Below, in pieces: positions 1-64,000 of a stretch of DNA of 64,000 nucleotides. The notes below the pieces were generated by a model. The model was not told the origin of the DNA and made no database searches. It saw nothing but the letters and a program-made list of their open reading frames with translations. Each line of letters starts with the position of its first letter. The stretch's first letter is position 1. The position numbers and the translations under genes were made by a program. The stretch comes from Datnioides undecimradiatus (Eukaryota; Chordata; Actinopteri; Lobotiformes; Datnioididae), in assembly GCA_008933995.1 (NCBI GenBank), contig WARS01000016.1:9007848-9071847 (forward strand), given 5' to 3'.

Positions 1-1990
1 GAAAGATGGCATCAGTATCTCCAGTTTAACTGCAGCTACATACATAGACTGCATTTCCAAGCATATACGCAAACATACTGCATTTTACCTCCAGATATTA
101 TGATCATTTACATCCACATTTTGGTTCTTCACTTGGATTTTCAAATGGTTTAGAGTACTCCTGAAGAATCAGATATTTTCCCTCTGATGCCACGGAGGCC
201 TATTCTATGTCTACCGTGTTTAGCATTAACATGGTAATTCTGCTTTTCAGCGTATTTCTTTAATCTATTTAGAAAAAAAATGCCTATAATCTGTAAAGGA
301 AGGCGTCTTCATGCGCTCGTTGTCTCTCCACAAACGCCCTCGCACAAGGCCTTGCTGAGGGGGGATCAAACCTATATTTTCTAATTAATCGCACTCTTGA
401 AACTAACCGATTATAATAAAGCGTTTCTCCCTCCAAAAAGAAAAAGAGAATAAAAGTAGAAATTTCACACAGCGCACGCGGAATGAACGATTTAATGTGA
501 TTGTTTCGGTCGAAGGGGACGTTTCCTGAGGCCTTATGGGAAAATAATGTCCTTATGAATTAAATAATAGGGTTATTACTTTCATTGATTTTAGCTGTCT
601 GGGAATTTAGTGTTCAGCTTCGGTCTTAACCCATCCTCCTCCTGCTGTTTTTCACTCCGGCTCCCTTCTCGTCCTCTTGTCTAATTATTTTCCTATAAGC
701 CCCCCGCTTCCTACAGCGCAAATAGCAGAGTCACTGAGCGAAAATTATGTAAATATTATTAAAGGGACTCAGGCACGGAAATTCATTTTAGGTCGGCGCA
801 GCAAAGTAAAGCTCTGTCCCTCGGATCCCCCTCAATTTATTTGCAAATAAAGGCGAGGTGACCGGGAGGGATCAGGGATATTTAGCCGGGCTGTCAACAC
901 GGCTCCTCCGTGCACTGGCTCGCCAGAATTAATGGTTTTAATAATTGGGATTTCAGTTTCCAGGGAATTGGTGGCGTTTACACTTCATAAGCTAAACACA
1001 CTCTTTCCTAAACGGGCTCGCGCGCACATCCACTCGGTGCACGTGCGCACACACCTGCTCATTTAGGAGCATCTGTCTTCTCTTCTGGCCCTAAACATCT
1101 CTAATTCAACCATTCTTCACTTTGTCTCACCTTGCTTTTTTTTTTGAGCTCGGCCAACAATTGGTCAAAAAATTATTAATGCAAGCCTGGCACATCACTC
1201 GCCTCCTCTCTCCCCCTCTCTCTCCTATATCTTTATCTGTCTCCCCCCGAGGGACTCACAGTCCTATTAGAACAAATGACGAGGGGCCCAGGCGCTTTTG
1301 TAAAAAGGCGCAGGCAGGCGGGCGCGCGCCTGTCCTATTATGTGCGACACATGATCAATAGGGCGATAACGCAGCAACATCAATATAAGCGACAGAACAA
1401 TGAGGGATATCATCGAACATCTATCTTAATATAGCCGACTACAAGGGCCGTCTGACAACCGCGGCAGCTCATGAAAATTCCGCCCCACGAATCTACCACA
1501 ATCTCATCCTCCTCCTCCTCGCGCTCAATAGACTATGCGCACTCACGCACACAACTGCAAACACGCACACATACACGATGCAGCTGGCGCGGCTATTATT
1601 TTCCCATTTCAATTTGACACCCCTGCCTTTCATGCTAATTCTATTATTGTAGGAAGTTTATGTGATTCCATATCACTAGAAATCGGTAATGTCTAATAAC
1701 CCTTTGGGCTGAAAGGAAGGGGGAAAAAAACTGCCTCGAGACCCGCGGCAGCCAGTGGGAAAATAATTACTTTCATATCAAAACTCAGCAGGAGGCGCAG
1801 GGTCCTATAGCCCGCGGCCACTAACCTCATTCCAGCTCGGCCTTTCAAATGAATAAATTTGTTAAAGCAATAAATACAAACAGCCAGACGGACTTGAGCC
1901 CCAGCTCCGGCTCACTACACAGAGAAAAAGGGGGATTTATCTGCTGTAACACGACAAAACTCCAGCCGCCATGATCCAAGGTTCTGCCAC
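1..1990. promoter_or_regulatory. Noncoding 3' flank of uncx with enhancer-like blocks
   Basis: No gene is supported here; the short open frames are not protein-like. The sequence is non-repetitive and dense in TAAT/ATTA cores and AT-rich blocks around 360-1,000 and 1,600-1,720, with little low-complexity decay. This texture is typical of conserved noncoding elements around homeobox genes. Conservation itself cannot be seen from one sequence. Confidence 0.3.
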
Positions 1991-2073
1991 ACAGCAACCT
2001 CCCCTCTGTTTTTTTTACCTTTTCCCCCCTCAACGTGGCCCTAGAAAGACAGGGATTCAATTTAAACAATAAC

Positions 2074-2159
2074 TTTATTTATCAAAATGTTTACATATAA
2101 ATATCATTTTCTCATTTTTACAATATCTGAGGATTTTTGTTGTGTGTAAGATGTTTATT
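2074..2159 (-). terminator. Candidate uncx poly(A) signals
   Basis: Minus-strand AATAAA hexamers (TTTATT on the plus strand) occur at 2154-2159 and 2074-2079, about 270 and 350 nt beyond the uncx stop codon. Either could end the 3'UTR. This call rests on the hexamers and their position only. Confidence 0.4.
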
Positions 2160-2427
2160 GTAGCCTAGTTTTCGTTACAAGTTGGTCACCAAAAAAAGAG
2201 AGAAAGAACCTGCTTCTAAAGGTGTTTGGGCCTAGAGCCTGAATATGAGGATAGCCACAGCTTTTGGGGGCCATCTGGATTGATCACACATTATGATTAA
2301 AAAATAGATGAGAATTAAGTCTCCTGATTCCTGATATGTTTTAGAGTGTCTCAGCAGAGCTTTGGGAATGTTTGAATAGTCTGAGTGGTGTTCCTGGTCC
2401 TTTGTTTATGTTTGCTCCTTGCAAGTG

Positions 2428-5392
2428 TTAGTCCATATCGACATCCTCTCCATCTGTTCCGGGTGTTTCTTGACAGTCTGTGTTTGCCTTGAGACGCTTG
2501 GAGAGGTCTGGAGACGCTCGCTCCTCTCTTGCACCCTTCTCTTTACCACACAGCTCGGCAGCTTGGCAGCCATTGGTCGTTGCCTCCGTTCGAACTTTCA
2601 AACTCCTCTCCTCGCCACTGTCACTGGACTGCGTGGAGCTCAGTCTGGCCAGAGCCGTCTGAGCCACACTGTTGGGTGGAGGGGAAGCAGGAAATCTTCC
2701 ATTACTGCAGTCACCACCACACTCCTCCACGTCTGCTCCATCCACTCTATTGCTAATGTGATTGTGGTGATGCCGTGTGCTATGCTCCATATGATCCGAG
2801 TTTGGAGGCTTTGTGACAAAGCTGGAGAGGTCAGAGGGAGCAGGGCTCCCTTCACTTGGCACACACCTCTGTCCCAGGCTGAGCCTGTTAATGCTGTTGT
2901 CCTGACATGGTGAGGCCTTCAGGGCTGTTTGGGGCACTAGAAAGCCCAAAGGCTGATGGGTAATGGGGTAAAGCAAGAAGTGACCTTTACCCACCAGTGT
3001 CCGCTGACTGGGCAACGAGGGGAAGTCCAGCTGGGATTTCCGTCGAGGCGTGGCGTCAGAGAGGAGACTCTCTACGCTGAAAGGGTTGCGTTTCTGCAGG
3101 GCAGAGGACCTCGGGCCTCCAGGACTGGAGCTGTGCGTGCTGCCTGGAGAGACCTGCTCCGGTTCTCCTGTGGTTCTTTGGTTTTGGTGGTTTTGTAGTT
3201 GGCTGAATTCGTGTCGTGTTTGGTCGCAGCTGGATTCAGTTTGGTGTCCTCCTGCACCCTTTGTTGCTGGCAGTTCAATGTGAATACTCCCATTAACGCC
3301 TGAAGGCTGCTGCTCGCTGTCGGTGAACTGGGAGACGCCGCTGTCACTCTCTGAACCTCCGGGTGTGTGGAAGCTGTCACCTGTGAGAAGTTTGTTCTGT
3401 GACTTCAGCAGCTTCCTCTCCTGTTTCCGTTTCTTCTTCTCGGCCCGCTCTTTTTCCCTGCGTGCAATCTCCTCTGGGTCCATGGGCTCGCCGCTGCACG
3501 TGGTTGGATGGGAGTTGTGAGCAGGCCGCCCTGGCCCTTTCTTTGTGTTCTCCTTTTTTCTCCACTTTGCACGTCGGTTTTGGAACCAAACCTATGCACA
3601 CGCACAAACACACACACGTGAATTTCACACATACATGGGTGGAAAATTGACACATGAGATGATTTTTGTTTGAAAACAGGCTCTTTCCATGTCAGCACCT
3701 GTCAAGCACCATCTACACTGTCCTGTATTCATTCAGAATATTACATTTGTGTTTGCAGTTTTCTTCAGATTTGGACAGAAATAAGTCAATTAATGGATCG
3801 GTTGATTATTCTGTTGCGGCAAATAGTAATAATAACACAGTTTAGATAATTGTTTAAATAAAAAAATGCTTATTTTAGATTATTTTACATGACGATTATG
3901 TTTCTGCTTTCTGATTTGTGGCTTTGAAAATGAAATATCTTTGTGTTTTAAACTGTTGGTTGGTCTCTGGTTATTTGTGATAGGCTTGTTTCACAATTTT
4001 TTTGGCCATTTTGCAAACTAATATAAAATAAATTGTTAGTTGCTGCGATAGCTGGGACAACAATACAAGTTTTATAAAACAGGGGCCTGCATTTGTCTGG
4101 GCAGGACCGCATCGAGCATGCCATTAATATGAGCAGCTCCACAATCTGCTGTAATCCAACACAATATCCCTGCAATAAACGGCTCTTGCATGGACACTAT
4201 AATATTACAATTCATAACACCGTTTTTACAGCTGTATCTGAGATAATTCGATTCAAATCTGTGGTCATTTGTGAGGATGAGTTTGCATGCTTTCTTTTCT
4301 TGGATTGAGGTGCTCCTAATAATTTATCCCGTTCAAGGAAATAAATACATTGAAGTAGGCAAAATGTCAAGATGGTGTGTGTTTAGACAACCTGAGACAA
4401 CAGACCTCACACCTGCCATGACGATAAATCAGTGTCAAAGTAGCTATCAGATGTTAAGGACAAAACCATATTGCCAACAAATCCACACAAATTCCACAAA
4501 GCCCTGAAACAAGTGAAACCTTTGTCCTCTGCCTATCCGTCTGTGTGTCTGTGTCTTTGTTTACTGCAGCTTTGGACATTTAAAGAGTACATTAGGTTAA
4601 TGGGTCACAGAGGTGGACCAGCAGATGCACACATGTGCCGGTGTTAATTATGCTACCAGTGACTCTGTGTAATGGGCAACTCTGCCAATTACTTTTAATT
4701 GTACCGTAGCTAAATCAGCCACATCCCGTCTCTGTATGTTCTTTCACACTCAGCCCTCCGCTCAAACGCTTAACACTTTCACGGCTCTCCTCCCTCCGCA
4801 CCGAGCCAAGAGACGCAGCTTCCCCCGCCTGAGAGCTCTCACTGCCCGGCCTCTGGGCGCGCTCAGGGCCGTGTGTTCGCCGCTGATAACGGCAGGAGTT
4901 TAGCATGCAGAAGTAGGATCCGCGAGCATTGCATAAAAAGGACGGGACAGCAACATCATGTGCGACAATGGCGCTTCTTATGAATTGTTAATGTTGGTTA
5001 TATCTTTCCCCCGCAAACCTGGTGATAAAGGAGCGTTAAGCAGCTTGAGGGAACAATAATCTGAGGTTTAGGAGCGAAATCCCCAAACAACATACAGCGA
5101 CGGCGAGCTCTGCTTCTGTCCCGCGTCTACTCGATCCTACCATGCATGAGAATTATATGTGCCTCATTTAGGAATACATGAATATATGTTAAATTACACA
5201 AAATATCATAAGGCAATAAACCGATTTTGCAATCTGAACAAATATGTGAATATGTACTAAACCTATAGCATTATTATTATTATTATTATTATCATTATTA
5301 TTATTATCATTATTATTATTATCATTATTATTATTATCATCAAATTAACAAAAACTACAAGCACTATAAACAAGATTAAAGCATATATTCGT

Positions 5393-5426
<34 letters not shown>

Positions 5427-7236
5427 TACTGTATCCTATACTACTATATACTTACACTACAATCTTCTAATGTTGTACTATCACTTAATATATTTTGTCT
5501 TCATCAGTGAAATACTACTCATTACTATTTATTTACTACTAATACTACTACCAATAATAATAATAGTAATAATAATAATAATAATAGTATGTAGGAAATA
5601 GACTTAATAGAATAATAATTCATCCAAATTGATGAAAACCTTAAACTGAACCCCTTCAAGGACCTTTGAGGATTAAAAAAAATGTCAGAATTGTGAATAA
5701 ACGGTCCTATAATTTATATTTTTTAAAACTGAAAGTAAAGAGGACCTCCTACTAGCCAACTAGTAACCATTTTTACTCTTTGGTTAGCTCGGGAAGTAGC
5801 CTTGTTTTTATTAACCCATAAATCAATAGGTTGCCTCCATGCATAATTCAAAAGAGACCCTTTATTGATGCTTTGATAATTGACAAATGGCTATCTCACT
5901 GTGGGGTGGGCCTTCATGGGCATCACTAAACAAACGCACATCTAAATATTTTCTTTATTGTATGTATAAATCCCTTTATTTGATTGTTTACTGTACCATG
6001 TGCGAATTTCTGCACGGAGGTAAGAATTTGTATGAAAAATCAGTGTAACAACGCCAATTTTTTGTTCTCCAGTAAATTAATTAATGCTTCGTGAAATATG
6101 TGACTCGTTTCTGGGTGTCTTTACCTGCACTCTCGACTCCACGAGGTCAAGCCTGAGCGCGAGCGCCTCCCGCATGAACACATCCGGATAGTGACTCTCG
6201 TTGAAAGCCTTCTCGAGCTCCTCCAGCTGCCACCCGGTGAAATTTGTCCTCGTGCGTCTTCGTTTACAACCAGGACTGTCCTTATCCGGGTCCCCCGAAT
6301 CTGCATTGGTCGTTGTATGTGTGTGTGCAAGTGCATGTGCGTGTTGACGTGTGTGTGTGTGTGTGTGTGTGCGCGTGAGTGAGTGAGAGATAAGAGAGAC
6401 TGTCATGGCAGAATTTGCTGGTAAAGCACCAGTTTGGTTTTAAACTGAACGCTGTCACACGTTTAATTTTAAGTATTTGGTTGCTCGTGAACTCTTACGA
6501 ATCTGGTCAAAAACATTTTGGCCTAAAAGAAACCTTTAAGGGCACATTTAGCATTTAAAATAATTCTTAGAATAATAATTACTACTTTCATTTGTGACCG
6601 TGCAAGAAGAATCAACCCAAGAATCAACAGCTACGATCAATGCCAGAATAATGGCATAAAGCTATCACCTTTAAGTTATTTACAGTACAGTTTTTATAAT
6701 ACAATTATTAAATAGTACATAAACTGCACATGAACTTTCTTTTCTAAAATTCACCAAGCTTCACAACTTTTAAACAACACGATTTTCTCTGCAGACTGAC
6801 TTAATCGTTCAAAAGGCTAAAAAAAAGTGTTTAATTTAGATTTAAGTGCACGTAACTTGCTTTACTTGGCCATAAAACACGCATTTACATTTATATTTAT
6901 AATTCTTCCTATTACAGCGCCTTGTTTCCATACAGGTGTATTAATGAGACATCAGACAAAAGAGCCAGGCCTACCTGAGAGTTTGAACTGCTGGCTGTCG
7001 GGCGAGAGCAGCGGGTTAGAGCTGACCACAGAGGCCGAGCAGGAGCCGTTAAGTAATCCGTCTATAGAGAAGGGGACGGCGGCCGCGGACTGCAGCTGGT
7101 GCCCGCCGGCGAGCTCGTAGACGTGCTGGTGGTGGTGGTGGTGGTGATGGGGACCGAGCGGGTACGGGAAGCCCACCAGCCCGCCCAAGGAGCCTCCGAA
7201 CTGGGCGTGAGGATGCTCGAGTACCCGACTGTCCAT
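2428..7236 (-). CDS. uncx: UNCX homeobox transcription factor
   Basis: Three coding exons, read on the minus strand: 7236-6975, 6300-6125 and 3591-2428 (stop TAA). All joins have GT-AG borders and matching phase, giving about 533 aa, close to the mammalian UNCX length. Residues 101-160 form a paired-like homeodomain that starts RRRTRTNF, continues [16 protein letters not shown] across the exon 2/3 junction, and has Q at homeodomain position 50. A seven-histidine run lies at residues 30-36. Two engrailed-homology-like repressor motifs are visible: FSIDGLLN (about 56-63) and FSVESLLS (about 317-324). A Lys/Arg/Glu-rich helix follows the homeodomain, and the protein ends in an acidic DGEDVDMD. 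Known family role: a nuclear repressor that patterns the caudal half of somites, axial skeleton, kidney and neurons. Family identity is very secure. The start is the first ATG in a GC-rich exon and gives the expected N-terminus. Confidence 0.95.
3592..6124 (-). other. uncx intron 2
   Basis: Intron between homeodomain exons 2 and 3. It holds a GC-richer block at about 4,730-4,920, an AT-rich stretch with ATT/ATC trinucleotide repeats at 5,270-5,430, and further AT-rich sequence to 5,600. No additional exon is supported. Confidence 0.7.
5270..5430. repeat. (TTA)n/(ATC)n microsatellite
   Basis: Two blocks of trinucleotide repeat, about 5,270-5,340 (mixed TTA and TCA units) and about 5,395-5,424 (TTA units), lie inside uncx intron 2. 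Confidence 0.9.
6338..6376. repeat. (GT)n microsatellite upstream of the uncx exon 2 acceptor
   Basis: A GT repeat on the plus strand, read as CA in the transcript, ends about 40 nt upstream of the acceptor of uncx coding exon 2 (first exon base 6300). Confidence 0.85.
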
Positions 7237-7565
7237 GCTCGCCCGGGCTGTGGCGGGGCCGAAGTGTAGATGCAGAGGGAGGCAGTGTGGCTGAACATGC
7301 AGTCAAAAAAAGTCAGGGAGAGGAGAAAGAAGCTGCGAGGAGGGACAGGAGGAGGAGGAGGTGAAGGCGGAAGGGGAAAGAAGGGAACCCAGGCAGACGG
7401 CCGTCTCCCGCGGCCACGGTACGGTCTGTAGAGAGGCGGCGGGGACCAGGCTATACGAGGTATTTCACGTTTACAGTCCAGCCGAGATGTCAACCCTGCT
7501 CTTTCTCTCAGCGAGCCAGCTCATTAGGGCTCCTCCATCTGCTCGCGGGACCAATAAGAAACGTT
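7237..7565 (-). promoter_or_regulatory. uncx 5'UTR and proximal promoter, CpG-rich
   Basis: The stretch upstream of the uncx ATG is GC- and CpG-rich, and the richness continues into coding exon 1, which holds a NotI-type GCGGCCGC near 7,080. An inverted CCAAT box (ACCAATAAG on the plus strand) lies at about 7,549-7,557. No TATA box is evident. This is typical of a developmental CpG-island promoter. The transcription start cannot be fixed from sequence alone. Confidence 0.45.
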
Positions 7566-8500
7566 AATCGCCCTGTGACGTCAGAGACGCGGTTAATGGA
7601 GTAACGGAAGGCAGAGCACGAGGAAAAAAGAGAAAGAGAGAGAGCGCGAGGGTTTTTTTCTTTCCAGATCGATCGCTAATTACACCTGGCGCGGTCCTGT
7701 AATTCAGCCCTGTCAAAACAATGAGGACGAAGCTAAGCCGGCGCGTGGAAACAGCCAAGTGATTGATAGGCCGACTCCATCAAATCCTCGGGAATATAAC
7801 CTACATGTTTTATATATTTCTTATGAGAAAGCACGTTTTCCCCCAACTTTAAAAAGCAATCAGTCTTTCCCTCTCTCTGTGTCTCTTCTCCCCCTTTTCC
7901 ATTCATGCGTGCGTCCGCGCGCGCGCACAGCGACGCGAGCGTAAGTGTTTTACAGGGGCATTCAGGGCCAGATTGATCCAATAACAGCGCCTTTATCATC
8001 CCCCCTTTTCCTGAGCTGTCACATCGCATTTTAAACTACAAGCCTCTCTCCATCTCCCAGACACCCCCACCTCCTCCACCTCCACTCTCTCTTTCTCACA
8101 CTCACACAACATATCCAACGTGTGAGTCCTCCCAAAGCCAAACTCCGCATCATTATCTCGATTTTTCACCCGAGCAGCTTACATCAATGTTTAGTTGTAA
8201 ATGACGACCAGAGCGGGTTGCGTACGTGATGTGACGTTTTCAAGAATTCAGTACTCACACATGCAGGTGCATTTCAACCATAAACTGTGCATGTATCGTC
8301 ACAATATTAGGCAGCTTCTTGCTCGAGTCAACTAGTCTTTTTCACCCTCCGTCACTTACCTGGGGAGCGATATTTTGCAACGGCTACACCTTTGCTGGTT
8401 TCCTCAGACACGTTTGTGACCACATGAAATATATAGAAGGTAAAACAAAAGCAACCTGGTGTCTTTGAACATGTTGGAAGTTTTTAATTAGGTCTATATT
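7566..8500. other. Gene-free DNA upstream of uncx
   Basis: No gene is supported. The part up to about 8,030 is CpG-containing and non-repetitive and may be promoter-proximal regulatory DNA of uncx. The rest is unremarkable. Confidence 0.5.
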
Positions 8501-8870
8501 AATATGCCATACTATAGTCAAGTCTTGTACTGTAACTAATTACTTTTAGTCAAGTACAACCTCGAGGTACTCACACTTTACTTGAGTATTTACTTGAGCA
8601 ATTTACACTTAAACCCCACTTCATGTACACCCACAGCAGTAAAATGCAACATACACATTAATGCAGCTGCATAATTAATTAAAAAAAATAATTTATAATC
8701 CTGACAGGGGCCTCATTCCTAGAGAAAGAGTATTTTTACTTTTGATTCTAGGTTCTACATTTTACTGATAATACTTAAATAATTTGACTTATATAAGGTT
8801 TTTCAGTGTAGGGTTTTTACTTGTAGTGGAGTATTTTAACAGTTTGACATTTCTACTTTTACTTAAGGCT
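8500..8870. repeat. Degraded teleost interspersed repeat (repeat A)
   Basis: The block repeats phrases such as 'acttgagtatttacttgag', 'tactttta' and 'gtagtggagtatttta'. I recognise these from a very common non-autonomous DNA repeat of teleosts whose copies start and end in 'tactttccaccactg'-like sequence. This copy is diverged and its ends are unclear. Related fragments lie at 17,255-17,955 and 55,360-55,812. Family naming is from memory. Confidence 0.45.
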
Positions 8871-10250
8871 ATGAATGTTTCTTGCATTGTTGTTTTGGCA
8901 TGTAGTGTTTGCATCTCCTTTAAAATCCTAAGTCAAACTCAGCAACAGAGTCCACCTAGTGAATTTCAGCAGGTATTTCAGTCAACTGCACTGAACTGCG
9001 CAGCTACCAACAGATGGAAGTAGTGAGCAGTGCTAATTAACCTAAAACAATATATATACAACACAGGAATATATTAATGCTGATGACTAAATGCTTTTCT
9101 ATGCTACCCATTATGAAAAACATTATGATACAAAAGTTTCACCCATGTAATTTTCACAATTACTTATATAGTTACAGTCTTTTCTGAGAAAATTAAAGAA
9201 CAAAAGATCAACAAGTAAAAGACCAACTTAAGTAACTGTTGTAGAAACATACAAAATAAATAAATAAAGTAAAATAGAAAACTTCAAGCATGCATGCATT
9301 GATTTCTCGAAAGGAGGTGAAAACCCCCCACAGATGACTGGTTTAATTATAATTTACTGATGCTTTCTATATTTATGTCATGTCTCTCGTGTTGTTTCTG
9401 TATTTCTGGATGTTAGCTGAACTTTTTTCCACATTTCCTCCATATTTTTACCAGTGGCCTTAAAGTTAGCAACATTTGAACTCCGGTTTGTGTTTGTTTT
9501 TGTGTGACTTCAATGGCAACAACACAAGAAAAAAAGGAGTAATTAACTTTAACTGCTATTATTGATCTACATACAATTTGAGAAAACTTTGCAAGAATTG
9601 ACCATTGTGTTACTCATTGGTCAGAACAACTAGGGAAAGGCTCATCTGATTCCTAAAAAGTATTCTCCATAATTATCAATGAGAAGAGGTACAAAATTAC
9701 ACTCAAGAGCCAAAAGGTTCAATTTGAAGAACGCTTGCAGATTGTGTTGAATAATTTGGGCTTTTGGATCAAAGCATTTGGTTTTGATGAAATAAGGAGG
9801 AATACACCGGTGCATATTTATTTAATGTGGAACTGATTAAATAAGACAAAACCCTTTTCCAGGTTGCCCATACTGTGGCCTGTCAGACATTTGCATAGTG
9901 GTTTCTTTTATTCTGGGATATAGTACATCTATACTTGCTGCATTCGTCTCACCTCCTGGCAGAAACCAATAAACTTGGCTCATCAGTGAGTCTTAGCAAC
10001 CTATGAGTCCCCACAGCAGCCTTCTTTTTCTGGGTTGGCAGTGATGTTTCTATGCATCTTGCATTAAAGTCCACAGCACAATAGCTCCTCTGTGAGGTGC
10101 GTTGTTGAGCTAAATGCTGCTGATGTTTCAAGCGCTCATGCCCAGAATAGCTAACATGCTAATTAGGCAAGTACAAAGTTTATTATTTATCTTAATCTAG
10201 TGTGTTTGTACCCCTGATAAATGACATGATTTTTTGTATTTGGTGATAAA
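8871..10250. other. Gene-free AT-rich DNA
   Basis: No gene, RNA or clear repeat is recognised. Short open frames here lack any protein signature. Confidence 0.5.
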
Positions 10251-10254
10251 CTTG

Positions 10255-10480
10255 AGCCTTGTGATCAATGCTTTGACCAGAGGATGGTGCTAGAGATGAG
10301 AAGTTGGGGGATCGTCAGACATAATATTTGGGGGACCCAAATTTTTATGGCAGCTTATAGTTGTTACAACATCACCACAAATGTAAACATCATTTTGGCA
10401 CCAGAGGAGGAACCCAGGAGCATCTAAATAAAACAGAGATGAAACCATCTAGTAGGAGATACATGTATGCTGAGATATTT
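10255..10480 (-). repeat. Degraded teleost interspersed repeat (repeat B, reverse copy)
   Basis: Phrases like 'accagaggatggtgctagag' and 'accacaaatgtaaacatcat' match, in reverse orientation, the widespread teleost repeat also seen forward at 13,480-13,870. The copy is old and has no intact ends. Confidence 0.5.
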
Positions 10481-11079
10481 CAGCCTGGACCAAAGTGGTG
10501 GACTGGCCAGTGGAAAATAGTTTGAAGAATTAATAATGCCATAAAGGGAAATTTAGTTGGTTCTCTTCCAGCAAAGAAGTTTAAAACTGAAAATGTTTTA
10601 TGTTTTAAACAACAGGCACTCTTCTAAAGACAAGCAAAGGGATTTTTAGCATTACAGAATATAACATGATGAAATTTATGTGTCGTCTGCCTGGTGGAGA
10701 TTAAAAAAAAGAGAAGATAACTGCAATTAAAATTTTAAGTTATCCTATCGAGTCAAGGGCCTTGTCTAATGCAGGGGAAATGGTGCTCGAACTGAAGTAT
10801 GCATTGGAAAATGAAAGGTTTTGAATTTTACAATCATGGCACAGGCCAGGAGCAACTGGGTGTCCAGGTGGACATCTTTGGGGAAGCGATGGTGGGAGAG
10901 AGAGGGAGAGAGAGGGGGGAGAAAGATTATACATATAAATTGTAAACGGTGTCGCAGGGGCCAAATCTTGCCTGAGGCGGTGACTGCTTCATTTTGTGTT
11001 AAATTTCTTGACAGAAAGCCACCCGCGTGCTGGTGAATACTGAATGGTAATCAGAGCTGGTTGAATAAGTGCCTCCCCC
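10481..11079. other. Gene-free DNA
   Basis: No gene or repeat recognised. A short purine-rich (GA) tract lies at about 10,890-10,925. Confidence 0.5.
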
Positions 11080-11800
11080 CTCCCTCTTCCATTACTGTGA
11101 ATTAATTCGACTTTATTTATCCAATTTCTGGAGCTGACAGAATGTTAATTTGAGTTGAGATTTCTCTCTGCTGTTCTGCCTGTGACCCGTAGCCCTGGGA
11201 TTGGCGTGTTGTAATAACCTGAATCTTTCACCAGAAGCTCCGATAATTGTTACCTTATTAGCATGTAAATTGTTTAATTAATATTATTATGAAGAACCAT
11301 ATAATCCCTCAGTTACTTGACCCCGAGTCCACACACGAGCAGGCTTTCTGCATTTCAATGTCTAGTTTTTAAATGGACTCTTTAATGTTGGCTGGTCGTC
11401 GGGCTGTTATAAACCCCCTTTCCCCCAATCTTAGTGCAACTTTGAACGGCTTGAGAGGCGCTTTTGATGTCACCCCGTCTCTATCTCTCTCCCCTGCTCT
11501 CTCTATCCCCTTTTTATTTCTTTGCTGCTCTTTCTGATGTGTATTTATTTTGCAGCTACCATTTTTTGAACATCAAAACCTAATGCCTTCTTGTCATTTG
11601 CTTATAAAAGCTCTTAAAAGAAAAGCCTCCCCACTTTCCCGGTGGCTGTGCGAGCCAAACACATGCAGTGCTCGATGAAAAGCAGCCCTTGACATGAGGT
11701 CCTAAGAGACCGCAGCATTTAAATTCGCTTTTCTTCCTTCCTCCTCCTTTTTTGCTGGGCACGAGTGACATTGTCAGATGCTAGCTTTAATTAATTTGAT
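11080..11800. promoter_or_regulatory. Enhancer-like block 1 in the uncx upstream desert
   Basis: Non-repetitive sequence with closely spaced homeodomain cores (ATTAATT, TTTAATTAATATTA, GATAATTG) and a CCAAT motif. It lacks the decay and low complexity of the neighbouring DNA. It resembles conserved noncoding enhancers near developmental genes. This is judged from texture only, without alignment. Confidence 0.35.
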
Positions 11801-13479
11801 AATAAGATGGGCGACTCACATACAGGCCAGGGTTTGGCTTGCCTTGCCTCCGGCCTTCCTCCCCTCTCACATCTCTCAGTATGCAGGCAACACAAGCAAG
11901 CTCACACTTATGGGAAATCAGACGAAGACAATAAGACAAAACATTAGTCCCCACTGAGTCGACAGCTTCTAAGCTACTGTATTTCTAAGATCTGAGGTAA
12001 CATATCTGGACCCTTATTATTTGTAATTTGGTAAATAAAAAAAAAAACCATAGGAGAAGCACTGTGGAGTTATAAAGACTCCCCATGTAAAGACCAGCTC
12101 ACGTTAGTTAGTTAGTTAGTTAGTTAGACAGATCGTAGTGCAGTTCCTATTAAAAGAAAAACCCAAACCATGACACCCTGCTGATGTCCTCTGTACTTCT
12201 CTTATGTGTATATGTCTCATTGCTGGGAAATCTACCATGTTGTCAACATCTAGTTTAGTCAAAGGGTTTGTAAGGTGACTATAAACACTGGCAGATCCAC
12301 AGTTATAATGCCAAAGTGCTTTCAGAGGAGGCCTGTGACCATTAACTTAGGACAGGAATCCTAAATGAACACATTTATTACAGCACGTGCACATTGAATT
12401 ATGATTTTTAGGAATATGTGTGAGTGTACTTTGTGGTGTCTGCCCCAGCTCTGGATAATGTACCAAACCCCTGTGTAGCAAGTGATCCTGCTGGGATTAA
12501 ATATACAATTTAGCCATTATTTAATAAACCTTAAGGGTGCACTCCAACAAAAGATTGCATTTGACTTTTTTGGTTTATATTGAAATTTGAATTAGTTTTC
12601 ATTTGGTTATTTTTCCTTGATTTCATTTGCTATGAAGCTGAAGTGAGTCACTTAAACTTACTCAAACTCTTGTCTGATCTTAGACACTATTTTGATTTTA
12701 AACCTCACTGACTTTGAAACTTTTTTCTTTCTTTTTCTTTGAAACTTTAAACAAGCAAACTGAGAGTAAGTTCTACATCTGAAACAGCTGACAATATACA
12801 GATGGCCAACATGACCCAAATAGTGATGTCAGAACATCACAACCCCAACCAAGGTGGCTTGATGCAGTGTAGGTCATAAATCCCCATGCTAGCAGATGGG
12901 ATTTGGGACAAACTAAAAGATCCAACAATTTCATTTTATTTATTTATGTGATGTAATTGAAATGGGGTGTGATGTCAAGCAGCTCCACAGACTTATTACT
13001 GTACAGGCTCTGACTCCAAATGACACCATGTCTCATGTTGTATTGCTCATATTATATGTAATATATCATATTTTAGTTTCATTTTTATATTGTTGGAGAA
13101 AAAGGAGATGCATCTTCTATTTTTATGGTTGAAATAAACTGCAGTAGTAATGTAAGCTTAGGTTAGGTATCAATGATTGTCAACAAACTGCCTTCATGCC
13201 AGCAAACAGGCTGCCGTATAAATAATAAATCCTTGCTTCAGCCAATGACTAATAAACATTTGTACACTTAGACACTGAGACTGGGAACTTCCTGACTGTC
13301 TAGTTAGAAATGGAATAGCATGAAACTGGAACCAGATTGAGGCTGGAGACAAAGAGACATCAGGTACCAGTGTCTTTGTGGGTCACCAGAGGTAACCAGG
13401 ACATGGCTTAGAGATGATCAGGCTCGACACTGAGCAGACAGAGTGATTTGTCTCATCTTTGCTGTGTTAGTTGGTCTGT
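11801..13479. other. Gene-free DNA with a (TTAG)n tract
   Basis: No gene is supported. A short TTAG tetranucleotide repeat lies at about 12,103-12,127. The rest is AT-rich intergenic sequence. Confidence 0.5.
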
Positions 13480-13870
13480 TTGTCTCGACACACCTCGACA
13501 ACTACTGCATGGACTGTAATTAAAATTCCAACAGGCTTATGGTCCCTTACTGATATATACTAACAACTTTGGTGCCCTGGTTCCTCCTTTGGTGCCAACA
13601 TGTTATATCTTGGGGTGTAATAAAATATTTCCACATGGATTGCTGTGAAATTTGGCACAGACATGTTCCCCATAAATTACAAAATCCTGATAAATAGAAA
13701 ACCTTATTCTAACGCTATATCCTTTCATATACCACCATCACTGGGCCAAAACTAAAATTCTATCCAATGCTTGGGTTTGTAACCAAAGTATTGCACAGTC
13801 TTGATGGCATTGCCATGTGCTTCAGTGCAGCTAGCATGGATGTAGACTCTTCCTCTTGTTGGTTAATCTA
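13480..13870 (+). repeat. Degraded teleost interspersed repeat (repeat B, forward copy)
   Basis: Contains 'gtgaaatttggcacagacat' and 'gctagcatggatgtagact', hallmarks of a very abundant teleost repeat that I recognise from memory. The copy is diverged. The 167-codon open frame overlapping its 3' side (13,856-14,359) is not a gene. Confidence 0.55.
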
Positions 13871-14599
13871 TTGTGCCAGCCTGTCAGTCATTTACCAGTG
13901 GCCTACAATGTCCTCTATCACTTTATGCCAGCGACACGGTTGGTCAAGGGTAAATCATTTAGCACTCAGGGGCTGTGCAGTACATCTACAGTCTCACACT
14001 GTTGGCCACTGAGCAACTCCACTGGGGAAGTTGGGTTTTTTAATCCTTGCTTCAAAGTAAACATTTCAACTTTGGGATCTGAGAGAGGAATCAGTCTCAG
14101 GTTTTTACTTCCTCACCTGTTTTTGCTGTCAGTCCAGACACATTCCAGTCACAGCGTATTTAAAGACCACCGCTGCCGCCAGATTCCATGTTACATACAC
14201 ATATATTTGCAAACAAGCTCCCACAAGGTTAATTTTGGGCATAGTTGGGGAGTGTTTAATGTTGAGGTCATAATGTATTTTATATTTATATCTGTGATCA
14301 TTTCAGACATTGATGTGTTAGCAAAACTGTGTAAGAAACAGTGTGCCCCAGGTAACTAGTTAACACTCCTTACTCTGCCTGTCCTCCTGGTCACCTTTCT
14401 TGAGGGGACACATGTGCTCCATGATCAAACATGGTATCCTTTTTTCCTTTTTTCAATCATGGTTCTTTGGAGAAAAAATTAAAACTCTGACCACGCAGGT
14501 TTCTAAACACAAGCATATATATTTGCACCACAAAACCCTCAATACGCCTCTTGAGAGGAGGAATCAAGTAATATTTATTTTTTAATTAGCAAACTAAGG
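13871..14599. other. Gene-free DNA
   Basis: No supported gene. The long open frame here has no domain, no gene context and no splice logic. Confidence 0.5.
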
Positions 14600-15560
14600 T
14601 GAAGCAATGGAGAGTTAATTACTCAATTACTGATTCAAGTTAATTTTTAACAATCTGAAAATGAAGTCAGTCATTATTTAGGCGATTGGTTGATAATTAA
14701 GAGTCTAATCTAAATTAATTGTTGGGAGGGTTTTGATCCTGCAGTGCGCGCTGTGCTGTCTAAAACCAGGAAAGGATGCGATTCCAATTAAAAGTAAAGG
14801 GATTTAATGTATTGATGTTTTGTTTTTTCTCTCTCCCACAAATCCTGACACATAATGGAAGCTTTGATAATTTAGAAAAGGAGAGAACCCATTTCCAGGC
14901 GAGTGCGTTTTAGCTCCGTCTCTCCACGCAATTAGAAACTTTTCCTCCATCTAATTATGAGCATAATTGCGCCTCTGACAGAATATGGGGAGGAAATGCA
15001 AATTGTGATTGATTTAAAGTAATTCACCTCTTGTATGATAAATTAAACACGATGCCTCTAAAGTCCGTCAAAGTCTCCCTGTGTATATTCAAAATGTCAG
15101 TGACACGAGCCAAACTTCCTCCGGAGCAATAATTCCATTTCAATTAAAAGTGACTTATCACCTTTTCCTAAAACGTGCTTAATATGCCAAAAATATTCAA
15201 TGCTTGAAAGAGTCCAAAATGCCATTTTAATTGTTATCAGCGAGTCGGATCTCCCCCTCTCCCTCCCTCTTTCTTCTGCCCACCCTCCACACCCCCTTTT
15301 TCCTTGGCTGTCTTGGCACAAGCGGCACGGAAATAGACCTAATTAACCCCCCTACCCCACAGGGAAATCCGCTATGCAAATTAACATTTTCAAAATATAG
15401 TAATGATATAATTTGAGAAATGGTGACGCCAATTTTTCACGCACTGGCTCGAGGTATTTGCATATACATTTTAGCAGCCTAATCGATAGGTCCCACTTTT
15501 TCTACTCATTTCTAGATCATCTGGAGAGTGCGCGTGAGTGCGTGTGAGAGCGCGTGTGAG
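14600..15560. promoter_or_regulatory. Enhancer-like block 2 in the uncx upstream desert
   Basis: About 0.9 kb of non-repetitive sequence with a high density of TAATTA/AATTA cores (near 14,615, 14,665, 14,690, 14,715 and 14,950) and 'attatgagcataattgcg'-type composite motifs. It stands out from its surroundings as the best enhancer candidate of the desert. Conservation is not testable here. Confidence 0.4.
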
Positions 15561-15563
15561 GGT

Positions 15564-15580
15564 GGGGGGGGGGGGGGGGG
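15564..15580 (+). repeat. 17-nt guanine run
   Basis: An uninterrupted run of 17 G preceded by GGGT sits at the edge of enhancer-like block 2. It could form G-quadruplex structure or slip; it may also be length-uncertain in the assembly. Confidence 0.85.
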
Positions 15581-16439
15581 TTAAAACAAATGCTCAGATC
15601 TGATGGGCACAGAGGAAGAATGGATCAGCTTGGCCACTGGCTGGCTACTGGAGCCCAACAAAACCATCTGCCGGGAGTGAAGCGGTGGAGGGGTGGAGGG
15701 AAGAAGGAGGAGAAAGTCACCTCCTCCCTCCCTTCGTCTCTTTTCCCCCCAAAGAGCTCAGCTTAAAGCCGTTCTGTAAACGAGGAAAGATGTTTTAATT
15801 AGGAGGCAAGTTCACGCGCATCTCATTTAAATCACTTTAATGAATAGCTCAGTCAGAGTGGCCCGCGTGCGCTGAAATGAAAGGACTGATGTTGATGTTG
15901 TTTGAAACAAAGATATTTCATTTGGTTCTTCCTTAATGCTTTGTCCTATAACCTCCTAACCTTTATCATTTCAAGTTACAATTAAAGCACCATTTTACTC
16001 TTTAAATATATTCAATCTAATATAAATACAGGCTGTTTTGACAAATTGTACCTTACACAAAGACCCTGAACACAGTAAAATGATCGCATGTATTAAAAGA
16101 AAAGAATAGCATGTCGTGGTGTAGTCAAGTAGTGCATCTACAGCTAAGTCAGAACTTCACTCGTGTAGATAAAACTGATGCTCCCAAAACCCAGTAAAGA
16201 CCAGCACCTAGCATACCTGCAGTATGCACTCATATACAGACACCAAGCACAATTACTATACTGTCAGTAAACAATGTAAAATTTGAATTAAATACACAGA
16301 ATAATGCAGATTATTACATTATGCAACAAAGGAAGTAAATCAGATGTTTCTTCAATAAAGTATGGCTGCAAGATTGTAAGAAGAAAGATTAACTTAATCC
16401 TGCTATAAAAGTGCTCTTTCACTCTTTAAATATGACTCT
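15581..16439. other. Gene-free DNA
   Basis: No gene is seen. A short block at about 15,780-15,900 with AATTA cores could belong to the preceding enhancer-like region. Confidence 0.5.
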
Positions 16440-16880
16440 TTATTAGTCAATCAAACATTATTTTTCTTGCATCCTTTCCTGTACGAGTCATGACAGCATG
16501 CAGTCGATGGCGTACAGCCAAAATGACAGAACAGTTTAAGCAATTAATGCTCAAAGATATCAGTGAGTGAGTGAAATAATTCCAGATAAACTGCCAGTCC
16601 AAGCACAGCCTGATGATACCCTCCGGAATATCCCATCCTAACATATGTCTAATTGTTTACTACTGCTTGTTTACATAAATACAAAATGTTGCAGGGGAGG
16701 GGGAGGGGGGAGAGAGAGGGGGGAGTAGAGGGGAGTCGGTACACTATAAGACAGAGCTGGAGAATTAATAACAATTTGTGGCAGATAATTACTTATCAAT
16801 TAAAGCTGTTATCCTGCCTAATTAGGCAACGTTCATTAAATTCAGCCAATTTAAACCTTAATCAAAGTTAGCAGGGCCTG
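16440..16880. promoter_or_regulatory. Enhancer-like block 3 in the uncx upstream desert
   Basis: Non-repetitive stretch with TAATTAG, AATTAATAAC and CTAATTAGGC cores around a short GGGAGG purine tract (16,695-16,735). Its texture resembles conserved noncoding DNA. Low confidence without alignment. Confidence 0.3.
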
Positions 16881-18159
16881 ACAGCAGAGCTAGGCTCAGT
16901 GGAGGAGCACCCCCCAGTGGAGGAGAGGGGAGAAGGAGGAGTCCCTCAGGGTGCCTGTGGGATAGTTTTATTTATTATTGTTTAATTAGTTATTAATTAG
17001 TTTTATGTTTTTGTTTGAATTTGTATTAGTCTTTAAGTGGCATTGAGAATGAATGGGTTTATTAGTATTAATAGTAATAGTGGTAGGACTAGTTGTATTA
17101 GTGGTGGTAGTAACAGCTGGCAAAAGAGGGACTTTGATCCGTTCATGAGACAAAGGTTGTAATATCAAAAGCATATGGTACTATGATAATATATTGGTAT
17201 TATTATCATTATTATTATTGATGCATTACTGTGTAAGCAGCAAGGTTGAACTAGTTTACTGATATCCAAAGTAACTGAGTCTTTAAAATAATATTGGAGT
17301 AAAAACTCCAATATTTCCCTCCTAAATGTTGTGGAGTTAAACTGTAACACAGCATCAAGGTGAAATACAAAAGTAACGCACGGCCTTACGTTAACCTGTA
17401 TGGGGTCTTGACCCACATTAGACCCACAATCCTCCCACAATCTGGTGCATTATTCTATCTTGGCACACTACGTGGCCCACGATTTGCTGGGTGGTAGTTT
17501 GGCTTCAACATAAAACCTATTCGGGAAAATGTACCGCTATAAGCCCAATATTATCTGAATAATGAAGCTGAAAACTAGGTTTTGACTGGGGCCTAAAGGT
17601 CAGGTGAGCAGGGCCCACATGGATCTTATTAGCTGACATACTCATTAAATAATGCATATTATGCACATCCCTTCCCCCCAAAAGTTACATTAATAAGATT
17701 ACCTGGAGATCCACTGATATTTAAAACCTAGAAGTGTAAAGTTACTCCAAAAAAGAAGCAGAGGCTTTTCAGTTTTACTTTTAAATGATTACCAGGAGCA
17801 GGTGAACATCAGGTGTGTAAAAACACATGGAGCCTGTCTGGGTCTGCAGCCCTGAAACGACTGTCTCCCTGCCTTAAGAGCAAGTGACTTAAAATTTGCA
17901 CTTACGTACAGTACTTGAGTACATTTACAGAGCTACTTTCCACCAGTGATGATAATTAACATTAAAGATAATTTAATAATACAACAGTACAAAATACTCT
18001 AAATGTCCAATGTATACTGTTAGACCATTGAATCTATAAGTCTATTAAAGTATCATCATAACTTGATCAAATCTGTACAGTACTTCGGGAAAAAGCTGCT
18101 TTTTGCCAGTGATTACTATTTAATGTATCGTTTTATAATCACAAAAATCGGCACTCGTG
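16881..18159. repeat. Gene-free DNA with fragments of repeat A
   Basis: Fragments at about 17,255-17,400 ('aaagtaactgag', 'ttgtggagttaaactgtaac') and 17,735-17,955 ('cagtacttgagtacatttac', 'ctactttccaccagtgatg') look like pieces of the same teleost repeat as at 8,500. The last phrase is close to the element's terminal sequence. No gene is supported. Confidence 0.45.
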
Positions 18160-19340
18160 CACACAATGGCTGTAGGTTTAACACTCCTTCACCTTCTGAC
18201 CCGTCAGAACTGCTTTTAAAGCCTTCACGTCCAAGAACTGCTGGGGCCAATTGACAACAAAGCACGCGCATCTCGGGGAGGCCTCGGCACCAGGAACCAG
18301 TTAATTAATATTGGCTCTTGTTTGGTCTAGTTAATGAATGAGTGAATTATGCACCTCTGGGACACCGCCTCCCCAATCGCTTTAAATTATCCCCCGCATC
18401 CACACACACCCCCTTATCCAACATTGTCCTCCAATTTCCCCACTCTGATCCTGCACTGATGGGGTCCCTGTCAGCAACCACACCAGACACACACACACAC
18501 AGACCAAGGCTGCCCCTTGCAGTCTCCATCTGTCTGTCTTTGTCCTGTCTTTGGGTGTATTTTACTTCTTTGTCTCTCTCCAACACATTTATTGACGCCT
18601 CTTTTTTTTTTAATTCAACGCTTCTGTTCGACCTCGCATCGTCAGCTCAGGGTGGCAAATAACTTCCATCCCATTAACTCGTTTGAGAGGGGAGGCTAGT
18701 CAAACAAAGCTCGGCCGCAATCTGATCCACAGAGAGAGAGAGAGAGAGACACACACACACACACACACACAGACACACTTAGTTGTGTTGGTCAGAGAGG
18801 GGAAGAAAGATCCATATTATTTGCATTAAAAGCCTCGCACCGTGAAATTCATTTATAATTACAAAGCGGGGTTCTGTGTGTGTTATGCAGATCAGGGACA
18901 TGTGTGTGTGGAGTGAAAGGCTCGGATTGGTTATTTTGTGATATGCTAACACGGAATGTATAGTGACAGATTGCAATTATCCCGTTATTGTAATTGTCAA
19001 AGTCAATTCTCTGCAGGCTGAGTGCTGGCTGCATGAAAAAGAGCAGGATTTGCACGCGACAGAGGTTTGGCTGTAGTTTCTGACCCTCGTTCCTCAATGC
19101 GTTTTTTTATTATTATTCAAAACTCTGCAATCACAAACACACTGCTATCAGGACTTCACCTCGGAGCTGCAGAGTGTCATGACTGTTGGCCCTGGTTTGA
19201 AGGTTGTTTATTTAGTCTATTGAATATGTGTTGATTCAACTCCTTCTGTTAGAAAATGAGCATAATGAGCAAACATTTACGCATCGGATGACGGCATTTT
19301 ATGAGGATAATCCGCTAATTCACCAAATTAAATACCATTA
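18160..19340. promoter_or_regulatory. Enhancer-like block 4 in the uncx upstream desert
   Basis: Two non-repetitive segments (about 18,160-18,460 and 18,790-19,340) are rich in TTAATTAATATTGG, AATGAATGAGTGAATTATGC and ATTTATAATTAC-type motifs. An (AG)n(AC)n tract separates them. They are candidates for long-range uncx control, judged on composition only. Confidence 0.3.
18731..18778. repeat. (AG)n(AC)n compound microsatellite
   Basis: An AG dinucleotide run passes directly into an AC run. It is a simple repeat with no gene association. Confidence 0.9.
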
Positions 19341-19928
19341 GGATTTAAACGTCTTAAAATATCCACTAAGTTCCATCGCGTCCAGCAAAATGTATTATAA
19401 AGCTGATGCATATTTTATTATAAGACTTAGAGTTTTCTGAGTTATACAAATAAAATATGGGTTACCTGTACTCTGTGTGTTTGTGTGTGTGTGTGCGTGT
19501 GTGTGAGAGAGAGAGAGAAAGAAATGCGTTGTAACTTTAACTCTGCTCTGCTCAGCCTCGCGGATCTCCGGCGCCCCCTAGTGGTGAACACGGCGCGGTG
19601 CTGCTGGACTATTCTCCTTAAGGTCCCAGAAACCAAATGAAGTCTCCTTCCAAACAGTGCAGCCGTTCATTTCACCAAGTATCAAGCGTGTGTAGCTGCC
19701 AGCGGAGTCTAGCCTTGTCCTCAACATTTCTATCAATGAATATAAGATGTATGCTGACTGATACAAACAAAGCCATGCTCAGCAAATGAACCCGTAGTCA
19801 GTTGTGCCACACGTCATATGACAACACGGCTGAGCACGTGGCCAGAGTGCGCGCACACCTGCATGTATTTCTATTTAATGAAAGCCTATGTGGCTTTAGA
19901 GGTAGCAGAGTGTGTTTTGTGACCTGTG

Positions 19929-20308
19929 ATGGCCGAGTCTCGGAGAGTTCACCTGACCACTTTGTCCTGTGAGCCGGCTGCGGCCCCAAAGGCTCCGGTG
20001 TCCGGTGCTCTGCAGGTGAAAGAGGACAGTCCTGACCCACCCGCCGACACCGGCACAGTCCGACTAGTGCTCACGTTATTCGAGCCCGATGAGAGGAGCT
20101 TTCCGGAGTTCAGCTACAGCGAGCTCATTGACAACAAGGTGCGATTTTATCCCGACTCTTTGCTGAAAAAACTGAGGGAACTAAATGTCTGAAGGGTCAA
20201 GACTCAATCCGAATGAACATCTTACTTAAGTCCCAGAGCTGAGCTACATGTCTGCCTGTAGGACACAGAGCGGTTTTTGTGTAATTTGTAATATGTTACT
20301 TGACTTTT

Positions 20309-20339
<31 letters not shown>

Positions 20340-23300
20340 AGATCAACCATTCAGAAGATAAAGTCCCACAGAGGTTTGAGGAGGGAGTGTACGATGAGGT
20401 CGCTGCTATTGCAAAGAAGTTGGAGGAAAAATATGTGAGCGGCTTTGCAAAAAGTTATTGGTTAACGGAATTAACCGGAACCTTTTTCATTTCTCTGACA
20501 CAATCTGAGTAAACTTACACTCCCTTTAAACTGTTGTTAGATCTAAACAATGATACAGTTGTCATATTTTATATGTTGATGTTGCAGGGTGGCAAACCTA
20601 AGAAAAAGAAGGATCGCATTCAGGACTTGATTGACATTGGATATGGTTATGATGACGAGGATTCTTTCATTGACAACTCTGAGGCTGTGAGTTAATGTCA
20701 AGTCATACCTTTTGAGTTTCCCTTTTAATTGTTATTCACTCATATTTTGCACATCTTTTAAGATTTATAAAAGCTATTAACAGTCTATGAATTCTGGTTT
20801 TTCTCTGCAGTATGATGAATTTGTGCCAGCCTCCATCACCACCAAATTGGGTGGATTCTATGTAAATTCGGGTGTGCTGCAGTTCTGCCAGGCCTCTGAC
20901 ACCGAGGACCTCACAACAGTGGAGAAAACACCGGAGCCCTCTAAAGTAAGTAGTCCATTTAAACAGAAATGCAAATCACGGGGACAATGGGACAATGTCA
21001 GGGAGCAAAATTTTATTTAAGAAGATTTTTTTTTTTCAATGTTTTTCCATCAGTGATCGAGGATGAAAACTATTTTTGCACCAGTGATTCATATCTGTAC
21101 AGTTTTCGGTATGATTTGTGCACCATTTCTGATTAGATGTAACACTTTCAAAATTGTTTAGAAACGTAAACTTAACAGTGGACAACATAAGTCAAAGAAG
21201 AAGCTGTGCAGAGAAGGTGGAGAGATGAAAAGCAACGTTGACCTGACATCCAGGTGAGGCTGACCCAAGCAATGTTACCTCTCATTTGATTTAATGAGTT
21301 CAAATATCATTTTCTCATTAGCGTCATGTATTCATGTCGTAGCACTTTGTCTGAAATTGGACTGAATGACAATGAAAAGAAGAAGAAAAAGAAGAAAAAG
21401 GCAGTTGGCACACTGAGCGTCACCAGCATGTTGAAAAAGTTTCAAAGAGAGAAGGAAAAGGAGCGACAGAGGGCAAAGGAGACGACTCAGAAGGCGGCAA
21501 TAAACATGGCTGCACCCACAATCCCTCTGTGCCCTGCGGACGCAGCTGGAGGTGGAGGCTCAGGACTGACTGACCCCCTCCTCAGTTTGATTGGATCAAT
21601 CAATGACCATGCTCTTATCCAGGCAGCCAACACGGTGAACTTTGACATTGATTTGGACTGTTTGTTAGACATCAGTGAAGGGACTTCATCACCTAAAGCG
21701 GTTACGCAACCTGCCGAGACACAGTCTCTCCAACCCAAAACGGAGGATCAAGCTCCGCCTCCAAATGCAAAGACCAACCCCGAACCGAGGCCTCATTCAG
21801 AGCAAATCCAGCTCCTGTCACAAACCGGTTCTGTGCCACTTCAGGGGTGTGTCCCGCTGCCAGAAGGACTTCCCCCAGGACTGGAAGACAGGATTCGAAA
21901 ACTCATGGTGGTGAGGTTTAAACTCTAAGCGTTGGATGCAGAAGTGATGTCTCTGTGTTGACTAGTGTAAGCTTCAGTTGTAGGATGGACAAACGCAGGA
22001 TGGATGCACAGCATAACATGTTTATTTTTCAGGCAGCTAAGACCTCAGAGGGGGAGTCTAAACTTAAGTTCTTCACTCCAGAAATCAACTCGATCCTGTT
22101 AGAGTGAGTTATTCAACAACACTGACACAAAGCCTTGACGCTATTTTTATCTTAAGTTATTGCAAATCCTGATTTGTTTACATCCATATCAGCCATTTTG
22201 TATACTAACTAATTCATGGTTTCCACCGCATATAAATGACACGCAGGGTCCTACTCATAGTTGAATTGTTCCCTAGCTCTACTACTACCACTACTATCAA
22301 AAATCCACAGGTCTCCAGGTCAGTTCAGCCATTTAGATTGCACAGATTGGTCTTAGAGTCGGGTGACAGACAAGATAATGCTACACACATGCAAATGTGG
22401 CAGCCTGTCATATTTGTTTTTGCAAACTAATGTAGATCCTCTTGTGAGTGAGTTGTCATGGTAAACTTACTACCTAAACAACATACTGCCCTTAAAAGGA
22501 AGTGTTAAGTACATTACAGTCATTGTCCTACACAAAATGCGCATTGATAACCAGATGGCTGTTAAACTGCCATGCTGACCTGCTCATTAGGAACAGTTTT
22601 AGTGCATGATGTTGTTTCATTAGGTCAGTTGGACAAGCAGCTCAGAGTTGGATGGATCCAACTGGGCATTTTAGTGTCACACACAAATCTGAACATGTCT
22701 TTTTGACAATCATAAGACCATACGTCCCCTAGATTTGCTGCTCCATAGTGCTAATGACCAGTAGTGTCTTGAAGTGTATAGTTCACTGCTCTCACTGTGT
22801 CTTTGTGCAGTATTGAGCTGCAGTGTCGGGAACAGAGTGGCCAGTTGCGCTCCAAGGTGTACACGCACCTGTCATCTTTCCTGCCCTGCAGCAGAGAAAC
22901 ACTCCTCAAACGTGTAAAGAAGCTGTTACTGACACACATGGTGAGTGTGGGGGTTTTTTCTTGATGCTTTGTGTTGTATTTTTATTACAGACTGTGTGTT
23001 TTTGATGATATATATTTACACATGACCCGCTTCTTGAATTTGTCACTGACGAGGAGGAACCCCCTGATGTGGAGGATCCAATGCACAAGCTCAAGGAGGC
23101 CATTGGTAAAGCGATGCCTGAGCAGATCGCGCGTTTTCATGAAAACTGCCAAGTATATGAACAACTCAAGACTTCTAAGTAAGTTTATCAGTGTACGTTT
23201 GAGGGTATCGAGAAAAAGTTCACCTCGTTATTACTTAAAAACAATGGCACTGGAGAGCAGAGTTTTCAAAAACGTCATCTGGTTAAAGTGTCAGTCTTTT

Positions 23301-24979
23301 CTGCCATATTGACGGTATTAAAACATGACAGTAAAGGAATGGCAGCCCTAGCTCAACATCAGATGTGCCTGAAAACCCATGTGATATCATAATTGTTCCA
23401 ATTTGCATTTGGATGGATTGCATGGATTTGGTGACATTTAGCTGTAAATGCATTGAATGTAAAATCAGTCTAGTCATACAAACAAAACTGACGGCATCAT
23501 TAAGGTTCAAGTTGTGTATAGCAGCTGAAATCCAAAGATTGCTGTGTACATAATTGGATGCAGTACATGTATACCCTTTTTTGAGAAGGGTTTGGCGTCA
23601 CTGGAAATCTTTTCTCCCTCCCCTGAACTGGTCATTTAAGAGAAGCGGAGGAGAAAGAAGGCAAACAAAAGGTGAATGCAGGTCCAGAGGACAATGTGGA
23701 GGAAAAAGGCGGGAAACGAGGAGGCCCGAAGAAGTTGTTCAAATGGAATGAAGAAATCAGGTTAGATGTATTTTTAAAAAAAAAAAAAAAAAAAAAAAGT
23801 AAATTATTTGAAATGGTTTCATACTTCTGCTGCCCCTCTCGGAAAGAATTAAGGATTTTATGGATTTAAAAACAGGATCGGAGGGGGAAATTAAGCATCC
23901 AGCTTCAGTGCATCATTCCCTTTTTAACTTTGTGTAAACATAATCCTATTTTCTCTCACACAGGCAGTGCTTGTGTGATGTGCTTAGGGTGAAAATGGAG
24001 CGATATCAAAAGGAAGGAAAAGGAAACCAGGAGCTGGAAGAGTATCTGAAGACCTTATTAGACAGTGAGGTCAAACCGCTTTGGCCAAAAGGGTGGATGC
24101 AGTCCAGGTGTGTGACACCTTCAGTCATTTAAAAACCCAATTTTTATACTTTGAAACATTCTTCCTTTATCTGGTTGTACAGGCATACTTTTCTTAATGC
24201 ATGTTTCAGGGTGCTGATCAGGGAAAGCAGGAACATTTTAAGTCTCCCTACATCATTACCGTGAGTATAATTAAGAGTTGAGCTCTAAAAATAGATCATT
24301 TTGTCCAACAGATGATATAAACGGTATGTTTTTGTTAAAAGATGTCCAATTACTGACATGTTATTCCTCACATGCACTCAGAGTAAAACGGGCCAAGCCT
24401 GAGAAGAAGAAGTGCCCATCTATTAGTGGTCCTCCCACCACATCAGATGGTGGCAGCAGTGTTCAGGTATCTCCACCACGGACAGGACTCCCCCAAGAGG
24501 CGCACGATGTCTTTATCGAGGGCTCAGATATCTCCAATTCTATATCCCTTGGCGCTGTAAGGAAGGAAGCTGCTGCCTTAAAAAAGGTGGAAGGTAAACT
24601 GGAAGTGGACACTACTTGCTCCTCACCCGTAGAGGTAGAAGAGCCTCTGGCCAACATGACATCCGCTTCGACAAATTCCTTTCTTGATCTCTTTGCCGAT
24701 CAAGCGTTCGTACGTGAGCAGCCTCTCTCAGTTACCCAGGAGCTCCTAGCAGCAGCTGTCGCAAAATCCAAACGTTCAGTTCAACACTGGAGCTTCGGGG
24801 TGGACACTAAAAGTCCTCCTTTTCCTCCTCCACCTCCTCAGTCCAGCCCGGTCGGTTTCCCAGTGAGCGGGATGCATCAGGATGTTTTGCCCCAGCTGCA
24901 GATTGGAGACTTCACCTGGCACATTGATGCAGGCCAGGTGCAGATCAGCTCCGATGATGCTGACATTACTATTCAGTGA
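19929..24979 (+). CDS. ubn1: Ubinuclein (UBN1-like), HIRA-complex subunit
   Basis: Thirteen coding exons: 19929-20138, 20342-20434, 20588-20686, 20811-20945, 21162-21253, 21322-21910, 22033-22103, 22811-22940, 23054-23178, 23641-23760, 23964-24107, 24210-24260 and 24382-24979, giving about 818 aa. The N-terminal [18 protein letters not shown] strand is the ubinuclein signature. The Hpc2-related domain (residues about 105-168) reads [20 protein letters not shown], then [19 protein letters not shown]; in the family this domain binds HIRA. The conserved middle domain (about 390-600) runs from [13 protein letters not shown] through [13 protein letters not shown] and [10 protein letters not shown] to [11 protein letters not shown]. 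Known role: a nuclear subunit of the HIRA complex that helps deposit histone H3.3. The C-terminus is about 300 residues shorter than mammalian UBN1. UBN1 and UBN2 are hard to separate by eye; UBN1 is preferred. The acceptors of exons 6 and 9 are ambiguous within 3-21 nt. Confidence 0.88.
20303..20339 (+). repeat. Poly(T) tract at the ubinuclein exon 2 acceptor
   Basis: A T run with a single interrupting C acts as the polypyrimidine tract of the exon 2 acceptor (AG at 20340-20341). Confidence 0.8.
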
Positions 24980-24999
24980 CTCCCAGTGCAGATTCATAC

Positions 25000-25500
25000 A
25001 GTAAGTTTCATTAACACTGTTTTGGTAATCTGTCTGGCAGAACGTCTCTCTGTTTATTTACACTAAGCACAATATGGCAAGTCGCATTACAGTCAAGTGA
25101 CAGACACAAAGTCTTGAACGCATCTGTCTTTCCTTTCTACTATAAATGAGAGAGAGACTGACATATAATGACACATGATTCTGAAAACTGGAAGATACCA
25201 AAGTCAGCTGAACAGCCGTCAGTTAATGTTAACCTGCCTTTTTGTCTGTAGTTCTCAGCTGAAACATGCATCTTGTGCTATCATCTGAAATGGAGAAACT
25301 AAAGGAAGAAATAGTAATTGATTCGACCCATGAAAGGAGAAGAAGCACTTGAAGAAATGAAATGACGTATAATGTGTTCCTATTTCTTCTGTAACGTCTT
25401 CTGCTACTTGAGAAACACCTGGGATAACTGACCTGTACACGAAAGTCTGTTTGAAATATAAATGAATTACCTTGAATTAATAAAATAAAGCTTATAAAGG
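25000..25500 (+). terminator. ubinuclein 3'UTR with a spliced segment and poly(A) signals
   Basis: After the TGA a donor (ACA|GTAAGT at 25,001) and an acceptor (TGTCTGTAG ending at 25,251) suggest a 3'UTR intron starting only 21 nt past the stop. That is too close to be expected to trigger nonsense-mediated decay. Overlapping AATAAA signals at 25479-25484 and 25484-25489 mark the likely transcript end. Confidence 0.55.
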
Positions 25501-25529
25501 TTGTGTAGCCATTTGTTTTAGCTTAATTA

Positions 25530-25968
25530 CACTGGGGAACACAACTTTTGTTGAGTTAGGTCTAACAGCTGTTTTTAACTAATTTTTGGGTGCGGAATCC
25601 AAAACTGATCTCAGGTTTTCTCTATCACGTCAAGTTTTTGAACTATAGGATCCCCGTTTTCTTAAAAAATATGAAAAATACTGTACTTAACAGATATGTG
25701 CTTGTTTTATAAAAATTTTCAAATATTTACAATATATACAATGAAATATGAAAGAAACGGGCAGGACTGCAATGTTTATTTAACAGTATTATGTTTTTGC
25801 AAAGGACATGGCTACTGTAATTATAATTACAGTAGGATCCTATAGTTCAAAAACTTGACGTGATAGAGAAAAACTGAGATCAGTTTTGGATTCCGCACCC
25901 AAAAATTAGTTAAAAACAGCTGTCAGACCTCAACAAAACTAACTCAACAAAAATTGTGTTCCCCAGTG
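25530..25968. mobile_element. Palindromic MITE-like DNA element (foldback)
   Basis: The left arm (25530-25653) and right arm (25835-25968) are near-perfect reverse complements. Both begin at the ends with CACTGGGGAACACAA and run inward to a GGATCC-containing junction; a 181-nt spacer lies between them. The right arm carries about 10 extra bases near its end. The flanking bases are TA on both sides, consistent with a TA target duplication, and the terminal match extends to 19 bp if ATTA is included. There is no coding capacity. This is a non-autonomous DNA transposon of uncertain superfamily, sitting about 30 nt beyond the last ubinuclein poly(A) signal. Confidence 0.8.
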
Positions 25969-26010
25969 TAATCAGTGGAATTTTGCTTATCTGGAGGGTG
26001 AGCTGTGGAG

Positions 26011-26109
26011 AAAAAACTTGACGTGCTAGAAAAAAACTGACTGCAATTTAGTTTTAATCAGCATAAAAATCTAACTCAACAGAAAATTTTTTCAAATTGT
26101 TCCCCAGTG
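26011..26109. mobile_element. Solo arm of a related MITE
   Basis: The stretch starting AAAAAACTTGACGTGCTAGA and ending TTGTTCCCCAGTG is a diverged copy of the right arm of the neighbouring palindromic element. No matching left arm is nearby. It is either an older truncated copy or a by-product of insertion next to an existing one. Confidence 0.65.
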
Positions 26110-26961
26110 TTATCTCAGCATGTAGCATAGCAGCTTAGGCAAATCTGAGTCGGACGTTTTTAGTAATGATTTTTATATGTTGGCACAACTCCATTTTTAA
26201 ACAGCAGTTTTAGACTTGGTCGTGCACAAACCAGTCAAGCCAGCACAAACCAAACCATTATCAACTTTAATTTCTACTGAAACTCTAATTATTAAAACAA
26301 GAATGGGTTGTAGTTTTTGGGGGGTTTTTAAGGCATGCTTTGTAGAAACAATACCAGTTTCACCTTTTGTTAAAAATAATTGTCTAATTGTTTTCACTTA
26401 AACATGTTTGAAATCACATCAATAATTGACCTGCAATTATGTATAATTTGTTTTCAGGTTTTTAATGTATAGCAGACACATAACCTTGGTGGTTTGCAAT
26501 GTTAAGTGTAGATACCACACTTGGAGACAGAAGCTCTTCATACTCCGATTATGCAACACATGTACACAGAGACAGACACTGTAACATTACACAAACAGTT
26601 CATAAAAAGGGAGGCAGCATACCACTGTCTTATTACAGTATGATACATTATAATATACAAAACTAGAATGTGAATTTTATTTCTAGAGCAGCTCTCAATC
26701 TGGAGGCAATCAACGTGACCTTTTGTGCGGATAAAATAGAAACTTAAGTTTGATAATATACAAAAATGTACCTGGACAGGAGCTTTCCAAAAGAGTTTTA
26801 ATGTTTGTTGTTGTTATTTTTGTTGTTGATGATGTCACTGTTGTTGCTGGCGGCATCAGTGGGGATTGAAATGAAAGCTGCACAAAGCATTGAAAGAACT
26901 GAAAGAACATTTCTCTCAACAGGAGCAGGTCATCCAGCATAGAAAAATCATGGAGGAGGTT
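26110..26961. other. Intergenic DNA and probable 3'UTR of the ICAM-like gene
   Basis: A minus-strand AATAAA (TTTATT at 26676-26681) about 280 nt past the ICAM-like stop is a plausible poly(A) signal. Nothing else is recognised. Confidence 0.5.
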
Positions 26962-29900
26962 TTACAGCCAGTTAATTATCTGAGTAAGCAAGACAGCCAA
27001 CAGGAAAGCTCTAGAGCTATTTGCAGTACCTAGAAAGAGAAAGAGATGAAAATGAGTTACACCAATGGAAGAGCAAGAATTTAAACTTTTGCCAAGACAG
27101 GTTTAAACAAATATAATTAGAAGTTCATAGATTTAAAATCTAATTTGCAGGTCTCATTTCTTTTGGAAATACAGCACAGAAATACGATGACATTCATTTT
27201 ATGATGAAGCAGATTACTTAAACCTACCACTGTGGGCAAGGACTTCCACCTCCACTGTGAAGTTTTTTTCTTCAAGTAGTCCCTTTGCTAAGATGGTGTA
27301 TTTCCCAGAATGCCCTCTGCTTGAGCATGTGGGCAGGGCAACCACCTGCCCGTCTCTGTACCAGGTGACTAGTGGTTGAGGGTTTCCTCTCACCTCACAG
27401 TTAAGGCTCTCTCCCTCTTTCACCTGCATTTTCGGTGGACAGACAAGCTGTGGACCAACTGGGATCAAAGAGACGTTAGAGTGACGGTGTGAAGGGAAAG
27501 ACAGCAGAAAGACTTGAATGCAATAATGACTTGCAGTGTCACTCACAGAAGACAGTGCCAGTGATGTTTTGTGACATCACCACTGGAGGGGGCTGTGGTC
27601 CTTCAGGTCCCAGGTCCAGCTCAGCTTTACACCAGTACTCCCCACCATCATCTTCTTTAGTAGGCCTGATGTTTAAAGTGAAGATCTCAGTCACTGGTGT
27701 ATTGTCCTGTGTGTTCTTGGAGCGCAGTGTACCCAGTGCTGTCTGTCCTCTGTAGAAGGTGACACTGAGGTTTCCAACAGGAGCAACATCCTGTACTCTA
27801 CACTGCAGAGTGTACTCATGACCCTCCACCATTGGCTCTGTGTGAACAAAGCTGATGGACACATTATCTGGAGGCTCTGTGGAAAAAAGGGTGACATATT
27901 AACCAAATGGTAAGCCTTGATGTATTTCCTATGATGTCAGGGAGACAAAATTATGAACTCACTGTAGACTGTTACAGGTAGATTGATGTGGCAAGTCCCA
28001 CCCTGTTCAGAGAGTGCATAACAGAATGCGTCGATGGTCCATGTGCTAGTCCTGTTTACGCTCCAGACAAGAAAACGATCCATAGTGGCACTAGGACTCT
28101 CCTACAGTCGTAAAAGATCACATAATCAAGCAATTGAGGTTCTGACTAAAATAGAAAGTTACTATCTGAGTGCTTAATGTTTGTTAAGTACACCTATACA
28201 ATATAATATTCAGTTAGGCTGGCACCATCTACATCTGTGCCTTTTTGCTGACTGGGTGTGCAGTGGAATCTCGGGACATTCCCCTGAGGAGTGAACTGCC
28301 CACAGCTGGCATGTTCTCACTCACATGGACAATGCTGGATAAATGCCCTGCTTCAGCTGTGCTTGAATATTTTCAACAAACAGGTAGGTTAGGTTGAAGA
28401 CATATGGTCAGCTTTGTCACAGTAGATCTCCAATGATGGTTGTTGGACAGAACGAGAGGCCTGAAAAAGGTTTGGGCAAACCATTTAATAAACCAGGAAG
28501 GGAAGGCTGTTTGTTTTTCAGCAGGACAGGGGAATAGCTGACCTCAGAGGGGATATTGTTGGACTGAGGAAAGAACATTTAATGAACAACTTGGGGGAAC
28601 CCAAGGTGGAGGGTAGTGAGGTGGTCAAAAGACTCAGAAGCATTAACGTTCAGGGTTAACAAATAAACACATAATAGATAGCAGTGATTTCCCTACCAGT
28701 GAGACTTCCCAACCAAGAACAGAGAAGTCCGTCATTTGTACAGAGCAGTTAGCTGTGAATGGATCCCCATACCTGTGACAGGAGAGTTTACACACAATTA
28801 GTGTCCTTCCCAAACAAGTCAGCGGTAACACATGGAAAAAGAGGGGATCAGTATAAAGTAGCTGCTAGTCGGGGGGCTTGTTTTGGTACGCAACATTTTC
28901 TCCTCTGCTCCTTCTTTAAACAGCAAAAACAAGTCTAGATAATTGTCATAGTGCCAGAGTAACTCATAATCACCCACTCCTTTCTTTATTATTTATTTTT
29001 ATTATTTTATTTTGAAAGGCAAGGAGGAAAGACGCGTGAAACAGCCACAGCACCATCTCTGACTTACCTGATGACCAGAGTAGAGGGTGACATCGTCAGA
29101 AGGCATCTGACTTTTTCTGAGTGTCCAGAGCTGCTCATGAATGTGGGCATTTGGGGTGTGATATTGAGGTAAGGAGAAAGTAGAGATGGGAGGATTGATG
29201 GAGAGGGAGAGGGAGGTGAAATTTGTGATGGAAGAGGCGGAGCAGGTGTGTAAAGGGAAATGGGAGATGAGGTAACTGACGTCACAGGAATTTTCAGGGA
29301 GTGGGAGAGGACATATGACATAATAAGTCACTTACATATGGAAATGCAGGCATAAAATATCTAAAAACTGTAGACTGGAGGAGTTTTGCAATAGTGATGC
29401 TCAGATTAGATGCCCTCCACTGATGGTTATTTTTCCTTAAACTACATTCACCAATAAAACATTTAAGTGTCTTTAATCTGCTAAACTGCTAAACTGAACT
29501 CAAGGACTCAAAGGAATATGTATAATGTGTTTGTGTATCTGTGATGTGAAATCTGAAAAAAAAATTGCATCTCTTGTTTATTTTTGTACCATAACCTGTG
29601 TGAACTCATGAGTCATTTCCCCTGTTTTTACATAACAGAGTCAAAGGTCAATTGAATTTTGCCATCTTGTGAAATAATAGCTGATCTATTGTAAACCATT
29701 GTTTCGTAGCGCCCTGAATACACCCAGTGTGTTCCTCTGAGGAAGGAAGGACACCCTGCCCAAGGCAAAAGAACTCGCTCCTCTTTTCTATGACCATTGT
29801 TCCACTGAATCCAGGGGTTGTTCTGCTGCCTATCAGATGATCTCATTTATAGTAGAGCTCACTGGTGTGTGTATGTGCGTGTGTGTCTGCATACTGGCAT

Positions 29901-30783
29901 ACTGGCCAAAATTTAGACTTATGTTTCCCACATGCCTGGCAGCAAATTTAGCAAAATGAGACAACTGCTGGCTTACATCTATACCATCAGTCTCACTTAT
30001 GGTGCTTAATATTGCCAAAAATCTAAATTGTTTTATTTAAATATTAGCATTCACTAATGAAAAAAGTACTCTGGCCTCAGATTTGTCTTTATCTCAATAA
30101 CTGAATAACTACTAACTAAAGTTGCCAGATAAATGGCTAAAAAGTAAATAATTTATCAATGGAAAATAGTGGATTTTAAGTTTAAAGTGGTATAAAATGG
30201 CAATACATAAGGAAAGTACACGTACTTCAAAATCTAACTAAAGTAAAGTAATTGTACTGACGTACCACAACAAGAATTGTCATTGTCATTGAAAGCAGAC
30301 ACATACATGCCCCGATGTATTTCATGCACATTTTTTCCCCACCTGCAGGTCCACAGTCCCCACAGGGTTTCTAAATTGAGTCTGAGTGATGACAATAGCT
30401 CCACGAAATATTTTTTCCTCCTCACCTTGTCAAAAAACAAAACTCACCACACTTGATAGAACTTAAACTTTCCAAAATGCTGTGCACATAGAGCTGAGAT
30501 CCTGACACATCTCTCTGAATTAAATTTTTTACTTCTTCAGTCCTTTAAAAATGTATAAAAAGAGTAAAAAACACTCTCTGACATCCACAGCCTGTGCTAC
30601 ATTGAGAGGAATCACACACTAAATCAAAAATCTACATCACCTGCTCTGCTAAGGCTGTTTCCACTTCGAACAGGTTTTATCTCACTGTACCTAATCATAG
30701 CGTACATTGAGCTTGTCATTTCACTCACCTGAGCCAAACAGGCAAAGCAGCAAAAGTGTGATTGGCCATCTAGGTGTACACAT
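26962..30783 (-). CDS. ICAM-like Ig-domain adhesion protein, GPI-type tail
   Basis: Seven exons on the minus strand: 30783-30729, 29116-29068, 28772-28697, 28101-27963, 27876-27547, 27458-27228 and 27029-26962 (TAA). All phases match, giving 315 aa. Residues 1-18, [18 protein letters not shown], are a signal peptide. Domain 1 (about 20-107) has the ICAM pattern: [18 protein letters not shown], a central W, and a final [11 protein letters not shown]. Domain 2 (108-217) is a long Ig domain with [10 protein letters not shown]. Domain 3 (218-294) is a shorter I-set-like domain (VTWYRDGQ). The last exon encodes [20 protein letters not shown] and stops, with a hydrophobic end and no cytoplasmic tail, so a GPI anchor is inferred. 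Several N-glycosylation sites are visible. It is probably a leukocyte or endothelial surface ligand; the exact orthologue is unknown. Domain 1 is split over three exons, which is unusual. Confidence 0.78.
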
Positions 30784-30929
30784 CCTTCTTCAGTTTCCCT
30801 GGCTCCAAGTATTGGCAGCTGATATGACGTCTCCCTGAAACACCAGTTACTGGCTGCGTGATGCTGGCACTGAAACGGCTTGAGATCTGAGAAAACACAG
30901 AGAACTTCAGGTTTTTATGGGAATGAGGG

Positions 30930-31142
30930 TGTGTATGTATGTGCTTGTATGTGTGTGTCCTGCCTGTGTGTGTGTGTGTGTGGGTGTGTGTGTGTGTGTG
31001 TGTTCTGCTTGTGTGTGTCTGAAGCTGATGATCAGGCGATTCCTTTGCTTTTGCCTCTGAAACCCACTATGGGCGTTCTCTGTTGGTATATCAAGACAGG
31101 AAGGAAGGGAGGGTCAAGAAAAATGCAGTGTAGTGACTTGTG

Positions 31143-31176
<34 letters not shown>

Positions 31177-31180
31177 CATG
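30930..31180. repeat. (GT)n microsatellites
   Basis: Imperfect GT-rich repeats at about 30,930-31,020 and a GT run at about 31,137-31,178, upstream of the ICAM-like gene. Confidence 0.85.
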
Positions 31181-31199
31181 CGCGCTGTTCCACCCAGTA

Positions 31200-32150
31200 G
31201 CTGTAGAACTATTGAGAAAACAAAGCAGTCAACTCAGGGTTAATGCCTTTTCACAGTTAATCATTATTATCAATATGACAGCTGTTATGGAAATGTCACA
31301 GTAACTCACATGAAATTCCTCCTCATCTATAACTTTCTGATAGAGGTCAGCAGATAGAGGTCAGCAGGTTTCGTGCCAAATATCCTGATATTTCAAGCTC
31401 AAGCTCATTTCAATTTCATGATCCCTTCTACAGTGACAAGCAGCTCCAAAGCCTTATGTTATCACCATCTCCTTCACAGTCAGTGTAGTGTTTCTTGGAT
31501 GATGAGCTGAAGTGGCTTGAGCCAAACATATCTTTCAGAATTAAAGCAAATAAGTTCAACCTTTGGCTGGTCAGATCATAATACATTTTCCTACATGTTG
31601 TTGGGGAACTGAATGCCCCTTTTGTACAGTTCAGATGGGCTTGAATATTGAATGTCCTCTTTACCCCATAATCCAGATATGTGCAGAATACAGAAGAACA
31701 TTGCCTCATGTAAGGATTCACCGTTACCTGTGAGAAACTCCTGTAGTTCCCTTAGAGTTGCTGTTGGCCTCTTGGTACTTGTTAGCCTCCCCGATAAGTT
31801 TTCTCTTCATGCTCTCATTAACTTTGGCGGTTCTTTTGCTGAATTAGATCTAACAGTGTCTTTGGTAGCGCTCTCTCTCTGTCTTAGAGAGGGGAGGGGG
31901 GGTGTAGACTTTTTTTATGAAAGGGCAATAAATTCTTTTGCCTTCACTTTCTGTTTTCAACCTTGAACTAGGTGTATACTTCAGTTCACGCCCATGTTGA
32001 CGTACATTGCCGTCAAGTTAGTAATCTTCCCGTCAGACCAAAAGGAAGTCTGAAGCTTGGAGTATCAATGAGGCTAGGTTTTTGCTTATCTTTCAGTCTG
32101 TTTCCTAGTTCTTGGTGCCTTGGTGGGTGAGGCATTTTGGATTAGTTGAG
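31200..32150. other. Intergenic DNA between the divergent ICAM-like and PYD genes
   Basis: No gene is supported. It must contain the promoter of the first PYD gene. An imperfect interferon-type motif (TTTCTGTTTTC, about 31,948-31,960) lies about 210 nt upstream of that gene's inferred leader-exon donor and is weak. Confidence 0.4.
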
Positions 32151-32964
32151 CTCACAAAACACTGACTTCAGGTGAGTGCTCTTTGCGATTTAAATTATTT
32201 TTAGTGGTTATTGTTGAGCAGATGCAGTGTTGTGTCACAGCCTGATATTGGCTAAATGGCCGTGCTTATGTAGGATATCAAAATGTATCTATATATTTTA
32301 ATTATGTGCTTCTATATTTTAATTATGTGCTTCTTGAATTCTCTGTTTTCACTGTCCAGTGAAAACCATGTCCAATGTATCTACAATTTCAATCAAATGT
32401 GGTGATTCTTGTGTTTATTATTTCTAACTAAATGATAAGTTATACATCATCATATTCATTGTTATGTTGTTTGACAGTAAAAAAACGTATTTGATGCAAT
32501 GTTTTACCAATAAATCGACTATTAAATCAATTAAACTATTAAGTGTTTTATGAACTAATAGATTTTGTAAATAAATCAGAAAATCAAAAGGAAACATGGA
32601 AGTGATAAAAAAGCAATTTTTCTTCAAATCGTCTGATTATTATTAATTAACTCCATTTCTGTTGACCAATTAGATGTAGAATTCTTTGTCTACATGATAC
32701 ATGTGGTCCTCCATATGTATAAGACTCTTCTTTTCCCATTCTTCAGCTAAATAACCCACTTAAAACTCACTGAAGTATCTGAAAAATGTCTTGTCACAAA
32801 GCTAAGAACTGAGCTGATGTATGAAACACTGATGCCTTGGAGTTACACAGTTTTCCTAAAAAGCAGCTTTGAAGTTTCAGTAATCTCATAAACCATATTA
32901 GTCTCATCCCCTGAGATGTTCACTTCTGATAATTTTCCCTGCCTTTCCTGTTCATTGAATAGAG

Positions 32965-33534
32965 ATGCTGGTACCACAACTGCTCTTGGAGACTATGGAG
33001 GAACTCACTGAGAAGGAATTCCTCAAATTTAAGTGGTATCTCGCTCTGAACGTCCTGAACAACCTTAAACAATTAGCCAAGTGCTATCTGGAGACCCCAC
33101 ACCGGCATGCCATTGTGAGTAGGATGATTGAGAGCTATGGGGAAGAAATGGCTGTGAACATAACCACTGAGATCCTGAGGAGGATGAAACACAATAACGC
33201 TGCAGAGGAACTGAATAAAAGATACACAGGTGCCGTAGACCAATGAGTTTGAAGAGGCTGTTTCAAATTTGTTCAATTGTGTCTCTTGCTGATTCTTGGT
33301 GTTTAATTCACAGAGGGAGCAGCAGCTGAGGAAAAAGTCCCATGTCCACTTGTACCCTCGTCAACTGTTTTGGGTCCTCCAGCTGTGCAGAAAGCCTCTG
33401 CCGGTGGTGCAAGTAGTAGCATCGCTCCTGGGGTCATAACTACCATCAACGGTAGCCTCATTATCACTGGTGATGTTTCTGGATCAATAATAATTAATAC
33501 AGCTTACCATAAAGACGATTACCTTCAGAACTGA
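32965..33534 (+). CDS. PYD-tail protein 1 (pyrin domain plus short tail)
   Basis: Two coding exons, 32965-33229 (265 nt, pyrin domain) and 33314-33534 (tail), give 161 aa. A splice acceptor (TTCATTGAATAG) lies 2 nt before the ATG, so a noncoding leader exon precedes it; its donor is probably CTTCAG|GTGAGT at 32,171. Residues 1-88 show the PYD six-helix pattern: LLETMEELTEKEFLKFKWYL, then MIESYGEEMAVNITTEILRR and NNAAEEL. The tail is Ala/Ser/Pro-rich and ends in SLIITGDVSGSIIIN followed by a charged AYHKDDYLQN. PYDs form homotypic filaments with ASC or NLR proteins in inflammasomes. There is no other effector domain, so it resembles a PYD-only regulator. It is the first of three tandem paralogues. 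Function is inferred, not known. Confidence 0.82.
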
Positions 33535-34990
33535 AGTGGCACACAGGAGGAGGATCAAAACTTAAAAACTGAAACAGAATTCTCTAAAGTTATTTCTAGT
33601 TGTGCATTTAATGTTGTTCTAGTATAAATTAAGTGACACGTCTCATAATTTATGACAGGATATCAATGAAAACAACTCTTGATCGTACCTACCTCTGGCA
33701 GCCATTTTCACACAGGTGGCTTTGAACAAAGCATTAAACTGCAACAGCTCATTGCTCCTGCACTGCGGCTCTTCGTGCACTTTGAAGTGTTTGTGTTTAC
33801 AGCTCAATTTCTGATGATGCATTTATGTGGAATTTAAGTGAGGTAACTAAGTAGATTTTATTGCAGTTTATTCCATAACATTTGTGGTACGACCATGTGA
33901 CCATAATGGTTTAGTGCAGGACTAGAAATAAATGAATGTCCGTTATAAATGTACATTTTGGTACAAGACTTTCATTCTGCTACTTAAGTAACATTTTAAA
34001 TGAGGCGGGGTGTTTTTATAGTGTAGTATTGATTTGGGCGGATCTAAATATTTCTTTTACCACGGCATGAGAAATCAAAATTCAAAATCACTTCCCTGTT
34101 TGAACATGGCAGAATCACTGTGTGGGATTCAGGGGTGTCTTTTGTCAGAAAACAAATATAATGTTCATAATTGTCTGTCCATTTGTGTGTTGTCACCTGT
34201 AAATAAGAATAGTTGTGTTTTGTCACTTAGTATGAACCTTTTCAGTGACCTGCTTCCAAGGAGTTGATGAAATCTGACAACCTCACTTCTAAATCCCACA
34301 CAGTCTTTTAACATCATCCTGGATCTCTTGGTTTTTTGCAAATCCTTTTGTAACTTTGTTCTTGAAATTCATTGTAAAAAATAAAGTTTATGATTATTAT
34401 TATTGTTATAGAGTTGCCATGATTTGTATTAAATAGTAAGTTCACCTAAATTGCAACATAGTTCTTGAGAGTGCAGTTTATGTGTGGCCTTAAAAACAAG
34501 GCAAACAATAAAGTTTCATAAACAGATGTGGTTGAAAGCGCTGGTACTAGTAAGTGGAAAATTAATTAGTTTAATGAACATCTTTTTTTCTGCTAGAAAA
34601 TGGTTTGTTTATTTTTAGACATGACAGTGTAGTCGTGTGGATCTCGTGGTGTCATGCAGTGAGCGCTGCAAACAAAATTCAGTCCTTGGGTGAAGCATAG
34701 CTCTTGAGACATGAGACCAGATAATTTGCTGCCTTTTAAATAGTGAAACACTCAGTCCTTCACTCATTGGGGTGAAATCAAGGGTGAGGAGAGTCAAACT
34801 TCCGTCAGTCTCTTTCACTACTTCAACACAAGACCTCCAGGTCCTTCTTTTCAAAGAATACTCCCCCACTCGTCTATTCTGCTGCGCGTTGCTCTTTCGC
34901 AAACTTCCTGTCAACGCGGGAGAAACCGAAAGTAACGATTTGCGCCGTTTTCCATCATCTCTCAGAGGAACATCAGTGGGCAGCAGGCGG
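33535..34990 (+). other. 3'UTR of PYD gene 1 and intergenic DNA
   Basis: AATAAA at 34380-34385, preceded by a TTGTAAA stretch, is the likely poly(A) signal. An earlier one lies near 33,928. No additional gene is supported. Confidence 0.45.
34922..34932 (+). promoter_or_regulatory. Interferon-stimulated response element upstream of PYD gene 2
   Basis: AGAAACCGAAAGT contains GAAACCGAAAG, a perfect match to the ISRE core GAAANNGAAA. It lies about 60 nt upstream of a good splice donor (CACG|GTAAGT, exon end 34,994) that probably ends the noncoding leader exon of the second PYD gene. ISREs bind ISGF3 and IRF factors. Chance occurrence of one core in a window this size is possible, but the position is apt. 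Confidence 0.5.
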
Positions 34991-35895
34991 CACGGTAAGT
35001 CATCCAATAGAACTCATCATAAATCGTTTTTGGGTCTTGATGAAATTAGATTATATTTTTTAAGTCGTTTTTTTTTTTTTTGCCACGGCGACGTAACACT
35101 GACTGCGTTTTTCTATTTAACATGCTATGTCAGGAAAACGGATTTAAGGTAAAACAAGTCAACGTTGACTTTATGTTTCACACAAGACACAAACACCAGT
35201 TTCCTGGGTTTGTGTGACCCATTCATCCACCCCAGACTTCTACATTAGCAAACCTTGTTGCCTTTTACACTATGTCACATGACATATTTATCTCTTACAT
35301 TCTTGCGTAAAATGAGGCGCGAAAAGAAAAAAAAAACCAACACAGCAGTGCGATAACGCCTGAAAAATCTTTTGAAAGAGACGTTTTAGATTCATGTGCC
35401 ATGGTGAGACCACCATGGTGTTCAGTGAACTTGTCACCAGCCTGGTGAGTCATGCTATCAACATGCAATATGGGTAACATGCTTTTTAATGACTGACACT
35501 TGCCATTGTAGATTTGAATGCTTTTTGTCACAACTTAATGAATGATTTACTAATATTTGTTCCTGCAAATATGACGACATGAGAAAGTACCAGAGTTATG
35601 ACATGAATGATTTACTAAGGTTTATAACTGCAGACTTGATGGCTCATTCAAGAGTGACAAACTCATTTTGCATCTTCCCGGTGAATTAAAGAGCCAGTGA
35701 AAAGACACTTTGACAGCTGACAAATGTTATCTTTAATATTTAGAATGAACATTATTTTCATTTGATTGTATTGGTCGCAACCATATCACGTCACTTTTGG
35801 CAATAAAAAATAAGAGTACTGTCAAATTATTCCTTTAATGTTGTAGGCTAATGTCGAAACTAATTTCCCCTCCTCTACCTGTTAAGTGAGCAGAC

Positions 35896-36411
35896 ATGCT
35901 GGTTCCACAGCTTCTCTTTGAGACTCTGGAGGAGCTGATCGATAATGACCTGAAAACATTCAAGTTTTACCTCTCGATGGAAGTCCTTGCAAACTGCAGA
36001 CCAATCCCGAAGTCCCGTCTGCACTCAGCCTCTCGGACAGAAACTGTGACTCACATGATAGAGAGCTATGGAGAGGAGTTGGCTGTGAACATCACCATTG
36101 CGATTCTGATGAAGATGAGCTTCAGACGTACTGCGAATGACTTGCAGAGCAGATATGCAGGTGCAGTGGATGTCATGAACCAAACTCAGTTGCTTTCCAG
36201 TTTGTTTGCCTTTTTAGACGTATCATTTGTGACTCTTTTCATCTGGATCTTTCCATCTGCAGAGGGAAGAACAGCGACAACGTCCATCTCCTCCTCTGCT
36301 GCAGCACCTGTTGCTGCTGCAGCCATAATGGCTCAGCAAGGAAGTGTGATCATCGCACCAGCGATCACTGGCAGCACAACTGGATCACTAAATATAACAA
36401 TCAAGAAATAA
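35896..36411 (+). CDS. PYD-tail protein 2
   Basis: Coding exons 35896-36160 (265 nt) and 36263-36411 give 137 aa. An acceptor (TAAGTGAGCAG) sits 2 nt before the ATG, implying an upstream leader exon. The PYD reads MLVPQLLFETLEELIDNDLK, later MIESYGEELAVNITIAILMK. The tail is Ser/Ala-rich and ends SVIIAPAITGSTTGSLNI followed by TIKK. The 102-nt intron is in frame and free of stops, so intron retention would give a 171-aa form carrying an inserted hydrophobic segment (LLSSLFAFLDVSFVTLFIWI). It is a tandem paralogue of the genes at 32,965 and 39,026. By family it should take part in PYD filament assembly; the role of the tail is unknown. A likely poly(A) signal is AATAAA at 36822-36827. Confidence 0.83.
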   Translation: MLVPQLLFETLEELIDNDLKTFKFYLSMEVLANCRPIPKSRLHSASRTETVTHMIESYGEELAVNITIAILMKMSFRRTANDLQSRYAGAVDVMNQTQLLSSLFAFLDVSFVTLFIWIFPSAEGRTATTSISSSAAAPVAAAAIMAQQGSVIIAPAITGSTTGSLNITIKK

Positions 36412-39010
36412 ACTCATGTAGTACTGTTTTTAACAACATCTGCAAGCCAGTCACAAGCACATATTTTAAGTCATAACCTTACTTATGATATATGTATTTT
36501 ATAAGATTACAACTTTAGTGTAATGTCATTGGAGTTGTAGTTGTTTACAAATGAGGCAATAATTAATGATTGTATTTGTTTCATACAAACAGGCTTAAAG
36601 TAAAGTAAAGTTTATGATCTTTGGCATATATTTCTTTCATCTGGTGCTGATTTTAAGTCTCAAAGAGCAAGTTCAAGTGTAAAGATGACCAATACAGTGA
36701 CATGACACCATGTATTGGTGGGAAATAATTTGTGGTGTTTTTAGACTCAATAGTTAACATTACATATGAATAGATTTATTATTTTAAAATCTGCATTAAA
36801 AAATATGTGGTTCATTTTCTAAATAAACATCAACAAAACAACCAGTGTAGTCTGTTTTAACACTACTGTAGATTTTCATTAGGTATCTGTATTCCCACTG
36901 TGCCCACTGTGATTTTTCTAGAATAGAAAATAATGAAAATTACTGGAATAAAAAAAAATGTGTTTTAAAGCGTTACGTGGTAAAGAGGTCAGTCCTGTGC
37001 AGGAAAGGCTGATTCGACTAATGCAGAACAGCACAGGCATTGCCAGTAACATTAACATGACTGTGTTCTATCCTAATATCACAGTAAGCCACATAAATTG
37101 AGTTTACTCTGCCTTGACTACTTTCACTCTCTTTAAAAATTATCTTCACTGGAAAATGTCTGTCAACAATCTGTCTTTTACAACTGAAACGCAGTTGATT
37201 GAACTAATCCTGTGTGACTGTTGGTCCTGGTCTTGCATAAGGTGCTTGTCATCCCCAGTGTGTATCAGCAGGTGGAGCTGGGGAACACACTGATGTGACA
37301 TCCCCTCTGAACCAGAAGTTTTCAGATCAATAAAGAGCAAAGCTACAGCGTGGAACAACTGCAACAAGATCTGATTCTTCAAAAACTGATATTAAGTAAG
37401 TCCAATTCAATAACCAGTTAAAGCAGTGACTGTGAAGATGAAGAGATTGTACTTCAATCACTTCAATATTTTGCAGTGATTTTCCAGTAAACAGTTTTAG
37501 ATATTCATTCATTTTTTTTTATCCGTACAGTTAGATGGCTGCTATACTTAAATATACCAGGCTTCATATTTATTTTTTTTTTCACAAACACAAGTTATCT
37601 ACATACAGATATTTCTTTATTTTTCTTTATATTTCCAACATTTCTTTATTTATTCTTCATATTTCCTATATATATTTTTTTAGAACAGAAGAAAAGATTA
37701 GATGAATATTTAACAAAATTTAAAACTGCACTGTACAGTAGCTCAGCTCACAAATATTTTGCAATATGCCTCTGTCGCAGAAATATAACTTTGGAAAACT
37801 GTCCTTTCAAAGGGAATTTAAGTGCTTACGCTGCTGATCAAACACAGTGGAATTTCCTGGAAAAAACTTATATTGTACAAGGAGAGACATGGTTGGATGT
37901 AAGTGTCATTTTCTTGTGGGAAAGCACTTAATGTGGTTAGCATAGATACCTTGTCTCGCACGCAACTGTAATGATGTAAGTGTTTTTATGTCAGCCCTCT
38001 GGTCAGTCTTTCTCTGAAACATGTGACTGGAACCTGCATACGTGGTTGTGGTTTGCAGTTGTTCCTACTAAGCAGATTTAATTTAGAAACTAAAAGTGCC
38101 AACAAATTCACACAAACTCATTAGCTTTACTTCTGTCTGGGCGTCTGTGTGGTTACTGGAGCAGCTACTGTTGACTTGAAAAATTATATTATGTAAGTAT
38201 AAAATTCTCTTACTCATATTCATTATCAGCATAGCTTGACGCATCCTAAAGGCGTTGATGGTGAAGTGAATTTACTTTGGTTTGTTTTCTTTAAATTGGC
38301 GATTGATCATTTAAAAATCGTATTACCCTGCTCGTGTCAAATCTTAAATGAAGCTTAAAAAAGGTTTTACAGTCGTGTATGTGTCTGTGTACACGATGCA
38401 CACATGTAACAAAAATGCAACAAGTGTGGTGGCGTATTTTTGAGCCTGTATAGCCTGTATGGGAGAGAAAGCAGCATGCTAAAATGAAGACCTTTTATTG
38501 ACTACTAGTATTCATTTTAATATGAAAAAGATATTATATTATGGTTATAAGGTTCTGTTGAAAAGATAATGCAGGTACAGCTGAAAACTTGAAAACATAA
38601 CGTCTCTCTTCACGCACAGAACTCTGTTCAACAAAAAAATTAATTCTTGAAGTCTCCATATCTAACGATCAAAAACTGAAGACGGATATTAATAATGCAG
38701 CGATATTGTAGAGGTGACTATTGGTGCTTTCACAGAATATTTATGCATGAATTTTTTGATAAATAATCATCAGCAAAGTGGATAAAATGATGAAATGAGT
38801 AGAGACGAATGACAGAACAGGTTTAACAGTCGGGTAAGTTCAGGAAATCACGTAACTTTACTGTAAATGATATTACGATTACACCCAAAATCTAAGACAA
38901 TATCTAGTTGTACATTCCTTTATCAATATCGTATTGATGTAGTGCCCAGCCCTCAACACTCAATAAATTGCAGGCCAATCTGCAAACTGAAAGCTTGTTT
39001 TCTTTCCTCT
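36412..39010 (+). other. Intergenic DNA between PYD genes 2 and 3
   Basis: Leader-exon donors for the third gene could be TAT|GTAAGT near 38,193 or ATTAA|GTAAGT near 37,397. An imperfect ISRE-like motif, GAAACTAAAAG, lies at 38086-38096. No complete additional gene is seen; a short tail-like open stretch near 37,000 is discussed separately. Confidence 0.4.
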
Positions 39011-39025
39011 GTTCAGAGATCAGAA

Positions 39026-39596
39026 ATGCAGGTTTCACTTTTGATCTTAAACACTCTGGATGAGCTGGGTGCTGATGACTTCAAGAGGTTTCGGTGGAAT
39101 CTCACTCAGCCAGTGCTAGACAAGTGTCAGCCCATCCCTAAGGGCTATCTGGAGAGGGCAGACCGGCAGGACACTGTCAGTAAGATGATCGACAGCTATG
39201 GTGAAGAATCAGCAGTGAACATAACCGTTGAAATCCTGAAGAGGATGAACCACAACAACGCTGCGGAAAAATTAAAGCAAGCATGTGCAGGTGGGATAGA
39301 TCATCAGCTACCAGATAATGAAAGTGCTTTACCTTTGTTTTGCAGTTTCTCTCAAGCTTCAATCTTAAGTTTAATTGTGCAAAATTATTCTGTTTTTTTT
39401 CTGTCTGTCATCCCCAGGGCGACCAGCAGCTGCACAAAACTCCCTTCCGACACCTTCCTCCACTTCCTCTTCTTCTGCTTTGACCCCTGCTGACGGTGCC
39501 ACAGTTTGTGCCCAGGGCAGAAGTGTTATCGTGGCACCCAACATCCAAGGCACCAGCTCTGGTGTATCAATCAATATGAACATAAATACACAGTAA
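39026..39596 (+). CDS. PYD-tail protein 3
   Basis: Coding exons 39026-39290 (265 nt) and 39418-39596 give 147 aa. The acceptor CCTCTGTTCAG lies 9 nt upstream of the ATG, so a leader exon again precedes it. The upstream open frame from 38,867 is intronic and was not used as the start. The PYD reads SLLILNTLDELGADDFKRF, then KMIDSYGEESAVNITVEILK. The tail is Ser/Thr/Pro/Ala-rich and ends SVIVAPNIQGTSSGVSINM followed by NINTQ, alignable with paralogue 2. AATAAA near 39,764 is a likely poly(A) signal. It shares exon lengths, phase-1 intron and orientation with the two upstream copies, so the trio arose by tandem duplication. Confidence 0.83.
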
Positions 39597-39769
39597 CTGA
39601 CTGTAGATTTGTTGATGTTGAATGATTTACCACGTCATTAAAAGTTTAACCAAATCATTTATATTGCTTAACTGAAGGTGTAATAATAGTGACATAATCA
39701 CAGTGAGGTGAAGTGCTTATCACAAGCCACTGTGCCACCTCGTTTCGATCATTTCATCACAAAAATAAA

Positions 39770-41445
39770 ACAGGAAGTAAACTCGAGCAGAACATGTGCT
39801 GTTTTCTACTTCCTCATACTTTGGACAAGTTTTTCTCTTCTGTCAAGTAGTTTCTGAATTAATCTTGCAAATTTGAATCTCAGAGCCTTAGCACTTTCTA
39901 TATTGTTTTATTTCTGATGAATCTCAAAGATATTTTTTCACAGCAGCAGTTTTTTAAGAGCAGCAGGAAAAGCACAGGCAAGACTAATCACATTGATGAT
40001 GGTTCAGTGAAGCAATTAATGATGCTAATAGTTCCACTTATGTTTGTCTAGTCAAGAATTTGCTCTATAAAGGATATTTTTAAGTATTAGTTACATATTT
40101 TCTATGTGGGCAAGTCAGAAACTATCACCCAGATTTTGCCATCTGTGGCCTCATTGGTGTTGCTCTTTGGTTTTGGTTTTACAGACAGTTTTTGATTTTT
40201 GGCAGATGTTTTTTTTTTTTGTGAAAAAATAAAAAATTGAACACAGACGAATTAAAGCTAGTGGTTAGATGGCGAACATGTTAGAGCATGTAGCATCTAA
40301 AGAACCAAAAGAGAGCAGAAAGAAAGAAAACTGACTCAAATTCAGCAGTTGGCCAGAAACATGAATATGCCATAAAGCTCTGTGTCTGTGTCGATACAAG
40401 TGAAAGCAGGTGCTTATTAAAAAGTTAGCCAAGGCTGTCCTGAAATAGACTATGCCAGTGTTGTCACTATGTTTGTTTATTTAACTGCTCGTTTCCACTT
40501 CCCTTAAAATTGGTTATTACACATGTAAAATTATAAATAAACTGGTAGATTTTTTGCTTTGACTCTCTAGATTTATTTTATCGTTTAGCAGTTTTGTTTT
40601 TGTCTGGTTGGTTTTGGTTGGTTTCTATTTTCGGCTGGTTTCTATTTTCTCATTTTGTAAATATTGGCACTGTGGATGTGAGGTTTGGCATAAAAGTAAA
40701 GTAAGAAGTAGTTTGGAGTTAGCCAGTATGCTTTTTTCATTAATTAAATCACCGATTGAAGGAAAATAACTTGAGTTCCACGTGTCAATCATGTTCATGA
40801 TATCTGCATACATGGCAACCCGGCGAGTTCATCCGACGTGGAGGGTCATTCGCGTGACGTGACACTTCCAGCCGGAAGCTCACTGAGAAAAAAGCTGAAC
40901 CATGTGACCAATTCCAAGGCAAATAGCTCAAGGTACAGTAGAGGCTGTGGAAGTGGAAAAACGCGGATGTTTGACAGGCAGTTAGCACCAGATTGTCGAC
41001 AATTCGTGCAGAGAGCTTTTTAAAAATAACATTTCTCCTGCTTTTGTCGATGTTGCTCCTCTGTGTCGCCTTTGGGATCGCGTCTTTGGCAGTAGACCGG
41101 ATGTAAGCCTGCAGCGGGTGACGGATCTGTCCGCACCTTCTCAATGTTTTGTTCGTGGATTCAAGACCAGGAAGCTAGAGTTTGTCATCTACAAGCTAGC
41201 TGTTACCTTTCGCGATGAAAACACAAAAGAATCGGAAAACATAGCCTTAAATTCTCTAAATTGGCATCAAACGACGCCATTAAAGGCCCGATACGCTAGA
41301 TTGAAGCATTAACATCAGTGTAACTCGCGCCGTATCCTAATAAGACTACTAGCTAGCTCGTTAGTTAGCCATCTGGTAAGATTGTCGCTCGCTAACATTA
41401 GCAGTTAGTTAACGCTACCGTTAGCAAGTTGGTAACTGCCCGGTG
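39770..41445 (+). other. Intergenic DNA and gpr108 promoter/5'UTR
   Basis: AT-rich intergenic DNA up to about 40,800 gives way to CpG-containing sequence (40,800-41,445) just before the gpr108 start codon, which likely holds the promoter. A possible donor (CGGAT|GTAAGC near 41,102) might mark a noncoding upstream exon. The open frames here are not protein-like. Confidence 0.4.
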
Positions 41446-49689
<8,244 letters not shown>

Positions 49690-50017
49690 GCAGGAAGCTG
49701 CGTTGTCCCCAGGGCGAAACGTGGAGCCCACTAAACATCCCCAGGCTAGCTGGTACAGAGGGGTGCACAAGGACCAAGGCTCCCCTCCCCCAATGACAGC
49801 TCTCCTATTTGAAACACTTAAAGTGGTTGCAGTGGTCGTGGCCACTGTTTGGCTATGCAAAAAAAAGAAAAAGGAAAAAAAAATAGACTAACTTTGTTGG
49901 ACTGTCTTCACTTCCACCGAACACCTCCACCCAGAAACTCTGAAAGGTTTCAGAAGGAGGCGGGCTCCTGCAACAAATATGGGTGGAGATCTGGAAAGGA
50001 GCTCTGAAGTTCTTTAG

Positions 50018-50030
50018 TTCTCTCTCTCTC

Positions 50031-50062
<32 letters not shown>

Positions 50063-50097
50063 CCTCTCCCTCCCTCTCTCTCTCTCGCTCTCTCTCC
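50018..50097. repeat. (CT)n microsatellite
   Basis: About 80 nt of CT repeat, interrupted by CG and CCC variants. Confidence 0.9.
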
Positions 50098-50207
50098 AAA
50101 GATAATTATTGTTTTAGAGAAAGACTTGCTTTCCATTGTGTTTATATCAGCTATTTAAAACGGTACTTTTGCCTCTTAGCTGTACTCTTTCGTTGTGATG
50201 TAAGTAC

Positions 50208-50235
50208 ACGTGTGTGTGTGTGTGTGTGTGTGTGA
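50208..50235. repeat. (GT)n microsatellite
   Basis: A short GT run within the probable gpr108 3'UTR. Confidence 0.85.
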
Positions 50236-52280
50236 GTGAATGTGAACGTGAGACAACACAAGATTTGAACACAAAGGTTTTTTTGTTGTTTTCTTCCCTT
50301 TGGAGATAGTGGCCCACACTCAGGTAAAAGGCTAATCAGTATATATTTAAATTTTAGGCAACAGGCTTATTCTCCTTCCCACTTTTCAGGGCTCGATAAT
50401 GTCCCATCAGTTGTCCTCCAACTTTAATACACAGAACAGCACACATTACCTTTTTTCTCATATTTTTGATTTGTATATTGAAATATATGGTTGTAAGAGC
50501 TTGTATATTTCAATATATTCCCTTAGTGCATATTGAAATAATTTATTTCAGTATTATTGTTTGTGTTGGAGAGGTAAGGGCTCCTCCCAGTCCGTCACAT
50601 GGACCGCTGCTGTAATTTAGTGCTTTAGTGGTTAAGGTCAACTTCACAGTCTCTGTGAATTCAGCTCAGATGCTGACGTGTGGACCTCCTAATAAAAAGG
50701 TTTATGGATCAGTCTCCAAAAACCAGAGAAGTCACTCCACTTGTGTTCAACTTTGGCCTTCTTAGTTTTTACTTTTTTATTTTTCTTTGTTGTTTTTGGC
50801 CATGCTGTGCCAGGCTGGGCAGAAAAGTGACCTAACTGATCCTTTTTTGAACTTGTCTGCTTTTGGTTTAACCTTCTTGCTCTTGATGTGAAGCTTATTT
50901 TATTAATTAACGAATTATTGGTGAAAGTTGAGATTCGCGTGCAGCCATGCGGGGGGGAGGGGGGCATGGACGGCCGTTTGTAAATAATTTACAGAGGAAG
51001 ACTGTTGATGCAAAAGGAGGCACATAACACTTTCGTACGAACTGCTTAGAGGCTTTGTAGAGCGTGCTTCAGTCAGTAATGACACAGATTCAGTTTCAAT
51101 GAGATTTTTTTGATTCCTTTAAATACACAGACAGGAAGAGTAAATGTGTGGAATCAAGGAAAGACTACTGAGAAGCACAGACACTTCTGGACAGGGATGT
51201 CAGGGTTTACAGACTGTTCAGGAGACTGTAAACCATTTGAACATAAAAGCTTCTGTGCTTGTTACAAAGAGCTGATCGATGTCTGTGAATTCACAATAAA
51301 GCTGGTGTTCTGGAAAAGTCTCACAAAGTTGTTTTGTTCATATATTTATGTATAGAACATGAACATGAAGTTCAAAAAGGGGAATATTTACAAGAGGACT
51401 GGTCAGCACTTATTACACTGACTGACACTGACTATTTACCATTCAGTCTCTACTTTGAGCCCCATGAAATTATGATGCCGGGTCCATTAGCCTCTTATCA
51501 TGAGGGACAGGGTGCTACATAAACACTGAACACAGATTGTTTCCCATGAGAACATTTTTTTTTTAAATGAAAAGGGACTGCCTGGTGTTTCTGTGTAAAA
51601 CTGTTTTCTGCTTAATTAAATCATATTTAATACTGTGTGGGGAAGGCTTTTGACTAGTACCGCATAATACAACATAAGAGCAGAGCTGCAGTGATTATTA
51701 TATGAATTGATTGGTCAATTAATAGATAATTATTCAACAGTTATGACAACCTGATGAGTGTTTTATGTAAAAATGGAAACAAATCCAAGACTTCAGCCTT
51801 CTCAAAATGAATATTTTCTTTTTCACTCTTCTAACTGAAGATCTTGATGTCACTTTGGGCTCAGGGGGCTTGTGACCAATTTTTCATGATATTTGAAAGA
51901 CCAAATAATCTGTTTCTGAAGAAAACAATTCATCATTAATAGAAATAGGCGAGGCATCATTAAACTACTAGGCCTCAGTCATTTCCATAGCATATCCACA
52001 TGATTGGAACCCAATGGTAATACAATCTAAAAATGTTTAAGTAAATAGACCCACGAATCCAAAACTGTAGCATGTATTCTAATGTTGTTTGCAAAGATGT
52101 CAAATATAAATAATTTTAGCGTTATTTGTCAAAATATGTAATATCTCAAACACAGTGGTGTGGTCCTTTAAAGTAAACTCTTTAGTAAAGCCTTAATAAT
52201 GTAAACATGGATATTTGGATATTCTATTGTCTCAACCATGCAGAAGAACTGCAGGTCATGAACAGACACATGGAACAATG

Positions 52281-52641
52281 TGGAACTTCATCTCCATCCT
52301 CTCATATTCACGCAGCGTGGCGGTTTAATGATGGCGGATTCCTGCTCGGACTCTCTGATTTGGCTGCTGCAGCGCGCTGGAGGTGAACTCGCCGTAATAA
52401 CAGCAGGCACATATCATCTGTCCGGCGTTGGCCCACTAGTTTGCTGCCTTGTGGCAGCTCAGCCCCTCCCACCCTGCGAGCTTCAGGAGGACGCTGGTCC
52501 TCACTGCAGTCCGCAGCATCCACCGGCGCCCGTCAGAGTGCAGCAGACTGCAGTCTCCATCACACTCCTCCTCCTCCTCCTCCTCCTCCCTGCGCTCCCC
52601 TGGCAGGTGGAAAGGACACGCACACACGCGGGGCCGGGACA
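52281..52641 (+). promoter_or_regulatory. Promoter/5'UTR of the SOUL-like gene
   Basis: A CpG- and GC-richer stretch with a (CTC)n triplet tract at about 52,564-52,590 leads into exon 1, which ends at ACAAT|GTAAGT. A 144-codon open frame crosses it but is not a protein of recognisable type. Confidence 0.45.
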
Positions 52642-54773
52642 ATGTAAGTATCAGCTCTTATATTATAGCTTACCTACATATTACACTAGGGGAGTGTGCG
52701 TAGTTTCTTCATAAATGTTCGACTCTAAATTGTGCCTGTATACGCGACTTTTCTGCGGCGTCATGGGCAGGTAAAGTTGATTTTGCGTCATTGTTTATGG
52801 GCTGTGCGTGCATGCAAATCTCACGTTTTTACTCAACATTTTACCGTCTGCTGCACCACATGTGCAGAAAAACCATCCAATACCGCCAAACACAGCAGCA
52901 GACAGACACGAAACTGAACCGGTTATTGTACTCTGAGAAGATCCATCCAGTCATTAAACAGCCCTACTTTTTCTATGAAGACCTTGTTTGATTGGTTTGA
53001 TCTTTAAATCAGCTGTTTGGTGCTCAGTTAAACAGTCAGAAATGTTTTGCTGAATTATGCTGTAATGAGCCACTGAACGCTGTTCGTCCGTGACCTTAAA
53101 ACGCCTTTGATTTTGATAGAAGGCAGAGCCTGATGATGCAGCACATCTCTCCCTCTCTTTCTCTCTCTCACTCCCCCCTCACTGCGCCGCTCGAAGCACA
53201 GAAACGTGTCCCATTTCATCTCTGCGGCGCACACACCGGATTGCAGCACAGTGGCACGCGCTGTCAAAGCATTTTCATACCCGTCCATCGAGATCAATCT
53301 GGCGATCTTTTCAAAATGTTTTAGACTGCACATTTGGAGGATTTTAAACTTTATTCTCTGGACAGCATCGGCCTGCTGCTCATCTACAACACTCTAATAT
53401 CATTAGAGTATTTTAAATGAAGATGTATGATTTTTTCTTCCTCAGGGCTTTCATCCCAGTCTTGGCCATGTTGGCCTTAGTGGTCTCTGCTGAAGGAAGT
53501 GTTGGGTAAGTCTGTCTCTTCAGATAGATATATTAGATGGCCCAAGGTATGTGGACATCATAACCTTCTACAAATTACATTCCTCAGTTTATCCAAAGTA
53601 ACTTACATATTTTCCATTTTGCCACGTTGGGAGGCCTGTCATGTAGACAGAGAGGTTCGGGCCAGTAACTGTAGGACTGGTGGTTCAGTCCACGGCAGCT
53701 CCTGACACTGAGGGCATTAATCTGCTGCTAACAGAGCATCCTCTTGTCTAGGAAGGTCAGCCACTATGACAGTTACCAGATGATACGTTTGTCTCGCCCC
53801 TCTTTACTTAAATGAGTTGTTGTGTCCTCTGTGCACTGAGAGGAACATCAAGTCTTTAGAGCACATGCTTCTAACTGTTCCAAGGTCAAAGCTGAAAACT
53901 TAAAGCAATCGCTTTTGCTTTTTTCGCTGCACTGTGACCAAACCCAGTGTTTTAATTCCTAAAAAGCCTCTTAAAACCTAATGTGTTTTGTTTTTTCTTG
54001 TTTTAATATACTATCTTTTCTGCCTCCATTTTCCCCATTTCTTCTTCACATGAAGCACTACGTGACTTCTATTTTGAAAAATCCTGAGTGAATAAAGCTT
54101 CTTTGCTGGGGTGACAAGTCCTGGTTCTGGTTCATCACACCCAAAGGTGTTTGACGGTGTTGAGATCAGAGCTCTGTGCAGGCACCAAACTGGGACTTTG
54201 TAGACATCTGCACTGTCATGATGAAACAGAAACAAGTCTTCCCCAAGCTTCAGCCTCAGAGTTGGAAGCAATCTGTAACAGTCTGTAGGCTACAATATCA
54301 TTGTAGGCAGAAAATATCAAAAATATCATTGTAAGCAGTAGCAGCTCAAAATCAGACAACCCTGTTCATACAGTGCAGATAGACCAGAAAATGAATTCTG
54401 ATGTCACTCCGTCACAGGCCGAGCACCAACACCAGCTTTTGCACAGAGTCAAAGGAATGTCTGGAATACGAGCTGGTCTGCAAAACAGATGAATATGAGG
54501 TGAGTGAACTCCAAATCACAAAGCAATATGTAACGTCCAATCAAGCTGTTCTCATTCTTACCATGTACGAATATGTGTGCATGTTAAGGTGCGACACTAC
54601 AGCCCCACTCGCTGGGTGTCAACAGATGCTGAGGCCTATTTCATGGGTGTGGGTGCAGCCATGGCCTTCAGGAGACTTTTCCAGTACATCACTGGAGCCA
54701 ACGAAGGAGGTGAGAGCAGGACAGGGGTGTAAAGTCAGCACTCAAGAAGATGTTCATTTTGTGGGTCTTTTTA

Positions 54774-54806
<33 letters not shown>

Positions 54807-57596
54807 GTGTGCAGGCATCCAGATGGAGATGACCGCCCCTGTCCTGGTTAAGATCCCAGAGGAGACAAAGATGTGGGAGCCGGCTGTCTACACGCTCAAC
54901 TTCCCACTGCCGGCAGCCTTCCAGGACAATCCGCCAGCACCCACCAATGACAAGGTGAGCTGAGCCCGACAAGTGTGTAGGGATGTGGGAAATGGAGCCT
55001 TTAGGCGTAGAGTCAGGCTGGTGAGCTTCCCTTGCCAGTCATGTGGTCAATTGCTTATATCCTCTCAGTATCTCTGTAATCTGAACAAAGACCACAAGGG
55101 AGCTTTTATGTGACATATGGTTTTTAGTGCAGCTGGCAGTGGTGCTGCTTTCACTGACTCAGCAGAATAGAAACAGTGCTGTGTCATGATGGCATCAGCA
55201 CTGCTGTCCTGTATCTGTTTAATGTCCATTCTGGATCTGTCTGGTGCCTCTAAAACAGCCTGTAGATGTCGACCATTATTAAATAAATTAATTAATGAAC
55301 TCTGTTCTGTACTGTGCCACCTTTACTGGCTGACTCACCTCAACTGAACTGAACACCGGGTGTGGAATGTAACTGAGTACATTTACTTTAGTAGTGTACA
55401 GTGCAGTGTACTGCCAATTTTGTAGTAGTTACTTTTCAGATTATAATCTTTCATACTCTTACTGTCCAAAAACCATACATGGAAAACATATCGTCTGCTG
55501 TTTTTGTGTGCTCATGAAAAAGATACATAGTTCTCAAAAGACAGTGATACTGTAAACATTTAAAGATCTTATAAATTGTGTTGCATTATTCTAAGTTTAA
55601 CTAGCCAAGATCATATAAAGTACTTCATCTGTGGCAGTAAAATCTAACTCTGACATTAATGCAGCATTAATGTTAATGAAACAGTATAACAGACAATTGT
55701 TGCCTAATCCAGATGTTTTGTTCAAGATGATGTTTTTGTTCAGTCTGTTTACTTATGTCTATGTTCATTTAATTTTGCCGTCTAATGGTATAAAAACATC
55801 TTCCACCACTGCCCAAAACCTATAACATGCTGCATTTAGGTGTTTAAAAAGTGTCCGTTTCTCTCTTGAATTACAAAAACATTGTCTTTATATCGTTTTT
55901 CCTAAGAATTCAGGATCTCAATTGTCAACTGACAGGCAACTTTGCTTTAAACTCATAGCTGTGCTTTTACGCATGTATTTGAATCATATATCAAATACTT
56001 TCTGCCATATCTATCCACTGTCACATATAAGGTGTCAGTGTGTGACTGCTAATGTTGCAGCTGTGTCTCCTGCGCAGCTGTACTTCACTGAGATGCCAGA
56101 GATGGATGTCTACGTGAGGAGTTACGGAGGCTGGATGCTGTCTGTCACCTCCAGGATTCACGCTCACCTGCTGACTAAAGAACTGGAGAGAGTTCGAGCC
56201 TCCTACAACCACAGCTACCACTATGGAGTCGGCTACGACAGGTGTTACACACGACCACGAACACTTGTAACACTTAAGTATTACTCTACTAATACTTACA
56301 AACACTTGATCATTTAGTTTTTAATTTTAAAATATTGTTTTAATATTTTTGATATACTCTATTGTTCTCTACCTAATCCACATAGGTGTTGTCTCATTAA
56401 AACAAGTGTTTTTGAGTAACACAACCATGCTAAACTTTAGCAGCTGCAACTGAGTAGACATGATTTTGACTTATTTTCACCAATCACAGACCTCATATTT
56501 CACAGCAGGATTTCTTCTTTTTTCCCAAATTTGCAAGCAGTTAGTCTGCCTGATTATCGCTTGATATGTTTTTATGCAAATCTGTACCCATGTGCTTTAA
56601 TGGCTCAATATCAAAAGACAAAACAAGCCAACACAATCACAAAGGAAGAAACACTGCAAGTACGACAGAAAATGGGAACTTCTTCTCAGGTCACTAAAAT
56701 CTTATTTGGCTTGTTGTTCTTAGAAAATCTCCCTTTATTGTGGCACAACATGGGTCTCCCAGCCACATGCAGGCTTTTCACTTTTTCATGTCCCCTGGAA
56801 ACAATTTCCCATGTGCTACGTGCAGTATGTCTGTATTTGGTTGTATTTTCTCACTTTGCTGCAATTTCTTCAAAATACTACTTATGTGTTGTCGAAAAAG
56901 GGAAGATGTTTTCTCTGTTTGAATGTTTTAATGAAGCTGCAGCCCTAAGAGCTCAACATGTCCAAAAGCAAATGACACTTTTAGTTTAGAGGAACTAATT
57001 TAGAAAATTACACACACATCCGTGCTCATGTTGCTCACTTGTAACTGTTGTGTAATCTCTTTCCCTGTGTGTGTGTGTGTGTTTGTGTGTATGTGTGTGT
57101 ATGTAGTCCCTTGAAGCTGTTGAACAGGCACAATGAGGTGTGGTATGTGGCTGAGGGGCAGATCATTTGCACGGACCCGCAGGAACCGACCCCTGCACAC
57201 ACTCCCAGGCCAACTCTGACCAGCTCACCCACTGACTCCGTGTCTGAGCCTCTACCACACACACTCTCTGATTCCCCCTCTCTCCTCTCCTCCAACCTTT
57301 CCTCAAATACAACATTTAACTCCTCTTCACAAATGCCCTCTGACACACCCGCCCCCACACCATCTAATACTCCACTCAGCCCTGCATCTGACATGCCCGC
57401 GGATGCCACATTCAGCCACCCCCCCACCTCTGCCCAGATCGTGCTGGACCCAACCACCAACTCCTCTGATTCGGTCTCTGTGAGCCCGTCCCTGGAGCCC
57501 CAGTCTGATGCTGCACTGTGGAACAGCACAGCCCACAGCTCTCTGGATACACAAGCTGACAGTAACCCTGTGGTCGAGCCTGATGACGCTCATTAG
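52642..57596 (+). CDS. Secreted SOUL/heme-binding-protein-like protein with mucin-like tail
   Basis: The initiation codon is split by an intron (AT at 52642-52643, G at 53446). Further exons are 53446-53505, 54418-54499, 54589-54709, 54815-54954, 56078-56241 and 57107-57596 (stop TAG), giving 352 aa. Residues 1-17, MAFIPVLAMLALVVSA plus E, form a signal peptide. The SOUL domain (about 25-214) shows VRHYSPTRWVST, QMEMTAPVLVKIP, MDVYVRSYGGWM and SPLKLLNRHNEVWYVAEGQI. The remaining 138 residues are Ser/Thr/Pro-rich with several N-x-S/T sites (NLS, NTT, NSS, NST) and no hydrophobic end, so a mucin-like extracellular tail is inferred. Family members bind haem or act in mitochondria, but this one is predicted secreted. 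It resembles the fish secreted SOUL (soul5-type) proteins; exact orthology is uncertain. Confidence 0.85.
53520..54310 (-). mobile_element. Tc1/mariner-like DNA transposon remnant
   Basis: The block at 54,040-54,290, read on the minus strand, encodes a decayed Tc1-type transposase C-terminus. It has LPTLRLKLGEDLFLFHHDSA in place of the usual F-Q-H-D segment, and the stretch corresponding to the SPDLNPIEHLW motif has lost its frame. The phrase 'ggcccaaggtatgtggaca' at about 53,538-53,556 matches what I recall as the terminal region of the same fish element. It lies within intron 2 of the SOUL-like gene. It is an old defective copy with no function. Confidence 0.6.
54775..54806 (+). repeat. (TG)n tract at the SOUL-like exon 5 acceptor
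   Basis: A TG dinucleotide run ends 8 nt before the acceptor AG at 54813-54814 and replaces the normal polypyrimidine tract. Confidence 0.85.
55360..55812. repeat. Degraded teleost interspersed repeat (repeat A)
   Basis: It starts 'gtggaatgtaactgagtaca' and ends 'cttccaccactgccc', which match as inverted ends of the repeat also present at 8,500 and 17,800. This is the best-preserved copy in the window. It lies in intron 5 of the SOUL-like gene. Confidence 0.55.
56242..57066 (+). other. Intron 6 of the SOUL-like gene
   Basis: The intron contains a 152-codon open frame (56,531-56,989) with no recognisable domain; it is judged non-genic. No clear repeat family is seen. Confidence 0.55.
57068..57103 (+). 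repeat. (GT)n tract at the SOUL-like exon 7 acceptor
   Basis: An imperfect GT/TATG run directly abuts the acceptor ATGTAG (AG at 57105-57106). Confidence 0.85.
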
Positions 57597-60500
57597 CAGC
57601 AGGCAAATTTGATATAAGCAGCTATTCCAGGTGTGTCAACATGAAATCTAAACAAAAAAGGAGCACTGGAGGTGGGTGATTGATGGAGAAGCTGTTCTCT
57701 TCCTCCTAATCTCTCTATTCCTATGTATTACACAACTCCTCCTTATGGCACTTAGTGTTTAACTCTATGTTCTATCACAGCTTTGCATCTGCAGCTTCCT
57801 GTATCAGCAAACACATGCTTGTCCACGTTGTCGTTCTGAGGTTATCATACCAGCTGCATTGTAGAATTAAGTAAGATGTGTGTATTAGTTAGAAAGTTAG
57901 AATTCAAGGTTATTGTGTTGATTCAACCAGCTCAAGCTGACGACAGGCGGAGGTAGATGCTGTTTAACATCAGTGTAAACTCTTCAACTAACTTAGCAAC
58001 TAATAGGAACTCAGTGGAAATCTGTCTGCAAATGGTAAGCAAGGTGTATGCTGGGACTAACCACAGTGCGCCGATATATCAGTGGAGGCTTAACAATCAT
58101 TATGTGTTCTAGCTACACTTATAAGTGGCATTTGATGCTGTAATTAGTGATTCTTCAAAGTTTCCCTCAATAGTTTCCAGACATAACATTGTACAAGCTT
58201 CTACCTTCTGTTTAGCTTCATGTCAGTTTATTTCATGATACATGTGGCAACATATTGGTGAATCATTATTAATTCAGTGAGCGCATTCATTGGGATCTCT
58301 GGTGCAGCCATAATACTGTCTGCCTCTGTGTATCAATATGAATTATGAAATTTTGAATTAAACTTTTTTCCAGTATATCAAAAGTGCCTATAAAAAGAGT
58401 GAGTTGCAAAACTGTTTGTCTCAGTATTAAAAATATTTTTTCAGGCAATTAGAATAAGCAATTTCATCAAATTTAGTAACACATTTATTAAAATGATAGA
58501 AACTTGTAATAGAGAGGCTATTGCTAACAGACAGTGCTCTGCACAAAGAAAAGGCTTGTTAGGCTTTTCCTTGAACTTCCGGTTCAAAGCTCAGCAAAAA
58601 ACAAATAACAGCAATAAATATTTTAGCACATTTGAATCTCAGTAAGTCTGATTCATGCCCGTCAATTTCAAAACTGAGTGTAAAAAGTTACAATTTTCCA
58701 TTAATTTAGACCAAAATGTTAGTTACAAACTACAAAACAGCAAGATTCGTACACATAAGCACGGCTCTAGCCCCCTCAAGTACTGTGATTAGTTTCTCCG
58801 TTCACTTTTTCTGCAACACATGTTTTTATTGCAGTGGTTTAATCTGAAAGTGGCAGGACTGCCCCAAAGATCCCAAAGAATCACACCTGATCAACCAATG
58901 CACTATGTAGTACATCAATTAAAAAATGACATTCTCTTATCTATGCGTATCCGAGCTACATACTGTATGTTCTGAGGAAGGTGCAATAAAAAAACCATAA
59001 CAAACTCTTGTCAGAGTCATTGTGTTATTGGAGTCTTAAGACTTGATTAACCAAGAGAATATTTCATTTTGATGATTTTAAAATTCAGTGATGGCAAGAG
59101 TAACACTGTAGTGGACAACGGAGACACTCACCTTCAGCTGTTTGCTGAGTTACAGAGCAGTAAACTTTGGCCAGTCCTGGGAAATAATGTGCTCATCCCT
59201 AAACTTAACCCACCAAACCACAGGTGCTTGAATGTTACTCAAAGCAAGTCTTGCCTTGAAGCTGCCACTGAAGGTTCTCCCAAAACCTGCTGAAAGATCA
59301 GCCTCAATCGCCAAAAACCCAAACAGAGGAACCCAACGTTCACACATGAATTATTAAGGAGCCCCCCCTTGTGATCGAACAGTCCTAGGCAGTCCACTAA
59401 ATGGCTGCTCATTTCGCAGGTCAGCTCTGTTCCTATCAAAATTATAGACTGCCAGCAACAAGATGTCATTCAGGGTGTTAAAACAACCAGTCACGTAGAT
59501 GGAGCAGGAAACCACAAAGAACTAAACAATACACAGAGAGAGAAAGAAGACAAAAAGTGGAGAGTGGAAATAAAGAACCAGAGACAGAAACAGCTTAATC
59601 AGTGGAATTTAATCCAGTCTGTTATTTTACACATGAATGCTGGTCTGAAACACACCAGTTTAACTGTGTGCACTCTACCAAAGGTAGGGGGAGGGTCTGA
59701 AAACATTTGATCACATCTGAATCCAGTTCTTATGCCACTTAAGTCTGAATACGTCTGATGTACGTACATGTATGTTTCCCTTATCAAGTCTTTTCTTGTT
59801 AAAGGAATATGTTCTGTATGTTTTTGTGTGTAAACCACTGAGCTTCGACTGCACATACACACATTTTATCACTGCTCTATGACATTATTAACCCTGTTTG
59901 TTTGCTCCTTACTTGAGGACATACCTCAGCCACAGAAGCCCTAGAAGCAGAAGTAAAAACAACACAGTGGCAATAACATTAACGCTGCTTCATCGTCAGC
60001 ATATATCAACTAAATCTCAGATGTCTCTATACGCACGATGCACTTAATGTTACCTGATGGTGAAATTATTGTTGCTGGCTGATGAGTTTAGCAGTTGTCC
60101 CTCAAGTTATCAAAAGTTCATCTATTACCATGATAGGCTGTAGATAAATGTGAGATATGGTTAGTTCTGTCTTTGTCATAAATATCCTCCTGCAACTATT
60201 GTATTTCACAGCTGTTCTGTTGACTTTGGAACATTTAAGTTAAGGCGATCCAACATGTTCATTTGACTGAGTTAGCACGTGCTTTCATACATCAGCAGGT
60301 GTTTTTTTTAGATGCCTGGACTTGTAAAAAGAGGTAATAGAGGCTATCTCAGAGAGGTCGCAATCAAAGGTTTGATAAGGGATTCTTTGGCCTCAGAGCC
60401 TAATGAAATAAATGATACCTAACAGGTATTTTATCAGCCAGCAACCAGATCCAGAAAGGAACCAGCTATCAGAACCCATCCCTAACTGTGAGTGCAACAA

Positions 60501-61553
60501 TTCAGGTACTTCTAAATGTAAGCTTGGCATGACATGTCATCCTCAATATGCAATTAGTTCAGTGTTGTTTAACTGACACTCAAACATAAATCCATTATCA
60601 ACATTATCAAACATTCAGTTTTCACTGTGATATTATTTAGAAATAAGCTTATACCACATACAGTAAATAACCATTCATGCTGTAGTCGTCATCTCTGACA
60701 ACCGTGTTCATTTCTGTTGTCTGCATCAAATGGTTATGGCTATCTTTCATCTTTTGTCAAACAAATGTGCTTAAACCCCCTGCTGACAGTTGGAGAATTC
60801 AACTTGAAACTTGTACAAGATAAAGGTCCTGCCAGTGACTCTGACATAAGAAGGCATTTTCTTCATTGTTGTTTGGCTTAATGTATAAAACCGGTGGTCT
60901 ACTTGTCGACTGCAATCTACAGAACCAGAGAGGGAGCCAACAATAATCGCGTGTCTCATGAAAGCAACTTATAAAGTTTCTATTTCTTCTGAAAGAAAAA
61001 AAGTCATTGTTGAGTTTGTACTTCAAACAATGAAAGTATAAATAATGAGACTTTTTAAAAGTAACTCTTCCTTGTGCAATTAACCAGAACATTTTACAAA
61101 ACCATCCTCTGTACACTCGGACTATGAGTGTGTCTCTGTTTAGGAAAAGAAAGTTGTGCTGTTAACATTTTCGTGCACAGAAACGGGAAGTGCAAATAAT
61201 GTTTTAATGTTTTATATTCGTAGTAAAACCCCAGTGGGGGAGGAGAGGTAAGGTTTATGTATGCACACACATGGCTAAAGGATCCGTGTGCATGTAACCG
61301 TTTTAATCTGTCTCCGTTTTATCTGACTACAGTTTTCATTTTCACTATAAGTGTAGTGTTTTCTCTAATGATCTACGTGTTTTCCTTAATGATGTTCTTC
61401 ACTTGGAAATGACCACCCTTTTTATACTGCTTGTTCTCCTACTTCCTCCTCCTCCTGCTGTTCCTAATGTATTTCTTACACAGTTTTCACTATAATTACA
61501 GTGTGATTACAGTGTTTTCTTTAATGATCAGTCGCAGTGATGTGTTATGTTCC
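57597..61553. other. Convergent 3' region between the SOUL-like and CAMSAP genes
   Basis: No further coding gene is supported across about 4 kb. It must hold both 3'UTRs. AATAAA at 58613-58618 and 58985-58990 are candidate ends for the SOUL-like transcript. The rest is plain AT-rich DNA without a recognised repeat. Confidence 0.45.
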
Positions 61554-64000
61554 TCACTTGGAAACAACCGCCTTCTTAGTAATGCTTGCTCTCCTGCTTC
61601 CTCCTCCTGCAGCTCCTCCTCCTCCCTGCCAAAGATGGCTGGGGATGGTGAAGGCGTCTACGCTCATGCCCATGGTTTTAGAGGGGATGGCACTAAACTG
61701 CTTCCTGTCTGAGCTGTACTTGTAGATGGACTCCACCTGAGTGGGGCCTATTGTTCGTGGGCCGACGCCAGCCAATCGTACAAGCTCCTGGGAGTCAGAG
61801 TTCATGGTGTAAACGCCCCTGAACTGGCAGTTGGAATCACGGAAGAGGATAAGAAAGTGGTTTGCAGGACTTTTCTCCATCTCCTGAAGTTGGAAGAAAG
61901 TGAGACAAAGAAAAATATAAAGTAAATAAAATATCATGTTGGCTGTATGTTTAATGTTTCATTTTCAACTACTTGTGCCTCCAAATAACATTCACGAAAA
62001 GACTGAAATGATTGATAGCATTCATTTTTCTGATAAGATACCAAAGTGGCTTACAGTAAGTATTGGTCTACCTCAACTATCTTGTTTTTTTGGGTCTCGT
62101 TGACCTTTCCAGCAAGGCAGCAGCGAGAGAGGGCATTGTGAATGATGAATTTGTTGGACTTGAAGCTTGGTTCTTTAAAGAGCTTTGGACCTGCAAACAC
62201 AAACATGGGCACTCTTGTCTCATGTGTCTGATCATAGACATTTTTGCGCAATGCCTGTGAAAATTGAAAAATACTGTACCTGTGTACTCCGGGGCAGGCG
62301 AGGTACCATTGGAACCAGTCTCCCATTCTTTTTCTCCATTCCCATTTGCCAGTTTACTTGGCGTCACACATCCTGCAGGTGAATCAGGACGGCTGTGGAA
62401 AAATGTCAGACAGTACATTGATAGGCCATTACTTCATAACATATCTGCATTAAACTTGACAATAAGCTGGATCATCAATAAGGGAGCATCAATCTCCCCT
62501 CTATTGCTGTTTTTTGACATACCTTGAAAAAGGTTAGTGATAATTAGAAATGCATATAAAGCAACTAACCACTATACAAGTGTGCTTGTTATGAGGAAAA
62601 TGTGAGCTGTCCTCACATGGCAGGAATAAAAGTGGATGGATACTGATGCCAAAAAGCAGTTAGCTGTATGGTCAAAAAAAAAACAGAAGAGCCTTTCAAT
62701 CTAACAAGGTTTGGATTCACAACTCTCAACCTGACAAGGCTTGGATACAAGGTGAGAGCAGGACCCAGATGCAGGCAGGAACAAGGACGCAAAGGATCTT
62801 TTAACAGTTTATTTAAAGTCATAAAACATTGCCAAAGTCATTTAAATCTTCTTTGAGGTAACAAGAATTCCTGTACCAACTTCATCACAATCAACAGATC
62901 AGCACTTCCAGCTCTCAGCTAACATTGTGGCTAAAATGCATTAATGAGAGTAAGAATTAAAACAAACTGTGCAGCAGTGTACCTGTTGGGTTTCTTTGTG
63001 GGATCAGCACATTTGTTTCCTGACTCATCTGTGGCTGCCAGGTTCAGGGAGGAGTGAGAGTAGACTTTGGTCAACTTTGAGCCTGGGGAAACATATATAT
63101 TAATGAACTGAATTAATCTACAAACAGCTATAAATCATTTGGTAACTTTTATTTTCCCTTTTGACTTTACCAGTTATTCCCTTGGCTGGACTCAGCGACA
63201 GCTGTGTTTCCTCCCTGGTCATGCTGCGAGGCCTGGAGCGGGTTTTCTTAGTGGAAGATCGTCCTTGATTGGTTGATTTCTGCCTAAGTATTTTGTCCAA
63301 GTCATCCATGATCCTGAGTTGTTGCCGCCGTGCATACTCTCCTCGTGTGAAATCTCCGCGGCGGGCTGGTGTAGCAGGAGGTGTAGGGGAAGGGGAGGTT
63401 GTCCCTGCAGGAGGTGTATTGGAAGGAGATGCCACTCTTTTGTCTGAGGATGCTTGTCTGAAACCAAGAGCAATGGGGTTACTTTGATATGGATGCATAA
63501 CAGCTTTGGAGTTACAAATGTACAAATCTAAGCAGCGTAGTGTTTGGATGCAAACAACTATGTAATCTGTGTGTATTTATTGATGTGTTTGTCTTTGTTA
63601 CCTGTTTTCCCTTTCTTGCTCATGCCACTGTCTCCTCCTCTTTAGCTCTTCAGTTCTCTTCTGCTGTTTTTCCAGCAGGAAAGCTCTACGCTGGGCCATC
63701 TCCCCCTCGCTATGTACTTCCTCCTACAACCACGTCAGCACAGACTCATATTGTAAATGCCATGACAAAGAATCAATGTGCACTGAAAACCCTTCTAGTC
63801 TGTATTTGTAAGTTCTCACCTTAAAGAAGAACTGAATTCCTCCTCTTGGCCCCGGCTCGTTCTGTTCTCTGCTTCCAGTATGTCTTGTTTGTTCTCCTTT
63901 GGATTCAGTTTGTTGTTCTTGCAAGTTGCCGGCATCCATGGCCAGTTCCAGCTGCTCTATGGGGTCAAGAGGTTCTGCAGCAAGTCCTCTAGCAGCTTCA
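61554..64000 (-). CDS. camsap3: CAMSAP family microtubule minus-end-binding protein (3' part)
   Basis: Seven exons on the minus strand: 64000(continuing)-63820, 63723-63602, 63457-63171, 63082-62983, 62392-62280, 62190-62072 and 61883-61554 (TGA). All joins are phase-consistent; the 5' part lies outside the window. A charged coiled-coil segment (MAQRRAFLLEKQQKRTEELK) is followed by the family motif GEYARRQQLRIMDDLDKIL, then SKLTKVYS. The C-terminal CKK domain reads NKFIIHNALSRCCLAGKVNE, NHFLILFRD, IYKYSSDRKQF and a closing PSHLW. A Gly-rich tail with basic residues ends the protein. The CKK domain binds microtubule minus ends between protofilaments; family members stabilise non-centrosomal microtubules. 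CAMSAP3 is chosen over CAMSAP1/2 mainly because GPR108 is nearby, so the paralogue call is less certain than the family. Confidence 0.88.
62735..62830. repeat. Possible interspersed repeat fragment in a CAMSAP intron
   Basis: The phrase 'gcaggacccagatgcaggca' followed by 'ttttaacagtttattta' resembles a repeat common in teleost introns, recognised from memory. Ends and family are not identified. Confidence 0.3.

Follow-up and report, generated by a model that had tools for sequence, protein, structure and literature searches.

Amyloid motifs linked to NLRs have been described for fungi and bacteria, and those described for animals are RHIM and RHIM-related motifs of mammals and flies, according to the excerpts of PMC7889193 used here. 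The fungal NLR/effector pairs NWD2/HET-S, FNT1/HELLF and PNT1/HELLP, and the HRAM and PP motifs, are the closest parallels; in the excerpts of PMC7885112 and PMC7889193, a short motif occurs twice, at the N-terminus of a nucleotide-binding receptor and again within the C-terminal region of a second protein, its partner, with conserved G and N/Q residues in short beta strands. For fish NLR-C receptors (FISNA-NACHT-LRR, often with B30.2), the available part of PMC4852459 describes N-termini made of death-fold domains or of peptide repeats of about 30 residues (zebrafish NLRs), and the motif reported here is not named in that description.

Two kinds of small pyrin-domain (PYD) protein also invite comparison. 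ASC (PYCARD) has an N-terminal PYD and a second, C-terminal interaction element, a CARD facing caspase, and PYD-only proteins (POPs) are small proteins with the PYD as their one Pfam domain over the cut-off. POPs are not known to have a conserved second motif in common with an NLR.

Layout of the gene trio

We analysed a window of 64,000 nucleotides from Datnioides undecimradiatus, in which three small genes lie in tandem on the + strand, at 32965-33534 (g1), 35896-36411 (g2) and 39026-39596 (g3):

32965 to 33229, + strand: g1 exon 1, PYD (265 nt; PF02758 E = 1.4e-15)
33230 to 33313, + strand: g1 intron (GT-AG, 84 nt, phase 1)
33314 to 33534, + strand: g1 exon 2, linker followed by degenerate tail (terminal stop codon)
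35896 to 36160, + strand: g2 exon 1, PYD (265 nt; PF02758 E = 2.3e-17)
36161 to 36262, + strand: g2 intron (GT-AG, 102 nt, phase 1)
36263 to 36411, + strand: g2 exon 2, Ser/Ala/Pro linker followed by motif tail (terminal stop codon)
39026 to 39290, + strand: g3 exon 1, PYD (265 nt; PF02758 E = 3.4e-22)
39291 to 39417, + strand: g3 intron (GT-AG, 127 nt, phase 1)
39418 to 39596, + strand: g3 exon 2, Ser/Thr/Pro linker followed by motif tail (terminal stop codon)

Coordinates, splice sites and PF02758 matches bear out the architecture proposed in the initial annotation: first exons of exactly 265 nt that encode a PYD in all three genes, short phase-1 GT-AG introns, and open tail exons in which a low-complexity linker separates PYD and tail motif. 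PF02758 scores were 57.7 bits (g1), 63.4 bits (g2) and 78.8 bits (g3) against a curated cut-off of 22.9 bits; the PYD was the sole Pfam family above cut-off in each protein, and the Pfam search listed no CARD, hence no ASC-type C-terminal CARD, in any of them. At ASC positions 13/21/41/48, g3 carries D/K/K/D and so retains the charges that act in ASC filaments; g1 lacks those of K21 and D48, and g2 that of D48.

The tail motif and its conservation

The g2 and g3 tails share the consensus A-Q-x-x-[SG]-x-[IV]-[IV]-A-P-x-[IV]-x-G-[ST]-x-x-G-(x)-x-[IL]-N-x-x-I. The motif positions, with a weak candidate in g1, are given below; L014 is an NLR locus of the same genome.

33409 to 33468, + strand: g1 degenerate motif ASSSIAPGVITTINGSLIIT (weak; the register with the best ungapped match to g2)
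36331 to 36408, + strand: g2 motif AQQGSVIIAPAITGSTTGSLNITIKK (tail profile E = 1.6e-10; NLR-motif profile E = 1e-4; z = 11.6 against L014)
39510 to 39593, + strand: g3 motif AQGRSVIVAPNIQGTSSGVSINMNINTQ (kept closely in homologues; tail profile E = 5.7e-20; NLR-motif profile 5.7 bits)

The two tails had been said to align well, and they do: their local score has z = 8.2, reached by 0/2000 shuffles, and a tail profile (29 non-Albula homologue tails, window sequences excluded, E set for 25,000 proteins) matched both g2 (E = 1.6e-10) and g3 (E = 5.7e-20), with the top one of 6794 decoys at 8.6 bits.

The looser version that the initial annotation saw in tail 1, at SLIITGDVSGSIIIN, is not borne out in the form described. 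The best register is ASSSIAPGVITTINGSLIIT, which neither the tail profile nor the NLR-motif profile found; against g2, its score was reached by 53/5000 shuffles, and in comparisons with the four other motifs tried, by between 220 and 974 of 5000. Entire tail exons did slightly better (g1-g3, 7/2000 shuffles; g1-g2, 21/2000), a comparison to which the common Ser/Ala/Pro composition can contribute. Profile misses and shuffle scores thus led us to reject g1 as an equal member; its tail appears to be at best a degenerate motif copy, and g1 perhaps a decayed or regulatory one.

Outside the window, a pattern search revealed the motif in 31/43 homologues of g3. The remaining 12 are 91-127 residues long; of these, P0038 terminates in a partial motif, and two Zoarces proteins (P0031 and P0035) and one from Albula (P0043) have other, non-motif ends. 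The name 'caspase b-like' is attached to some of the small homologues, for which PF02758 is the sole family listed. Among 23 aligned homologues, hand-picked as full-length and all motif-bearing, mean majority identity was 0.76 across the motif, close to the PYD's 0.80, and fell to 0.57 across the linker, in agreement with the prediction that the tails would be constrained in related fish. The small proteins therefore have a conserved element besides the PYD, and where the motif is present it appears to be about as constrained as the PYD is. In both PYD-protein and NLR families, the motif is kept while its flanks drift.

NLRs carrying the motif

In L014 the motif occupies its own 141-nt phase-1/phase-1 exon, followed by a 72-nt exon and then FISNA-NACHT; the motif thus lies on a phase-1 exon in both adaptor genes and in this NLR. 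Our genomic survey covered the DNA beside FISNA and PYD matches, and within the stretch searched L014 was the only one of 42 FISNA loci with the motif upstream. A genome search with the short g3 tail matched only itself, plus one candidate at first look. A PYD exon about 4 kb upstream of L014, on the same strand, is apparently part of a PYD-RING gene.

In databases, 19 FISNA-NACHT-LRR models from 16 named species carry the motif in their first 140 residues, and PF02758 is listed for 0/19; a majority look like orthologues of one gene. Like NLR-C receptors, L014 and these models carry FISNA and NACHT. In these models the motif is close to the N-terminus and is preceded by no listed PYD, so it is not a mere spacer between PYD and NACHT. 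NLR models of this kind could miss an upstream PYD exon. Searching with motif variants only, we retrieved 15 proteins (about 415-1320 aa), every one an NLR or PYD protein and none a caspase. P0048 seems to have, besides the motif, a zebrafish-NLR-type repeat of about 30 residues, and the Albula P0052 gene model unites PYD, motif, FISNA-like start, LRR and PRY in one protein. The 'APxxxG'-type motif that the initial annotation placed beside fish NLR N-termini therefore proved real (L014 and the 19 models). Its prediction that NLRs share the motif was confirmed: the motif recurs outside the trio (31/43 homologues, 19 NLRs, the Albula protein, L014) and co-occurs with PYD and with FISNA-NACHT (g3 homologues, L014, 19 NLRs, P0052).

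Through profile comparison of the 29 tails with the 19 NLR motifs (hhalign), we obtained a probability of 95.2 and an E value of 2.6e-8 (for one comparison). Pairwise scores against the L014 motif reached z = 11.6 for g2 and z = 5.0 for g3, each equalled by 0/2000 composition-keeping shuffles. Cross-profile matches were obtained for g2 (E = 1e-4), Albula P0042 (2.6e-7) and L014 (0.0021), with best decoys at 7.1 and 8.6 bits, and Albula proteins match the NLR-motif profile. With that profile g3 scored 5.7 bits, under the best decoy (7.1), as did most g3-type tails; the 19 NLRs scored 5.2-12.8 bits with the tail profile (best decoy 8.6). Tails and NLR motifs have the residue order AQ-AP-I-G-G-N-I in common. 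At the level of sequence, these comparisons show that the adaptor tails and the NLR N-terminus share one module of roughly 28 residues.

Predicted structure and comparison with known motifs

On a propensity scale, the motif shows two beta-prone stretches with N/I alternation, and its residue alternation (1.218) exceeded the maximum of 300 shuffling rounds (0.932). In a single-chain AlphaFold2 model the tail was disordered (pLDDT about 45); a model of the NLR from 8 sequences, with a mean pLDDT of 47.4, was of too low quality for interpretation. No solved structure matched the motif up to E 10, using the profile of alignment A1 with g1 in the SLIITGDVSGSIIIN register. The motif is probably amyloid-like, and we infer from its sequence that it self- or cross-assembles.

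RHIM, found in RIPK1, RIPK3, TRIF and ZBP1, is likewise a short vertebrate immune assembly motif common to adaptors and kinases. Its core, [IV]-Q-[IVLC]-G, does not occur in the 43 homologues from residue 81 to their ends, nor in the 19 NLRs and P0052 within their first 140 residues, and no RHIM family (PF12721) was among matches listed up to E 10, weak ones above about 0.1 being mostly filtered out. Membership of RHIM is thereby ruled out.

The fungal arrangement is closer: the motif is N-terminal in L014 and the 19 NLR models, and C-terminal behind a signalling domain in g2, g3 and 31/43 homologues, though not in g1. The likeness is one of architecture, with the fish amyloid presumed; the fish partner is a PYD protein as opposed to the HeLo/HELL cell-death protein of fungi, and while fungal receptor and partner genes are adjacent, the fish trio lies on contig C325 and the NLR on C465, so that sensor and adaptor genes are apart. 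In place of ASC's caspase-facing CARD, the second element of g2 and g3 is a motif of 28 residues that would be turned towards the receptor.

Proposed model and alternatives

We propose, at roughly even odds, a 'split' inflammasome in which a PYD-less NLR recruits the g2/g3 PYD adaptors in trans through the common, probably amyloid-like motif; the two partners may come together by way of it, as they do in some fungi. Ligand sensing would lead the NLR to oligomerise through its NACHT, and the clustered N-terminal motifs would nucleate a cross-beta (amyloid-like) stack consisting of strand 1 'SVIVAPxI', turn 'GTSSG' and strand 2 'INxNI'. The g2/g3 tails would join this stack or be templated by it, the flexible linker would let their PYDs come together, and the PYD cluster would nucleate ASC or PYD-caspase filaments. 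Assembly and signalling by the motif, as inferred here, would yield an NLRP inflammasome that is naturally made of two pieces, an analogue of fungal NWD2/HET-S. The g1 tail is no clear member, and this reading fits g2 and g3 but not g1.

A broader evolutionary proposal, which we put below even odds, is a vertebrate NLR signalosome with a motif-templating step of its own: in teleosts a PYD-NACHT receptor would have been divided between a sensor devoid of PYD and freestanding PYD adaptors, rejoined by a new family of amyloid-signalling motifs that would be the first associated with NLRs in animals. We found no earlier report of the motif in the accessible portions of the open-licence PMC literature, and 'amyloid' and 'RHIM' had 0 occurrences in the portions covered of two reviews on fish inflammasomes and NLRs.

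In the strongest alternative, though a somewhat unlikely one, the small genes descend by truncation from a PYD-motif-NACHT NLR, of which they kept the first two exons; the motif would then dock a third protein or act as a structural linker, with no direct adaptor-NLR contact. An apparent fused form does exist in Albula, phase-1 exons make such truncation easy, and the partner cannot be read from conservation alone; the 19 NLR models, however, keep an N-terminal motif without a listed PYD ahead of it, and strand-turn-strand with N/I alternation is, in our judgement, not what a simple linear docking peptide usually looks like. It is rather improbable that the trio act as inhibitors of the PYD-only-protein type, poisoning ASC or NLRP filaments, with a tail controlling just stability or localisation: the proteins are small, have the PYD as sole Pfam family over the cut-off, and in g1 and g2 lack the ASC-type charges noted above, but g3 keeps such charges, and the tail nearly matches the PYD in conservation and is common to an NLR, a feature that mammalian POPs are not known to have. 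Convergence of low-complexity, beta-prone sequence, which the motif's shortness, its richness in S, G, N, I and V and the many cross-profile scores near noise (g3 included) might suggest, is already disfavoured as highly improbable by the 0/2000 shuffles reaching the g2-L014 and g3-L014 scores, the hhalign E value of 2.6e-8 for one comparison, the common residue order, and the Albula proteins that match the NLR profile, one with the motif inside an NLR-like gene model.

If NLRs and PYD proteins do assemble through a common motif, the amyloid logic of NLRs would extend to vertebrate inflammasomes, signalling by 'NLRP3-like' NLRs without a pyrin domain would be accounted for, and a naturally split receptor would open nucleation to stepwise study.

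Upstream elements

NF-kB-like sites (GGGRNWYYCC) gave no signal, with 2 seen against 3.46 expected. One element upstream of g2 is given as a lead only:

34922 to 34931, + strand: ISRE-like element GAAACCGAAA

Near it, a candidate donor GT at 34995 may mark a 5' UTR exon.

Three PYD genes of one anatomy

Three genes in the window, g1 to g3, share the architecture claimed for them in the initial annotation: a 265-nt exon 1 encoding a pyrin domain (PYD), a GT-AG phase-1 intron of 84–127 nt, and an exon 2 encoding the tail (3/3 genes).

32965–33534, + strand: g1, 84-nt intron
35896–36411, + strand: g2, 102-nt intron
39026–39596, + strand: g3, 127-nt intron

All three PYDs passed the Pfam cut-off, and the g3 PYD matched the PDB entries for the pyrin PYD (E 9.6e-9) and NLRP3 PYD (E 6.5e-8). 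The 581-Mb assembly contains at least 27 PYD matches, three of them in the window, and at least 42 FISNA matches. At least two contig pairs resemble duplicate haplotypes: C473/C474 and C205/C207 in G000 (the Datnioides genome) carry paired matches at almost equal positions, which suggests that both haplotypes were retained; the 42 FISNA loci, and the PYD and FISNA family counts generally, may therefore exceed the true gene number.

An ISRE-like GAAACCGAAA lies at 34922–34931 (+), approximately 970 nt 5′ of the g2 start codon, with a possible 5′ UTR exon donor downstream at 34995. Across the whole window, 15 such matches occur where 4.69 are expected; given this excess, the single site amounts to no more than a lead towards interferon control. 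The trio is neighboured by a homeodomain exon (PF00046; 6077–6439, −), Ig-domain exons (27214–27898, −) and a CAMSAP CKK-domain exon (61554–61958, −).

Recurrence and conservation of the tail motif

A search of 5.8 billion proteins returned 43 g3 homologues at E ≤ 0.001; those with a species name are all from fishes, mainly percomorphs, and include three Albula glossodonta proteins. The beta-prone motif of the g2 and g3 tails is not confined to the trio, since a simple pattern detects it in 31 of the 43 and it recurs in NLRs. The remaining 12 are 91–127 residues long; several seem to end at or just beyond the PYD exon, P0038 ends in a partial motif, and P0031 and P0035 (both Zoarces), like P0043 (Albula), have a different ending. 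Zoarcoid g3-type proteins (P0019, P0022, P0035; Zoarces viviparus, Anarhichas minor) carry a C-terminal PGEGSESCC[FV]VF[TK]PNV, which follows the motif in P0019 and P0022 and replaces it in P0035. P0001 (Semicossyphus) looks like a g2 tail continued into a g3-type PYD, and the tandem order therefore seems retained there.

Where present in related fish, the motif is under constraint: among 23 full-length proteins picked from the 31 motif-bearing homologues, the PYD, linker and motif had mean majority identities of 0.80, 0.57 and 0.76, respectively (0.84, 0.64 and 0.82 in the 19 g3-type rows). The motif is conserved to domain level and no higher, ranking 57th of 124 windows and not above the best PYD stretches.

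A motif-bearing NLR in the same genome

We scanned 19 stretches of ~10 kb, covering the 24 PYD matches outside the window, with a tail profile that included the window rows. One further motif copy was found at E < 0.01 (E 3.8e-4, 19 stretches), in L014 (G000:C465, minus strand). Its peptide TAQSGSTVVAPSIIGSTIGNLNISV aligns with the g2 motif AQQGSVIIAPAITGSTTGSLNITI, and it occupies its own phase-1/phase-1 exon in a gene with FISNA-NACHT, the co-occurrence predicted by the initial annotation.

L014 3630–3490, − strand: motif exon, 141 nt, starting and ending in phase 1, AG/GT at borders
L014 3418–3347, − strand: second exon, 72 nt, AG/GT at borders
L014 from 3234, − strand: FISNA-NACHT exon (Pfam match), after the 72-nt exon

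When ~1.5 kb or more upstream of each of 42 FISNA loci was scanned (8 in earlier stretches, 34 in new ones, 20 + 14), L014 alone had a motif match within that reach, beyond which a motif exon would escape the scan; the best score in the 34 new stretches was 6.7 bits, which is noise. An apparent PYD-RING-coiled-coil gene adjoins the NLR (L014 8121–4927, −), with Pfam matches for PYD and RING, a coiled-coil under the cut-off and a PRY-like end by eye. GAAAGTGAAA occurs at L014 5654–5663 (−), ~1.5 kb 5′ of the probable NLR start (1 observed vs 1.08 expected).

Motif-bearing NLRs in other fishes

Two region searches were run at E ≤ 10. The L014 motif exon plus linker retrieved 8 NLRs from 91 candidates. 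When only five motif variants were scored, 15 of 893 candidates passed: 14 FISNA-NACHT NLRs, three already known from the first search, and one Albula goreensis protein. The combined 19 NLR models represent 16 named species and one further record. In each, the motif lies inside the first 140 residues (pattern start at residues 6–68), in agreement with the APxxxG-type motifs that the initial annotation placed near fish NLR N-termini. Motif presence in these 19 is circular, because the searches selected for it; the non-circular point is that all 15 motif-only matches belong to one of two kinds, NLRs or PYD proteins.

PF02758 is listed for none of the 19, and many models in the range P0044–P0063 are labelled 'NACHT, LRR and PYD domains-containing protein 3-like' despite no listed PYD. 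The majority resemble orthologues of a single gene, but P0048 from Thunnus is a distinct NLR, 45% identical to P0044 and without B30.2. P0058 bears the nr name Mustela putorius, and the record is probably mislabelled or contaminated. Identity in 8 of the 19 was 0.86 for the motif, 0.68 and 0.74 for the preceding and following sequence, 0.84 for FISNA and 0.89 for NACHT. Both halves, a PYD-motif protein and a motif NLR, occur, among the proteins retrieved, in four named species (Larimichthys crocea, Semicossyphus pulcher, Thunnus maccoyii and Siniperca chuatsi), and Datnioides undecimradiatus is a fifth.

Relationship between tail and NLR motifs

The tail and NLR-motif profiles cross-match in part. 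A separately built NLR-motif profile matched g2 (E 1e-4), P0025 (7.3e-4), P0041 (0.0024) and the Albula proteins P0042 (2.6e-7) and P0052 (0.0011), and the tail profile matched the L014 motif (E 0.0021); against 6794 decoys, the NLR profile peaked at 7.1 bits and the tail profile at 8.6 bits. However, g3 scored only 5.7 bits with the NLR profile, most g3-type tails 4–10 bits, and the 19 database NLRs 5.2–12.8 bits with the tail profile. Profile-to-profile comparison gave a probability of 95.2 (E 2.6e-8 for one comparison). The pairwise g2–L014 and g3–L014 scores were each reached by 0/2000 shuffles, and that of g3 against the NLR consensus by 1/2000. Mean scores against NLR motifs were 53.6 for g2-type (n = 6), 59.3 for Albula (n = 2) and 45.9 for g3-type tails (n = 25), which would make g2 the likelier direct partner.

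Albula P0052 combines PYD, motif, a short FISNA-like start (equalled by 5/3000 shuffles), LRRs and PRY in this order, and its LRR-PRY part aligns with P0044. The gene model is without NACHT, possibly because of incomplete annotation. This arrangement suggests that PYD, motif and NLR were formerly on one chain and have since split in percomorphs, the direction of change being our reading.

Candidate mechanism of adaptor recruitment

Every motif has two beta-prone stretches flanking a G-rich turn. Across 43 distinct motif stretches, the best 7-residue alternation averaged 1.218, vs at most 0.932 in 300 shuffling rounds, peaking most often at VSINMNI or GNININI. For the assembling tail proposed in the initial annotation, AlphaFold2 modelled the PYD confidently and the tail as disordered; this disorder counts neither for nor against assembly, because a single-chain prediction cannot show it. 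In g3, the PYD retains the filament charges, with D, K, K and D at ASC positions 13, 21, 41 and 48.

We favour a candidate mechanism in which the NLR would oligomerise and PYD adaptors would be recruited onto it by motif–motif assembly, because of the g3 filament charges, the C-terminal motif in the adaptors and the N-terminal motif in the sensor. Such assembly may be strictly amyloid or otherwise. A strong precedent is fungal NWD2/HET-s: between NLRP3 and ASC, NWD2 R0 and the HET-s domain can take the place of the pyrin domains (PMC7889193).

The looser motif proposed for g1 was not confirmed, as motif profiles gave no match to its tail, although the PYD-plus-tail anatomy stands. At the positions of ASC K21 and D48, the g1 PYD has L and H. 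This gene may be a decaying copy, a dominant-negative copy, or one shifted to another partner.
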